The notes beneath the pieces are model-generated. The model was not told the origin of the DNA and did not search any database. It worked only from the letters and a program-made list of their open reading frames with translations. A DNA stretch of 64,000 nt from Marinobacter sp. SS13-12. Its GTDB lineage: Bacteria > Pseudomonadota > Gammaproteobacteria > Pseudomonadales > Oleiphilaceae. Of this stretch, positions 1 to 64,000 are shown in pieces. The stretch lies in contig NZ_JASSUA010000003.1 in assembly GCF_030227115.1 (NCBI RefSeq), forward strand, positions 1 to 64,000. The letters run 5' to 3'. Position 1 is the stretch's first letter. Each line of letters opens with the position of its first letter. The position numbers were made by a program, and so were the translations under genes.

Positions 1-75
1 CGTTGATAGGTCGGGTGTGTAAGCGCTGCGAGGCGTTGAGCTAACCGATACTAATTGCTCGTGCGGCTTGACTAT
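1..75 (+). rRNA. 23S ribosomal RNA, 3' end (partial)
   Basis: The first bases match the conserved 3' end of bacterial 23S rRNA: a GTTGATAGG..GGGTGTGTAAG segment, then GAGCTAACCGATACTAAT and a GGCTTGACTA end. The gene enters from outside the window, so only about the last 75 bases are present. The mature end is placed by comparison with the E. coli terminus and may be off by a few bases. It lies about 80 bases before the 5S gene, as expected for a standard rRNA operon read on the plus strand. Confidence 0.95.
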
Positions 76-155
76 ATAACACCCAAGACAATTGCGGATA
101 ACGCAACGAAATCAACATCACCTGTTCTGTCTCGTCCCCCAGTGATCAACCGTTT

Positions 156-274
156 TGCCTGACGACCATAGCGGTCTGGAACCACCTGATCCCATCCCGA
201 ACTCAGCAGTGAAACAGACCAGCGCCGATGGTAGTGTGGCTTCTGCCCATGTGAGAGTAGGTCATCGTCAGGCT
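156..274 (+). rRNA. rrf: 5S ribosomal RNA
   Basis: This is a complete 5S rRNA of about 119 bases. It starts TGCCTGACGACC and ends near CGTCAGGC, so the two ends pair as helix I. The conserved GATCCCATCCCGAACTCAG and GCGCCGATGGTAGTGTGG segments are both present. It is the last gene of the rRNA operon and is followed directly by a terminator. No tRNA gene sits between 5S and the terminator. Confidence 0.97.
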
Positions 275-284
275 CTTAATACCT

Positions 285-319
285 AAAAACCCCCGCGGCT
301 TCGCCGTCGGGGGTTTTTT
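285..319. terminator. Bidirectional intrinsic terminator of the rRNA operon
   Basis: A GC-rich hairpin (CCCCCGCGGC, TTCG loop, GCCGTCGGGGG with one mismatch) is followed by six T on the plus strand and preceded by five A. It can therefore end the rRNA operon on the plus strand and also the convergent three-gene signalling operon whose last stop is at 340. Confidence 0.9.
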
Positions 320-339
320 ATTGCCTGAATTAAAAAGGG

Positions 340-1056
340 TCAGGGCAACCAGATCTCAAACACCCCACCGCCCAGACTGCCACCATTATGCAGTCGAATG
401 GACCCGGTCCGGTCCCCTTCATTGTGCAGCTGAGCAACAGACGACGCGAAGAACAACCCCAGGCTGGTGCTGCCGCTCTTGAAGTTCAGGGATTTGAAAC
501 TCGGTGTACCGCTGTGCTGCATATTCTCCGGATAACCATCTCCGTCATCCTCAACGCCAACAACCAGGAAACCCTGCTGTTCTGAGGCAGTCAGTTTGAT
601 CTTGCTCTTGGTGTAGCGAATGGCGTTGTTAATGGTGTTATTCAGCACGCCGGTCAGCAAATCTTCATCGAAGAACCCATTGATGTCATCGGCTTCGATC
701 GCCAGCTCGATACCCAAGCCCTCGAGAAGAGGGGTGTGCCGGGCCATATGCTCGGACAGAAAGCCGGGGACGAAGTGTTCCTCTATGTGAGCCGACAGGT
801 TGTTTTCACCAAGCCGGTAGATGCCCAGCAGTTGCACCAGATCATTGTGCATACGCTCGGCTTCATATTGCAGGGTATTGAAGCGGGACGACTCACCCAC
901 CGAGTTACCTTGCTCCTGGCGCAGCTCATCTAGAGAATTCAGCAACATGCCCAGGGAATTCTTCATGTCATGAACGGCGGATGCCAGAACCATGGAGAAG
1001 TCGATACTTTGAGACTCGCGAGGACCAGAAGAGGTCTCCTGATTTTCGGTGGTCAT
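340..1056 (-). CDS. Small cytoplasmic sensor histidine kinase
   Basis: A 238-residue protein with a histidine kinase core and no membrane segment. The likely phospho-acceptor is His29 in SAVHDMKNSLG. The ATPase part follows with an N box (NNTINNAIRYT, near residue 140), a G1 box (VEDDGDGYPEN) and a G2-like box (SLGLFFASSVAQLH). There is no input domain, so its signal must come from a partner. The start overlaps the stop of the upstream receiver-TPR gene by 4 bases, which implies translational coupling. It is the last gene of an operon that starts with a symporter-fused hybrid kinase, so these proteins probably form one phosphorelay (inference). The closest named relatives cannot be settled from sequence alone. 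Confidence 0.85.
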   Translation of the reverse strand: MTTENQETSSGPRESQSIDFSMVLASAVHDMKNSLGMLLNSLDELRQEQGNSVGESSRFNTLQYEAERMHNDLVQLLGIYRLGENNLSAHIEEHFVPGFLSEHMARHTPLLEGLGIELAIEADDINGFFDEDLLTGVLNNTINNAIRYTKSKIKLTASEQQGFLVVGVEDDGDGYPENMQHSGTPSFKSLNFKSGSTSLGLFFASSVAQLHNEGDRTGSIRLHNGGSLGGGVFEIWLP

Positions 1057-2696
1057 GACATCATTCCTTTCAGTTTTTTGCGCAAGGACATCAGCCGTCG
1101 ATACTGCCGGTGTTGCTCCGGCAAACCGGAGAGCTTGGCGAGGTATTTCTCACAGCGCTTCAACAGATCGCGGTCGTCTGGGGTTTCCTGGTACTTCTTC
1201 ATCAGTACCTGCACCAGATTGAGGTTGAGTGAGGCGTGAGAGGGCACTATCTCGAGGGCCTGGCTGAACGTTGACGCGGCCTCGTCAAGCTTTCCTGCCT
1301 CAAACGCCTTGATGCCATCCCGGTTCAGGGACCTTGCCTGCAATTTTTGCCGGAAGCCTACCGGCTCATCAAGCAGGTTCTCGATCTTCTGCAGCAATGT
1401 CGGATTATCCTGGCAGCGATTGGCCAGGGTTGTCAGCAGGGTTTTTGCTTCTTCGTCCCGGCCCAGCCGGAACAATGTCTTGGCATAATCCAGGCCGGCC
1501 TCAGGATCCATGAGCTCCGGTTCGCCCAGTTCGTCAGCAATACTCTCGATTGCCTTCTGGGCTTCGTTCATCCTGCCCTGGCCGGCATGAACCCGGGACT
1601 GCACAATGCGGCTGCGGACCTTGATATCCTCCTGGTCTGCGAAACGTTTTTCCATACGCCGCAGAATGGTCAGAGCTTCGTCCGCATGAGCCGAACCTTC
1701 GTCGGATGTATCACCTTCGCTGAGATCCGACAGCGACTGGCCCAGCGCGAGGTAATGCTCGGAGCTGTCGTGAATAGAGTAGGTGCCCAGGGAAACCGTT
1801 TGTCGCCATGCCTCCGATGCGGTCGACATGTCCTGATTGGAAGCTGCCAGTCCAGCCAGGTGCTTGTGCCGCAGGAGCGCGTTAGGGGAGTGCTCGGCGG
1901 CCTTCTCCAGGATTTGCTGTGCCTGGGTGGGGCGTCCCTGCTTCTCCAGTGCTTCGGCCAGCAAGTCATAGGCTTCCATGTAGTCAGGGTGTTTGCTGAC
2001 GAGGTCTTTGAGGGTGACAACGGCATCGTCGTAGTTCTGATTGGCTACCAGGATTTTGCCGCGCCCCGCCCTGGCCCATGAGAGATCCCGCTGTGCCAGC
2101 ACGTCGTCATAGATTTTCAGAGCATGGCTGAAATCGCCGACCTGGTAGTAAAGGTCGGCAAGGGTTTTCATCAGCCATGTCTTGTAACGGGGCTTCGCGG
2201 GTAGCGCCTGCAGGCAAAGGGAGATGGCTTCAGGGTAGTTTTCACGGTCGATTTCCCGATTGATGGGAAGCAAAGCGTTTCGCTGTGTGATCAGCCCGCT
2301 GAGCCGTTTTTCCAGCATGGCGCGGTTGATGGGTTTCGTCAGGTAGGCATCGGGCTGGTATTCCCTGGCGCCCATGACCATCTCCTTGGACGTTTCAGCG
2401 GTAACCATCAGGAACAGGGACGAGCGTTTCAGAAGTTTCTTGTGCCGCAGTTCCTCCAGAATGTGCTGGCCGTTCTTGCCGTCTCCCAGGTTGTAGTCGC
2501 ACAGGACCACATCCACATGGTTGTAGGAACAGTACTGGACGGCGGTAGACGCATTGGGTAGAAGTTCGATCTTGTCAGCACCACAGCTTCGTAACATCTG
2601 CCTCATGGACAGGCGAAAATTCTCAAAGTCATCGACAACCAGATAACTGAGTTTGGCAAAGGTGTTACCGATGGCGGTGTCTGTTGAATCTGTCAT
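1053..2696 (-). CDS. Response regulator receiver protein with TPR repeats
   Basis: A 547-residue protein. Residues about 17-130 form a CheY-like receiver: acidic pair Asp22-Asp23, phospho-acceptor Asp67 in VVLCDYNLGDG and conserved Lys121 in LTKPINR. The remaining 400 residues are helical repeats resembling TPRs, for example QVGDFSHALKIYDDVLAQ and AGKLDEAASTFSQALEI. There is no DNA-binding or enzymatic output domain, so the regulator probably acts by protein-protein contact through the TPRs. It overlaps the hybrid kinase upstream and the small kinase downstream by 4 bases each. The natural reading is an intermediate that receives phosphate from, or docks, these kinases; this is inferred from operon structure. 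Confidence 0.88.
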   Translation of the reverse strand: MTDSTDTAIGNTFAKLSYLVVDDFENFRLSMRQMLRSCGADKIELLPNASTAVQYCSYNHVDVVLCDYNLGDGKNGQHILEELRHKKLLKRSSLFLMVTAETSKEMVMGAREYQPDAYLTKPINRAMLEKRLSGLITQRNALLPINREIDRENYPEAISLCLQALPAKPRYKTWLMKTLADLYYQVGDFSHALKIYDDVLAQRDLSWARAGRGKILVANQNYDDAVVTLKDLVSKHPDYMEAYDLLAEALEKQGRPTQAQQILEKAAEHSPNALLRHKHLAGLAASNQDMSTASEAWRQTVSLGTYSIHDSSEHYLALGQSLSDLSEGDTSDEGSAHADEALTILRRMEKRFADQEDIKVRSRIVQSRVHAGQGRMNEAQKAIESIADELGEPELMDPEAGLDYAKTLFRLGRDEEAKTLLTTLANRCQDNPTLLQKIENLLDEPVGFRQKLQARSLNRDGIKAFEAGKLDEAASTFSQALEIVPSHASLNLNLVQVLMKKYQETPDDRDLLKRCEKYLAKLSGLPEQHRQYRRLMSLRKKLKGMMS

Positions 2697-5600
2697 GGGC
2701 GCTTCTGTTTGAGTAACTTGTTAACCACAGCCCTGAGGGCCGCTGGTTTAACAGGTTTGTAAAGAATCTGATAACCCCTGCCAATAGCATCTTCCCTGAC
2801 TTCCGGGGCCATGTAGCCGGTAATAAGTATGCCAGGTATATCATTGGTTGCCTCTTCTCTCAATGCGTCCATTGCGTCGAGACCATTACGGTTATCATCG
2901 AGCTGATAATCCGCCAGGATGATGTCCGGTTCTGTGCCGTTCAGCTTGTAGCGCGCATCTTCGAGGCTTTCGGCGGTGGTGACGTCACACTGCCAGTTGT
3001 CCAGAAGGGCACTCATGCCATGAAGGATGGCAGGGTCGTTGTCGATGCACAGCACGTGTAATCCTCCCAGGCTGGAGAGGCGCCGTGGTGCAGAGGCGGG
3101 CTTGGCGGCGTTCTGTTCGCTGTGTTCGGGGGCAGCGACCGGTACGGTGATGCTGAACACACTCCCCAGACCCTGAACAGAGCGAACATTGACCGGATGG
3201 TTGAGCATGCCGCAGATACGGTCGACAATGGCCAGCCCCAGGCCCAGCCCCTTTTTATCCCGGCCCTGCTGGAAACGGCGAAACTCTTCAAAGATATGGG
3301 CGAGCTGGTCATCCGGAATGCCCGGTCCGGTGTCCCAGACTTCGATGCGAATATAGCCCTTCAGACGGCGGCACCCGAGGAGGATCCTCCCGCTGGGGGT
3401 ATATCGGATGGCATTGGAAAGAAAGTTCTGGATCACCCGTCTGAGCAGTTTGGAGTCAGAGCGTATCCAGGCACTGCTGGGCACCACGTGCAGATCCAGG
3501 CCCTGATCCTTGGCGATGGCGGAAAAATCCGTAGCCAGGTGACGCATGATCTCGTTGACCGGGAACACGCCGATATCCGGCTCCAGGGCGCCTGCGTCCA
3601 GTTTGGAAATGTCCAGCAGGGTGCTGATAATTTCCTCGGCGGCCCCCAGAGAGCTGTCGATATGTTCCACCAGTTCTGTCATTTCCGGGTCACGGGCCTT
3701 GCCGGCAAGCGCAGACGTGAACAGACGGGCAGCGTTCAGCGGCTGTAGCAGATCGTGACTGGCTGACGCGAGGAAGCGGGTTTTGCTCTGGTTAGCCTGC
3801 TCGGCAACCGACTTGGCCTTGAGCATCTGCTCATTGATGACCTGCAACTCCTGGGTGCGTTCCTTCACCCGTTGTTCCAGATAGATATTGGTTTCCTTCA
3901 GCGCCTGTTCGGTGCGGCGCATGGCAGTGATGTCCTGGAAGGTGGTCACATAACCGCCGCCGGGAATCGGGCTGCCGTCGATTCGCAGCACGGTGCCGTC
4001 CGGTCGCTGACGCTCGTAGGACATGGCAAGGCCCTCCCGCATCTTGCTGCAACGGTCGGTAATAATCTCGTCAATACGTCTTGCCGGCAGATTGGCATTG
4101 GTCAGGTTGTAGCGCATCAGGTCTTCCACCGGCCGTCCGACCCGGACAAAACCGGCGGGGTAGTTGAATTGCTCCAGGTAGCGTTGATTCCATACCACCA
4201 GCTGTTGCTGATGATTCACCACTGAAACGCCCAGGCTGATGTTCTCAATGGCGGACTGCAGGAGCTCGCGGCTGAACGTCATGGCCTGGGAGGCTTCATC
4301 GACAATGCTGACAACGTCCTCGATCTGCATGTCCCGGCCGGTCAGGGTCGACTCAAGCACAACTCTGGCGGTTGAAGCGCCGATGACTGAGGCCAGCTGG
4401 CGTTCGATGAACTTCATCAGGTGCGATGAAGCAGGGCGGTGAAGGTGCAGGCGGATGGCGTTGCGCCGCTCGTAGTTGCGGAATATGGCCTCCGCCCGCT
4501 CCTCTCCCATAAAGCGGTCAGCAATGGCCTGGAGGTCAGATGTCAGGATTTCACCCTGCCAGCTTTGTTGCTGGGGTGTTTCCGCTTTTGGCTGGGGGTC
4601 CTGGAAGAACGAAGCGATCTGGATTTTTTCCCGCACCCGTTGGCGGGTGAGCATGGACAGCACGATGTAGGTGACGGTGTTGATGCCAAGGCTCCAGATG
4701 ATGCCATGGCTTATCTGGTCGAGCTCGGAGCCGAACAGGGCCGTTGGCCTGGTCCAGTTGATTCCCCAGATACCCTGTTCGATGAGGGTATCGTTCAGCC
4801 ATCCGGTTGAAGCCAGTGCCGGTAGCAACAGGGTGTAGCACCACATAAGGAACCCGAGCCCCAGCCCCCATACCGCGCCCGTATGGTTGCCCCTGCGCCA
4901 GAGGATGCCCCCCACCAGGGCAGGACCGAACTGGGCTGCTGCAGCAAACGAGAGGAGCCCGAAAGCCGTCAGGCTGTAGTCTTCCCCGGCCATACGATAA
5001 AAACCGTAGGCAGTTAACAGAACCACGAAGATGGCCACACGGCGGATGCTCAGCAGCAGGTAGCTGAGATCCGAGCGCTTGTTCATGCCGGGGCGGAAAA
5101 ATTTCAGCAGGGCGGGCATGATGATTTCGTTGCTCACCATGGTGGCGATGGCCACGGAACAGACGATTACCATTGCAGCTGCGGCCGAGCCACCGCCGAG
5201 AAATGCCAGTATGGCGAGCCATTGTTCGCCGGCAGCAATAGGCAGGTTGAGAATCAGTATGTCGGGGTCCGAGGAACCGATTTCCGGCGACAGAAGTCCC
5301 GCCGCGGCAATGGGAAGCACAAAGGCACTGGCGATGATCAGGTAGATGGGCATGGCCCACCGGGCAGTCTCGAAATCCCGGTAGTCGGTGTTCTCTACCA
5401 CCATAACGTGAAACTGCCGTGGCAGGCAGATAATGGCAAGCATGGCCACCAGTGTCTGGGTAATAAAGGCTGGCGCCTCAATTGCATCAGTGGTCAGGGT
5501 ACCCACCAGTCCGGCCTCCTGGACATTGCCCCAGAGATCACCGAAACCACCGTAAAGGCCATAACCCACAAACAGCCCGACAGCCACAAAGGCAACAATC

Positions 5601-6211
5601 TTGATCAGTGATTCGAAGGCAACCGCCTGAATCATGCCGCGATGGTGTTCCGTGGATTCCAGGTGCCGGGTGCCGAACAGCACGGTAAACACCGCCAGCA
5701 CCAGGGTGATGTACCAGGCAGAGTCGTTCCAGGCGGCTGTGCTCAGCTCGGTATGGGCCGTTCCGGCGTCGGAAAGCACGTTGAAGCCCATGGAGATGGC
5801 TTTTAGCTGGAGCGCAATGTAGGGAACGCTGCCAATGAGCGCAAAGATGGCGACCATCGCCGCCAGGGACTGGGATTTGCCATACCGCGAGGCAATGAAA
5901 TCAGCGATGGAGGTGCTGTTGTTGCGCTTACTGATGAAGATGATGCGGCGAAGAAGGGGAGCGCCGAACACGAACACCAGCAAGGGACCCAGATAGATGG
6001 GCAGGAAGCCCAGCCCTTCCTGGGTAGCACGCCCGACAGCGCCGTAGAAGGTCCAGGAGGTGAAATAGACCGCAAGGGACAGGGCATAGACATGGGTTCT
6101 TGCCCAACGCCGGCGATAGAGCCCGGGGTGGCGGTCACCAGCCCAGGCAATGGCAAACAGCAGCGAGATGTAAGTGATCGAAATGAGGACTAACAGCCAG
6201 CCACTGAGCAT
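2693..6211 (-). CDS. Sodium/solute symporter-fused hybrid histidine kinase (CrbS/MxtR type)
   Basis: An inner-membrane protein of 1172 residues. Residues 1 to about 530 form a sodium:solute symporter (SLC5-like) domain with some 12-13 membrane segments. A linker of the STAC type follows (about 560-640), then a PAS domain (about 670-780), a short coiled coil, HisKA with His819 in SASHDLLQPLN, an HATPase domain (DTGPGIPDD, GLGLGLAI) and a C-terminal receiver with Asp1101 in ILADYQLDD. This is the architecture of CrbS/MxtR, which controls the acetate switch (acs and actP) in Vibrio and Pseudomonas. The symporter pair just upstream supports a similar role. No LuxR-type CrbR/ErdR partner is encoded in this window. 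The gene is translationally coupled to the receiver-TPR gene. Confidence 0.9.
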   Translation of the reverse strand: MLSGWLLVLISITYISLLFAIAWAGDRHPGLYRRRWARTHVYALSLAVYFTSWTFYGAVGRATQEGLGFLPIYLGPLLVFVFGAPLLRRIIFISKRNNSTSIADFIASRYGKSQSLAAMVAIFALIGSVPYIALQLKAISMGFNVLSDAGTAHTELSTAAWNDSAWYITLVLAVFTVLFGTRHLESTEHHRGMIQAVAFESLIKIVAFVAVGLFVGYGLYGGFGDLWGNVQEAGLVGTLTTDAIEAPAFITQTLVAMLAIICLPRQFHVMVVENTDYRDFETARWAMPIYLIIASAFVLPIAAAGLLSPEIGSSDPDILILNLPIAAGEQWLAILAFLGGGSAAAAMVIVCSVAIATMVSNEIIMPALLKFFRPGMNKRSDLSYLLLSIRRVAIFVVLLTAYGFYRMAGEDYSLTAFGLLSFAAAAQFGPALVGGILWRRGNHTGAVWGLGLGFLMWCYTLLLPALASTGWLNDTLIEQGIWGINWTRPTALFGSELDQISHGIIWSLGINTVTYIVLSMLTRQRVREKIQIASFFQDPQPKAETPQQQSWQGEILTSDLQAIADRFMGEERAEAIFRNYERRNAIRLHLHRPASSHLMKFIERQLASVIGASTARVVLESTLTGRDMQIEDVVSIVDEASQAMTFSRELLQSAIENISLGVSVVNHQQQLVVWNQRYLEQFNYPAGFVRVGRPVEDLMRYNLTNANLPARRIDEIITDRCSKMREGLAMSYERQRPDGTVLRIDGSPIPGGGYVTTFQDITAMRRTEQALKETNIYLEQRVKERTQELQVINEQMLKAKSVAEQANQSKTRFLASASHDLLQPLNAARLFTSALAGKARDPEMTELVEHIDSSLGAAEEIISTLLDISKLDAGALEPDIGVFPVNEIMRHLATDFSAIAKDQGLDLHVVPSSAWIRSDSKLLRRVIQNFLSNAIRYTPSGRILLGCRRLKGYIRIEVWDTGPGIPDDQLAHIFEEFRRFQQGRDKKGLGLGLAIVDRICGMLNHPVNVRSVQGLGSVFSITVPVAAPEHSEQNAAKPASAPRRLSSLGGLHVLCIDNDPAILHGMSALLDNWQCDVTTAESLEDARYKLNGTEPDIILADYQLDDNRNGLDAMDALREEATNDIPGILITGYMAPEVREDAIGRGYQILYKPVKPAALRAVVNKLLKQKRP

Positions 6212-6263
6212 AAACAGGCTTTCCCAGAGTACGATGAACAGACGTCAGGCCCGGTAACCGGAT

Positions 6264-6770
6264 CTACTGGTCGCAGGCAAGCTCCAGCAACGGGTCGTCT
6301 TCGGGCAATGTTCGGAGTGCACTGGTATCCAGGCTCTTTTCGCCCTTGAGGGGGACCAGCTCACGCGAATCACAGTTTAGCAGATACATTTTCTGGGACA
6401 CCGCATCGGTGTAGGACTGCTCGAAGCGATAAAGACTGAAACGGACGATATTCTGTTCAGGGTTGTCCACCATAATGCTGTTGGTGTCCAGAACGGTAAA
6501 AGCAGCGATCTGTGGCACAACATAGGCCCATGGCCGCCAGGGCGCGCCATATTCCTCGGTGCTGACGACGACAGCTTCTTCCGGGAGTTGCGTCTGCTTG
6601 AGATCAAACCAGGTGTACTCCATGTAAATCAGGTAACCCAGCATGCCGGCGCCGGCAAATACCGGAATAATCCACTTGGGCGCCTTTTGTCGGGTGATGG
6701 CACGTATAGCGAGGGCGATACCTGCGGCGCCGAGACCACAGAATACTGTCGCCACAAAAGTCCAGAACAT
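6264..6770 (-). CDS. Conserved small membrane protein, function unknown
   Basis: Predicted 168 residues. Two hydrophobic segments lie near the N terminus (about residues 2-22 and 34-52), followed by a soluble domain of about 110 residues containing two Cys. I do not recognise a named family. The start at 6770 is preferred because GAGGAAT precedes it with good spacing; the longer in-frame start at 6806 lies inside the terminator of the symporter operon. It sits 52 bases upstream of the hybrid kinase on the same strand and may be co-transcribed with it. A role as an accessory to acetate sensing is only suggested by position. Confidence 0.75.
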   Translation of the reverse strand: MFWTFVATVFCGLGAAGIALAIRAITRQKAPKWIIPVFAGAGMLGYLIYMEYTWFDLKQTQLPEEAVVVSTEEYGAPWRPWAYVVPQIAAFTVLDTNSIMVDNPEQNIVRFSLYRFEQSYTDAVSQKMYLLNCDSRELVPLKGEKSLDTSALRTLPEDDPLLELACDQ

Positions 6771-6785
6771 ATAATTGATTCCTCG

Positions 6786-6820
6786 AAAAAAAACGGGCTT
6801 CCCCAAGGAGGAAGCCCGTT
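6786..6820 (-). terminator. Intrinsic terminator after the symporter gene
   Basis: Read on the minus strand this is a perfect 11-bp stem (AACGGGCTTCC with GGAAGCCCGTT) with a 7-base loop, followed by eight T. It ends the DUF4212-symporter transcript and separates it from the membrane protein and kinase genes, which therefore need their own promoter or read-through. Confidence 0.92.
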
Positions 6821-6867
6821 CAGGTTCAGCCTGTCAGATTCTCATCTATCGTTGGCTGACATGTTGC

Positions 6868-8637
6868 TTAGTGGTCATAGGATTTTCCGGCACCGCGTGG
6901 GTAACGGACGCTTTCGACCAGTTCCTGAATCTCAATGGGCGGCTCTTCGGTCGCATGAGAGACCGCAAAGGCTACCGCAAAGTTGATGATTGCACCAACT
7001 GCACCGAACGACAGCGGGGAAATGCCCAGCAGCCAGTTGTCCGGAGTGTTGGCCAGGTTGTTGGTTCCCGGAATGAAGAACCAGCCAAGGAAGATGAAGA
7101 TGTAGACCAGGGTAGCACCCAAGCCAGCCAACATTCCCGAGATGGCGCCCACATTGTTAATGCGCTTGAAGAAGATACCCATCATCAGCGCCGGGAACAG
7201 CGAGGCAGCCGCGATACCGAAGGCCAGAGCTACCACCTGTGCGGCGAACCCTGGAGGGTTGGCACCAAGGTAGGTGGCCAGCACTATGGCAACGGCCATG
7301 GAGATACGTGCAGCCAGCAGTTCCCCTTTCTCTGAGATGTTGGGATTGAAGCCACCTTTGATCAGGTCGTGACTCACCGCAGACGATATCGCCAGCAACA
7401 GACCAGCCGCTGTCGACAGTGCCGCCGCAAGACCACCAGCTGCAATCAGGCCGATAACCCAGCCTGGCAGGTTGGCAATCTCGGGGTTGGCCAATACCAG
7501 AATATCGTTGTTGTAGGTGAATTCGTTGCCTTCCCAGCCGCGGGCTTCAGCCTCGTCTGCGAACTCTGCATTACCATCGTTGTAGAACTGGATGCGGCCG
7601 TCGTTGTTCTTGTCTTCGAACTGGATCAGGCCGGTCACTTCCCACTCCTGAATCCACTGTGGCCGTTCATCATATTCGATGGCCTGACCCTCGACACCAT
7701 CCGGATAGATAGTGGTCATCAGGTTCAGTCGAGCCATGGATGCAACTGCAGGCGCAGTCAGGTACAGCAGGGCGATGAACACCAGCGCCCAGCCAGCGGA
7801 CCAGCGTGCGTCTGCAACCTTGGGTACGGTGAAGAAGCGGATGATGACGTGAGGCAGGCCGGCAGTACCGATCATCAGAGACAGGGTAAACAGAACCATG
7901 TTCAGTTTGTTGTCCACGTCTGCCGTGTAGTCCCGGAAGCCGAGTTCAGTGATAACCTGGTCCAGTTTCTCCAGCAGGGGAAGTCCCGAATCAACGTGAG
8001 TCGAGAACAGGCCGAGCGGAGGCAGCGGATTGCCAGTCAGTTGCAGTGAGATGAACACCGCAGGAATGGTGTACGCGATGATCAGAACGCAGTACTGGGC
8101 CACCTGGGTATAGGTGATGCCTTTCATACCACCGAGTACCGCGTAGATGAAGATCACGACCGCAGCGATGATCAGACCCATGGTGGCGTCCACTTCCAGG
8201 AACCGTGAGAAGGCTACACCGGCACCGGCCATCTGGCCGATAACGTAGGTAACCGACGCCACGATCAGACAGGCCACAGCCACAAACCGTGCGTTTCGGC
8301 TGTAGAAGCGATCACCGATGAACTCGGGAACCGTGAACTTGCCGAACTTACGCAGGTAAGGTGCAAGCAGCATGGCCAGCAGTACATAACCACCGGTCCA
8401 GCCCATCAGGAAGGTTGAGTTGGCATAACCACCAGCGGCAATCAGGCCCGCCATGGAGATAAAGGATGCCGCAGACATCCAGTCAGCACCGATAGCAGCA
8501 CCGTTGGTGATCGGATGAACGCCGCCACCCGCGACGTAGAAATCACTTGTGCTACCGGCCTTCGCCCAGATGGCAATGCCGATATAGAGGGCGAATGAAC
8601 CGCCTACGAATAACAGGTTGATTATAAACTGATCCAT
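6868..8637 (-). CDS. Sodium/solute symporter, VC_2705 subfamily (acetate/cation symporter-like)
   Basis: A 589-residue inner-membrane transporter of the SSS family with about 13 membrane segments. Signatures include the N-terminal DFYVAGGGVHPITNGAAIGA region, a GLAAALSTAAGLLLAISSAV helix and a FFTVPKVADARWSAGWAL segment. It pairs with a DUF4212 small subunit 6 bases upstream, which marks the VC_2705 subfamily; ActP-like acetate or other carboxylate uptake is the likely job, though the substrate is not proven by sequence. Near residues 340-375 an extramembrane loop carries DKNNDGRIQF, an EF-hand-like pattern that could bind calcium, with Asn at the last position where Glu is usual. A strong terminator follows the gene. 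Confidence 0.9.
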   Translation of the reverse strand: MDQFIINLLFVGGSFALYIGIAIWAKAGSTSDFYVAGGGVHPITNGAAIGADWMSAASFISMAGLIAAGGYANSTFLMGWTGGYVLLAMLLAPYLRKFGKFTVPEFIGDRFYSRNARFVAVACLIVASVTYVIGQMAGAGVAFSRFLEVDATMGLIIAAVVIFIYAVLGGMKGITYTQVAQYCVLIIAYTIPAVFISLQLTGNPLPPLGLFSTHVDSGLPLLEKLDQVITELGFRDYTADVDNKLNMVLFTLSLMIGTAGLPHVIIRFFTVPKVADARWSAGWALVFIALLYLTAPAVASMARLNLMTTIYPDGVEGQAIEYDERPQWIQEWEVTGLIQFEDKNNDGRIQFYNDGNAEFADEAEARGWEGNEFTYNNDILVLANPEIANLPGWVIGLIAAGGLAAALSTAAGLLLAISSAVSHDLIKGGFNPNISEKGELLAARISMAVAIVLATYLGANPPGFAAQVVALAFGIAAASLFPALMMGIFFKRINNVGAISGMLAGLGATLVYIFIFLGWFFIPGTNNLANTPDNWLLGISPLSFGAVGAIINFAVAFAVSHATEEPPIEIQELVESVRYPRGAGKSYDH

Positions 8638-8643
8638 TCGAAC

Positions 8644-8907
8644 TTACTCCTCATGCACGTCGAATTTTTCATCGAGCTTGTTCATTCGCCATGCGTAATG
8701 AAAGATCAGCGCGATGAAGGTAAGAATCGAGCCCTGTTGGGCGAACCAGAAACCTAGGTCGGTTCCGCCGATAGGGATCCCGGCGAGCATGGGGCGAAGC
8801 AATATGGCGAATCCATAAGATACCAGGGCCCAGACGATCAGGCTCCCGAATATCAGGCGAAGGTTCGCCTTCCAGTAATTCACAGCATCGTAGTCATGAC
8901 CTGACAT
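8644..8907 (-). CDS. DUF4212 family symporter small subunit
   Basis: An 87-residue membrane protein with two hydrophobic helices (about residues 17-35 and 52-70). It carries the DUF4212 signatures YWKANLRLIFGSL, GFWFAQQGSI and YAWRMNKLD. Proteins of this family are encoded directly before VC_2705-type sodium symporters and are regarded as their small subunit; that arrangement is seen here with a 6-base gap. A Shine-Dalgarno AGGAG lies 7 bases before the ATG. It differs from the DUF485 (YjcH) partner of classical ActP. Confidence 0.92.
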   Translation of the reverse strand: MSGHDYDAVNYWKANLRLIFGSLIVWALVSYGFAILLRPMLAGIPIGGTDLGFWFAQQGSILTFIALIFHYAWRMNKLDEKFDVHEE

Positions 8908-8982
8908 AGGATCACTCCTGTCTTGTTGTTGTGGGGGTTGGGTGGGTTTTCTGTGACGTGTTTGTTGTAGAGAAATTATTAT

Positions 8983-9021
8983 TCATATAGTTCTTCTCCG
9001 ACTTGTTGTCCTCTCCGACTT
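8983..9021 (-). promoter_or_regulatory. Candidate promoter and operator of the DUF4212-symporter operon
   Basis: The 209-base gap upstream of DUF4212 holds two exact copies of TCTCCGACTT (plus strand, 8995-9004 and 9012-9021), 17 bases apart. Just downstream in the direction of transcription is a TATATG -10-like hexamer (complement of 8984-8989). The repeats would overlap the -35 region, as for an activator that contacts RNA polymerase. The repeats are seen directly; their role, for instance for a CrbR/ErdR-type regulator, is inference. Confidence 0.4.
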
Positions 9022-9116
9022 TACCCGTCAAGCGATATATAGATATTGGCAAAAGGTCTAATTCTCAGTTATTTGCCTGCTAAAACGTCTTCAAACGCGA
9101 CACAGTTCCAGGGTTT

Positions 9117-9827
9117 CTAACCTGGCCGATGCATGTTTTTAAGACGCCGGTAGTACTTTAGCTTGTCGTTGAGGCCCTGCAATGTGACAACGTCGTTTTT
9201 GTGAGCTCTGTTTATGACTGCCAGGGTCAATTCTGCGGTGGCGAGGGCATCGGCGGCTGCATGGTGGCGGGCACTGACCTCAAGGCCGAAAAAGTCAGCC
9301 CAGTTGTCCAGGCCCCGGCCTCCGGTTTTCGCATCGGGAAAAAAGGCCGGAAGCATCTCGGCCACATCAATCCAGGTGTGTGGTTGGGTGTATCCAAGGG
9401 TAGTTTTGAGCGCTTTTTCAAGGAACTTCTGGTCAAACGCTGAATGGTAGGCAAGGATCAGGTCGCCGTTCATCCATTCCAGCAGATGCAACAGGGCATC
9501 TTCGGTCTCGTGGCCCCGGGTCAGGGCTTCCGGGCCGATACCGTGAATCAGTACAGTCTCACTGATGTCCAGCTCCGGGCGCCGGAGAATAAGGTCGAAC
9601 TGATCACCCATGCCTATGGCATTTTTGTGGATAGCCACGGCTCCGATGGCAATGACTTCATCTTTTGCGGCGTTGAGGCCAGTGGTTTCAAGATCAAGCA
9701 CGATCAGCCTGCAATCGGACAGGCGCTGATCGCCGGCGGTTTTCGGGGTTGGCAGGTGTTCACGGTCGGGCCCGCCCGTGCTGCCGGCCCTGAGCCGTTC
9801 AATCCAGTCTTTGATCTGCTCCAGCAT
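9117..9827 (-). CDS. DnaQ-like 3'-5' exonuclease
   Basis: A 236-residue DEDDh exonuclease related to the epsilon subunit of DNA polymerase III. Exo I is VLDLETTGL (Asp and Glu), Exo II is AYHSAFD, and Exo III is HHAAADALAT with the catalytic His and Asp. Residues 1-38 are a variable N-terminal extension. The gene follows the DUF294 gene by 18 bases, so both are probably one transcript. The same pair next to acetate symporter genes occurs in pseudomonads (from memory). It is unlikely to be the replicative epsilon subunit because that protein normally has a clamp- and theta-binding tail not seen here. The substrate is unknown. Confidence 0.88.
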   Translation of the reverse strand: MLEQIKDWIERLRAGSTGGPDREHLPTPKTAGDQRLSDCRLIVLDLETTGLNAAKDEVIAIGAVAIHKNAIGMGDQFDLILRRPELDISETVLIHGIGPEALTRGHETEDALLHLLEWMNGDLILAYHSAFDQKFLEKALKTTLGYTQPHTWIDVAEMLPAFFPDAKTGGRGLDNWADFFGLEVSARHHAAADALATAELTLAVINRAHKNDVVTLQGLNDKLKYYRRLKNMHRPG

Positions 9828-9845
9828 AATGGTCGGCCCCGGGGG

Positions 9846-11762
9846 TCAGAGTTGATAGGTCACTTCCAGCTTCTGCTGCAAGCGCTGGGCCTGGCGGAAA
9901 GATTCGCGAAGAATTCGCCGGTCCAGTGGGTTGAGATCGTCGGGGTCGATATAGTTGGACAAGGGTTCATCCCGCTCCAGCATTTCCTGGTGGGCCCTCA
10001 TCCGGATGGCCTGAATGAGGCTATAGGCCTCCTGCCAGGCATTGGCATCCTTGGGGTCGAAGACACCTTTCTCCGCCAGCTTGTTCATGCGCTCCAGTGT
10101 ATTGGCTTCGCCAACACCATTGGCGAGGGCGAATACCCGGACCGCCTCCACGAAGGGCGCGAGCCCCTGGCGTTTCAGGTCCAGTTTTTTCTTCTTGCCT
10201 TCCTGGACATAGCGGAAGTTGCGGAACATGGTCAGAGGGGGTTTGCGGGTGATGGCATTGCCGGCCAGCATCTTCTGAAACAGGGCGTTCTTGCGGATGC
10301 GTGCGAGAACCTTGTCCAGCAGGGCGTCCAGTGGCTCTGTTGGCCCGAACACCGCTCTCATGTCGAGGAATATGGACGAGTACACCAGGTTTTGCGGGGT
10401 AGATGCGTCGATAAACCGGATGAACCAGTCGTCCCACTCACGGCCACTGAGGCACAGTTTCGGATTGCTGGCCATGATGTTGCCCTTGCACAGGGTGAAA
10501 CCACATTCTGCCAGTTCCTTGTTGATGGTTTCGGCAAACGGCAGAAGTTTTTCCCTTGCCTGGTCTTCGCTCATTCCCTCTGGTGTTTCGAACAGGATGC
10601 CGTTGTCCTGGTCCGTCAACAATGTCTGCTCCTGCCGGCCTTCGCTGCCGAAGGTCAGCCAGGTGAAGGGAATGCCCGGGTCGTGCTTCTTTATGTTCAA
10701 CTCCAGCACCCGGCGCACAGTAACATCGTTCAGGGTGGTAATGATTTTTACCACCTGACCGGAGTCTGCTCCGTGGGCAAGCATGGCGTCCACGAGCCTG
10801 GAAACGTCGGTTCTCAGGCTGACCAGGGTCCTTAGATGGCTGGCGGTGCCGATGGTACGGGCGAGATTGACCAGATCCACCCGTTGCAGGGAGAACAGGT
10901 CTCTCTCCGAGACCATGCCTATCAGGCGCTTGTCCTCATCCACCACACAGATATGGGCAAAGTGGTGCTCTGCCATGAGCATGGCGGCTTCAAAGGCGTC
11001 GGCCTGGGCTGTCAGGCAGCAGGGTTTTTTTGTCATCACCTGCCCGATGGGTGTGTCCAGCGGACCTTTCTCTTCCGCCACCATGGTGCGCAGGTCCCTC
11101 AGGGTAAAGATGCCCGTGGGGTGCCGCTCGTCATCGGTTATGACAATGCTGCCTACATTATTCTCGTGCATGCGTGCGACGGCCTTGCGCACTGGCAGGT
11201 CCGGTGAGCACACAATGGGGTTGCGAATGGCATAGCGTTCCAGGGGGGTGTCCAGAGAGTTGCTGGAGCCTATGGAGGCCATGGCGCCAGTCTGTATTCG
11301 CTGGTTGACCTGGTCCAGCAGGCTGCTGACACCCCGCAGGCAGAAATCGCGGAAAGGGTCACTCTGTGAGAACAGCGTGACAAAGGTGTCGTGTTCAATG
11401 CTGAGGCAGAAAGTGTCCCCGGAGGCGCGGTGAAGCGTACGGGTGGGGCGCTCGCCGATCAGGGCTGCCAGAGGAAAACACTCACCCTGGCTGATTTCGA
11501 ACGTGGTTTCCGTCTCGCCGTCCTTGTCCCGGGCGCGTTCGCCGCGAATGCGCCCCTGCTTGACGATGTAGAATCGTTTTACAGGGCCGTCCTCCGGCGA
11601 GAGTACGACATCGTCATCGGCATAGAACCGCAGGGAAGCGTGTTCTGCAAAATGGGCCAGATGTGAATCGTCCATGTTCGAAAATGGCGAATGCTCACGC
11701 AGAAAGGTCATAATGGCGCGTGTATTCTGGGGGCGTTCGCTGTCCTGGGGTGCGGCGGTCAT
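9846..11762 (-). CDS. Cyclic nucleotide-binding/CBS/DUF294 nucleotidyltransferase
   Basis: A 638-residue soluble signalling protein. The order is a cNMP-binding domain (about residues 15-130), a pair of CBS domains (about 175-295, with GIFTLRDLRTMV and GMVSERDLFSLQ), a DUF294 nucleotidyltransferase (about 330-470, with GSEGRQEQTLLTDQDNG carrying the metal-binding acidic pair) and a helical DUF294 C-terminal domain. The nucleotidyltransferase part resembles GlnD-type enzymes, so it may transfer a nucleotide to a protein or small molecule under cNMP or adenylate control (inference). It leads the transcript with the exonuclease gene. Ligand and target are unknown. Confidence 0.9.
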   Translation of the reverse strand: MTAAPQDSERPQNTRAIMTFLREHSPFSNMDDSHLAHFAEHASLRFYADDDVVLSPEDGPVKRFYIVKQGRIRGERARDKDGETETTFEISQGECFPLAALIGERPTRTLHRASGDTFCLSIEHDTFVTLFSQSDPFRDFCLRGVSSLLDQVNQRIQTGAMASIGSSNSLDTPLERYAIRNPIVCSPDLPVRKAVARMHENNVGSIVITDDERHPTGIFTLRDLRTMVAEEKGPLDTPIGQVMTKKPCCLTAQADAFEAAMLMAEHHFAHICVVDEDKRLIGMVSERDLFSLQRVDLVNLARTIGTASHLRTLVSLRTDVSRLVDAMLAHGADSGQVVKIITTLNDVTVRRVLELNIKKHDPGIPFTWLTFGSEGRQEQTLLTDQDNGILFETPEGMSEDQAREKLLPFAETINKELAECGFTLCKGNIMASNPKLCLSGREWDDWFIRFIDASTPQNLVYSSIFLDMRAVFGPTEPLDALLDKVLARIRKNALFQKMLAGNAITRKPPLTMFRNFRYVQEGKKKKLDLKRQGLAPFVEAVRVFALANGVGEANTLERMNKLAEKGVFDPKDANAWQEAYSLIQAIRMRAHQEMLERDEPLSNYIDPDDLNPLDRRILRESFRQAQRLQQKLEVTYQL

Positions 11763-11920
11763 AAACGCGCTCCGTTGTGGTTGTTATGTGCCTGAAGTGT
11801 AGACTAACTACAGGTAAGCGGGCCCTAAGATTTTCGTCGGATAGTCAATTATTAACGCTGTGGCGGGTGTGGGCCGGCGGGTGTTAAAGTCCCATCAACC
11901 CGACTGCAAATGATATCGAC

Positions 11921-12499
11921 ATGACGACCAAAGATGAGCGCCTTAGCTTTCTGGAGGAGATGAAGGACGTCCGTCGCATCCGGAAACCCAACAAGGCCGA
12001 CGTGAAGACTCCGAAGGAACTGACGCCGGGTCACCTCGAGCGGCAACGGTCAGCCATGGATCAGCCGCTGAAGGACCGTAACCCGCTGACCGCTGATATG
12101 GTGGAGCCGCTGACGGCACACGATGTCCTGTGCTGGCAGCGCCCGGGTGTCCAGAACGGGGTGTTTCGCAAGTTCCGTCTTGGGCAGTACCCGATTGAAG
12201 CACGCCTGGATCTGCACCGGATGACAGTCGAGGAGGCACGCCGGGAGGTGTTCGGCTTTATAAATGACTGTGTCCGCTACGGGCTAAGGTCGGTGATCAT
12301 CCTGCACGGCAAGGGTGAGCGTAACCCGGACGGTATCGCCCAGCTCAAGAGCTACATCGCCAAATGGCTTCCGGAGCTGGACGATGTGCTGGCGTTCCAT
12401 TCGGCACAGAAGCGTCACGGCGGCACCGGTGCCGTCTACGTCATGGTTCGCAAGAGCGACCGTGACAAGCAGCGCAACCGTGAAATTCACGGTGCCTGA
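11921..12499 (+). CDS. Smr domain DNA endonuclease
   Basis: A 192-residue protein. The C-terminal Smr (MutS2-related) domain runs from about residue 90 and shows LDLHRMTVEEAR, the ILHGKGERN active region and TGAVYVMVRK. The N-terminal part is charged and less conserved. E. coli SmrA and SmrB have this layout; SmrA is a nicking endonuclease, while SmrB cleaves mRNA at collided ribosomes, so either substrate is possible. The gene is divergent from the DUF294 gene, with 158 bases between them. Confidence 0.9.
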   Translation: MTTKDERLSFLEEMKDVRRIRKPNKADVKTPKELTPGHLERQRSAMDQPLKDRNPLTADMVEPLTAHDVLCWQRPGVQNGVFRKFRLGQYPIEARLDLHRMTVEEARREVFGFINDCVRYGLRSVIILHGKGERNPDGIAQLKSYIAKWLPELDDVLAFHSAQKRHGGTGAVYVMVRKSDRDKQRNREIHGA

Positions 12500-12541
12500 A
12501 GATAATCAGCCAAAACCGATGAGATCGGTCCGGAGGTAAGA

Positions 12542-12733
12542 GTGAAACAGTTGATGTTGGTACTTTTTGTGGCAGCGGCCCTGGTCGGGTGCAAGGACCG
12601 TGTTATCTGGAATGATAACGGCAAGGTCGAAGAGGCGACAACGGACCGTGAGGTCTGGGACTCCGAGGGGAAAATGCCGACTGGCGAACGAAAGATCTGG
12701 ACTGACAAGGACGGTAAGGACGTCGTCAAGTAA
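12542..12733 (+). CDS. Small lipoprotein with three W-D-GK repeats
   Basis: A 63-residue predicted lipoprotein: GTG start, hydrophobic segment, lipobox ALVGC with Cys19. The mature part is three short imperfect repeats: RVIWNDNGK, REVWDSEGK and RKIWTDKDGK, spaced about 15 residues. GGAGG lies before the GTG, and just upstream of it is a perfect 6-bp hairpin (12515-12529, ACCGAT/ATCGGT) that could affect ribosome access. I do not recognise a family. It lies between Smr and the molybdenum hydroxylase genes, with no clear functional link to either. Confidence 0.75.
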   Translation: MKQLMLVLFVAAALVGCKDRVIWNDNGKVEEATTDREVWDSEGKMPTGERKIWTDKDGKDVVK

Positions 12734-12774
12734 GGCCGTTCCGGCTGACAAACAATAAAAACTCAGCCGGGGCC
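12734..12774 (+). other. Stem-loop between the lipoprotein and hydroxylase genes
   Basis: GGCC plus CCGGCTGA pair with TCAGCCGG plus GGCC across a 14-base A-rich loop, with three unpaired bases in the left arm. There is no T-run, so it is not a standard terminator. It may stabilise or attenuate read-through into the 2Fe-2S subunit gene. Confidence 0.45.
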
Positions 12775-12803
12775 ATGGCTCCGGTAAACACGGGAGAGTA
12801 TTC

Positions 12804-13289
12804 ATGGCCGTGCGCCTGACTGTGAATGGCAAAAAGCAAACCGTTGAGGTTGAAAGCGACACCCCCCTGCTGTGGGTCGTTCGCGACGAACTTGGGCTTA
12901 AAGGTACCAAATTCGGCTGCGGCAAGGGGCTTTGCGGCGCCTGTACCGTCCACTTGAATGGACAGCCGGTACGTTCCTGCTCCACGCCGGTGGAAATGGC
13001 CGAAGGTGGAGATGTGACCACGATCGAAGGCCTGACAAGCGATGGCGATTTGCATCCCCTGCAACAGGCCTGGGTGGAACACGGGGTGCCCCAGTGCGGC
13101 TATTGCCAGTCAGGTCAGATCATGAGCGCTGCTCACTTGTTGCAGCACAACGAGTCTCCCTCCCGTGAGGATATTGTTGCTGCGGTAAGCGGTAATCTGT
13201 GTCGTTGCGGCACCTACTCCCGTATTGTTGCCGCCGTCGAGTCCGTGGTTGAAAACCGCGCCGGGCAGTCCAGCCGCGGGGAGGCGTGA
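12804..13289 (+). CDS. Molybdenum hydroxylase 2Fe-2S subunit (isoquinoline 1-oxidoreductase alpha-like)
   Basis: A 161-residue small subunit of a xanthine-dehydrogenase-family enzyme. The plant-type 2Fe-2S cluster is bound by [17 protein letters not shown] plus a further Cys. The second cluster lies in the helical domain with QCGYCQSGQ and [12 protein letters not shown]. It would pass electrons from the molybdenum site of the large subunit encoded next. The pair lacks a separate FAD subunit, as in IorAB-type aldehyde or N-heterocycle oxidoreductases, which pass electrons to a cytochrome or the membrane. GGAG precedes the ATG. Confidence 0.93.
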
Positions 13290-13290
13290 T

Positions 13291-15495
13291 ATGACCATGA
13301 ATAGACGCGACTTCCTCAAGGTTACTGCAGGCACGTCTGGCGGGCTGGTGATTTCCCTGTCGCTGCCGGGCTGTGCCGGAATACAGACCGGTTACGATGA
13401 AAAAAGCGGCGACTGGAAGCCGGATGCCTGGCTTGAGCTGACGGCCGACGACAAGGTTTATTTCACCCTGGCCCGGGTAGAAATGGGACAGGGCACCTAC
13501 ACCGGCCTGACCACACTGATCGCCGAAGAGCTGGAAGTGGCCCCTGCTGCCATACAGCCCAGGTTCGCACCGGTGGCCCCTGAGTACCGCAATCCTCTGT
13601 ACAAGCTGCAACTGACGGGCGGAAGCACCAGCATGGCGACCAGTTGGCAGCCATTACGGATAGCCGGGGCCTCTGCCCGCATCATGCTGATCAGGGCAGC
13701 TGCCAGCGTCTGGGGCGTCAGCCCGGAAGACTGCCGGGCGGCTGACGGCCGGGTGGTGCACCCGAGCGGCGATGAAAGCCTGCCTTATGGCCGACTGGTG
13801 GAGCTGGCGGCGAAACAGGAGGCTCCAGGAGATCCCGATCTCAAGCCCCGCAACGAATGGAAATACATCGGCAAGAACCGGGGCCGCCTGGATGCCGAAG
13901 CCAAATCCACCGGCGCCCCGATCTATGGCATTGATGTTGAGCTGGACGGCATGGTTTACGCCGTTGTCACCCGTCCGCCCCGCTATGGCGCCCGCGTCCG
14001 GTCCTTCGACGATTCGGAAGCTCGCAGGTTGCCCGGTGTCCTGGACGTTTTCGACATTGAGCGGGGCGTTGCGGTGGTCGCCGACAAATACTGGCGGGCT
14101 CGCAAGGCACAGGATGCACTGACCATTGAATGGGATAACAGCGACGCCCTGAGCCTGTCGAATGACGAGGTTTTTTCTTCCTATCACAAGGCGGCCGACG
14201 AAGACCCGGGCGAAAGCGAACGCAGCGAGGGCGACTACGGAGATGCGGTCGAGAGTGCTGAACGCCTGGTTGACGCCAGCTACGAGCAGCCCTACCTGGC
14301 CCACGCCACGCTGGAGCCGATGAATGCGACGGCCTGGTATCGGAACAACGGAATTGAAGTCTGGGCACCAACCCAGGCACCGGATCTTGGCCGTATTGCG
14401 GCTGCCAGGGTAACCGACCTGTCACCGGATGATGTGACCATCCATACCACCTTCCTCGGTGGCGGTTTCGGGCGTCGGCTGACCAACGATTACATCGAGG
14501 AAGCCTCTGCGGTGGCGTTCAGAGTTGGCAAACCGGTCAAACTGATCTGGTCGCGGGAGGAAGACACCCGCCATGACCTGTATCGCCCGGCCATGCTGCA
14601 TCGCATGCAGGCCAGTGTCAGCGGTGATCAGGTTACCGGCTGGCACCACCAGGTTGTTGGCCCCCAGATACTGGACTGGTACGTACGCAACGCGGCGCCT
14701 GCGCAGTATCCCTGGGCACCGAAATTTCTGTACAACACGCTGGGTCGGGTGGGGCTGATGGCCGAGGGCATTGCCACACCAAAGGATCACTCCGCCATAG
14801 AAGGCGCCATCGAGTATCCGTACCGGGTGCCGAATCTTGATATCCGCCACACCCACACGGACCCGGGCGTGCCCGTTTCCTGGTGGCGGTCAGTCGGGTT
14901 TTCCCACAACGGCTTTGCGGTGGAAACCTTCATGGATGAGCTGGCCAGTGAACTGGGGCAGGACCCCTATCAGTTCCGGCGGTCGCTGATTGACCATGAG
15001 CCCAGGCATCTGGAGGTGCTCGATCGCGCCGTCAGGCTGGCGCAATGGGACGACCCGGCACCGGAGGGCCGGGCACGCGGCATAGCCCTGTTCCGCAGTT
15101 TTGGCACCTACGTCGCCCAGGTGGTCGAGGCCAGTGTTGAGGCCGGCGAAATCCGCGTGCACAAGGTGGTCTGCGCCGTTGACTGTGGCCAGGTGGTCAA
15201 TCCGGACATTGTGCGCGATCAGATCGAGGGTGGTGTGATCTTCGGTCTCACAGCGGCGCTTTATGGCGACATTACCTTCAGGGACGGGCAGGTCCAGCAG
15301 AGCAATTTCCACGATTACCCGTTGATGCGGCACGACCAGCGCCCGGAAGTGGTTGTCGACATTGTTGATAGTGACGAGGCGCCAACGGGCGTTGGCGAGC
15401 CGGGTGTTCCGCCGGTGATTCCGGCGCTGGGTAATGCGCTGTTTGCCCTGACTGGCAAGCGCCAGCGCAGGCTTCCCCTGAAAGCGCAGGTGTAA
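13291..15495 (+). CDS. Molybdopterin-binding hydroxylase large subunit (IorB-like), Tat-exported
   Basis: A 734-residue molybdopterin cytosine dinucleotide hydroxylase large subunit. The N terminus NRRDFLKVTAGTSGG is a twin-arginine signal, followed by a lipobox-like SLPGC, so the enzyme is probably exported folded. Molybdopterin-binding features include ARVEMGQGTYTGL, LTGGSTSM, FLGGGFGRR and the C-terminal GVGEPGVPP with the catalytic Glu. The start at 13291 lies 1 base after the stop of the 2Fe-2S gene; an in-frame upstream ATG at 13225 would overlap that gene and bury the Tat motif. Substrate cannot be told; IorB relatives act on aldehydes and N-heterocycles. Confidence 0.93.
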   Translation: MTMNRRDFLKVTAGTSGGLVISLSLPGCAGIQTGYDEKSGDWKPDAWLELTADDKVYFTLARVEMGQGTYTGLTTLIAEELEVAPAAIQPRFAPVAPEYRNPLYKLQLTGGSTSMATSWQPLRIAGASARIMLIRAAASVWGVSPEDCRAADGRVVHPSGDESLPYGRLVELAAKQEAPGDPDLKPRNEWKYIGKNRGRLDAEAKSTGAPIYGIDVELDGMVYAVVTRPPRYGARVRSFDDSEARRLPGVLDVFDIERGVAVVADKYWRARKAQDALTIEWDNSDALSLSNDEVFSSYHKAADEDPGESERSEGDYGDAVESAERLVDASYEQPYLAHATLEPMNATAWYRNNGIEVWAPTQAPDLGRIAAARVTDLSPDDVTIHTTFLGGGFGRRLTNDYIEEASAVAFRVGKPVKLIWSREEDTRHDLYRPAMLHRMQASVSGDQVTGWHHQVVGPQILDWYVRNAAPAQYPWAPKFLYNTLGRVGLMAEGIATPKDHSAIEGAIEYPYRVPNLDIRHTHTDPGVPVSWWRSVGFSHNGFAVETFMDELASELGQDPYQFRRSLIDHEPRHLEVLDRAVRLAQWDDPAPEGRARGIALFRSFGTYVAQVVEASVEAGEIRVHKVVCAVDCGQVVNPDIVRDQIEGGVIFGLTAALYGDITFRDGQVQQSNFHDYPLMRHDQRPEVVVDIVDSDEAPTGVGEPGVPPVIPALGNALFALTGKRQRRLPLKAQV

Positions 15496-15502
15496 ACACC
15501 GG

Positions 15503-15790
15503 ATGGCCACTGGCGCCCACGAGTCCGTTTTCAATGACGTCCGGGACTGGCTGCTGGCGGCTTTGAATTCCGGGGCTTCTTACGTTGGTGCCATGGGCTC
15601 GGTCCGAACCTCCGCCGAGCGCCGGGAACGGCTGGCATCGCTGGGAGTGGCGGAAGAACAGCTGGGCAGGCTGAGAGCGCCCGTCGGCATCAATATTCCC
15701 AGCAAGACCCCTGCCGAGATCGCCATTTCCGTGGTTGCGGACCTGATCGCCGTACGTCACCATTTGCGGGTGGCCCGCCCATCCTTATAA
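15503..15790 (+). CDS. XdhC-like maturation factor, C-terminal remnant
   Basis: A 95-residue reading frame matching only the C-terminal part of XdhC/CoxI proteins: GASYVGAMGSVRTSAERRERL, then LRAPVGINIPSKTPAEIA. Full XdhC proteins are about 250-350 residues, with an N-terminal domain and a Rossmann-fold NAD-binding part; both are missing here. It begins 7 bases after the large subunit, where a full xdhC often sits. The likely history is an internal deletion that removed the 5' two thirds of xdhC. It may still be translated, but it should not do the molybdenum-cofactor sulfuration and insertion job alone. Confidence 0.65.
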   Translation: MATGAHESVFNDVRDWLLAALNSGASYVGAMGSVRTSAERRERLASLGVAEEQLGRLRAPVGINIPSKTPAEIAISVVADLIAVRHHLRVARPSL

Positions 15791-15837
15791 TGGAAATCAT
15801 CAAGCGCTGAACCGGCGTGTCTGTTCCGAGGTGCCTT

Positions 15838-16464
15838 TTGTTTGACGTAACCCGCTACGCCATTGCCGCGCAATCCATCATTGATGCAGGCCGATTTCTG
15901 TACGGCCAGGGCTGGTCTCCGGCCACCAGCAGCAACTATTCGGCGCGCATCGACGATGAACATATTGCCGTTACCGTCTCCGGTCGCCACAAGGGGCAAC
16001 TGGTCGCCGGCGATGTGATGGTGGTGGATCTGGCTGGAAAAGCCGTTCAGAGCAACGCCCGCTCATCCGCTGAAACACAGCTGCACACCGTTCTTTACCA
16101 GACCTTCCCGGAAGTCGGTGCGGTATTGCATACTCATTCGGTCAAGGCGACAGTGCTGAGCCGGCTGCTGCCGGCCGGAAAGCCTCTGACATTGCAGGGA
16201 TACGAGTTACAGAAAGCCTTTTCAGGCATTGATACCCACGAATCAGAGCTCACGGTGCCGGTTTTCGACAACACCCAGGACATTCCTGCGCTTGCACGGC
16301 AAACCGGAGAATGGTTCCACCAGCATCCCGGGCAGCCGGGCTACCTGATCCGCGGACATGGCCTTTATACCTGGGGCAGGACCATGGCAGACTGCTTGCG
16401 CCATGTTGAAGCCTTTGAATTTCTGTTTGAATGTGAGCTTGAAACCATGAGGGTCCGCCGATGA
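15838..16464 (+). CDS. mtnB: Methylthioribulose-1-phosphate dehydratase
   Basis: A 208-residue class II aldolase-type zinc enzyme of methionine salvage that dehydrates methylthioribulose 1-phosphate. Conserved parts are IIDAGRFLYGQGWSPATSSN, the zinc-site HTHS motif in VGAVLHTHSVKA and IRGHGLYTWG. The TTG start at 15838 is chosen because GAGG lies 6 bases upstream; a GTG at 15817 would add 7 residues without a ribosome-binding site. It overlaps mtnD by 4 bases. mtnA and mtnK are not in this window, and no riboswitch-like leader is seen. Confidence 0.92.
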   Translation: MFDVTRYAIAAQSIIDAGRFLYGQGWSPATSSNYSARIDDEHIAVTVSGRHKGQLVAGDVMVVDLAGKAVQSNARSSAETQLHTVLYQTFPEVGAVLHTHSVKATVLSRLLPAGKPLTLQGYELQKAFSGIDTHESELTVPVFDNTQDIPALARQTGEWFHQHPGQPGYLIRGHGLYTWGRTMADCLRHVEAFEFLFECELETMRVRR

Positions 16465-17021
16465 CAACCTTGAGTATTTTTGACCAGAGTGCACCCGAAA
16501 CGCCTCGCATCGTCACCGAAGACGCCGGCAAGATTGCCAACCTGCTGGCGGAGCACGGTGTGCGGTTCGAACAATGGAACACCCGGGACCTGCCCGCGGA
16601 CGCATCGTCAGACGATATCCTGGAAGCCTACGCAGGCGAGATTCAGGCCCTCAAGGACGAGTGTGGGTTTCAGGCAGCAGACGTGATCAGCCTGAACCCG
16701 GATAACCCCCAGAAGGAGGCATTTCGTAACAAGTTCCTGGACGAGCATGTACACAGCGAGGACGAAGTTCGGTTCTTCGTCCGCGGACAGGGCCTGTTCT
16801 ATCTGCATTTCGGCGACCAGATATACGCCGTTCTGTGCCAGAAAAACGACCTGATCAGCGTGCCGGATGGCACACGGCACTGGTTTGATATGGGCCCGGA
16901 GCCTGCGTTTACCTGCATTCGCCTGTTCACCAATCCCGAAGGCTGGGTTGCAGATTTCACCGGCGAGGACATTGCCAGCCGGTTACCCCGTTATGAACGC
17001 CTGGCAGGAGCCGCCGGATGA
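16461..17021 (+). CDS. mtnD: Acireductone dioxygenase
   Basis: A 186-residue cupin enzyme that oxidises acireductone to the keto acid precursor of methionine. The metal site is HVHSEDE (His-x-His-x4-Glu pattern with EVRFFVRG) and the later His in DGTRHWFDMG. Nickel or iron in the site decides between off-pathway and on-pathway products, which sequence does not show. Starts and ends overlap mtnB and mtnC by 4 bases, so the three are translationally coupled. Confidence 0.95.
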   Translation: MTTLSIFDQSAPETPRIVTEDAGKIANLLAEHGVRFEQWNTRDLPADASSDDILEAYAGEIQALKDECGFQAADVISLNPDNPQKEAFRNKFLDEHVHSEDEVRFFVRGQGLFYLHFGDQIYAVLCQKNDLISVPDGTRHWFDMGPEPAFTCIRLFTNPEGWVADFTGEDIASRLPRYERLAGAAG

Positions 17022-17710
17022 TTCGCGTGATCCTGACAGACATCGAGGGGACCACCAGCTCGATCTCCTTCGTTCATGAGGTGCTGTTTCCCTATTCGGC
17101 GAAGCACATGGCCGATTTTGTGCGGGAGGGCGAGGCCGACAGCATCGAGATTCGGGAACAACTGGATGCGATTGCGCAAACGTCCGGAGTGGCCAGGAAC
17201 GATGTCGAGGGGCTCATTGGAGTGCTGGATACCTGGATTCGCGAAGATCGCAAGGAAACACCCCTGAAAACCCTGCAGGGCATGCTCTGGGAGCAGGGCT
17301 ACCAGCAGGGTGCCTTTCGCGGCCACATCTACGAGGATGCCGCCGAATACCTTCAGCGCTGGCATGATCGGGGATTTCGCCTGTACGTATATTCTTCCGG
17401 TTCCGTGAAGGCGCAGAAGCTGATTTTCGGATTCAGCGAGGCGGGGGATCTGACACCGTTCTTTTCCGGGTATTTTGATACCCGTATCGGTGGCAAGAAA
17501 GAGCCGGAATCCTATGGCAACATCATCAATGAACTGGGCGTAGAACCCGGAACCGTGCTGTTCCTGTCGGATGTGGAAGCCGAATTGCAGGCCGCTGAAA
17601 GTGCTGGCATGCAGACGGTCTGGCTGATTCGCGAGGGAGATATCCCGGAAACTGAACGTCAGGTGGCCCGGGAATTTGCTGACGTAGACCGGTTTCTCCT
17701 GCAGCGCTGA
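17018..17710 (+). CDS. mtnC: Enolase-phosphatase E1
   Basis: A 230-residue HAD-superfamily enzyme that enolises and dephosphorylates 2,3-diketo-5-methylthiopentyl 1-phosphate to acireductone. The nucleophile motif is ILTDIEGTTSS; the second motif is YVYSSGS; later come the conserved Lys in KAQKLIFG and the acidic pair in VLFLSDVEAEL. Length fits the family. It ends the mtnBDC operon. Confidence 0.95.
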   Translation: MIRVILTDIEGTTSSISFVHEVLFPYSAKHMADFVREGEADSIEIREQLDAIAQTSGVARNDVEGLIGVLDTWIREDRKETPLKTLQGMLWEQGYQQGAFRGHIYEDAAEYLQRWHDRGFRLYVYSSGSVKAQKLIFGFSEAGDLTPFFSGYFDTRIGGKKEPESYGNIINELGVEPGTVLFLSDVEAELQAAESAGMQTVWLIREGDIPETERQVAREFADVDRFLLQR

Positions 17711-17759
17711 CCCACCTATTGCGCCTTCTTCTCTGAGAGCACCGTGAGCAGGAGGCAGT

Positions 17760-18809
17760 GTGCCTGATACCCGAAAACTGATTATCTCTCTTCTGTGCTT
17801 CTATCTGGCGGGCTGCGCCCCGGACTCGGGCGTTCCGGAGATGATGGACAACTATGTGATCCGGGTGGCGGACGCCCTGGAACTGAGCCCTGAGTTGTCC
17901 GAAGTCAGTCCGGTCTCACAGATCCCCCGTCGCCGTGAGCGCTTCCTGGAAATGCCTGACCTGGATATGGGAATGCTGGATTTCCTGTCTCTCTATGGAT
18001 GTGAGCTGCAATACGTGGTTGGTGAGCGAAATTCCATTATGGGCCGGGTGATGCAACCCCTGAACCGGTTACGTTACGAGGCGAACTTTATCCGCGCCGC
18101 TGAAAACTGTATCCCCCAGACTGATCGGGAAAGTGTCAAGGAAGATCTGCAAGAGGCTATCGAGAGTAAATCCGAAACGCTGGCCATCGCTGTCTGGAAT
18201 GCGACCTGGGGCGTGGAGGAGGTTGAGCGGCTTTTCACCCTGGCCCAAGGGTACTATCCCGGGAAGAGTGACGAGAACCCGGTCGCTGAGCTGGCCAGTG
18301 GTGTCATGAAGCTTAATGGGACCGTCACTGGTCTGTTGGCTGGCAACACCGATGAGCCACTGGAATACGTTGGAGAGGTACACCAGCGCTGGCAGGCTGC
18401 GCATCGGGCAGGCCAGTTGATGAACAGCGCGCAGTTGCTGGTTACACGGCTTGATGATGCGACAGCTCTGCTGGCCAGGAGGGCTGAAACCGATCCGTTA
18501 TGTCCGGAGGACGGTGCCAGCACAGCAACTGGGGCCCTCGGGGAGGCCTATTCCAGAGCTTACGTTGACGGTGTTCAGACTTATCTGCAACGCGTTGACC
18601 AGGCTAAAGAGGCTCTGATCGAACCGCTGGAGAAACTGGCGGCGCAGCAGGAGGACACCATGCCGGAGGCTTTCAGGGACTGGTACCGGCAGCACCTGGA
18701 CACAGGAAATACCGAAAGCCTGTGGGGCCAACTGGACCGGGCGACTGAATCCCATGCCCGGCGCTGGCAGCAGCTTCTGGCCCAGTGCGGCGTGTCCCCG
18801 GATTCGTGA
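17760..18809 (+). CDS. DUF3080 family lipoprotein
   Basis: A 349-residue predicted lipoprotein with a GTG start, GGAGG ribosome-binding site, hydrophobic N terminus and lipobox YLAGC (Cys20). The mature part is mostly helical and resembles DUF3080 proteins of Marinobacter and Pseudomonas, including FLSLYGCELQYVVGERNS and PLNRLRYEANFI. Function is unknown. It lies 49 bases after mtnC, probably in the same transcript, and converges with the GspE-like gene after only 13 bases without an obvious terminator. Confidence 0.85.
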   Translation: MPDTRKLIISLLCFYLAGCAPDSGVPEMMDNYVIRVADALELSPELSEVSPVSQIPRRRERFLEMPDLDMGMLDFLSLYGCELQYVVGERNSIMGRVMQPLNRLRYEANFIRAAENCIPQTDRESVKEDLQEAIESKSETLAIAVWNATWGVEEVERLFTLAQGYYPGKSDENPVAELASGVMKLNGTVTGLLAGNTDEPLEYVGEVHQRWQAAHRAGQLMNSAQLLVTRLDDATALLARRAETDPLCPEDGASTATGALGEAYSRAYVDGVQTYLQRVDQAKEALIEPLEKLAAQQEDTMPEAFRDWYRQHLDTGNTESLWGQLDRATESHARRWQQLLAQCGVSPDS

Positions 18810-18822
18810 AAAAGGGGGCAGC

Positions 18823-20625
18823 TTACCGCTGGCTTTCGGGGGTAACCCGCAGGATCTCCTCGACAGTGGTAGAGCCGGCTGACACTTTCTGTGCACCGCT
18901 GAGCCGTAGCGATTTCATACCATCCTTGTAGGCATCCACCCGCAGCTGCTCCAGTTCGCACTGCTCGGTAATCTGGCGGATCAGGTTGCCGGAGATCTGC
19001 ATGATTTCATACACCCCCGCGCGACCGTAATAGCCGGTATTCCGGCACTCCAGGCATCCCACCGGGTGATAGACCTGTTTGGGCGTGGTTGCCTTCCAGG
19101 GCCGTGTCAGGCTTTGCCAGGCCTGCTCGTCCACAGGCCCCGGCTCCTTGCAGTGGGGGCACAGGGTTCTGGCCAGCCGCTGGGCCATTACACCCAGCAC
19201 CGTGGCGCGAATCAGGTAAGGGGGAATGCCCAGCTCCATCAGCCGGGTAATCGCGCTGGGGGCATCGTTGGTGTGCAGGGTGGACAGCACCAGGTGCCCG
19301 GTCAGTGCAGCCTGCACGGCCATCTCGGCTGTCTCAAGGTCGCGGATCTCGCCGATCATGATGATGTCCGGATCCTGCCGCAGCAAGGCCCGCACGCCGG
19401 AGGCGAAGGTCAGCTCAATGTTGGTCTGTACCTGCATCTGGTTGAAGGCCGGTTCCACCATCTCGATGGGATCCTCAATGGTGCAGATGTTCACCTCGGG
19501 GGTGGCCAGCTGCTTGAGGGTGGAATACAGGGTGGTGGTCTTGCCGGAACCGGTGGGGCCGGTGACCAGCACGATGCCATGGGGCCTGTCGGTAATGCCC
19601 TGCCAGCGTTCCCGATCTTCCTTTGAAAAGCCCAGTTGTTCGTAGGATTTCAGCAGCACTTCCGGGTCGAAGATCCGCATTACCATTTTTTCGCCAAATG
19701 CGGTGGGCATGGTGGCCAGGCGCAGCTCCACTTCGCTGTTGTCCGGCTTGCGGGTCTTGATGCGGCCGTCCTGGGGGCGGCGTTTTTCCGCCACGTTCAG
19801 CCGGCCAAGGATCTTCAGGCGGCTGGTAACCGCCACGCCGACCTGGTCCGGAAATTCGTACACGTTGTGCAGCACGCCGTCGATGCGGAAACGCACCTGG
19901 GTGACGTTGCGCCGTGGTTCGATGTGGATGTCAGACGCACGCTGGTCAAAGGCGTACTGCAGTAACCAGTCGACAATCTTGACCACGTGCTGGTCGTTGG
20001 CGTCCGGGTTTTCGCTGGCGCCCAGGTCCAGCAGTTGTTCGAAGTTCTGCGCACCTGCGGGGTTGGCTGACTTGTTGCCACCGGCCTTGCTGACAGAACT
20101 GGCCAGCTGGTAGAACTCGACCGTGTAACGGCGGATATCCTCGGGGTTGGCCACCACCCGGCGGATATCCTTGCCGACTGCCTGCCGCAGGTTGCTTTCC
20201 CAGTCGCCCTTGAACGGCTCGCTGCTGGCGATCAGCACCTCGTCACGGCCGATTTCAACGGCAAGAATGCCATGCCGCTGGGCAAAGGCATAGGACATCA
20301 CCCGGGCGATGGCCGGCGTGTCTATCTTCAGGGGGTCAATGTGGTAATAGGGTTGCTCCGCCCATTCCGCGAGCCATTGGGTAAGCTTGTCCAGATCCAG
20401 GGTGCGGCCGGTTTTCTGGCTTTCCAGGCCGGCCTTGGCGACCAGTTCCAGCGGGTGGCGATGGCTGGCTGGCCCGCTGCCACCTGTAAAAGCACTGATG
20501 TTGGCTGACAGAACCCGCTCAGCGTCCTCCTGGGTGATGTCACCGCTGGTTACCAGTGCCGTACAGATGTCCCTCAGGGTCAGTGTGCTTCTGTGGGGCG
20601 CAGGTGGATGGGTGCTGTCGGCCAT
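18823..20625 (-). CDS. GspE/PilB-type secretion ATPase, orphan
   Basis: A 600-residue hexameric secretion ATPase. An N-terminal MshEN-like region (about 14-170) leads to the ATPase core: Walker A GPTGSGKTTTLYS, Asp box TIEDPIEM, Walker B DIIMIGEIRD, a His box with LSTLHTNDA, and a tetracysteine zinc site (CPHC plus CLEC). This core powers type II secretion or type IV pilus assembly. No gspF/pilC, pseudopilin or secretin gene is nearby. The N-terminal region keeps only part of the pattern known for c-di-GMP-binding MshEN domains. It starts 13 bases after DUF2069, in the arsC-wrbA-DUF2069 direction. Confidence 0.9.
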   Translation of the reverse strand: MADSTHPPAPHRSTLTLRDICTALVTSGDITQEDAERVLSANISAFTGGSGPASHRHPLELVAKAGLESQKTGRTLDLDKLTQWLAEWAEQPYYHIDPLKIDTPAIARVMSYAFAQRHGILAVEIGRDEVLIASSEPFKGDWESNLRQAVGKDIRRVVANPEDIRRYTVEFYQLASSVSKAGGNKSANPAGAQNFEQLLDLGASENPDANDQHVVKIVDWLLQYAFDQRASDIHIEPRRNVTQVRFRIDGVLHNVYEFPDQVGVAVTSRLKILGRLNVAEKRRPQDGRIKTRKPDNSEVELRLATMPTAFGEKMVMRIFDPEVLLKSYEQLGFSKEDRERWQGITDRPHGIVLVTGPTGSGKTTTLYSTLKQLATPEVNICTIEDPIEMVEPAFNQMQVQTNIELTFASGVRALLRQDPDIIMIGEIRDLETAEMAVQAALTGHLVLSTLHTNDAPSAITRLMELGIPPYLIRATVLGVMAQRLARTLCPHCKEPGPVDEQAWQSLTRPWKATTPKQVYHPVGCLECRNTGYYGRAGVYEIMQISGNLIRQITEQCELEQLRVDAYKDGMKSLRLSGAQKVSAGSTTVEEILRVTPESQR

Positions 20626-20638
20626 GGAGTGCTTCCTG

Positions 20639-21007
20639 TCAGGTTTCTGAAACCGGCTGTGGGCGATTTACCTTAAGATGGACCATGGCCACTGTAAACA
20701 GCAGGAAGGTCAGCACTGTGAGGATCAGCGGCGCAATGGCGCCTTCGCTGAGCCAGGCGGACACAACGTGACGGGTGAAATAGAAAATGACCACAAAGCT
20801 CAGCCATATATAACCCCGGTTATGGCCGCGGAATACGGGCACTGCAAACACCAGTAGCGGGATCAGTTTGATGCTGAGCATCAGGGTTACCGAGACACCC
20901 TCAGTCTGCACCGGATAAAACGTCGTAACGACCAGAGTCACCAGGGTTGCAAGATAAAGCGCAATGGTCAGTCGGGCCGTGATGCGTGCTTTCGGATTGT
21001 GAAGCAT
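20639..21007 (-). CDS. DUF2069 membrane protein
   Basis: A 122-residue protein with four predicted membrane helices; it fits the DUF2069 family, often encoded after wrbA in pseudomonads. Function is unknown. It lies 28 bases after wrbA and 13 bases before the GspE-like gene, so the four genes from arsC onward could be one transcript. Confidence 0.85.
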   Translation of the reverse strand: MLHNPKARITARLTIALYLATLVTLVVTTFYPVQTEGVSVTLMLSIKLIPLLVFAVPVFRGHNRGYIWLSFVVIFYFTRHVVSAWLSEGAIAPLILTVLTFLLFTVAMVHLKVNRPQPVSET

Positions 21008-21035
21008 TCAGGATTCCGTTGTTGGTAATGGGCTG

Positions 21036-22008
<973 letters not shown>

Positions 22009-22131
22009 GGTTCTCCCTCTTTCCGGGTCAGGTAAACCGCAAGTATGTACGAGCGCCGTAGTCTAACAGGAGGCCACCCTGTGCAATACCCTGCCGGGCA
22101 CACTGTTGATAAACCCTTAGAGCATCGTGCA

Positions 22132-22584
22132 ATGATGTCTAATTCCAGCAGGGCACGTGGAATCGGTATAATACTCGTCTTATTGATGCTGGCGGGCTGC
22201 CAGAATCCGGAGTTTGAAAAGCCGGATGGCACGGTGCTGAAATGGGAGAGCCTGCGCGGCCACTGGGTGCTGGTCAACTACTGGGCAGAATGGTGCAAGC
22301 CCTGCCTGGAGGAAATCCCGGAACTTAATGACCTCGACAGGTCCGGTGCCATTGTGGTCCTGGGCGTAAACTTCGATGACATCCGGGGCCAGGAATTGAT
22401 TGAACTGGGCGACAGAATGGGAATCCGGTACGGCATGCTGAACGAGGACCCTGGCCCTGAATTCGGCTGGAAAACCCCGGTAGCCTTGCCGGCCACCTTC
22501 GTTATCAACCCTGACGGAGACCTGGTGGAAGCCCGTTTCGGCCCACAGACAGAAGAAGACATCAAAGAACTGATCGGGCGCTGA
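22132..22584 (+). CDS. TlpA-like thioredoxin-fold lipoprotein
   Basis: About 150 residues. The N terminus is a lipoprotein signal ending LMLAGC. The thioredoxin-like domain has the active site [13 protein letters not shown] and the cis-Pro region VALPATFVI. It probably works as a membrane-bound periplasmic thiol-disulfide reductase. Two adjacent ATG codons (22132 and 22135) can serve as start; longer frames back to 22045 would put 29 residues before the signal. It ends 43 bases before dnaE. Confidence 0.87.
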
Positions 22585-22627
22585 ACCCACCCGATCCGGA
22601 ATCATCAAGCAGGATTACCCCGGCGCT

Positions 22628-25600
22628 ATGTCACAGACCTTTGTCCACCTCCGCGTGCACTCCGAATATTCCATGGTAGATGGGCTGGTGCGGGTGAAAC
22701 CGCTGATCAGTCGGGTTGCAGAGCTGGGCATGCCAGCAGTTGGCCTGACCGAGCAGTCCAACATGTGTTCCCTGGTGCGTTTCTACAAGGCCGCCATGGG
22801 TGCCGGGGTAAAACCCGTCATTGGTGCGGATCTCTGGGTTGAAAACCCGGAAGAGCCGGACAACCCCTTCCGCATTACCCTGCTGGCACGTGATAACGAC
22901 GGCTATCTGAATCTCACCGAAGTGGTTTCCCTGGGGTATACGGAAGGGCAGCGGTTCGGCAAGCCCATCATCCAGCGCAAGTGGCTGGAAGACCGCTCCG
23001 GCGGGCTTATTGCCTTGTCGGGGGCGCGGATGGGCGATGTCGGCAAGGCACTGATGGCCGGCAAGCTGGATCTTGCCCGGCAGCGCGCTGAATACTGGAT
23101 GACGCTTTATCCCGGGTCGTTCTACCTGGAACTTCAGCGCACCGGCCGGCCGGGAGATGAAGACTGCCTGCACCTGAATATCGAACTGGCAGAAGCCCTT
23201 TCATGCCCGGTAGTAGCCACGAACGACGTTCACTTCCTCCACGCCGAAGATTTCGAGGCCCACGAGGCCAGGGTCTGCATCGGCGAAAGCCGCACCCTCG
23301 ATGACCCGAGACGGGATCGCCGCTTCAGCGATCAGCAATACCTGCGCAGTGCCGAGGAAATGATCGAGCTGTTTTCGGACATTCCCGAGGCGGTGGAGAA
23401 CACGGTCGAGATCGCCCGCCGTTGCTCGGTACAGGTGCGGATGGGGGAGTACTTCCTGCCGAACTACCCCATCCCTGATGGCATGACCATGGATGAATAC
23501 TTCCGCAAGGTGTCGGAAGAGGGCCTGGAAGAGCGGCTGGCGAAGACCCTGAGCAAGGATGACCCGGACTACGACACCAAGCGCGAGGCCTACTACACAC
23601 GGCTGAATTTCGAGCTCGATATCATCACCCAGATGGGCTTCCCCGGCTACTTCCTGATCGTTATGGACTTCATCAAGTGGGCCAAGAATAACGGCGTGCC
23701 GGTGGGCCCGGGTCGGGGCTCCGGTGCCGGCTCGCTGGTGGCCTACGCCCAGTTGATTACCGATCTGGACCCACTGGAATACGACCTGCTGTTCGAGCGC
23801 TTCCTGAACCCGGAGCGGGTATCCATGCCCGACTTCGACGTGGATTTCTGCATGGAAGGCCGTGACCGGGTCATCGCCTATGTGGCAGAGAAATACGGCC
23901 GTGAAGCGGTATCCCAGATCATCACCTTCGGTACCATGGCCGCCAAGGCGGTGGTTCGCGACGTGGCCCGGGTTCAGGGCAAGTCCTACGGGCTGGCGGA
24001 CAAGCTGTCCAAGATGATTCCTTTCGAGCCGGGCATGACCCTGGAGAAAGCCCTGGAACAGGAGCCGCAGCTGGTCGAGTTCCTGGAAAACGACGAAGAA
24101 GCCCAGGAAATCTGGGAAATGGCCCTTAAGCTTGAGGGGGTCTGCCGTAATGCCGGTAAACACGCCGGTGGTGTGGTGATCGCGCCCACCAAGATTACCG
24201 ACTTCTCGCCACTGTATTGCGATGATGAGGGCGGCAGCCTGGTAACCCAGTTCGACAAGGGTGATGTGGAAGATGCCGGCCTGGTGAAGTTCGACTTCCT
24301 GGGCCTGCGAACCCTCACCATCATCGACTGGGCCCTGAAGATGATCAATCCCCGCCGGGAGAAGCAGGGCAAGCCGGCACTGGACATCAACGAGATACCG
24401 CTGGACGACGTTCCGTCTTTCACCATGCTCAAGAAAGCGGAAACCACCGCGGTATTCCAGCTGGAATCCCGTGGCATGAAAGACCTGATCCGCCGCCTGC
24501 AGCCGGATTCCCTGGAAGACATGATTGCCCTGGTGGCGCTGTTCCGTCCTGGCCCGCTGCAATCGGGCATGGTGGATGACTTTATCGACCGTAAGCACGG
24601 CCGACAGCCAATGTCGTTTCCGCACCCGGACTATCAGTATGATGGCCTGAAGCCGGTTCTGGAGCCCACCTACGGGGTTATCCTGTACCAGGAGCAGGTC
24701 ATGCAGATCGCCCAGGTGATGGCCGGCTACACGCTCGGTAACGCCGACATGCTGCGCCGGGCCATGGGCAAGAAAAAGCCCGAGGAGATGGCCAAGCAGA
24801 AGCAGTTCTTCCTGGACGGCTGTGAAAAGAACGGCATCGACAAGACGCTGGCGGAAAACATCTTCGACCTCGTCGAGAAGTTCGCCGGTTACGGCTTCAA
24901 CAAATCCCACTCTGCTGCCTACGCCCTGGTTTCCTACCAGACGCTCTGGCTGAAGGCTCATTATCCAGCTGAGTTCATGGCAGCGGTGCTGACAGCGGAC
25001 ATGCAGAACACTGACAAGGTGGTCACGCTGGTGGAGGAATGCCGCAGTATGGGGCTGGAACTGCTGGTGCCTGATGTCAGCCGTTCCGAGTTCACCTTCA
25101 CGGTGAACGAGGATGGCGCCATTATTTACGGCCTGGGCGCGATCAAGGGCCTGGGCGAGGGTCCGATTGGCAGCATCCAGGCCGGGCGCGCAGAGGGTGA
25201 ACCCTACCAGGATATATTTGATTTCTGCCGCCGCGTGGACCTGAAGAAAGTGAACAAGCGGGCCATGGAGGCGCTGATTCGTTCCGGGGCCATGGACAAG
25301 CTGGGCGCCGGACGTGCACAGCTGATGGCAAGCATTGATAAGGCCATTCAACAGGCCGGCCAGCAGTCCCGCAACGAATCCGCAGGTATGACGGATATGT
25401 TCGGCGAAATGCTCATGGGCGGTGAGGATGGCGACCCCTACTCTGATGTGGCAGATGTACGGGAATGGCCAAAGAAACAGCGCCTGAAGGGGGAGAAGGA
25501 TACCCTCGGCATTTATCTGACCGGCCACCCCTTCGATGAATATGAGAAAGAGGTTCGACGGTTTGTACGTTCTTCCATTGCCGACCTCAAGCCTGCGCGA

Positions 25601-26110
25601 CAACCCCAGCGCGTTGCTGGCCTGGTGGTGGCTCAACGCTCAATGAAAACCCGTACCGGCTCTACCATGGCGTTTATCACCCTGGACGACCGCAGTGCCC
25701 GCATCGAGGCAACGTTGTTCTCCGAGGCGTTTTTCGAGAACCGGGAGCTGTTGCAGTCAGATCAGGTGATCGTGGTTGAGGGGCAGGTCAGCCACGACGA
25801 TTACTCTGGCCAGATGAAAATGCGGGTGAATTCGGTGATGGACGTGGGCACGGCCCGGCAACAGTTCAGCCGCGGGCTCAAACTCGCCATTCACGCCGAC
25901 CAGTTGCAGAACGGCCTGCTGGACAAGCTGGACTCCACTCTGCGGCCCTTCCGTTGTGAAGGCAGCCCGGTGTGGATCGAATACAGCAGCGACAACGCCA
26001 GCACCCGCATCGAACTGGGTGAATCCTGGCGTGTTCAGCCAGATGACGACCTATTGCTGGAGCTGAAGTATCTGGTGGGCGACCAGTCCGTAGAACTGGT
26101 CTATGATTGA
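22628..26110 (+). CDS. dnaE: DNA polymerase III alpha subunit
   Basis: The replicative polymerase catalytic subunit, 1160 residues, the usual length for DnaE1. It opens with a PHP domain ([20 protein letters not shown]). The polymerase core has [15 protein letters not shown] and PDFDVDFC, with metal-binding Asp at about 402 and 404, and [11 protein letters not shown] tandem helix-hairpin-helix region follows, then an OB fold (about 985-1070) and a C-terminal tau-binding part. In Pseudomonas and E. coli accA follows dnaE, as here. Confidence 0.98.
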
Positions 26111-26285
26111 TAGTGTCCGGCAAGGTTCATCCCCGGTGTGGCGACGTGCTGAAACATTACGTTTTTGTCAGAAAGCGGACTCATACCAAGGTACGCTTTA
26201 GCCATGGCCCGGGCGCTGCTATCTTTGTCCAAAATTCTGGTTTGGTGACTTACATTCTCGCCATGCAAGCAAATGATGGAACATC

Positions 26286-27239
26286 ATGAACCCTAACTAT
26301 CTGGATTTCGAACAGCCTATTGCCGACCTTGAAGCCAAGATTGAAGAGCTTCGTATGGTGGGCAACGACACCGACATCAACATTACCGACGAGATCAGCC
26401 GGCTACGCAAAAAGAGCGTAAGCCTGACGGAAAGCATCTTCTCGGACCTCCAGCCCTGGGACGTGTCGAGACTGGCGCGCCATCCACGCAGGCCCTACAC
26501 CCTCGACTACGTCGACATGATCTTTGACGATTTCGACGAGTTGCATGGTGACCGTCGTTACGCCGACGACCAGGCCATTGTAGGCGGTACTGCCCGCCTG
26601 GACGGTAAACCGGTGATGGTGATCGGCCATCAGAAGGGCCGGGAAGTGCGCGACAAGGTAAAGCGCAATTTCGGCATGCCCCGCCCGGAAGGCTACCGCA
26701 AGGCCCTGCGGTTGATGGAAATGGCCGAACGCTTCAGCATGCCGATCCTCACGTTTATCGATACGCCGGGCGCCTATCCCGGCATCGGCGCCGAGGAGCG
26801 TGGCCAGAGTGAAGCCATCGCTTTCAACCTGGCAGTGATGTCACGCCTGAAAACGCCGATTATCTCCACGGTAGTGGGTGAGGGCGGTTCAGGTGGCGCA
26901 CTGGCCATTGGTGTATGCGACCAGCTCAACATGCTCCAGTATTCCACCTATGCGGTTATCTCCCCGGAGGGCTGTGCCTCCATTTTGTGGAAGAGCGCAG
27001 AGTTTGCCTCCCAGGCAGCCGAGGCCATGGGGGTGACCGCTGACCGCCTGAGGGACCTTGGGCTGGCGGACAATGTGATTGCCGAACCCCTGGGTGGCGC
27101 TCATCGCAACCCTGAGAAGATGGCCGAATCCCTTCGCGCGACCCTGAGCAAGGGCATTGCCGAACTCAGCCGTTTGCCGGCAGAAGAGCTGGTGTCCCGC
27201 CGCTACGAGCGGTTGACCCGATATGACACGGGCCGGTAA
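26286..27239 (+). CDS. accA: Acetyl-CoA carboxylase carboxyltransferase subunit alpha
   Basis: A 317-residue subunit that, with AccD, transfers CO2 from biotin to acetyl-CoA to make malonyl-CoA. Recognised by [54 protein letters not shown] and [12 protein letters not shown]. The 175 bases between dnaE and accA probably hold its promoter; I could not pick clear boxes. Its last 17 bases overlap tilS. Confidence 0.98.
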
Positions 27240-28575
27240 CCCCGGCTCAGGATCAGGCTGGCCGGAGGCTCTCTGCGCCCCGGTCAGGCAACTGCCTTCA
27301 GCGCCCCGGTTACGAGTCGCCCTCAGTGGAGGGATGGACTCGGTCCTGCTTCTTCATGTTGCTGCAACCCTGCACGCCGATTCAGGTCGGTTGTCAGCGG
27401 TTCACGTCAATCATCAGTTGCAACCCAATGCCGATCGAACGGAGCAATTCTGCCAGCAGCTTTGCCGCGAACTGGGTGTGCCTCTTGAGGTCCGCCGGGT
27501 TGTGATCAATGGCCGCGAGGACGGCGCCAGTGGAGGGGTTGAGGAAGCGGCAAGGACTGCCCGTTACAATGTCTTCGAAGAGGTACTGACGTCCGGCGAA
27601 CTGTTGTTGATGGCCCATCATGGTGACGATCAGGCCGAGACAGTGCTGTTTCGATTGCTGCGAGGCACCGGCGTAGCCGGGCTTGGAGGCATGCCCCATT
27701 CAAGGTCGTTGGGAGACGGGATACTGTATCGGCCCCTGCTGGGTTTCAGCCGCAATGAACTGGAAGCCTGGGCAGTCGCAAAGGGGATCAGCTGGGTGGA
27801 GGATCCCAGCAACACCGATGAGCGTTTTGACCGCAATTTCCTCCGTCAATCTATCATGCCACTTCTAAAGACCCGCTGGCCGTCACTGGTCAACCGTGTT
27901 GCGCACAGTGCACGTTCCTGTCGTGAGGGTGATGAACTGGCCGGAAAACTGGCAGAAATCCGTTTCCAGCAGTGCGCTACCGACCAGGGTGGCATCTGCG
28001 TCGACGCTTTGGGGCAACTTGTCGAGGTGGAGCAAAAAAACCTGATTCGTTGGTGGATCATCCGTAACCGATACACTCCGCCATCCATTGCCGATTGGCC
28101 TCAGGTGATTGAAGATCTGGTCAGAGCGCCTGCGGATCGGGAGCCTGAACTGCGTGGTAATGGCTATGTGGTGCGCCGCTATCAGGGCAATCTGTATCTG
28201 GTTGGTGAACCCACGGCGCTGCCATCGGTTAAACTGACACTGGTTCCTGGCCAGGAACGGGTATGGGGAGAGTGGCGTCTGCGGCTGGTGGCAGTGGCTA
28301 ACCCTGAAATGCCCGTGCCGGATATACGGATATCTACGAGGGCAGGAGGCGAACGCCTCAGGCCGGCTCCCGATGGCCCCTCGAAATCCCTCAAGAACTG
28401 GCTGCAGGAAAAAAATATTCCACCCTGGGAGAGGGCGCGGCTACCGCTGCTTCTGGAGGTGAAGGATGGCCACGAAGAAGTGGTCGGAGCCGGCGACCTG
28501 TGGCTTTCCCGCAAATACTGCGGGGAGGCCCCGGCCAGTGGCTGGCGGATTGTTGTGGAGCGGGAATGTAATTGA
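27223..28575 (+). CDS. tilS: tRNA(Ile)-lysidine synthase
   Basis: A 450-residue enzyme that puts lysine on C34 of the AUA-reading tRNA-Ile. The ATP pyrophosphatase loop is [13 protein letters not shown] (SGGxDS form). The [17 protein letters not shown] segment and the linker TilS domain follow, then the C-terminal substrate-binding domain with [20 protein letters not shown]. The ATG at 27223 lies inside the end of accA, indicating co-expression. Confidence 0.95.
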
Positions 28576-28615
28576 GAAGCGGAGGCCTTTCTGGTAGTCT
28601 GGCGTCCCATCTTGA

Positions 28616-31153
<2,538 letters not shown>

Positions 31154-31171
31154 GCGTTCCAGAAGGACTAT

Positions 31172-31289
31172 GGGAGTGAGCGGGAACGGCCCTACGAAAA
31201 TGTGCGGAGCCATGGATGGCGGAGCTCAAGCGCACATGGATGTGCTTGTAGCGTTTTTCGTAGGGCCGTTCCCGCTCGCTCTTACTCCC
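31172..31289. repeat. Structured inverted-repeat element, copy A
   Basis: The outer arms pair over about 28 bases: 31172-31200 with 31254-31289 (core GAGCGGGAACGGCCCTACGA), with a 6-base insertion in the right arm. Inside are two perfect short hairpins with TGGA loops: GCCA/TGGC at 31209-31220 and GCACA/TGTGC at 31232-31245, joined through GGAGCTCAAGC. A second element at 50545-50650 has the same plan. It lies between kdsA and eno and carries no open frame of note. Origin and role are unknown; a REP- or MITE-like repeat or an RNA processing site is possible. Confidence 0.85.
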
Positions 31290-31297
31290 AAATTTGA

Positions 31298-32617
<1,320 letters not shown>

Positions 32618-32672
32618 TCGCCCGGTCACCAGAATTACTCGTCGGGCAGGACTCTGGCGGGTAACCGACCGG

Positions 32673-32718
32673 AAAAGGCCATCGTAGCTCTGAAATTGAG
32701 AAGCACGATGGCCTTTTT
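32673..32718 (+). terminator. Intrinsic terminator after eno
   Basis: A 13-bp stem AAAAGGCCATCGT/ACGATGGCCTTTT closes a 19-base loop, with a run of five T. It ends 55 bases after the eno stop. Confidence 0.85.
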
Positions 32719-32738
32719 GTACAACTGGTTAGCAGAAC

Positions 32739-32768
32739 TTGTTGCTAAACTACACTAAGGTCTATACT
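32739..32768 (+). promoter_or_regulatory. Candidate sigma-70 promoter of the ftsB operon
   Basis: TTGTTG (32739-32744) and TATACT (32763-32768) are 18 bases apart, between the eno terminator and ftsB. The start would lie about 30 bases before the ftsB ATG. Match to consensus is fair; not tested. Confidence 0.45.
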
Positions 32769-32804
32769 GACTGTCCGGTTGTTGCATCGTAAACGGAATC
32801 CGCA

Positions 32805-33077
32805 ATGAAGTTGCTCTGGTCCATCATGATTATTCTCATTCTCCTGCTACAGGTGCGCCTGTGGGTCGGGGAGGGCAGTTTTGCCCAGGTATGGGGGCTG
32901 GAAAAGGCCATTGCCGAACAGCGCGAGGTAAATGATGAGCTGGCTGTTCGTAACGAACGTCTGTATGCCGAGGTCCGCAATCTCCGTGGCGAGAAGGGTG
33001 CGGTAGAAGAGCGGGCGCGCATGAACCTGGGACTGATCCGAAACGATGAAACCTTCTTCCTGGTGGTTGAGCAGTAG
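32805..33077 (+). CDS. ftsB: Cell division protein FtsB
   Basis: A 90-residue bitopic membrane protein of the divisome (FtsQBL complex). One membrane helix (about residues 4-20) is followed by a periplasmic coiled coil (LEKAIAEQREVNDELAVRNE) and the ARMNLGLIRNDETFF end typical of FtsB. The location after eno and before ispD is the classic one. Confidence 0.95.
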   Translation: MKLLWSIMIILILLLQVRLWVGEGSFAQVWGLEKAIAEQREVNDELAVRNERLYAEVRNLRGEKGAVEERARMNLGLIRNDETFFLVVEQ

Positions 33078-33115
33078 GCAGCCACAAGCCAGACCTTTCA
33101 AAGCCGACCACGTTC

Positions 33116-33814
33116 ATGAGTAAACCCCGCTACTGGCTGATCGTTCCCGCCGCAGGCTCCGGCCAGCGAATGAAGGCTGACTGCCCCAAACAGTACCTTC
33201 GGCTGGGCCAGCGTTTTATTCTCGATATCACACTTTCCTGTTTACTGGATAACGCCGCTTTTGCCGCGTGCGTGGTGGCTACAGGGCCCAATGACCAGTG
33301 GTGGCCGGGAACGGAGGCCAGCAAGGACCGCCGTATCACTACCTGTATCGGTGGTGCGGAGCGTGCAGAGTCAGTGTTGGCGGCCCTTGATGCGTTGTCT
33401 GACCGTGCGAATGATGATGACTGGGTTCTGGTCCACGACGCGGCTCGTCCCTGTCTTCATGCTGACGATCTTGCGCGTTTGTTAACCGAACTGAAGAGTC
33501 ATCCGGTAGGAGGCTTGCTGGCAACGCCAGTGGCGGATACCCTCAAGCGTACCGGGCCCGGGAGCCACGAGGTTGAAGCGACGGTAGACCGTCGCGATCT
33601 CTGGCGCGCCCTGACTCCCCAGATGTTTCGTTTCCTGGCACTGAAGCAGGCACTTGAGAGCGCCATCGACTCCGGGTATCCGGTAACCGACGAAGCCTCC
33701 GCGATCGAGTTTGCGGGCCAGATACCCTGTATCGTGGAGGGACGACCGGATAACATAAAGGTTACTGTACCTGCCGATCTGGCCCTCGCCGGTTTTATCT
33801 TGGAAAGGAAATAA
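33116..33814 (+). CDS. ispD: 2-C-methyl-D-erythritol 4-phosphate cytidylyltransferase
   Basis: A 232-residue enzyme of the MEP isoprenoid route, linking CTP and methylerythritol phosphate. The nucleotide loop is [29 protein letters not shown] and [14 protein letters not shown] are family hallmarks. It lies 38 bases after ftsB and 4 before ispF. Confidence 0.97.
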
Positions 33815-33818
33815 CACT

Positions 33819-34298
33819 ATGCGAATCGGGCAAGGATTCGATGTCCATGCGTTTTGCGAGGGTGACCATGTCACCCTCGGCGGCGTCCGTATTCCGTTCA
33901 GTCAGGGCCTGAGGGCCCACTCTGACGGGGATGTGCTGCTGCATGCCCTCGCTGATGCGTTGCTCGGCGCCACTGCCTTGGGAGATATCGGCCACTTGTT
34001 CCCGGACACCAGTGATGAGTGGGCCGGCGCCGATAGCCGGGATCTGTTGCGCAGGGTTCTGGAGCGCGTATCAGACGAAGGTTTTGTGATTGGCAATGTG
34101 GATGCCACCATCATTGCCCAGGCTCCGAAGATGGCTCCGCATATTCAAGCCATGCGTCTGAATATTGCCGAAGATCTTGCCATTCCTGCCAGCCGCGTCA
34201 GCGTCAAGGCAACCACCACCGAGAAACTGGGTTTTACCGGCCGCGGCGAGGGCATCGCCTGCCAGGCCATTTGTCTGCTTGAAGCGGTATCCTCATGA
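33819..34298 (+). CDS. ispF: 2-C-methyl-D-erythritol 2,4-cyclodiphosphate synthase
   Basis: A 159-residue homotrimeric zinc enzyme of the MEP route. The zinc ligands are in GQGFDVHAF (Asp8, His10) and the His of [34 protein letters not shown] is the C-terminal signature. It overlaps truD by 4 bases. Confidence 0.97.
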
Positions 34299-35383
34299 TC
34301 GACGCCACTGACAGAAACCCGGAGAAGTCTGGCTGGCGCCTCGACTGGCCTACCTCCGGCGGAGGGAGAGTGGCCAGTGCCCTGCTCAAGTCCACCCCGG
34401 ATGATTTTTTCGTGGATGAAGACCTGCCTCTGCCGGATGACCTGGCGTCCGGTGGCGAGCACCTCTGCATTCGGCTGGAAAAAAGGGGTGATAATACCGA
34501 TTACGTTGCGCGGCAACTGGCCACTCTTTCTGGCTGTCGCCATTTCGATGTGGGTTTTTGCGGGCTCAAGGACCGCCATGCGGTCACTCGTCAATGGTTC
34601 AGTGTTTACCGGCCGGGCCAGGAAGATGAAGACGCCGCGTTCCTCGGGGAAGTAGCGGAGAACCGGCGAGTCCTCGAATACCACCGCCAGGCTCGAAAGC
34701 TGCGCCGGAGCGACCACCGGGGTAACTATTTCGAGTTGGTTCTGCGGGAGGTGTCGGGGGACCCGGAGGCTGTTGACGAGGCTCTGACCCGGTTGCGGGA
34801 CCTGGGTTGTCCGAATTACTTCGGGCCCCAGCGATTTGGTCATAACGGGGCTAACCTGGACCGGGCGCTGGCCATGGATCCGTCAAAGCTGAATCGTCGT
34901 GGTTCCCGCAACGTCAAAAAGCGTGGCAGGGGGCGGTCGACCTCTGGCAGTGGCGACAGTAAAAACGTATTGTACTTTTCGGCGGCACGCTCCTGGTTAT
35001 TCAACGAAGTGCTTGCGTACCGGGTGCAGAGTGGCACCTGGCTGGCACCTCTGGAAGGTGAACCAGGAACCAATGACAATCAGGATATAATGGTGACCGG
35101 CCCCCTCTGGGGTGACGGCGGAACAGAGGCGGTATCAGTCCAGGGGGAAATCGAGCGGACGGTGGTTGCTGAGCATCCAGAGTTGGCGGCGGTGTTTGCA
35201 ACAACGCGGATGAAGCCGGAACGCCGGCCACTTCGGATGAGGCCGGAAGCGTTCGAGTGGCAGTGGCAGGGTCGTGACCAGCTATTGCTGAAGTTCTGGC
35301 TCGCGCCCGGGCAATATGCGACGACCTTGCTGGGTGATGTATTCGAGATAACGGATGCCACCAGGGAGACAGGGCAGGACTGA
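34295..35383 (+). CDS. truD: tRNA pseudouridine(13) synthase
   Basis: A 362-residue pseudouridine synthase acting on U13 of tRNA-Glu. The catalytic Asp lies in [23 protein letters not shown] marks the TruD family. In the region before [13 protein letters not shown] there is a basic, glycine- and serine-rich insertion ([19 protein letters not shown]) longer than in the E. coli protein, perhaps an RNA-contacting flexible loop. Its start overlaps ispF, so it is translationally coupled. Confidence 0.95.
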
Positions 35384-35493
35384 CGCCTCCCGGTTTCAAT
35401 AAAAGGGGCGCAAGACCCCGACAATAGAATACCCGGCACCACGTTGCGGCTTGTTGAGGTGGACACGGGTAATCAAGGCTAGCGGAGAAAATT

Positions 35494-36258
35494 GTGCGAA
35501 TTCTGTTGTCCAATGATGATGGCGTTCATTCACCCGGACTGCAGGCCCTTTATGAAGGGCTTGTCGGTTTGGGGGATCTAGAAGTTGTAGCGCCGGATCG
35601 CGACCACAGCGGTGCCAGCAATGCGTTAACGCTGAACCGCCCATTAACGGTTGAAGACCATCCGAACGGATTCCGTTCGGTGGATGGCACTCCTACGGAC
35701 TGTGTTCACCTGGGGGTAAATGGTCTGTTCGACGAGCCCTTTGATCGGGTGGTGTCGGGCATCAATACCCACGCCAATCTCGGGGATGACATTATCTATT
35801 CCGGAACCGTTGCTGCCGCCACCGAAGGCCGGAATCTCGGGTTGCCGGCGATCGCGGTGTCATTGGTCAATGAGGGGCGCTTCCATTACGAAACCGCTGC
35901 CCGGGTTGTTCGGGTGTTACTGGAGAGCAAAGATCCGCTCACTCTCGGGCCCCGTTGTATCCTCAATGTGAATGTCCCCGATGTGCCCTGGGAAGAGATA
36001 GCGGGCTTTCGCGTTACTCGCCTGGGCCATCGTGATCGAGCAGAGGGTGCGGTTCCCATGACCTGCCCACGGGGCAAGGCCCGTTACTGGATTGGCGCGG
36101 CAGGCAAAGGCAGTGATGCCGGGCCGGGTACCGATTTCAACGCTGTCCGTGAGAACTATGTGTCGATTACCCCGGTCCATGTGGATATGACCAGGCACGA
36201 AGTGCTTTCAGCCCTGCGGGAGTGGGTTGGGCTGCTGTCGGAACGGGAGGCGCGCTGA
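35494..36258 (+). CDS. surE: 5'/3'-nucleotidase SurE
   Basis: A 254-residue survival-protein phosphatase. The metal site is ILLSNDDGVHSPGL (Asp8, Asp9); SGASNALT and SGINTHANLGDDIIYSGTVAA follow. It uses GTG with GGAG upstream. The 110 bases before it hold no clear terminator. It overlaps pcm by 1 base (TGATG). Confidence 0.96.
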   Translation: MRILLSNDDGVHSPGLQALYEGLVGLGDLEVVAPDRDHSGASNALTLNRPLTVEDHPNGFRSVDGTPTDCVHLGVNGLFDEPFDRVVSGINTHANLGDDIIYSGTVAAATEGRNLGLPAIAVSLVNEGRFHYETAARVVRVLLESKDPLTLGPRCILNVNVPDVPWEEIAGFRVTRLGHRDRAEGAVPMTCPRGKARYWIGAAGKGSDAGPGTDFNAVRENYVSITPVHVDMTRHEVLSALREWVGLLSEREAR

Positions 36259-36914
36259 TGGTCGCAGAAATCGATGGTATCGGTATGACATCACGCAGAA
36301 CCCGCATGCGGCTGATACAAAGGCTGAGAGCGGCCGGCATTTCCGATGAGCAGGTGCTGCAGGCGATGTCTGATACCCCGCGCCATATCTTCCTGGATGA
36401 GGCCCTTTCCCACCGGGCCTATGAAGACACGTCATTGCCTATCGGTTATAGCCAGACCCTTTCCCAGCCCTATATTGTTGCGCGAATGACCGAAGCACTG
36501 ATGCGCCACAAGCCACGCAAGGTGCTCGAGCTGGGTACCGGTTCCGGTTACCAGACCGCAATCCTGGCCCGGTTGGTGGATCAGGTGTTCAGTGTTGAGC
36601 GCATCCGGCCGCTACAGGACCGGGCCCGGGACCGGCTACGTCAGCTTGGTCTGCGCAATGTCATGCTCAAGCATGCCGACGGCGGCATGGGCTGGCCAGA
36701 TCAGGGGCCCTTTGACGGGATCATCGTCACCGCCGCTCCCCGGGAAATCCCCCCGGAGCTCAAGGAGCAGCTTGCGGACGGTGGTGTGATCGTCGCTCCG
36801 ATCGGTGAAGGAACCCAGATGCTGGTGGAAATGGTCCGCCATGGTGACCGGTTTGAAACCACAGACATCGAGCCGGTGCGTTTTGTTCCTCTCCTGGGCG
36901 GGGTTGTCCGGTGA
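36258..36914 (+). CDS. pcm: Protein-L-isoaspartate O-methyltransferase
   Basis: A 218-residue SAM-dependent repair enzyme for isoaspartyl residues. SAM binding is VLELGTGSGYQTAIL; the substrate loop is IGYSQTLSQPYIVARMTEAL. The ATG at 36258 has GGGAGG upstream and meets the surE stop; the frame is open further 5' but with no better start. The order surE-pcm-(membrane protein)-nlpD-rpoS is conserved. Confidence 0.96.
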   Translation: MVAEIDGIGMTSRRTRMRLIQRLRAAGISDEQVLQAMSDTPRHIFLDEALSHRAYEDTSLPIGYSQTLSQPYIVARMTEALMRHKPRKVLELGTGSGYQTAILARLVDQVFSVERIRPLQDRARDRLRQLGLRNVMLKHADGGMGWPDQGPFDGIIVTAAPREIPPELKEQLADGGVIVAPIGEGTQMLVEMVRHGDRFETTDIEPVRFVPLLGGVVR

Positions 36915-37879
36915 CCTCAGAGCCCCAAACTCAAGACACTACTGAACCGGCCCGCTCTCACCATCCTTTTGCTGTGTTTCTCAGGGGTATGGCCATGGGG
37001 GCTGCGGATATCGTGCCCGGAGTGTCCGGGGGTACCATCGCCTTCATCACCGGCATCTACTTCCGACTGCTGGAAGCCATCGGGGCAATCCCCCTGGCGG
37101 TATTCAGGCACCTGATTCGCGGCCGGATAAATGCATTCTGGCTGGCCTGTGACGGCACTTTCCTGTTGAGCCTGCTGATGGGCATTGTTGTCAGTATCGC
37201 TACACTGGCCTCTGCCATCAGTTTTATCCTGACGGAATATCCCGTTCTTATCTGGAGTTTTTTCTTTGGCCTGATTGTGGCTTCTGTCTGGCATGTGGGC
37301 CGCCAGGTTCGCCATTACGTGCCAATGCTTATCCTGCCGTTTCTTGCCGGGACGGTATTTGCCTGGTGGGTGACCACCTTGCCGGCCAGTCAGCTTGACC
37401 CCTCGGCCATGGTCTTTTTCGGAGCCGGCGCCCTGGCGATCTGTGCGATGATACTTCCGGGTATTTCCGGTAGCTTCATACTGGTCATTCTGGGCATGTA
37501 CGTTCCGGTCCTGGACGCCATACGTGCACTGGATCTGGGAACGTTACTGATTTTCGTTGGCGGATGCCTTGTGGGGCTGCTGTCTGTGGCCAGGCTTATT
37601 ACCTGGGCGTTCAGGCGGTTTCACGACCCGGTTCTGGCCCTGCTTACGGGGTTTATGGTGGGGGCACTGAACAAGGTCTGGCCCTGGAAGGAAGCGATGA
37701 GTTGGCGGACCAACAGCGCAGGCGAGCAGGTGCCGCTTAACGAGGCGAGCATCAGCCCCCTGGGCTATGCTGAGATGACTGGTCAGGATCCGCAACTGAT
37801 GCTGGCTGTCATCTGTGCGTCCCTGGGCCTGTTATTGGTATTGCTGGTGGAATGGGCCGGCAGGAAAGAAACTGTCTGA
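36911..37879 (+). CDS. DUF368 (PopT-like) polyprenyl-phosphate transporter
   Basis: A 322-residue inner-membrane protein with about 8-9 helices. The DUF368 signature is RGMAMGAADIVPGVSGGTIA, with a second internal copy MILPGISGSFILVILGMY. DUF368 proteins (PopT of Vibrio) are known to recycle undecaprenyl phosphate across the membrane, which fits an envelope role here. Start is GTG overlapping the pcm stop (GTGA). Confidence 0.9.
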   Translation: MTSEPQTQDTTEPARSHHPFAVFLRGMAMGAADIVPGVSGGTIAFITGIYFRLLEAIGAIPLAVFRHLIRGRINAFWLACDGTFLLSLLMGIVVSIATLASAISFILTEYPVLIWSFFFGLIVASVWHVGRQVRHYVPMLILPFLAGTVFAWWVTTLPASQLDPSAMVFFGAGALAICAMILPGISGSFILVILGMYVPVLDAIRALDLGTLLIFVGGCLVGLLSVARLITWAFRRFHDPVLALLTGFMVGALNKVWPWKEAMSWRTNSAGEQVPLNEASISPLGYAEMTGQDPQLMLAVICASLGLLLVLLVEWAGRKETV

Positions 37880-38052
37880 TGATCACTGCCAGCGGCTGAT
37901 TTTCGCTCGGATCTGTGCGGTGGATCACAGGTCTATCGAGACGAAGTGTTACTTTTTGCTCATTGAAGGTGTGTCGACCGGTAACAAATACAACAAGTGG
38001 GTAACTTGGTTTTCTGTCCAAAATGTGCAATAAATTAGCGGGTTACTTACAA

Positions 38053-38066
38053 CACTTTATAAAGTG
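38053..38066. promoter_or_regulatory. Perfect 14-bp palindrome upstream of nlpD
   Basis: CACTTTATAAAGTG is a perfect palindrome, 57 bases before the nlpD start, inside the 243-base AT-rich gap between DUF368 and nlpD. It could be an operator for a dimeric regulator of nlpD-rpoS, or simply part of the promoter. A T-run follows 6 bases later, so a weak terminator for the DUF368 transcript is a less likely alternative. Confidence 0.4.
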
Positions 38067-38122
38067 CCGTATTTTTTATACGAATTTTTGATAACGGGCA
38101 TATTTTTATTCTTTTCAGATCA

Positions 38123-39010
38123 GTGCGTGGGTTTATTATCACTGCAAAGGCAGTTCTCCCGCGGCTCCCCTCCGGTGCCCCTGTCTCTCCGTGTTCGAAA
38201 AAGCAGGGTCGCCATCGCACCCTCCCTGTGTTGCTGCTCAGTTTGGTGTTGTTTCCTTTTCTGCTCAGTGGCTGCAACACCCAGGCACTGTACCAGGACG
38301 ACATTTACAACCCGCCGGTATATTGGGGCAGGCATGTGGTCAAGCCGGGTGAAACTCTCTATAGCATTGCCTGGCGCTATGGCCGCGACTACCGCGAGCT
38401 TGGCGACGCCAACGGAATCAATCCCCCTTTTAACATCAAGGCAGGGCAGGTGCTCCGGCTGGATGTTCGTGGAAATGTAACATCGTCTGGAGATAATCGG
38501 AGCAGAAGCAAACCTGCGGTGTCTTCTTCACCGACGCGGTCTGCACCGAGCGTTTCTCGCCAGCAGGCAGCGAAACCGACGGTCTCGAAAGCACCAGACA
38601 GGTCATCGCCGCTAACAGGGCAAAGCCAGACCGTCGCCAGTATCGACTGGCGTTGGCCACACGTTGGCACCGTAATTGCAGGCTATTCAACGTCCGGGAA
38701 AGTCAATAAAGGTATTGATATTGCTGGAAAAGAAGGGGACTCTGTAAGGGCGGCGGCAAGTGGTAATGTCGTCTATGCCGGTAGCGGATTACTTGGCTAC
38801 GGCAACCTGGTTATAGTGAACCACAACGAGCACTATTTGAGTGCTTATGCACACAACCGGAAGATTCTGGTGCAGGAAGGGGAGGATGTAAAAGCCGGAC
38901 AGGTCATCGCTGAACTGGGAAACAGCGGCACGGATCGACCCAAGTTGCATTTTGAAATCCGCAAAAATGGCAACCCTGTGGACCCCGCGCACTACCTCCC
39001 ACCCCGATGA
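38123..39010 (+). CDS. nlpD: Murein hydrolase activator NlpD
   Basis: A 295-residue lipoprotein that activates the amidase AmiC at the septum. A long positively charged start (GTG) leads to a hydrophobic segment and lipobox LLSGC. A LysM domain (HVVKPGETLYSIAWRYG, about residues 69-115) follows, then a Ser/Pro-rich linker and a C-terminal LytM (M23) domain. As in E. coli NlpD, the M23 domain is degenerate: the first metal ligand is replaced in NKGIDIAG, so it should activate rather than cut. The GTG at 38123 is the only reasonable start before the signal peptide, but its ribosome-binding site is weak. rpoS follows. Confidence 0.93.
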   Translation: MRGFIITAKAVLPRLPSGAPVSPCSKKQGRHRTLPVLLLSLVLFPFLLSGCNTQALYQDDIYNPPVYWGRHVVKPGETLYSIAWRYGRDYRELGDANGINPPFNIKAGQVLRLDVRGNVTSSGDNRSRSKPAVSSSPTRSAPSVSRQQAAKPTVSKAPDRSSPLTGQSQTVASIDWRWPHVGTVIAGYSTSGKVNKGIDIAGKEGDSVRAAASGNVVYAGSGLLGYGNLVIVNHNEHYLSAYAHNRKILVQEGEDVKAGQVIAELGNSGTDRPKLHFEIRKNGNPVDPAHYLPPR

Positions 39011-39200
39011 GACGGACTTGCGACACAATCCTGATGCCGGCATCAGAGACAATCGACACCAAGAACAATAATCGGCGTTTTATTATCGCCGTGAGCTAGC
39101 AATAAATGTCCTGAACAAGAAAGCGAATAACAGCAGGCGCTCGCAATAACAAGAAACGGTGAGCGAATACCCAGGATCATTGAAAGGCGGGGCAAGAGTT

Positions 39201-40202
39201 ATGTCAGCAGAGCATGAAGAACTCATTATCGATCGCGTATCCGACGTCGAGGATGCAGACGATCAACTGTTAGCAGAAGACAAGGTAGAAGAAAAAGAGA
39301 CCGCGGAAGTAGAAGCGGCCGAAACAGAAGACGATATTCCGGCCCAGGGTCGATATTTCACCAGCCAGAAACAGCTGGATGCCACTCAGCTATACCTCAA
39401 CGAAATCGGTTTTTCTCCCCTTCTTACGCCTGAAGAAGAAGTCTATTTTTCACGGCTTGCCCGTAAAGGCGAAGAGTCCGGCCGGAAGCGGATGATAGAG
39501 AGCAACCTGCGGCTGGTGGTCAAGATAGCCCGTCGTTACGTCAATCGCGGCCTGACGCTGCTGGACCTGATCGAGGAAGGCAATCTGGGCCTGATCCGGG
39601 CTGTTGAGAAGTTTGATCCGGAACGGGGCTTCCGCTTCTCCACCTACGCCACCTGGTGGATTCGCCAGACCATTGAGCGGGCGATCATGAACCAGACCCG
39701 CACCATCCGCCTTCCCATTCATGTGGTCAAGGAGCTTAATCTCTATCTGCGTGCGGCCAGGGAGCTGACACAGAAACTGGACCACGAGCCTTCTGCTGAA
39801 GAAATCGCAAAGATGGTGGACAAGCCGGTTTCCGATGTGAAGCGGATGCTGGGGTTGAATGAGCGTGTTGCCTCCATGGATACACCCATCGGTAGCGGTG
39901 GTGAGAAGTCCCTGCTGGACACCGTTGCGGATGAAGGCGCATCAGACCCGGCTGATCTGCTGCAGGACAACAACATGTGTTCCTGCGTCGAGAAGTGGAT
40001 TGACCAGCTCAGCGACAAGCAGCAGGAAGTGCTCTCCCGCCGCTTTGGTCTGAGGGGTTATCCCATCAGCACGCTGGAAGAGGTTGGCCAGGAGATCGGC
40101 CTGACCCGTGAGCGGGTGCGGCAGATTCAGGTCGAGGCGCTTCGCCGCCTCCGGGAAATCCTGGAAAAAGAAGGCCTGTCAGGAACCATGCTTTTCAAGT
40201 AA
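39201..40202 (+). CDS. rpoS: RNA polymerase sigma factor RpoS
   Basis: The stationary-phase sigma factor, 333 residues from the ATG at 39201. An acidic N-terminal tail (about 45 residues) precedes region 1.2 ([16 protein letters not shown]), region 2 ([14 protein letters not shown]), region 3 and region 4.2 ([21 protein letters not shown]). A GTG at 39159 would add 14 residues. The 190-base gap after nlpD contains a small stem-loop (39073-39091) and may hold a leader; an additional promoter inside nlpD is typical for this locus. A strong terminator follows. Confidence 0.97.
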
Positions 40203-40218
40203 CGGGTTCTGTCTGATC

Positions 40219-40254
40219 AAAAACCGGCCCGCTATCCGCGGGCCGGTTTTTTTT
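40219..40254 (+). terminator. Intrinsic terminator after rpoS
   Basis: A perfect 9-bp stem CCGGCCCGC/GCGGGCCGG with a 5-base loop, flanked by five A and eight T. Confidence 0.95.
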
Positions 40255-40394
40255 GCATTGCCAAATGAGAACCAGCCGGCGTAAGCGTCCGTTTGCTCCC
40301 TGTTAAACTTGTCTGGCCGGAGGGGGATAAGGGTGTCGAACTCCGGCAACTAATACCAAGACATTCAATAATAACGATCAATAAGGAAAGGACG

Positions 40395-40970
40395 ATGAAA
40401 AAGGCCCTATCAACAGGATTTGCCTCACTGCTGCTGACTGCAGCCCTGTCAGCCCCCGCTACCGCGCTGACGGTGGAAGGAGTTGACCTGCCGGATACCT
40501 ATTCGGCAATGGATACCGAGCTCAAGCTGAATGGTGCGGGCACCCGCTCCAAGTGGTTCATGGACCTCTACATCGGTGGTCTTTACGTGCCTGAGACCAT
40601 TGACGATGGCCAGGCCATTATCAATGCGGATGAGCCCCAGGCGATTACCCTGCATATCATTTCCGGGATGATCACCAGCGACAAGATGAAATCGGCCACC
40701 CTGGAGGGGTTCGAGAACTCTACCGGCGGCGATCTTTCAGCCATTCAGGGCGATGTCGATACCTTCCTCGATGTATTCTCCGAGGAAATAAAGGATGGCG
40801 ACGTGTTCGACCTGGTCTATTTGCCGGGTGAGGGTGTGCGTGTGCTGAAGAATGGCGACGAGCGCGCCACCATTGGTGACCTGGAATTCAAGAAGGCACT
40901 ATTTGGGATCTGGCTGTCGGACGAACCCGCCCAGGAAGACCTGAAAGAGAAAATGCTGGGTCAGCGATAA
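40395..40970 (+). CDS. Secreted chalcone isomerase-like protein
   Basis: A 191-residue periplasmic protein. The signal peptide ends near SAPATA (about residue 24). The mature part matches the bacterial chalcone-isomerase-like fold (MDLYIGGLYVPE, KKALFGIWLSDEPAQEDLKEKMLG). Bacterial members lack a flavonoid substrate and their role is unknown. The ATG at 40395 has AAGGAAAGG upstream; the frame extends 34 codons further but without a signal peptide at the start. Confidence 0.85.
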   Translation: MKKALSTGFASLLLTAALSAPATALTVEGVDLPDTYSAMDTELKLNGAGTRSKWFMDLYIGGLYVPETIDDGQAIINADEPQAITLHIISGMITSDKMKSATLEGFENSTGGDLSAIQGDVDTFLDVFSEEIKDGDVFDLVYLPGEGVRVLKNGDERATIGDLEFKKALFGIWLSDEPAQEDLKEKMLGQR

Positions 40971-40982
40971 TAGCCTGGTAAC

Positions 40983-41013
40983 GTGCCGGCTTCCCCGCTG
41001 GGGAAGCCAGCAC
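40983..41013. other. Stem-loop between convergent genes
   Basis: GTGC.GGCTTCCCC pairs with GGGGAAGCC.GCAC with a 3-base loop; it lies between the convergent chalcone-isomerase-like gene and nth. No T-run follows on either strand, so termination is uncertain, though it may protect both transcript ends. Confidence 0.55.
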
Positions 41014-41654
41014 TACTCCATGTAGTCCCTTTTCTGTTTGAACTCGCAAAGATCCTCGATAATGCAGGCGCCGCACTTGGGCTTTCTTGCCGTACAGGTA
41101 TAACGGCCGTGCAGGATCAACCAGTGGTGGGCGTCCAGCAGGAATTCCTTCGGCACCACCCGCATCAGGCGTTTTTCCACTTCCAGTACATTCTTGCCCG
41201 GAGCAATGCCTGTGCGGTTCGAGACCCTGAAGATGTGTGTATCCACAGCCATGGCAGGCTGCCCGAAAGCGGTGTTCAGAACCACATTGGCGGTTTTGCG
41301 CCCGACACCAGGCAGTGCTTCCAGATCCTCCCGGTTATCCGGCACCTCACCCCCGTGTTTTTCAATCAGGGCGCGGCAGGTTTTGATGACGTTCTCGGCC
41401 TTGCTGTTAAACAGCCCGATGGTTTTGATGTAGTCTTTCAGCCCGTCAACGCCAAGGGCCAGAATTTTCTCCGGGGTGTTGGCAACCGGGTAAAGTTTGG
41501 CGGTTGCCTTGTTCACGCCTACATCCGTGGCCTGGGCAGACAATATCACGGCAATCAGCAACTCGAACGGGCTGGAGTAGTTCAGCTCGGTGGTCGGGTT
41601 GGGGTTGGCGTCCCGTAAGCGGGTAAAGATTTTAATGCGTTTTTGTTTGTTCAT
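41013..41654 (-). CDS. nth: Endonuclease III
   Basis: A 213-residue DNA glycosylase/AP lyase removing oxidised pyrimidines. The helix-hairpin-helix is EALPGVGRKTANVVLN with the catalytic Lys; the catalytic Asp follows in AVDTHIFRVSNR; four Cys in CTARKPKCGACIIEDLC bind a 4Fe-4S cluster. As in many gammaproteobacteria it ends the rsx operon, 28 bases after rsxE. Confidence 0.97.
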   Translation of the reverse strand: MNKQKRIKIFTRLRDANPNPTTELNYSSPFELLIAVILSAQATDVGVNKATAKLYPVANTPEKILALGVDGLKDYIKTIGLFNSKAENVIKTCRALIEKHGGEVPDNREDLEALPGVGRKTANVVLNTAFGQPAMAVDTHIFRVSNRTGIAPGKNVLEVEKRLMRVVPKEFLLDAHHWLILHGRYTCTARKPKCGACIIEDLCEFKQKRDYME

Positions 41655-41682
41655 CAGCTCTCAATCAACTGCGGCCATGAAT

Positions 41683-42399
41683 TCAGGAAACGTGCCCGGT
41701 AACCCGGACCCGCTTGCTTCCGGAGGCTACCGGGGCGGGTTCGCTGGCCTTGCGGCGTTCCTCCAGGTGGCTGTCGATGTCGTTTTTCAGGGCAATCAGC
41801 AGCCCGAGGCCAACAAAGGCGCCGGGCGGCAATACCATAAAAAGCATATCCGGATAGTTTTCAAATGGTCGGATGACCCAGTCAGCAGCAGCGGGGCCGA
41901 GCAGCAGGTTCATGTCCACAAACAGACTTCCCTGGCCAATGAGCTCTCGCATGCCGCCGAGCACGATCAGAACGGCCAGAAAGCCGATTCCCATCATGGT
42001 TCCGTCCAGCAGGGCAGGGCCTGGTGCGTTTCTGGAAGCAAAGGCATCGGCCCGGCCCAGGATCGCGCAGTTGGTCACGATCAGCGGTATAAAAATGCCC
42101 AGTATCTGGTAGAGCTGGTAGGTGAAGGCCTGCATCAGTAGTTCGGCGCAGGTCACGAATGAAGCGATGATCATCACAAAAGCGGGCAACCGTACGGATT
42201 CACTGACGAAATTGCGGATAAGTGACACCGCAAGATTGGAACCCATCAGCACCATCAGGGTCGCCAGGCCCAGTCCGATGGCATTGACCACGGTGCTGGT
42301 GACGGCCAGCAGAGGGCAGAGCCCGAGCACCTGTACCAGTGCCGGGTTGTTGGTCCAGAGTCCGTCGCGGATGATTTCGCTGGAAGGTTTGGTTGCCAT
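41683..42399 (-). CDS. rsxE: Electron transport complex subunit RsxE
   Basis: A 238-residue integral membrane subunit of the Rnf/Rsx complex with about six helices; homologous to RsxA with inverted topology. Seen: [23 protein letters not shown] and [20 protein letters not shown]. The conserved Cys in the NCAILG and GLCPLLA segments bind the intramembrane iron-sulfur cluster between A and E. It starts 2 bases after rsxG. Confidence 0.96.
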
Positions 42400-42401
42400 G
42401 A

Positions 42402-43103
42402 TCAGGAATGCTCCGTATTGGACGATTCGCCGGCAATTGCTTCGGGATTCAGGGTCTTTTCCCTCAGAGAGGGCGCTTCATTAAGTCGTTCTCGTATTAT
42501 CTGGCGATTCTCGCGGAAATAGATCAGGGCTTTCTGAACAGCCTTGACCACGGCCCGCGGAGTAATCGTGGCGCCGGTGAACTGGTCAAACTCACCGCCG
42601 TTTTTCTTGACGTTCCATTCCCGGTGAGGGGGTTTGTCCAGAGACCGGCCTTCGAAGCTATAGATCCAGTCCGATTTTTTGGTTTCGATACGGTCACCCA
42701 GCCCGGGGGTTTCCCTGTGACCGGTTACCCGGACGCCCAGTATCGTGCCCTGCATATTCACACCAACCAGCAGGTTTATCTTGCCGGAGTAGCCGTCGGG
42801 CGCCACGATGGGCATGATCACGCCGATGGGGCGATCATCCTTGCGGGCAACCCAGACCGTGAGAGGGCCGGGCTGAGCCAGGCGTTCACTGGCCGGCAGT
42901 TGCACGGTGTCCCTCAGCAGATCGTTGGTGTGCCGGCTCTCCGGGATGATCTCGAACAGGGCCTGCGCCTCTGCACGGGCGGCCTGCTCCTGAATCCGTT
43001 CCTCGGTTATGGCCTGGGTCAAGGCAATGGTGCCACCGGTTATAACGGCGAACAAGCCAAGCCCGATGGCACTGCGACGGATTGATTGCGCGATGGCGGC
43101 CAT
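42402..43103 (-). CDS. rsxG: Electron transport complex subunit RsxG
   Basis: A 233-residue subunit with one N-terminal membrane helix and a periplasmic FMN-binding domain. The FMN is covalently bound through the Thr of [15 protein letters not shown], placed by Apb[16 protein letters not shown] is a further signature. Its C-terminal tail is acidic and variable. Confidence 0.96.
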
Positions 43104-43106
43104 GAT

Positions 43107-44156
43107 TTACCCCTGACTGCCCGGCACACCCCGGCGGGCCTTGTGATGGCCGTAGGTCCGCGGTGGTGTGTAGTGGTCGATGAATGGCACGGCAAAGTTC
43201 ATCAGCAGAACGCTGAAGGCTACGGCATCCGGGTAGTTGCCCCAGGTACGGATCAGGTAGATCAGGATACCGATGCCGGCGCCATAGATCAGTTTGCCCT
43301 GGTGACTGGTGGCGGCAGAGACCGGATCAGTGGCAATAAAAAAGGCACCGAGCATGGTGCCACCGGCGAGCAGGTGAAGTGACAGGGGCGCGTAAAGGTC
43401 GGCATTGCTACCAAAAGCCAGGCTCATCAAGGCCAGGCCGCCAAGAAAACCCGCGGGAATGTGCCAGGTGATGATTCGCAGGCCAATCAACAGCAGGCCG
43501 CCGGCAAGAAAGGCTGCGTTAACCCACTCCCAGCCCTTGGCAATGCCGTCACCAAAGGTGGGGTGGGCAAGCACTTCGGTCGCCGTGTGTCTGGCAATCT
43601 TGTGTTTGTATTCGTCCAGGGGTGTTGCCATGGTCCAGCCGTCGATGGCTGTTTGCTGGCCCGAGGCAATGGTTGCCAGGGTTTCGCCGAAGCCCGGGGC
43701 ACCTTCCCAGAGCATGGCCGGTTCCGCCCAGTTGGTGGTCATGGCCACGGGGAAGGAAACGAGGACCAATGCATAGCCCACCATGGCCGGGTTGAAAGGA
43801 TTGGAACCCAGCCCGCCGTATAGTTGCTTGGCGACGACGATGGCAGAAATAACCGCGACCGCCGACACCCACCAGGGGGTAAATTGCGGCAATGACAGCC
43901 CCAGCAGTAAGCCGGTAACAGCGGCGGTGTTGTCCCTGATAAAAAAGGCCACCGGTTTTTTCCTGAGCCGCAGCAGGGCCGCCTCCGAGGCAATGGCAAC
44001 GGCGATGCAGAAGACCACGTTGATCAGGTTGCCCCAGCCGAAAAACAGAGTCTGGGCGAACAGGCCAGGCAATGCCGCAATCAGGACCCATAACATCACC
44101 CGGGATGTCGGTCGGGCCCTGTGGGCATGAGGTGAAGACTGCTGAACAAACGCCAT
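43107..44156 (-). CDS. rsxD: Electron transport complex subunit RsxD
   Basis: A 349-residue membrane subunit with about nine helices, the second covalent FMN carrier of the complex. The FMN-Thr lies in [40 protein letters not shown] is a family hallmark. It sits between rsxC and rsxG with 3- and 21-base gaps. Confidence 0.96.
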
Positions 44157-44177
44157 GAATGTCGTGCCTGATTTCGT

Positions 44178-46004
44178 TTAATGGGTGGACTGGGGTTCGG
44201 TTGGCCGGGTGCCCGGTGTGTCACGGGCCTCAGCCAGAGCCTCTTCGGCCCGTTTAACCCGATCGTGGTTCTTCGCCACTGCGCGCTCTAGTTTCTCTAC
44301 GTTGTCGGCCTGTTGCGCCTTCGCGTCATCGAGCATGCCCTGCATGGTTTCCAGCTTGGACCTGGCCTGATTCAGCTGCTTTTCCAGAGCCTCTGTATCC
44401 GGCTTCTCTGCGGCCGGCTGACTCGCCGGGGACGACTGGTTTGCTTCGGCTTTTGCCTTCTTGCGGGCCAGGGCCTGCTCGACAATAGCGGATTTGGCCG
44501 ATCGCTCATCAACCGCGCTACCTTCAGCCGTTGCTTGTTCCGCCTCGGTCTGTTTCTTTGCCTGGGCTTCGGCCGCAGCCTTTGCCCGTTCCTTGCGACG
44601 GAGCTCTTTCTCTTCCTTCTCCCGTTCCAGGCGTGCCTGACGCGCCTCAAAACGCTCCCGGGCACGGTCCGATTTCAGTTGCTCTGCCCGCTGGACGCGG
44701 ATTTCGTCCTTGGCAAAGCGATAGTATTGAACAAGCGGGATTGAGCTCGGGCACACGTAGGAACAGGCGCCACATTCAATGCAGTCGAACAGGTTCAGGT
44801 GCTCGGCTTTCTCGAGTTCAGTGGCCTTGGCGTGCCAGAACAGCTGTTGTGGCAGCAACTCCATGGGACAGACTTCGGCACACTGGCCGCAGCGGATACA
44901 GGGTTGCTCGGGCGGCGGCGCCGGCAGTTCGCTGGCCGTTGCTGCAATCACGCAGTTGGTGGTTTTGATCACCGGGACCGCTTCGGTTGAAAGCGTGTAG
45001 CCCATCATCGGACCACCGAGGACCAGCCGGCTGAGTTTGTCCTGTTGCACTCCAGCCTGTTCCAGCAGGTACTCGATCGGTGTGCCAATCAGAACCTCAA
45101 AATTACCCGGTTCGCGAACGGCATCGCCGGTGATGGTAACCGTCCGGGAGAGCAGTGGGAGGTCCTGGTAAACCGCCTGTGCTACGGCAACGGCAGTGCC
45201 GATGTTCTGGCACATAACTCCGATATCCGCCGGTATACCGCCACTGGGTACTTCCATGCCGGTAAGAATCTGAATCAGCTGTTTTTCGCCACCAGACGGG
45301 TATTTGGTCGGAATAACGGCGATTTCAGTCTGTGTGCCTTCGGTCGCCTTACGAAGGGCGGCGATGGCTTCCGGCTTGTTGTCTTCCACGCCGATAACGC
45401 AGCGTTCCGGGCGAAGAATCCAGGCCATGACTTTCAGGCCGGCAACAACCTCATCGGCTTTTTCCCGCATGGTCATGTCATCGGCGGTGATGTAGGGCTC
45501 ACATTCAGCACCGTTGAGAATCAGGGTGTTTACCTTGCGGTCCCGGGGCGGCCGGAGCTTGATGTTGGTCGGAAAGCCGGCCCCGCCCATGCCGGAGATG
45601 CCGGCATCCCGGATCATCTCCAGGACCTGGCCGCGGTCGAGGGTGTGGAAGTCCTCCACCGGATTTCGCGGGCACCATTGGTCCTCGCCATCCGGCTTCA
45701 GGGTAATGCACCAGTCAGCCATTCCCGACGGATGGGGAACGGGATGTTCCGTAAGGCTCTCGATGATACCGGATGTAGGCGCATGAACGGGTACGCCCAT
45801 GCCGGTTTTGACATCGGCGATCTTCTGCCCCTTGAGGACCCGCTCACCGACCTCGACAATGGCCTCGGCCGGGTCCCCGATATGTTGCTGGAGCGGCAGG
45901 ATCAGCCGCTCGGGAATTCCGCAGCGGCGAATCGGACGGGACGTTGAAATGTCTTTGTGTTCCAGAGGATGAATGCCACCGGAGAAATCCCAAAGCTGAC
46001 TCAT
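44178..46004 (-). CDS. rsxC: Electron transport complex subunit RsxC
   Basis: A 608-residue peripheral subunit that, by family knowledge, takes electrons from NADH via FMN. Glycine-rich GMGGAGFPTNIKL binds nucleotide; two 4Fe-4S motifs CIRCGQCAEVCP and CIECGACSYVCP follow (about residues 367-415). From about residue 440 an Ala/Glu/Lys/Arg-rich coiled-coil tail of about 165 residues extends, as in other gammaproteobacterial RsxC proteins. It overlaps rsxB by 1 base. Confidence 0.96.
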   Translation of the reverse strand: MSQLWDFSGGIHPLEHKDISTSRPIRRCGIPERLILPLQQHIGDPAEAIVEVGERVLKGQKIADVKTGMGVPVHAPTSGIIESLTEHPVPHPSGMADWCITLKPDGEDQWCPRNPVEDFHTLDRGQVLEMIRDAGISGMGGAGFPTNIKLRPPRDRKVNTLILNGAECEPYITADDMTMREKADEVVAGLKVMAWILRPERCVIGVEDNKPEAIAALRKATEGTQTEIAVIPTKYPSGGEKQLIQILTGMEVPSGGIPADIGVMCQNIGTAVAVAQAVYQDLPLLSRTVTITGDAVREPGNFEVLIGTPIEYLLEQAGVQQDKLSRLVLGGPMMGYTLSTEAVPVIKTTNCVIAATASELPAPPPEQPCIRCGQCAEVCPMELLPQQLFWHAKATELEKAEHLNLFDCIECGACSYVCPSSIPLVQYYRFAKDEIRVQRAEQLKSDRARERFEARQARLEREKEEKELRRKERAKAAAEAQAKKQTEAEQATAEGSAVDERSAKSAIVEQALARKKAKAEANQSSPASQPAAEKPDTEALEKQLNQARSKLETMQGMLDDAKAQQADNVEKLERAVAKNHDRVKRAEEALAEARDTPGTRPTEPQSTH

Positions 46005-46582
46005 CAGGCACTGGCTCCCTGACGATCGGTGGCAATGAGCCCTGACGCTGGCGGAGTCCAGGTCCAGGTGCGGATGTCCGGTTCAACCGTCACCATGTCG
46101 ATGCAATCCACAGGGCAGGGCTCGACACAGAGGTCGCAGCCTGTGCATTCGCTTTCAATGACGGTGTGCATGTGTTTTGCGGCCCCGAGAATGGCATCTA
46201 CCGGGCAGGCCTGAATGCATTTGGTGCAGCCGATACACTCGTCTTCACGAATAACAGCAACCCGCTTGACCTGCTCAACGCCATGCTCGGCATCCAGCGG
46301 TTCCGGCTCTACATCCAGAAGATCCGCCAAGGCCTTGATGGTGGCTTCACCTCCGGGAGGGCACTTGTTAATGGGGCCACCCTCTGCGATGGACTCGGCA
46401 TAGGGCCGGCAACCCGGGTAGCCACACTGCCCGCACTGTGTCTGCGGCAACAGGGCGTCAATCTGGTCTGCCAGCGGGTTGCCTTCCACCCGGAAACGTT
46501 CAGCTGCAAAGCCGAGCAGGCCGCCGAATATAACGGCCAGGGCCAGAAGCACCAGAACGGCAACAAGAACGCCTGTCCACAT
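46004..46582 (-). CDS. rsxB: Electron transport complex subunit RsxB
   Basis: A 192-residue iron-sulfur subunit. One N-terminal membrane helix is followed by a CGQCGYPGC four-Cys cluster domain and two ferredoxin-type motifs, [15 protein letters not shown] and [15 protein letters not shown]. It passes electrons between the membrane and RsxC. Confidence 0.96.
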
Positions 46583-46612
46583 AATCGTATTACTCCTAAT
46601 CCTGTCGCCCCG

Positions 46613-47194
46613 TCAAACGCTTACCAGGCCGCTGAAGCCCAGAAACGCCAATGACATCAGCCCGGCCGTCACCAATCCGATGGCAGCCCCGCGAAACGCC
46701 ACCGGCACATCGGCGACGGCGATGCGCTCACGCATGGCGGCAAACAGGACCAGCACCATGGAAAAACCGGCGGCCGCGCCGAACCCGTATAAAACCGATT
46801 CAACGAAGTTGTTGTTCCTGTTTATATTGAGCAGGGCGACACCGAGTACAGCACAGTTGGTGGTAATCAGGGGGAGGAAGATCCCCAGCACCCGATAGAG
46901 CAGCGGGCTGGTCTTGCGCACGACCATTTCCGTGAACTGGACTACGACGGCAATCACAAGGATAAAGGTGATTGTCCGGAGGAAGGCCAGGTCAAGCGGC
47001 TCCAGAAGGTAGGTATAGGCCAGGTAGCTGCACACCGAAGCCAGGGTCAGCACAAAGGTGGTGGCCAGGGACATACCCATGGCCGTTTCCAGTTTTCCGG
47101 AAACGCCCATGAACGGGCACAGGCCCAGGAACTGGACCAGCACAAAGTTGTTCACCAGAATGGTGCTGACCAGAATCAGCAGATACTCGGTCAT
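46613..47194 (-). CDS. rsxA: Electron transport complex subunit RsxA
   Basis: A 193-residue membrane subunit with six helices. [20 protein letters not shown] and [15 protein letters not shown] contain the conserved Cys that ligate the shared cluster with RsxE. It is first of the six rsx genes, 32 bases after metG, so metG and rsx may share a transcript. The complex couples NADH/ferredoxin electron flow to ion gradients, and in E. coli reduces SoxR. Confidence 0.97.
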
Positions 47195-47226
47195 TCGCCT
47201 TGCTCCATTGACCCGCGTGCCGGCCC

Positions 47227-49260
47227 TTACATAATACGCATGCCGGGCGTGGCACCGGAATCCGGGGACAGGATAAAGATATCCTTGCCACCAGGGCCTG
47301 CTGCCAGCACCATGCCTTCAGACATGCCGAACTTCATTTTGCGCGGCTTGAGGTTGGCAACCATCACTGTCAGGCGTCCTTCCAGATTTTCTGGCTTGTA
47401 AGCAGACTTGATACCAGCAAACACGTTGCGTTCGCCATGCCCCACGTCAAGGGTAAGGCGAAGAAGCTTGTCTGCACCCTCAACATGTTCGGCTTTCACA
47501 ATTTTAACCACGCGGAGGTCGACTTTCGCGAAGTCGCCGAATTCTATCTCATCAGCGATTGGTTCAAGATTGGCTTCTGGCACTTTCTGTCCTGTCGCTG
47601 CAGGCAGTTCTTCCTTTGAGGCGTCCAGCATTTTATCGATCTGGGCCATCTCGACGCGGTTCATCAGTGGCTTGAACTTGTTGATGCTGTGGTTCTCGAG
47701 GCGCTGTTCACGCTTGTTCCAGTCCAGCGGGGCATTCAGGAATCCCTCCGAGGCCTTGGCGGTTTCCGGAAGTACCGGTGCCAGGTAGGTCATCAGCAGG
47801 TGGAACATGTTGATGGCGTTGGTACAGATGGCCTGCAGGTTGTCGTCCTGGCCTTCCTGCTTGGCAATCACCCAGGGCTGCTCGTCGTTTACATACTGGT
47901 TGGCGATATCCGCCAGCTCGATGATGCGACGCATGGCACGGCCGAATTCCCGGGCTTCGTAGAAGTCCGCGATTTCTTCCCCGGCATCAATAAACTCTTT
48001 GAGCCTGTCGTGTTCGGTCACGGTGCCGAGCTGGCCATCGAAGCGCTTGGTGATAAACCCGGCACTGCGACTGGCGATGTTCACCACCTTGCCCACCAGG
48101 TCCGAGTTGACCCGCGCAGCGAAGTCTTCCAGATTCAAGTCCATGTCATCGACGCTGCCGGTAAGCTTGGCGGCGAAGTAGTAACGCAGGTATTCCGGGT
48201 TCAGGTGGTCCAGATAGGTGCGGGCCATTATAAAAGTGCCCCGGGACTTGGACATCTTCTTGCCATTCACCGTTACAAATCCATGGGCCCAGACCGCGCT
48301 CGGGGTGCGGAAACCGGCGCTGTGGAGCATGGATGGCCAGAACAGGGCGTGGAAGTTGATGATGTCCTTGCCGATGAAGTGGTAGACCTCGGCGGTGGAA
48401 TCCGCTTTCCAGAAGTGCTCGAAATCAATGTCTTCCCGGTTACACAGGTTCTTGAAGCTGGCCAGGTAACCGATGGGGGCGTCAAGCCAGACATAGAAAT
48501 ACTTGCCCGGTGCATCCGGAATCTCGAAGCCGAAGTAGGGCGCATCGCGGCTGATGTCCCATTCCTGCAGGCCGGCATCCAGCCACTCGGCCAGCTTGTT
48601 GGCCACCTGGGGCTGCAGGGTGCCGCTGCGGGTCCAGTTGGCGAGAAAGTCTGCGAACGCCGGCAGGCGGAAGAAATAGTGCTCGGACTCTTTCTCGACA
48701 GGCGTGGCGCCGGAGACCGCCGAGCGGGGGTTGATCAGCTCCGCCGGGGTATAGGTGGCGCCACAGGCTTCACAGTTGTCACCGTACTGGTCTTCGGTCT
48801 TGCACTTGGGGCAGGTGCCCTTGATAAACCGGTCCGCCAGGAACATGTTCTTTTCCGGGTCATACGCCTGGGTAATCTTGCGGGTGGCAATGTGGCCGTT
48901 TTCCTGCAGCTGGCGGTAGATGTACTCAGAAAACTGGCGGTTCTCCTCGGAGTGGGTGGTGTAGTAGTTGTCGAAACGGATATGGAAACCGCCAAAATCC
49001 TGTTGATGTTCCTCCCGGATGCGGTCGATCAGGTTTTCGGACGAGATGCCCTCACGCTCGGCCCGCAGCATGATCGCGGTACCGTGGGCGTCGTCCGCGC
49101 AGACGTAATAGCAGTTCTGGCCACGCATTTTCTGATAGCGCACCCAGATATCGGTCTGAATGTATTCCAGCAGATGGCCCAGATGGATGGGGCCATTGGC
49201 GTATGGCAGGGCGCTGGTTACCAGAATATCGCGCTGTTGCTTTGAACTCGCTTGCGTCAT
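47227..49260 (-). CDS. metG: Methionyl-tRNA synthetase
   Basis: A 677-residue class I synthetase. HIGH-type motif is GPIHLGHL; a zinc knuckle has [17 protein letters not shown]; the KMSKS motif is [12 protein letters not shown]-terminal tRNA-binding OB domain (about residues 575-677, [11 protein letters not shown]) gives dimerisation as in E. coli. It is divergent from apbC with 163 bases between. Confidence 0.98.
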
Positions 49261-49423
49261 GGTTTGGTCCGAACCTTCATTCGTCAGGAGTTGGGCGTTC
49301 GCGTTTGCCGGCCTTGTTCAGGGTCAAAACTCCTTATGGCCAGAAACGGGCACAGATGATACCTTCCAAGCAAAGTTTTTTCACCCGAAACACCTGCTTT
49401 CAGCGCTTTATCCGGAGACTCCG

Positions 49424-50524
49424 ATGGCACAGATTTCACAGCACGCACTGGAAACCGCCGTAAAACAGTACCGTGATCCCTATCTCGCCAAAGATCTGTA
49501 CGAGCTGGGCGCCGTGAAATCCCTGACAGCTGACGACAGCGGCAAGGTCACGGCCATGATCGAGCTGCCATACCCCTCAAAAGGTATCGCCGGCGCGCTG
49601 AAAGAACTGCTCACCAATGCCCTGGACGACGTTGAAGGCGTTGAAAGCGTGGATGTCCATGTGGGACAGCGTATCCACTCCCACAAGGGCCAGAAAGACA
49701 TCCAGTCCGTGCCCGGCGTGAAAAACATCATCGCCGTCGCCTCCGGCAAGGGCGGTGTGGGAAAATCCACGACTGCCGTCAACCTGGCCCTGGCCCTGCA
49801 AGCCGAAGGCGCCCGCGTCGGCATCCTCGACGCCGACATCTACGGCCCCAGCATAGGCATGATGCTGGGTGTCCCTGAGGGAAAGCGCCCGGAAACCCGG
49901 GAGAACAAATACTTCGTTCCCATGGAAGCCCATGGCCTGCAGGCCAACTCCATGGCCTTCGTGGTCACCGACAAAACCCCCATGGTCTGGCGCGGCCCCA
50001 TGGTCAGTGGTGCCGTCATGCAGCTGCTGCAACAGACCCTGTGGAATGAACTGGACTACCTAATCATCGACATGCCCCCCGGCACCGGCGATATCCAGCT
50101 CACCATCGCCCAGAAAGTCCCGGTCACCGGCGCCGTGATCGTTACCACACCCCAGGACATCGCCCTGCTGGACGGCAAGAAAGGCATCGAAATGTTCCGC
50201 AAGGTGGAAATCCCGGTACTGGGCGTGGTGGAAAACATGAGCGTCCACATCTGCAGCAACTGTGGCCACGAAGAGCCCCTGTTCGGCCACGGCGGTGGCG
50301 AACGCATCGCCGAAGAATACGACACCACGCTACTCGGACAGCTGCCGCTGCACATGACCATCCGCGAACAGACCGACGGTGGTAAACCCTCGGTGGTGGC
50401 AGAGCCAGACTCGGAAGTGGCAAGACGATACAAGGACATCGCTCGAAGGGTAGGCGCTGAACTTTCTACCCGCGAAAGAAACCTGACGGGCTCTATTTCC
50501 AGTGTTTCCGTAACAGAACACTGA
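49424..50524 (+). CDS. apbC: Iron-sulfur cluster carrier protein ApbC/Mrp
   Basis: A 366-residue P-loop ATPase that carries iron-sulfur clusters. An N-terminal DUF59 (MIP18-like) domain (about residues 10-85) precedes the deviant Walker A ASGKGGVGKSTTAVN (about residue 108). The cluster-binding CxxC is ICSNCGH near residue 277. The start at 49424 has GGAG and begins MAQISQHALE; the open frame further upstream overlaps the metG side and is not needed. Confidence 0.95.
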   Translation: MAQISQHALETAVKQYRDPYLAKDLYELGAVKSLTADDSGKVTAMIELPYPSKGIAGALKELLTNALDDVEGVESVDVHVGQRIHSHKGQKDIQSVPGVKNIIAVASGKGGVGKSTTAVNLALALQAEGARVGILDADIYGPSIGMMLGVPEGKRPETRENKYFVPMEAHGLQANSMAFVVTDKTPMVWRGPMVSGAVMQLLQQTLWNELDYLIIDMPPGTGDIQLTIAQKVPVTGAVIVTTPQDIALLDGKKGIEMFRKVEIPVLGVVENMSVHICSNCGHEEPLFGHGGGERIAEEYDTTLLGQLPLHMTIREQTDGGKPSVVAEPDSEVARRYKDIARRVGAELSTRERNLTGSISSVSVTEH

Positions 50525-50544
50525 TCCACGCAAAAAGTCAGATC

Positions 50545-50650
50545 GCAAGAACAGGCAGGGCCTTCCGAAACTGTGAAAAACAAGGATGTTTTTCTCAAGC
50601 CTACATGGACGTATTAACGGCGTGTTTCGGAAGGCCTTGCCTGTTCTTGC
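50545..50650. repeat. Structured inverted-repeat element, copy B
   Basis: Outer arms of 27 bases (50545-50571 and 50624-50650) are inverted repeats with one mismatch. Inside, hairpin 1 is GAAAAACA/TGTTTTTC with loop AGGA (50575-50594), then TCAAGCC, then a short hairpin TACA/CGTA with loop TGGA (50602-50613). The order, loop sequence and CTCAAGC spacer match the element at 31172-31289, while the stems differ. It lies between apbC and dcd, on the transcribed path of both if read on the plus strand. Confidence 0.85.
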
Positions 50651-50753
50651 AGCCCCCAAGCTAAAGGTGGAATTCAGAAGCCCAAAGCTTCGACAGTCAT
50701 TAAGCGAACAGGTAAACTACCGCCTCTTTTTTTATGGATACGAGACGTCACCC

Positions 50754-51320
50754 ATGAGTATCAAATCCGACCACTGGATTCGCCGGATGTCCCGGGAACA
50801 CGGCATGATCGAGCCCTTCGAGTATGATCAGGTCCGCGAAACCGAAAAAGGCCGCGTAATCTCCTACGGCACATCCAGCTACGGCTACGATGTCCGTTGC
50901 AGCAACGAATTCAAAATCTTCACCAACGTCCACTCCGCCACCGTGGACCCGAAGAACTTCGACGAAAACAGCTTCGTCAACTACACCGGCGACGTCTGCA
51001 TCATTCCGCCAAACTCCTTCGCCCTGGCCCGCACCGTGGAATACTTCCGTATCCCCCGCAGTGTACTGACCATCTGCCTGGGCAAATCCACCTATGCGCG
51101 TTGTGGCATTATCGTCAACGTCACACCGCTGGAGCCAGAGTGGGAAGGGCAGGTGACCCTGGAGTTTTCCAACACCACCAACCTGCCGGCCAAAATCTAC
51201 GCTAACGAAGGCATCGCCCAGATGCTGTTCTTTGAGTCAGATGAAGTCTGCGATACCAGCTATAAGGACCGCGGCGGAAAATACCTGGGACAAACAGGCG
51301 TGACCCTGCCGCGAACATGA
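50754..51320 (+). CDS. dcd: dCTP deaminase
   Basis: A 188-residue trimeric enzyme making dUTP from dCTP, feeding dTMP synthesis. Family features: [13 protein letters not shown], the substrate-binding [10 protein letters not shown] and catalytic Glu in [16 protein letters not shown]. The ATG at 50754 gives the same length as the Pseudomonas enzyme; the longer frame would run through repeat copy B. Confidence 0.96.
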
Positions 51321-51348
51321 ATGGCTTTATCCTCAGGAGAGATCCACA

Positions 51349-51948
51349 GTGAATGCCAATCAGTTTCTGAAAGCGGTATCACAGCTGCAGGGCTGGCGGG
51401 AATTCACCTTCCTGATGGCCCTTGCGGAGCGGTCGTTTCCTAACTACGCGCTGTTCGCCGACGCTGTTGAGCTGAAAACCGGCGCGAAAATGCGCCAGTT
51501 ACTGGATATGGCCTGGGAAATGCTGCAAAAAGACGTTTCCGAAGCGGCCATCCCCCAGCTATTGGCAAAACTGGAAGCCCTGTCACCGGATGTGGATGCC
51601 TACGACGCCTACGGTGTCTACCCGGCTTTCGATTTCTGCCAGTTGCTTGAACAGGCGCTGCTGAACCGGCTCAACCCGGGCAAGCACCGCGCCACAGATG
51701 CCTCACAGATGGCCACGGCAACGGTGATGAACTTCATCGAGCTTTCTGAAGGGGGAGATCTGGACGAGGACGAGCTGGTCCGGCTGCTGGAGCAGCACCC
51801 GCTGATGAAAGAGGACAAGATCTTCCAGCGTGACCTGATTCTTGCCCTCAAGCGCCAGCGCACCCCCACCAGCCAGTTTGTGGAGCGTATCCGCGAGGAC
51901 GCCGCCAACGAGGGCGTGAGTAACCTCGGTATCTCCCTGAACGACTGA
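51349..51948 (+). CDS. DUF416 (YjaG) family protein
   Basis: A 199-residue, mostly helical cytoplasmic protein with a GTG start and AGGAGAG site. It resembles E. coli YjaG: FLMALAERSFPNYALF, YDAYGVYPAFDFCQLLEQAL and NEGVSNLGISL. Function is not known. It lies 28 bases after dcd. Confidence 0.85.
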   Translation: MNANQFLKAVSQLQGWREFTFLMALAERSFPNYALFADAVELKTGAKMRQLLDMAWEMLQKDVSEAAIPQLLAKLEALSPDVDAYDAYGVYPAFDFCQLLEQALLNRLNPGKHRATDASQMATATVMNFIELSEGGDLDEDELVRLLEQHPLMKEDKIFQRDLILALKRQRTPTSQFVERIREDAANEGVSNLGISLND

Positions 51949-52017
51949 GCGGCGGCGTTGCCGGCTCTGTCCTACACTGGGATGACAACCCGTTTTGAAC
52001 CGATACAGACAAACACC

Positions 52018-53289
52018 ATGAAACTCTCTTCGTTCGGCCGGAAATTTACCGCAGATGCGGGCATCACCTCGCTGATGGATGATCTTGGCAATGCGCTGGC
52101 ATCCGGCGACGACATGATCATGATGGGCGGGGGCAATCCTGGCCATATTCCGGAAATCCAGGAACGGGTTCAGCAGATCCTGGCGGATATAGCCCGGAGC
52201 GAAGGCGACACCCGCCGAATGGTGGGTATCTACGATCCGCCCCAGGGCGAAAAACAGTTTATTGCGTCGTTGACGGAGTTGCTGAACCGGGAGTATGGCT
52301 GGGGCCTGAAGCCGGAGAATATTGCCCTGACCAACGGCAGTCAGGCGGCATTCTTCATGCTGTTCAACATGTTCGGCGGTGACTATGGCAACGGGGTGCA
52401 CAAGCACATCCTGCTGCCCCTGGCGCCGGAATACATTGGTTACGCCGATGCGGGTATCGAGCCGGGGCTGTTTCACGCGGTGCAACCAGACATTTCTTTT
52501 ACAGATGCCCACGAATTCAAATACCGCGTGGATTTCGATGCGGTTGAGGTTACTGGTGAAACCGGTGCCATCTGCGTTTCCCGCCCCACCAATCCCACTG
52601 GCAATGTGGTCACTGATGACGAACTGGCCAGGCTTGAAGCCATGGCGCGCCAGCACAATATCCCGTTGATTGTTGACGGAGCCTACGGCACGCCCTTTCC
52701 GAATCTGCTATTTGTCGATGCAACACCGCATTGGAACGAACAGGTGATTCTCTGTCTCAGCCTGTCGAAGTTTGGCCTGCCGGCTGTGCGCACGGGGATC
52801 GTTATTGCCGCAGAGCCGGTCATCAAGGCGTTGTCGGGCATTAACGCCATCATGAACCTGGCCACGGGCAGTTTTGGTGCCATGCTGGCGGAACCCCTGG
52901 TGCGTTCCGGGGAAATCCTGTCACTCAGCCGGGACGTGGTCTGCCCCTTCTACAAAGCGAAGATGGAACGCGCCGTCGCCGTATTCCGCGACGCCATGGG
53001 CGAAGACAGTTGTCGCTGGTATGTGCACAAACCCGAAGGCGCCATGTTCCTGTGGCTGTGGTTCCCGGACTTGCCCATTACCAGCCTTGAGCTTTATCAG
53101 CGGTTAAAGGAAAGGGGTGTACTGGTGGTTTCCGGGCATTACTTCTTCCCCGGATTACCGGAGGATGGCTGGCGGCATCGTCATGAATGCCTGCGGGTTA
53201 CATACTCACAGGACGATGAGCGGGTGGCTCGGGGGTTGCGCATTATTGCCGAGGAGGTGAAGGCGGTCTGGGCCACTGCCGGGAAGTAA
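52018..53289 (+). CDS. avtA: Valine-pyruvate transaminase (AvtA-like)
   Basis: A 423-residue fold-type I PLP aminotransferase. The N-terminal half matches AvtA (GGGNPGHIPEIQE); PLP contacts include ISRPTNPTGN-type (VSRPTNPTGNV) and the Schiff-base Lys251 in LSLSKFGLPAVRTG. The enzyme would interconvert valine or alanine with pyruvate. The start at 52018 is chosen because the protein then begins like AvtA; an upstream ATG in frame at 51982 would add 12 residues. Confidence 0.87.
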   Translation: MKLSSFGRKFTADAGITSLMDDLGNALASGDDMIMMGGGNPGHIPEIQERVQQILADIARSEGDTRRMVGIYDPPQGEKQFIASLTELLNREYGWGLKPENIALTNGSQAAFFMLFNMFGGDYGNGVHKHILLPLAPEYIGYADAGIEPGLFHAVQPDISFTDAHEFKYRVDFDAVEVTGETGAICVSRPTNPTGNVVTDDELARLEAMARQHNIPLIVDGAYGTPFPNLLFVDATPHWNEQVILCLSLSKFGLPAVRTGIVIAAEPVIKALSGINAIMNLATGSFGAMLAEPLVRSGEILSLSRDVVCPFYKAKMERAVAVFRDAMGEDSCRWYVHKPEGAMFLWLWFPDLPITSLELYQRLKERGVLVVSGHYFFPGLPEDGWRHRHECLRVTYSQDDERVARGLRIIAEEVKAVWATAGK

Positions 53290-53301
53290 ATGCCCGAATG
53301 C

Positions 53302-54045
53302 CTAGCGATCAAAAGAGGCCTGGTTAATGGTGAGCTCATACTCGCTGCCATCCGGTTCTACCTGAAGGAAGCGGATGAGCAGGTAGTTGCGTTCAGGTGC
53401 GAACCACATCAGGGATTGTCGCTTGCTATCACTGTCGCGGACTTTCTCTGCCTTGAGAGTCGTGACCTCTTCGCCATTGATTCGCCTGATTTCTTCATCA
53501 ACGACCGCAAAACGATCGGTGTCGTAGTCACCCTTGTCGATCACCCGGTATTCCATTTCGCGCTTACCGGCCTTTATGTCCTGGCTCAACTGCAACTGGT
53601 AGCCCATGGGGTCAAGAGCGCCTTCTTCCAGCGCCATCGAAAACCTGTCTCCCTCATGGTGTCCGCTGACTACCATTTTGTCCCAGTCGAAGTCGATCGC
53701 TTCTTTCCTGTTTTTGATCAGGAAGCCGGAGAGCTCGTAACGGTAACGCAGGGGGACCACCTGATTATTCTCCCAGCGAAAGATCAGGGTTTCGTCGATA
53801 TCGGCGATAAACGAGTCCACATCGGTGCGGAAACGCCAGGTGCCGTCATCCCGTTTTTCCAGAATGCGGCGGGCACTGCCTTTGAGGGAGATGCCCTTGT
53901 CCATGGACGCGTTATAGCTGAGCTCCATGGGGTGAAGAGGGACCTGTTCCGTAGCTTCTTCTGACGGCTGTGCGAGGGCGGCTCCAGAAAGTAGCAACCA
54001 GGCCAGCAGAGCTGGCAAGACTGTGGCGCTGTGTTTCAGGTGCAT
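53302..54045 (-). CDS. DUF3108 domain periplasmic protein
   Basis: A 247-residue predicted exported protein: signal peptide from MHLKHSATVLPALLA to near AALA. The mature part is mostly beta and matches DUF3108 (MELSYNASMDKGISLKG, YRYELSGFLIKNRKEAIDFDW). The start at 54045 has GGAGAA 6 bases before it. Its position after purN is conserved in pseudomonads. Function is unknown; an outer-membrane or cell-wall role has been suggested for relatives only by location. Confidence 0.85.
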   Translation of the reverse strand: MHLKHSATVLPALLAWLLLSGAALAQPSEEATEQVPLHPMELSYNASMDKGISLKGSARRILEKRDDGTWRFRTDVDSFIADIDETLIFRWENNQVVPLRYRYELSGFLIKNRKEAIDFDWDKMVVSGHHEGDRFSMALEEGALDPMGYQLQLSQDIKAGKREMEYRVIDKGDYDTDRFAVVDEEIRRINGEEVTTLKAEKVRDSDSKRQSLMWFAPERNYLLIRFLQVEPDGSEYELTINQASFDR

Positions 54046-54130
54046 AGAACTTCTCCGGTTGCACAATGGCAGGTGTACTTGCCTCTGGACAGTCTAACCT
54101 GCCGAATGGCTCCCACAGATGACGATAACG

Positions 54131-54814
54131 TCACTCAGCGGCCGCTGCGGCACCATCGTCCGGAAGCACAAGGGGGCTGTTCAGGGGCTGACCGTCGAAA
54201 ACCACATAATCAGAGCCAAGCTGAATGCGCCCTTCGCAGAACCAGCGAACAACGATGGGGTAGAGCACATGCTCTTTGCGTTGCACCTTTTCGGCAAGAG
54301 ATTCGGCGGTATCGTCCGGGGCCACGATGACTTCTGCCTGGGCGATAATGGGGCCGCCATCCAGTTCTTCAGTGACAAAGTGGATGGACGCGCCATGAAC
54401 CTTTTCGCCCGCCTCCAGAGCGCGTTGATGGGTATTCAGCCCGGTATACTTTGGCAGCAGCGAGGGGTGGACGTTCAGCAGGGTGCCGCGCAAGGCCTGT
54501 ACGAAATCCGTGGTGAGAATGCGCATGAATCCTGCCAGCACGATCAGATCCGGATTGTGGCGGCGGATCTCGGCCATCAGTGCGCCGTCGAATTCCTCAC
54601 GGGATCCGTATCGGGTGTGGTCCACGGTGAATGTGTCAATATTTGCCTGTGCCGCGCGTTCAAGGGCGAACGCCTTGGGCCGGTTGCAGCCGACGGCTAC
54701 GATCTGGCCCGGAAAATCGCGCTCGCGACTGGCGTCAATCAGAGCCTGCAGATTGGTCCCGCTTCCGGAGGCCAGAACCAGAATGCGAGGGGCGGTTACG
54801 GAATCTGCCTTCAT
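54131..54814 (-). CDS. purN: Phosphoribosylglycinamide formyltransferase
   Basis: A 227-residue folate-dependent formyltransferase of purine synthesis. The catalytic segment is [12 protein letters not shown] with His, and the catalytic Asp is in [27 protein letters not shown] is the substrate loop. Start overlaps purM by 4 bases. Confidence 0.97.
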
Positions 54815-55875
54815 GTCGACAGCAGCCCCGGCGCATAGCGTACAGACGCTGAGGAAGCGGAGTCTTCCGCTGCTTCAATAATGCCGATCTGCCAGACCTT
54901 TTCACCCAGTGCGTTCAACGTATCCAGCGCCAGTTCGCGCTGATTGGCAGGAACGCAGACGACCATGCCCACGCCACAATTGAAGGTGCGGTACATCTCT
55001 TCGATGGCGACACCGCCGGCTTCTTTCAGCCACTGGAAAACCGGGGGCAGCTTCCAGCTGTCGGTGTCAATAGCGGCGACCATACCGTCTGGCAGAACCC
55101 GGGGAATGTTTTCTGGCAGACCACCACCGGTGATGTGGGAGAGCGCGCGAATATCCACTTCACGGGCCAGTTGAAGCAGGTTTTTTACATAGATACGGGT
55201 CGGTGCCATCAGCGCATCCGCGAGGGTGGTGTCACCGATGGTCTGGTCAAGGTTCGCGTCGCTGACTTCCAGGATCTTGCGGATCAGTGAATAACCGTTG
55301 GAGTGGGGGCCGGACGAACCCAGCGCCAGCAAGACATCGCCGGCCTGCACGCGGCTGCCATCGATGATTTCACTGCGCTCGGCAACACCCACACAGAAGC
55401 CGGCCAGGTCGTAATCGTCGCCTTCGTACATGCCCGGCATTTCGGCAGTCTCTCCGCCCACCAGGGAGCAGCCTGCCTGTTCGCAGCCACGGCCAATGCC
55501 TTCGACCACCTGGGCCGCCACATCCACATTGAGCTTGCCAGTGGCGTAATAGTCGAGGAAGAACAGAGGCTCCGCGCCGCCTACAACCAGATCATTCACA
55601 CACATGGCCACCAGGTCGATGCCGATGGTGTCGTGTTTCTGAAGCTGCATGGCAAGCCTGAGCTTGGTGCCTACTCCGTCTGTGCCAGAAACCAGAACCG
55701 GCTCATGGTAGCCCTGGGGAATGGCAACCATCGCGCCAAATCCTCCGAGGCCGCCGAGAACCTCCGGGCGACGTGTGCGTGCAGCCGTGTTCTTGATGCG
55801 GTTGACGAGTTCGTTTCCTGCGTCAATATCAACGCCGGCGTCACGATAGGTGAGGGAGGGCTTGTGTTCGCTCAT
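54811..55875 (-). CDS. purM: Phosphoribosylformylglycinamidine cyclo-ligase
   Basis: A 354-residue AIR synthetase of purine synthesis. [36 protein letters not shown] and the ATP-binding core are clear. It leads the purMN pair and is divergent from the DUF2066 gene; no convincing PurR-type operator was picked out. Confidence 0.98.
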
Positions 55876-56097
55876 GGTGTGCTTAACCGTTTGGACAGTG
55901 GGTCAGGCGGCGGATTTTAACAGGTGCGGAGTGGCGCTCCAAATGCAATTGCCAAGTTTGCCGTTGTGTCGGCATTCGCGGGCTGTATTGACTTTCTGCA
56001 ATCCCGCCTGGCTACTCACACCATGGGGCTTGGTGTATCCTATGCGCCATTCAGACGAATTGCAGGGTGGTTCATGCCAGACTCAGGAAAAATCTCG

Positions 56098-57390
56098 ATG
56101 CAGGCAGCGCGGTTAATCCGTCGGTCAGTGCGGTTATTCGGTCTTCTGGCGCTGATCGCAGCACCGGCCTCCGCCGTTACGGTTACCGGGCTCTACTCGG
56201 TGGAAGTGCCAGTGGCGAGCTCACAGCCGGCAGACCTGGAACAGGGGTACGCGGATGGCCTGAGCCAGGTTTTCGTGCGCGTGTCCGGCACCCGTGACGT
56301 GCTTGGCAATGAAGGGGTCAAAGCGCTGCTGGACGATGCCGAGTCCCTGTTGCAGTCCTATCAGTTTCTGCGTTCGGACAGGGATCAGCACCTCCTGCGC
56401 ATGTCGTTTGGCGCTGTCGGGGTCAATCGCGCCCTCGCTTCCGTCGACGCGCCGGTCTGGGGCGCCAATCGACCCCTGACCCTCGCCTGGATTGCCGTCG
56501 AAGAAAATGGCCGTCGTACCCTTGTGCATGCTGACGGGGAAGACAGCAGCGGGAATGGCCAGTGGCGGCAGATATTTGAGAATGCGGCGGTAGACCGGGG
56601 CCTTCCGGTCAGCCTGCCACCGGCGGACTATGATCAGGACCGCGAGCTGCTTTCCGATATCTGGGGCCAGTTTACTTCCAGTGTCAGGAGCGCTTCTGAA
56701 GAGCTTGAGTATGACCTGATGTCCCTGGTGCGGGTCCGACGCTCTGGCTCCCAGTGGCGTGCCGGATGGGTTTTTGATGGCATGGGACTGGACAGCACGG
56801 AACAGTCGGTGACCGCGGATACCAAAGAAGAACTGGCCGCCCGGGTTGTCGGGCGCTGGGCCGAAATGTTTGCGGATCGCTATGCGGTCGCCGGGAGTGA
56901 TGTGGGTGAATCGCCACAGGTGGATATTGTGGTGCATGGTGTAACTGACCTGACGGATTATGCCAGTGTAAACGGCGTGCTCAAGAACCTGTCTCCGGTA
57001 CTCGAAGCGGGCGCTACACAGGCTCGTGAGAACCAGTTAAAACTGCGGGTGGTGTTTTCCGGGGAAATGGAACAGCTGAAACAGTACATCGCTCTTGACC
57101 CGCGCCTGGTACCGCTGTCTGATGCCGAAGTGTCCCGGATGCCTTCCGATGATACTGTTGATTCAGGTGAGGAGAGCGCTGAGGAGCCCGTCCAGCAGGC
57201 ACCGGAAGGTGGTTTCGCGCTGGCAGAAGACAGTGCCGAGAATGCCAGTTCGCCGGCTAACCCTCTGTTCGTATACCAGCCGCTACTGATGGATGAAGAA
57301 GAATCGGAACAGGCATTCGAGTCACTCTATCAGGTGCTGCATTATCGCTGGCAGCCCGCTTCGATTGTTGATTCGGAAAACGGAGAGTAA
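56098..57390 (+). CDS. DUF2066 periplasmic protein
   Basis: About 430 residues with an N-terminal signal peptide (RLFGLLALIAAPASA). The mature domain matches DUF2066 (SGTRDVLGNEGVKALLDDAESLLQ type), a family found next to purM and hda in pseudomonads. The C-terminal 100 residues are acidic and low-complexity, with Ser, Glu and Pro. Start at 56098 has AGGAAA upstream and places the signal first; ATG 56074 would add 8 residues. Function is unknown. Confidence 0.82.
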   Translation: MQAARLIRRSVRLFGLLALIAAPASAVTVTGLYSVEVPVASSQPADLEQGYADGLSQVFVRVSGTRDVLGNEGVKALLDDAESLLQSYQFLRSDRDQHLLRMSFGAVGVNRALASVDAPVWGANRPLTLAWIAVEENGRRTLVHADGEDSSGNGQWRQIFENAAVDRGLPVSLPPADYDQDRELLSDIWGQFTSSVRSASEELEYDLMSLVRVRRSGSQWRAGWVFDGMGLDSTEQSVTADTKEELAARVVGRWAEMFADRYAVAGSDVGESPQVDIVVHGVTDLTDYASVNGVLKNLSPVLEAGATQARENQLKLRVVFSGEMEQLKQYIALDPRLVPLSDAEVSRMPSDDTVDSGEESAEEPVQQAPEGGFALAEDSAENASSPANPLFVYQPLLMDEEESEQAFESLYQVLHYRWQPASIVDSENGE

Positions 57391-57423
57391 TTTCCGGGTG
57401 CCGCAAGGAGAGAGAGGCGTGTC

Positions 57424-57984
57424 ATGATGACGCATCGCTGGCGCTGGATTCCCAATGCCCTGACGTTCCTGCGTATAGTGATGATTGCACCCTTTGCCGC
57501 CGCTCTTATGGCCAAGGAATACCGGATTGCGTTGGCGATTTTTTTTATCGCGGCTGCTACCGATGCGTTTGACGGTTTCCTCGCCCGCCATTTCGATTGG
57601 CGGACCCGGCTGGGTGCCATTGCAGACCCTCTGGCCGACAAGGCTCTGCTGATTTCGGCTTACCTCATGCTTACCCTGACGGGTGTCTTGCCGCCATGGC
57701 TACTCTGGTTGGTGGTGGGAAGAGACATCCTGATTGTCTGTGGTGGGCTGGCTTTCCATTACTACGTTGGCAGGTTTGATTTACAGCCTAGCATTCCCGG
57801 TAAACTCAATACGCTGATCCAGATTCTGGTGGCCCTTGCGATTATTATCCTGCTGGCGGATTTGCCAATGCAGCCGTGGGTTATCGAGGCCGGTATTCTG
57901 GTGGTTGCAGTTTCCGCACTGTTCAGTGGGGCTCATTATATTGTGGTCTGGAGTCTGAGGGCCTGGAGGGTCAAGAGTCAGTGA
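57424..57984 (+). CDS. CDP-alcohol phosphatidyltransferase family protein
   Basis: A 186-residue inner-membrane enzyme with about five helices. The family motif is complete: DAFDGFLARHFDWRTRLGAIADPLADK with the DG-AR-G-D-D metal pattern. It may make phosphatidylglycerol phosphate or a related lipid; whether it is PgsA proper is not clear from the sequence. AAGGAGAG precedes the start. Its stop overlaps hda. Confidence 0.9.
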   Translation: MMTHRWRWIPNALTFLRIVMIAPFAAALMAKEYRIALAIFFIAAATDAFDGFLARHFDWRTRLGAIADPLADKALLISAYLMLTLTGVLPPWLLWLVVGRDILIVCGGLAFHYYVGRFDLQPSIPGKLNTLIQILVALAIIILLADLPMQPWVIEAGILVVAVSALFSGAHYIVVWSLRAWRVKSQ

Positions 57985-58679
57985 GTGCTTCGCAACTGGT
58001 GTTGGGGGTCAAGCTGCGTGATGACGCCCGCTTTGACAATTTCCACGGGGACAGAAATGCAGCTGCTGCGGCACGTCTGCGTGAGGCCTGTGAGCATCCG
58101 TCTCCGGTGCCGGTTGTTGCTGTCTGTGGCGACGCCGACACTGGTAAGAGTCATCTTTTGCAGGCCGTATGCCATCTTGCCGAGCAGCGTGAACAAACCG
58201 CCGTGTGCGTCAGTATGGAGGAGTTGTTGCCGTTCGGGCCGCAAGCGCTGGCAGGGTTGGAAAACCAGTCGGTGATCTGCCTTGACGATCTGGATCTCAT
58301 TGCCGGCCTGGAAAGCTGGGAAGAAGCGGTCTTCCATCTGTACAATCGGGTTAATGATTACGGAAGCCTGATGGTCGTCAGCCTGTCAGAAGTGCCAGGC
58401 GGATTGCCGTTTCTGTTGCCGGATCTGGTATCGCGGCTGCGGCACGGGCTAACGATTCAGCTGGGCATAAACCGTGATGATGACCGGCTCCGGATTCTGA
58501 TGGCCAGGGCCGAACAACGAGGGCTGGTTCTTGGCGACGATGTGGCGGCATTCATTCTCAGGCGTGCGCCACGAAAGCTTGCCGATCTGCTGGCAATGCT
58601 GGATCGCCTGGATGAAAATTCATTGCGTGCCCAACGCCGGCTGACGATACCGTTCGTGAAGTCGGTGATGGGCTGGTAG
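57981..58679 (+). CDS. hda: DnaA regulatory inactivator Hda
   Basis: A 232-residue AAA+ protein that, with the sliding clamp, stimulates ATP hydrolysis by DnaA. Walker A GDADTGKSHLL, Walker B VICLDDLDLI, and the C-terminal RKLTIPF-like end (RRLTIPFVKSVM) identify Hda. QLVLGV at the N terminus resembles the clamp-binding motif. The GTG at 57981 overlaps the previous stop (GTGA). Confidence 0.95.
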   Translation: MSASQLVLGVKLRDDARFDNFHGDRNAAAAARLREACEHPSPVPVVAVCGDADTGKSHLLQAVCHLAEQREQTAVCVSMEELLPFGPQALAGLENQSVICLDDLDLIAGLESWEEAVFHLYNRVNDYGSLMVVSLSEVPGGLPFLLPDLVSRLRHGLTIQLGINRDDDRLRILMARAEQRGLVLGDDVAAFILRRAPRKLADLLAMLDRLDENSLRAQRRLTIPFVKSVMGW

Positions 58680-58715
58680 GGCGAACAAATACAGGGAACA
58701 GGTCAGGGGAAAAAC

Positions 58716-59513
58716 ATGAGACGAGTAGTGTTCAATCAGAAAGGTGGTGTTGGTAAATCCAGTATTACCTGTAACCTGGCCGCCATCAGCGCCGCCAGGG
58801 GCAAGCGCACGCTGGTCGTCGATCTTGACCCCCAGGGCAACTCAACCCATTACCTGCTGGGCCGGCCTGCGGTGGAGCTCAAGGACACCGTAGCAGACTA
58901 CCTGGAACAGACGGTGGCGTTTACAGTGTTTAACCGCCGCGCTGACGAGTTTGTTCACGCGTCGCCCTTTGACAACCTGTTTGTCATGCCCTCCAGCCCG
59001 GAACTGGACTTCCTGGAACACAAGCTGGAAGCAAAGCACAAGATCTACAAACTGAGGGACGCGCTCAGGAAACTGGGCGAATCTTTCGATGAGATTTACA
59101 TCGATACCGCACCGGCGCTGAACTTTTATTCCCGTTCGGCGCTGATCGCAGCACAACGGTGTCTTATTCCCTTCGACTGCGACGACTTTTCCCGCCAGGC
59201 GCTCTACAGCATCCTCCATGAAATTCAGGAGTTGCAGGAAGATCATAACGAAGACCTGGTGGTGGAAGGGATTGTTGCCAACCAGTTCCAGCCCCGTGCC
59301 ACTCTGCCCAAGAAGCTGGTTCGCGAACTGCTGGACGAGGGGCTTCCGGTATTGCCGGTGCGGCTGTCCAGCTCGGTGAAGATGAAGGAATCCCATCAGA
59401 GCCGACAGCCGCTGATTCACATGGCGCCGAAACATCCACTGACACGGCAGTACGAGGACCTTTATCGGGTACTCCATGGAGAAACTGTCGAACTGGAACC
59501 ACTGGCCGACTGA
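58716..59513 (+). CDS. ParA-like P-loop ATPase
   Basis: A 265-residue ParA/MinD-type ATPase. The deviant Walker A is NQKGGVGKSSITCN; the dimer-switch Asp is in LVVDLDPQGNSTHYLLG; Walker B-like EIYIDTAPALNF follows. No parB gene or parS-like site lies beside it, so it is not the chromosomal parAB system. Its cargo is unknown. yqcC follows after 9 bases. Confidence 0.88.
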   Translation: MRRVVFNQKGGVGKSSITCNLAAISAARGKRTLVVDLDPQGNSTHYLLGRPAVELKDTVADYLEQTVAFTVFNRRADEFVHASPFDNLFVMPSSPELDFLEHKLEAKHKIYKLRDALRKLGESFDEIYIDTAPALNFYSRSALIAAQRCLIPFDCDDFSRQALYSILHEIQELQEDHNEDLVVEGIVANQFQPRATLPKKLVRELLDEGLPVLPVRLSSSVKMKESHQSRQPLIHMAPKHPLTRQYEDLYRVLHGETVELEPLAD

Positions 59514-59522
59514 GAGCGAACG

Positions 59523-59861
59523 ATGGCAAGACCGTCCGACCATACCGCCCGCGTGGCGGACAGCCTGCTGCAGATTGAGATCGAGTTACGGCGACTTGAC
59601 GCCTGGGAAACCGATCCGCCGCCTGATGAGGCGTTGCAAAGCACGAAGCCATTTGCGGTAGATACCCTGGAATTTACCCAATGGCTTCAGTTCGTGTTCG
59701 TTTACCGAATGAAGGTGCTGATCGAAAACGGGCATCCATTGCCGGAGGTGTCGGGAATGGCGCCCATGGCGGAGGAGCATTTCCGGGGCAGAAGCGAGCC
59801 CGGTCACAGTCTTATTCGCGAACTCGCGGAGATGGACCGCCTGCTTTCCGGGCAGTCCTGA
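59523..59861 (+). CDS. YqcC family protein (DUF446)
   Basis: A 112-residue soluble helical protein resembling E. coli YqcC: LESxxAWETDPP-type start, STKPFAVDTLEFTQWLQFVFVYRMKVLIENGHPLP in outline. In E. coli yqcC lies next to truC. Function unknown. It is probably co-translated with the ParA-like gene and converges with nadC after 4 bases. Confidence 0.83.
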   Translation: MARPSDHTARVADSLLQIEIELRRLDAWETDPPPDEALQSTKPFAVDTLEFTQWLQFVFVYRMKVLIENGHPLPEVSGMAPMAEEHFRGRSEPGHSLIRELAEMDRLLSGQS

Positions 59862-59865
59862 CTGC

Positions 59866-60714
59866 TCAGCCGACATTGTCCAGTCGCATGGACAGATCTA
59901 CGGCCCGCACATCCTTGGTCAGTGCCCCGATGGAAATATAGTCCACTCCTGTTTCTGCGATCGGCACCAGTGTGTCGGTGTTGATGCCGCCGGAAGCTTC
60001 CAGTTTTGCGGCGCCGGCAGTGCGACTGACGGCCTGCTTCATATCAACCAGCGAAAACTCGTCCAGCATAATGATGTCAGCACCGGCGGCAAGGGCCTGC
60101 TCCAGTTCATCCGGGTTTTCGGTTTCTACTTCCACGGGGCGGCCAGGAGCAATGCGGCGGGCCTCCGTTACTGCATTGGCAATCGAGCCGCAGGCTGCAA
60201 TGTGATTTTCCTTGATCAGGAACGCATCCCACAGGCCGATGCGGTGGTTGTGGCAGCCGCCACAGGTGACTGCGTACTTCTGGGCCAGCCGCAGGCCGGG
60301 AAGAGTTTTGCGGGTATCGAGCAGTTGTACGCCGGTATGGGCCACGCGCCGCGCATACCCGGTACAGGTAGTCGCAACACCGGAGAGCATCTGAAGCCAG
60401 TTCAGCCCCGCACGCTCGGCAGTGAGCAGGCTGCGGGCAGGACCTTCCATGGTAAACAGCAACTGGTCGGGGCTCACTTCATCGCCGTCATTGACTGTCC
60501 ACTCCAGGGTGACCCGGGGGTCTACCTGCCGGAATACCTCTTCGACCCAGGCCCGCCCGGCAATGGTTGCGGCTTCGCGGGTGATAACCTGTCCACGACT
60601 GATTCGGTGCTCGGGTATCAGCATGGCGGTGATATCGCCGTCTCCGATATCTTCCCGAAGGCTTTGGGCGACGGTTTCGATGCGGGACTGGCGAAGCAGT
60701 TCAGCTAGGATCAT
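59866..60714 (-). CDS. nadC: Nicotinate-nucleotide pyrophosphorylase (carboxylating)
   Basis: A 282-residue quinolinate phosphoribosyltransferase of NAD synthesis. [36 protein letters not shown] and [11 protein letters not shown] are family signatures. The start at 60714 gives the usual length; an in-frame start at 60780 would add 22 residues with no homology pattern. Confidence 0.97.
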
Positions 60715-60861
60715 GGTCGGGATTCCGGTGGCTCTTTTGGGGTCTGGGCTTGCCTGGGCAATGCAAATAATACGGGCCAATGATTCTAAAGCCCGTAAGG
60801 GTATTCGCCAAACACAAGTGAGTCAGAATGCTAAACTGTGACCGCCATCACTTAAACACAA

Positions 60862-60889
60862 AAGGTGACAAATTCTGACACAAGGTGAC
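60862..60889. promoter_or_regulatory. Two AAGGTGAC direct repeats before the DUF1631 gene
   Basis: AAGGTGAC occurs at 60862-60869 and again at 60882-60889, exactly 20 bases apart (about two helix turns), in the 235-base gap between nadC and the DUF1631 gene. They could be sites for a regulator of either gene. No other structure was recognised in the gap. Confidence 0.35.
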
Positions 60890-60949
60890 GTCGGTAAGGC
60901 CTAAGATGTGCAATAACACACGTCTCCAGTCATTGTCCGGAGTAGCCGA

Positions 60950-63268
60950 ATGGCGCAGGATAACAAGGTTGTAAGTCTTAAAGCCCAGAAAATGCCGGAC
61001 AGGTTTTCCCTGCCGGGTTCTCTGGTGCGCCTGCGTGACGTATCTGGTCAGTCCTTGAAGGCGGTGATGTCCGGTTTTTTCGACAAGGCGGACGACGCGC
61101 TGTTCGAACTGGCGGACAAGGCTGGCACCAATCAGGACCAGACTGCCTATTTCGACGCGATGCGGGAACTCAGGCTGCGCCGCAAGAACATGACGGTTTC
61201 CGTTCTTCAGTACGTCAGCCGTGCCTTCAATGAAATTGGGTCCTTCCGTCCGGGTGGTGGCAGCGGCAACCTGGACGAGGTAGATCAGGATTCGCTGGCG
61301 CTGGTGGACCACTCCGATCTGGAGCAACAGGTCGCCATCGACAACCTGATCAACAAGCTTCGCAACCAGCACGCCGAGGCCATCAAGCTGCTGAATGTCC
61401 GGGTGTCCCACCTGGTGCCGGCTGTAAAACTTGATGATAGCCAGATGCCACTGAGCCCGGAAGTGATTTGCGGCGGCGTCGCAGAAGCCTGCACAGACCT
61501 GGAAATCGACATTCGCGCCAAACTGGTGGTGCTGAAACTGTTTGATCGTCTGCTCGTCGGAATCCTGGGAGATGTCTACAGAGATGCCAATAAAACACTG
61601 ATCGCCGAAGGCGTATTGCCAGACATGCGTCGTGCGCCGGTTGGCGGTCGTTCACCTGCCGGCAGATCCGCTCCGGGATCCGGCCAGAGTGGGGGCATAT
61701 TGTCAGTACGCCAGAGCTCGGAACCGATGGGGCCGCTGACGGCGCCGCCTGATGATGTCCGTGCCACCTTCTCCGAACTCAGTGCATTGCTGCATCAGGG
61801 GCAGGGCCAGGGCGACGCTGGTGGCATGCCTGCCGGCGGGGCGGGATTACTGGATACCGGCACCCTGATGTCGCGGTTGAGCGACGTTCAGGCGCAATCC
61901 GTGCATTGGGGGCAGGGTGAGGTTGTGCCTTTGTCCCAGCAGCTGCAGCCGGTTTTCAGGGCGGAAACCGGAGGCAGACTCAATGCCGGCCAGGTAGACA
62001 GCGATGTTATCAACCTGGTCTCCATGTTATTCGATTTTATCCTCGAGGATCGCCAGCTTCATCCCGTCATGAAAGCGGTCATCGGGCGTTTGCAGATTCC
62101 TGTGTTGAAGGTGGCCCTGAGTGACAAGAATTTCTTCAATCGCGGCGGACACCCGGTCAGAAAGCTTCTGAACGAACTGGCCATGTCAGCGATTGGCTGG
62201 ACCGAGAAAAGAGCCGGCCAGCGCGACCCCTTGCGGGAAAAAATTGAATCCGTTGTTGACCGCGTGCTGAATGAATTCACCGACAACGTGGAAATCTTCA
62301 GCGAGCTGCTCAGCGACTTTGGTCATTTCATGGACCTGGACCGCCGGCGCAGGGAACTGGTGGAGCAGCGACTTCGTGACGCGGAAGAGGGTCGGGCCAA
62401 ACAGGAAAGGGCTTCGAAGGCCACAGAAGCATTGCTAAGCGAGCAGATGGCCGGCCGGGACCTGCCGCCCCAGGTGGTCACGCTGCTGAATGAGGCCTGG
62501 GCAAAATACCTTCAGTGGATTGTGTTGCGCGAGGGTGAAGACAGTGAACGCTGGCAGGTAGCGTCCGCACTGACCCGTCAATTGGTCTGGAGCGTTGATC
62601 CACAGCCGGTCGAAGAGGGCACCCGGAGCGCACTCCTGAGGGCAATTCCCGGCATCGTGGACGGGCTGAGGTCAGCATTGCAGGAAATCGCCTGGGACCC
62701 GTTCGCAACGGACGCAGCCATACGGGACCTTGAGCTTGCCCATGTGGATGTGTTCCAGCGTCTGGTGACCACTTCCCGACGCCCCACACCTGAAGAAGCG
62801 CCGGTGCAGGCAAACACGACCGAAGTGGCGCCCCCTGCCATTACGCCGGAGGCCACTCAACAAACGCAATCAGAAGCTCCACCACAGGAGATCCCGGAAC
62901 CGCTGCAGGCCCCTGAGCCGGCTGCACCAGTCGCAGAGGCTGCCAGTGCCGAGCCTTCTGAAGCGCCAATGGCGGACAGTGGCCCCGATAAACAATGGCT
63001 GGACCGTGCGGATAGCCTCCGTGTCGGCTCCTGGATCGAGCTGATTCGCGACGGCGGCAAGATTCGCTGTAAACTGGCCGCCTTTATCAAGGCGACGGGC
63101 AAGTACATTTTTGTCAATCGCAGTGGCGCGAAAGTGGCTGAGTACCAGCGTGAGGATCTGGCCACAGCGCTGGCAGCGGAAGAAATTACCATGCTTGACG
63201 ATGGCCTGATTTTTGACCGCGCCCTGGAGTCCATCATCGATAACCTGCGCAGCAGTCGCAAGGACTGA
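60950..63268 (+). CDS. DUF1631 family protein with C-terminal PilZ-like region
   Basis: A 772-residue soluble protein of the DUF1631 family, common in marine gammaproteobacteria. The N-terminal part (about 1-220) and middle (about 310-610) are helical; Gly/Ser/Pro-rich stretches at about 225-310 and an Ala/Pro/Glu-rich stretch at about 620-685 separate the parts. The last 85 residues (from LRVGSWIELIRDGGKIRCKLA) look like a PilZ-type beta barrel, but the RxxxR and D/NxSxxG c-di-GMP motifs are not obvious. GGAG lies 7 bases before the ATG. Function is unknown. Confidence 0.85.
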   Translation: MAQDNKVVSLKAQKMPDRFSLPGSLVRLRDVSGQSLKAVMSGFFDKADDALFELADKAGTNQDQTAYFDAMRELRLRRKNMTVSVLQYVSRAFNEIGSFRPGGGSGNLDEVDQDSLALVDHSDLEQQVAIDNLINKLRNQHAEAIKLLNVRVSHLVPAVKLDDSQMPLSPEVICGGVAEACTDLEIDIRAKLVVLKLFDRLLVGILGDVYRDANKTLIAEGVLPDMRRAPVGGRSPAGRSAPGSGQSGGILSVRQSSEPMGPLTAPPDDVRATFSELSALLHQGQGQGDAGGMPAGGAGLLDTGTLMSRLSDVQAQSVHWGQGEVVPLSQQLQPVFRAETGGRLNAGQVDSDVINLVSMLFDFILEDRQLHPVMKAVIGRLQIPVLKVALSDKNFFNRGGHPVRKLLNELAMSAIGWTEKRAGQRDPLREKIESVVDRVLNEFTDNVEIFSELLSDFGHFMDLDRRRRELVEQRLRDAEEGRAKQERASKATEALLSEQMAGRDLPPQVVTLLNEAWAKYLQWIVLREGEDSERWQVASALTRQLVWSVDPQPVEEGTRSALLRAIPGIVDGLRSALQEIAWDPFATDAAIRDLELAHVDVFQRLVTTSRRPTPEEAPVQANTTEVAPPAITPEATQQTQSEAPPQEIPEPLQAPEPAAPVAEAASAEPSEAPMADSGPDKQWLDRADSLRVGSWIELIRDGGKIRCKLAAFIKATGKYIFVNRSGAKVAEYQREDLATALAAEEITMLDDGLIFDRALESIIDNLRSSRKD

Positions 63269-63379
63269 CCGGCGACTGACTGGATAGCAAGGCCGGCCGC
63301 TTTGTGCTTCAATCACAGGCACAAACGTAACAAAGGCGGGTGGTTGTAGAACGTCCGCCGTCGGCTTGCTGGAAACACA

Positions 63380-64000
63380 TTGTCTGAACAAAACGCTTCC
63401 CACTGTGATATTGACCCTTCGGAAAACCCGGCCTCCAGGCTGCGCCGGACCGGGCGTATAAGCACGGCCAGGTGGTGCCCGTCACCCAATTTCGGCCCGC
63501 GACCACAAGATGCCTCCATTTCCCTGCTGGTGGTTCACAACATCAGCCTGCCGCCAGGGCAGTTTGGTGGCAATGCTATAGAGCGGTTTTTCTGCAACCA
63601 GCTCGATGCTTCACTGCACCCCTATTTTGAGACCATTGCCGGGATGAAGGTGTCGTCGCATTTGCTGATCCACCGTGATGGTTCGCCGGTGCAGTTTGTC
63701 AGCCTGTTGGACCGAGCCTGGCATGCGGGCCGGTCGTGCTTCCAGGGTGAGGACGAGTGCAACGACTTTTCGATAGGGATTGAGCTGGAGGGAGCGGACG
63801 ACATCCCCTATACCGACGCCCAATACCAGACTCTGGTGGACCTGTCGCAGAAGATTATGTCGGCCTGGCCGGAAATCACCCCGGACAGGATTACCGGCCA
63901 CAGTGATATCGCGCCGGGCCGGAAAACCGACCCGGGCCCGGCGTTTGACTGGTCCTACTACCGGCAGATGCTGGATGCCGGTCAGCAAACAGAGGGGGTT
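63380..64000 (+). CDS. ampD: 1,6-anhydro-N-acetylmuramyl-L-alanine amidase (partial, 3' end outside)
   Basis: At least 207 codons, open at the window end. AmpD cleaves anhydromuropeptides in the cytoplasm, part of cell-wall recycling that also sets AmpC beta-lactamase induction. The zinc ligands appear as VVHNISLPPG, the conserved AWHAG, and GHSDIAPGRKTDPGPAFDW. CNDFSIGIELEG is a family hallmark. The only start before the domain is TTG at 63380, after an in-frame stop at 63347; it gives about 17 more N-terminal residues than E. coli AmpD and lacks a strong ribosome-binding site. Confidence 0.92.
   Translation, partial: MSEQNASHCDIDPSENPASRLRRTGRISTARWCPSPNFGPRPQDASISLLVVHNISLPPGQFGGNAIERFFCNQLDASLHPYFETIAGMKVSSHLLIHRDGSPVQFVSLLDRAWHAGRSCFQGEDECNDFSIGIELEGADDIPYTDAQYQTLVDLSQKIMSAWPEITPDRITGHSDIAPGRKTDPGPAFDWSYYRQMLDAGQQTEGV

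Follow-up and report, generated by a model that had tools for sequence, protein, structure and literature searches.

We find that the two palindromic elements of a 64,000-nucleotide stretch of the Marinobacter sp. SS13-12 genome (hereafter the window) are copies of a dispersed intergenic repeat, and that the TwoAYGGAY RNA motif, the sRNA Ysr224 and the YPAL/RU-2 repeat are linked with them as one superfamily. Our preferred reading, to which we give a probability of about 0.58, is that of a once-mobile repeat superfamily whose folded GGA strand carries two putative CsrA/RsmA sites, possibly serving as a CsrA sink, and whose core and arms have separate histories. As a class, the palindromic miniature repeat is ordinary; its novelty lies in the anatomy, in the signal on one strand and in how strongly CsrA sites are matched. 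New observations are a G.T excess in the arms, the decoupling of core from arms, outward-facing doublets, and the sequence ACANGGANGT in most copies. What had been an orphan RNA motif, a catalogued sRNA and a miniature insertion element now form one widespread family with a testable function. Should CsrA bind these copies, the repeats would form a genome-wide reservoir of sites for a global regulator, from 5 to 129 per genome in one genus. A copied core set against locus-specific, pairwise-corrected arms would also document, in natural sequences, template switching at palindromes.

The two window elements and their family

The original prediction described two window elements with a common plan, and both are present with slightly shifted edges (Table 1); TGTG, a WGGA loop, CTCAAGC, a TGGA loop, GCGT and the outer arm are seen in each. 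CTCAAGC did not prove to be a kept spacer, since many family copies have TCGAGC or CCAAGC there. The second hairpin of copy B lacks the four-pair stem ascribed to it, as an A.C adjoining the loop leaves just three clean pairs; in the minimum-energy fold of this copy, the hairpin 2 region is paired in another register. Copy A folds at -79.3 against a shuffle mean of -43.2, and copy B at -65.3 against -30.9, with 0 of 200 shuffles as good in either case. The pattern CTCAAGCNNNCATGGA, with 2 mismatches allowed, occurs 2 times in the window against 2.29 expected by chance, and both matches are exact; it is the structure, not the pattern, that stands out.

By Pfam, copy A is flanked by a kdsA-like ORF of the DAHP-synthase family (30295-31140) and by an enolase ORF (31322-32617), and copy B by an Mrp/NUBPL-type ParA ORF (49424-50524; its start is 49424 or 49160, depending on the ORF call) and a dCTP-deaminase ORF (50754-51320). 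We take the upstream neighbours to be kdsA and mrp. For each copy, both neighbour genes are in sense orientation.

Table 1 Positions of the features of the two window elements and of a second palindromic family
Feature	Position	Strand	Remarks
Copy A, whole palindromic element	31171..31284	+	fold z -9.7; model R1 match
Copy A 5' arm	31171..31200	+	pairs with 31255-31284
Copy A 3' arm	31255..31284	+	pairs with 31171-31200
Copy A hairpin 1	31204..31225	+	hexaloop ATGGAT 31212-31217; GGA/GGA internal loop in stem
Copy A hairpin 2	31232..31245	+	GCACATGGATGTGC; hexaloop ATGGAT 31236-31241; includes ACANGGANGT
Copy B, whole palindromic element	50545..50650	+	fold z -9.8; model R1 match
Copy B 5' arm	50545..50571	+	pairs with 50624-50650
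Copy B 3' arm	50624..50650	+	pairs with 50545-50571
Copy B hairpin 1	50575..50594	+	hexaloop AAGGAT 50582-50587
Copy B hairpin 2	50602..50613	+	TACATGGACGTA; hexaloop ATGGAC 50605-50610; three clean pairs
Second palindromic family	L087:12013, L087:13357, L061:2020, L054:1644 and nine more		SS13-12 stretches

Some further structures occur in the window. Upstream of copy A, a short hairpin with a U run after it lies over the stop codon of the kdsA-like gene (31132-31148) and is terminator-like (z -2.6). The 3' flank of copy A forms an inverted repeat with the enolase ribosome-binding site (31286-31312), whose fold is only slightly more stable than those of shuffles (z -1.5), 13 of 200 of which did as well. 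A 5S rRNA at 158-273 is the sole Rfam match in the window at Rfam's own cut-offs.

A first pattern search of the SS13-12 genome gave 19 places, with 2 control matches; 17 of these places are long-armed, including one with a single hairpin, and 2 are chance. A covariance model (A2, then R1) was built from 12 of the pattern-found copies. R1 scores copy A, which is in its training set, at 111.1 bits (31174-31281) and copy B, which is outside it, at 81.2 bits; A and B are the only copies within the window. With 150 of 1747 candidates scored across the SS13-12 genome, R1 gave 107 matches in 106 places, and on the fetched SS13-12 stretches it gave 120 matches, which, less 13 on the opposite strand, are at least 107 distinct copies. 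The original prediction had allowed that a genome search might find only the two window copies; run here, that search found this much larger number. The general plan is a core of ~53 nt with two hairpins between arms of ~27 bp, which are locus-specific but pair with each other. Atypical SS13-12 copies include one without hairpin 1 (L086:4307), one with an insert of ~80 nt (L088:3574) and one with poor arms (L112:3124). A structured insert of ~80 nt at the same point of hairpin 2 was seen at L088:3574-3762, L244:4262-4448, L145, L165 and L170; occurring at several loci and in several genomes, it may be a nested element or belong to an extended form of the core. A search for truncated cores gave 138 half-core matches, none beyond the known copies, and a search of plasmids with one copy as the query gave no match.

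Eight other genomes of the genus, searched at E 1e-6, contain 56, 88, 129, 5, 71, 33, 76 and 94 copies, and one genome from another family of the order contains 18. In a class sample at E 1e-4, 64 of 369 genomes and 57 of 272 genera had at least one match, but these matches are not copy numbers, because at most 10 candidates were scored per genome. A scan of named genomes gave at least 120 stretches, and among the matches listed are Marinobacter, Rheinheimera, Methylomonas, Stenotrophomonas and Yersinia similis. Three sets of copies were used for the counts below: 107 from SS13-12, 83 from three genus genomes and 50 from other families. By our own ORF caller, 0 of 107, 1 of 83 and 2 of 50 copies, respectively, lie inside ORFs. 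The earlier view of a dispersed, structured intergenic family in which structure rather than sequence is kept was right.

The folded GGA strand and its CsrA-type loops

Among the 12 SS13-12 copies, 95.5% of cells pair, compared with 35-48% in slid structures, and 32 of 43 pairs show two-sided change, a level that 0 of 500 shuffles reached. An alignment of 51 matches from other families (one on the opposite strand), fitted to the model, has 96.6% of cells paired, two-sided change in 41 of 43 pairs, and 798 cells changed two-sidedly against 220 in shuffles. The paired stem substitutions on which the original prediction had staked its idea of structural selection are found, in massive number, both within the genome and in other families. 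Both loops hold GGA in 104 of 105 SS13-12 copies and 47 of 49 other-family copies; the position ahead of GGA can hold any of the four bases, and the one behind it is mostly T or C. Hairpin 2 of the SS13-12 copies has its hexaloop closed by a paired C-G in 104 of 104; the second pair of the stem forms in 103 and the third in 94. A register-free search for the longest stem, which located hairpin 2 wrongly in roughly half of all copies, put GGA in the hairpin 2 loop in 45 of 105 SS13-12 and 22 of 49 other copies; the fixed-register loop count is preferred, and this result of under half indicates that an alternative register competes at hairpin 2.

If the double-stranded palindrome alone were constrained, the loss of one partner of a G-C pair should yield G.T and A.C mismatches equally often on either strand. 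The arm mismatches of the GGA strand, however, are 139 G.T to 13 A.C in total (228 of 240 copies used), with 65:6 from SS13-12, 52:5 from the three other genus genomes and 22:2 from the other families. The ratio is 33:4 for copies antisense to both neighbours (12:4, 13:0 and 8:0 by set) and 44:2 for sense copies (26:1, 15:0 and 3:1), a difference that is not significant (p 0.40). A second palindromic family, which occurs in the same genomes and served as internal control, gave 17:12 (11:7 and 6:5; 14 of 17 copies), and the contrast between the two families is clear (Fisher p 4e-5). The G.T excess, whatever the direction of the neighbours, argues that the constraint on the GGA strand acts on a single-stranded form, either RNA or ssDNA. 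This one-strand excess also supports the selection on structure proposed originally. The constraint would most simply act on RNA, although ssDNA would likewise favour G.T. The second family, which has the core GGTGTCTGAGCGMAGCGAGTTC in long locus-variable arms and no strand asymmetry, gave sub-threshold microRNA matches only in an Rfam scan of one copy.

The ssDNA option leads to a rather unlikely alternative, a purely DNA-level selfish repeat in which the GGA strand folds during transposition by an HUH-type or other transposase reading both loops, with no RNA role. Such a repeat would account for the orientation-free intergenic spread at 5-129 copies within one genus and for the presence of the asymmetry in antisense copies as well, and YPAL is described as mobile in passages of a review (PMC2229807). 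It would also suit the doublets: copies less than 400 bp apart are in minus-then-plus order, facing outwards, in 36 of 36 cases (11, 22 and 3 by set), which share genomes and are not independent; two further outward-facing doublets lie at L334 and L341. We rejected local duplication as the source of the doublet members, as their cores exceed random pairs in likeness in SS13-12 (0.80 against 0.66) but not in the genus sample (0.77 against 0.76). Against a DNA-level repeat, no dedicated transposase was found beside the copies when Y1_Tnp was searched in the SS13-12 genome, the second palindromic family lacks the asymmetry, and the variable base in ANGGAY together with the match to ACA..GGA.GU is what CsrA requires.

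The original prediction had overlooked the fit of the GGA loops to CsrA sites, as it had the existing family names. Passages of PMC7652899 give RUACARGGAUGU as the SELEX consensus of CsrA, in which ACA and GGA do not vary, and ANGGAN as the hexaloop bound by RsmE. The GGA strand carries the heart of this consensus, ACANGGANGT, in 90 of 107 SS13-12, 82 of 83 genus and 40 of 50 other-family copies; the sequence occurs 0 times on the opposite strand of copies and at 11 sites outside them in 726 kb. The exact 12-nt consensus is found in 4 of 107, 0 of 83 and 16 of 50 copies, respectively. The combination of ACA, GGA and GU in a hexaloop hairpin, which characterizes CsrA-type sites, is present in the family, while the alternative register competes with it. 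The two A-N-GGA-Y hexaloops of each copy are thus predicted CsrA/RsmA-type sites, and a transcribed copy, having two such loops, would bind one CsrA dimer. Many copies could jointly act as a CsrA sink, and from the sequences we infer that this is the best-supported function of the repeat copies. As copies are nearly orientation-free, the GGA strand of many would perhaps be transcribed only from antisense promoters or promoters of their own. CsrA-binding had been proposed earlier for TwoAYGGAY RNA by Gardner and co-workers, according to passages of PMC4333381.

CsrA is encoded in the SS13-12 genome and in 59 of the 64 element-bearing genomes of the class sample. Among near-complete genomes, it is present in 51 of 52 element-bearing genomes against 280 of 314 overall (p 0.013), a weak co-occurrence that is confounded with lineage and genome size. 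Of the five element-bearing genomes without a CsrA match, four are 67-88% complete and one, G259, is 98% complete; the copy in G259 (L438:3201-3306) has kept both GGA loops despite the lack of a CsrA match.

Separate histories of core and arms

The 105 SS13-12 copies have 93 distinct cores, and triplets with identical cores sit in clearly different arms. In 210 pairs with at most three core differences (79 copies; the pairs share genomes and are not independent), arm identity is above random in the four core-adjacent positions only, and from the fifth position outward it is near the random level, with the largest excess, 0.16, at the eighth position. Arm pairs at six orthologous sites, in 39 comparisons that share genomes and are not independent, differ by 216 two-sided and 25 one-sided changes. 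These coordinated two-sided changes lend support to the copying mechanism that had been proposed as one source of the paired differences. Fast arm mutation was rejected as the cause of unrelated arms, since most eno-site arms are identical in the nearest relatives: they are the same in 4 of 6, and the other two have one or three one-sided changes.

Paired arm replacement was found at dcd, L086:10372 and L086:14558. At dcd, the cores of SS13-12 and G016 are 0.98 alike while the arms differ by 15 two-sided changes and 1 one-sided change; L086:11744 is the converse case, where the core differs (0.59-0.67) within similar arms. The element at the dcd site of G012 (L165) is a chimera, with a left arm of one type, a right arm of the other, and no pairing between them; each arm type occurs paired in relatives. 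This chimera is possibly an intermediate of arm replacement. Core and arms have separate histories, with the arms replaced or corrected pairwise, and the copying of one arm onto the other, combined with core exchange, fits the observed pattern of arms and cores; the route would be ectopic copying of the core and template switching between arms. Insertion of cores into pre-existing long palindromes was rejected, as long empty targets are rare in the 726 kb of SS13-12 stretches: among palindromes with arms of at least 16 bp, with up to 2 mismatches allowed, 102 contain the element, 7 have a loop of at most 20 nt and 32 have a longer loop without the element.

The eno and dcd sites were compared in the best 30 of 61 genomes each. 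At eno, the core is in the SS13-12 direction in 17 of these, in the same direction with an insert in 1, opposite in 8, and lost or damaged in 4, and the pattern count scores the damaged L128 as present. The opposite direction requires at least five changes on the eno tree; the switch may be due to an inversion, to re-insertion, or to outward-facing doublets that lost different members. At dcd, the element is present in 28 of the 30 (two with the insert) and missing in 2. Among the sites examined, the empty ones look like deletions, because arm remnants or microhomology remain, and no fresh insertion with target duplication was found among the orthologous sites examined.

These data also bear on the suggestion of a local RNA processing or attenuation element, which in its general form would be a cis-acting element of neighbouring operons (terminator, processing site or attenuator) selected at each place. 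The copies avoid ORFs and are more frequent in convergent than in divergent gene gaps (76:27), each window copy has the same direction as its two neighbour genes, most of the best 30 relatives have an element at the eno site, and YPAL is said to influence upstream transcripts in passages of PMC2229807. We nevertheless hold this explanation to be improbable. Between tandem genes, sense and antisense copies are about equal, with 40:23, 23:19 and 10:16 by set and 73:58 in sum (p 0.22), although SS13-12 alone departs from equality (40:23, p 0.04; two ORF-caller versions gave 40/28/15/24 and 40/28/16/23 for the SS13-12 contexts), and both orientations carry the same strand signal. Given this near equality, and an eno orientation that varies between species with a core lost or damaged in 4 of 30, the local element is not supported. 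We likewise rejected an attenuator or terminator of kdsA-eno or mrp-dcd, as orientation is nearly free and the eno site varies in both direction and occupancy.

A more far-reaching version of the CsrA-sink reading, which we regard as rather unlikely and put forward tentatively, is a selfish or domesticated RNA-like repeat that copies only its predicted CsrA-binding core into or between locus-specific palindromes, with more than 100 sites per genome buffering the CsrA regulon. In the boldest form, the core may spread via an RNA intermediate and so be the bacterial equivalent of a SINE; the variable target duplications given for YPAL in review passages would agree with this.

Relatives under other names and neighbouring repeats

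Copy A matched TwoAYGGAY (RF01731) at 32.2 bits (E 0.0015), below the gathering score of 43, and copy B gave no match to it; copy B matched Ysr224 (RF02770) on the minus strand at 26 bits (E 0.0004; gathering score 70). At E 0.01, neither TwoAYGGAY nor Ysr224 was matched by any of 20 further SS13-12 loci. L180, a relative from another family, scored 45.2 bits with TwoAYGGAY, above the gathering score. R1 found two copies in Yersinia similis, at 54.8 and 50.8 bits, and the same places are Ysr224 on the opposite strand, at 126.5 and 129.9 bits (cut-off 70). The core of the printed RU-2/YPAL sequence (PMC2759123 Table 1b) aligns with the family core. Among the papers listed for TwoAYGGAY, Ysr224 and YPAL/RU-2, none was common to two of these names.

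TwoAYGGAY has the same plan of a same-strand pair of GGA-hexaloop hairpins within an outer stem. Its AYGGAY loops are matched exactly by copy A, but in the family the second base is variable and not Y alone, the Rfam outer stem is longer, and the window copies score under the gathering score; the repeat nature, locus-specific arms and strand signal are absent from the portions of the TwoAYGGAY descriptions compared. YPAL/RU-2 has the same core sequence and fold and is likewise dispersed, multicopy and intergenic, but is about 168 bp long with imperfect arms, whereas the family here is ~108-114 bp. Passages of a review (PMC2229807) describe YPAL as recently mobile, with target duplications of 3-26 bp at dyad targets, and it is from these passages, by analogy, that mobility of the present family would follow. 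In the present family, such target duplications were not seen, and the empty orthologous sites examined look like deletions with arm remnants.

The Ysr224 model in Rfam represents the strand without the GGA loops, and the SS13-12 copies are under its cut-off. Passages of PMC9029176 list Ysr224 among the most prevalent sRNA annotations, as expected of a repeat. A reading of every copy as an independent, CsrB/RsmZ-like sRNA gene under a promoter of its own seems very doubtful: the strand signal is independent of gene direction, the loops are CsrA-type and Ysr224 entered Rfam as an sRNA, but each copy has two GGA loops only, neither inspection by eye nor k-mers revealed a conserved promoter in the 5' flanks, and Ysr224 is annotated on the opposite strand. 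CsrB and RsmZ share with the family GGA hexaloops matching CsrA/RsmE sites (passages of PMC7652899), but each is one RNA with many loops, whereas here two predicted CsrA loops per copy are spread over many dispersed copies.

The label REP/MITE-like, given originally, was right as to class, the element being an intergenic palindromic repeat. According to passages of PMC3733652, GTAG REPs and REPINs are intergenic palindromes found as inverted doublets and at gene 3' ends; the family here differs in having no GTAG tag in its consensus, a length of ~110 bp and a two-hairpin core. With no GTAG tag and no RAYT link, membership in RAYT/REP families was rejected, and the suggested check for a linked REP-associated tyrosine transposase turned up two Y1_Tnp genes in the SS13-12 genome, with the nearest copy among the matches listed ~5 kb away. 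CGTC-tagged REPs were also rejected, the known ones having 8-9 bp stems and a CCA tail (passages of PMC3733652).

GTAG REPs are a separate family beside some copies. Within 120 nt, GTAG REP palindromes lie on the 5' side of 22 of 107 SS13-12 copies and on the 3' side of 1 of 107; the numbers are 9 and 0 of 83 in the genus sample, and 0 and 0 of 50 in other families. These REP/REPIN palindromes (GTAGGTCGGATTA...TAATCCGAC) are nearly all 5' of the elements, often between outward-facing doublets. The flanks of SS13-12 copies also carry weak motifs, ACTCCNAA(GC) just 3' of the arms and a TAACTC-like sequence on the 5' side, and these follow the direction of the element.
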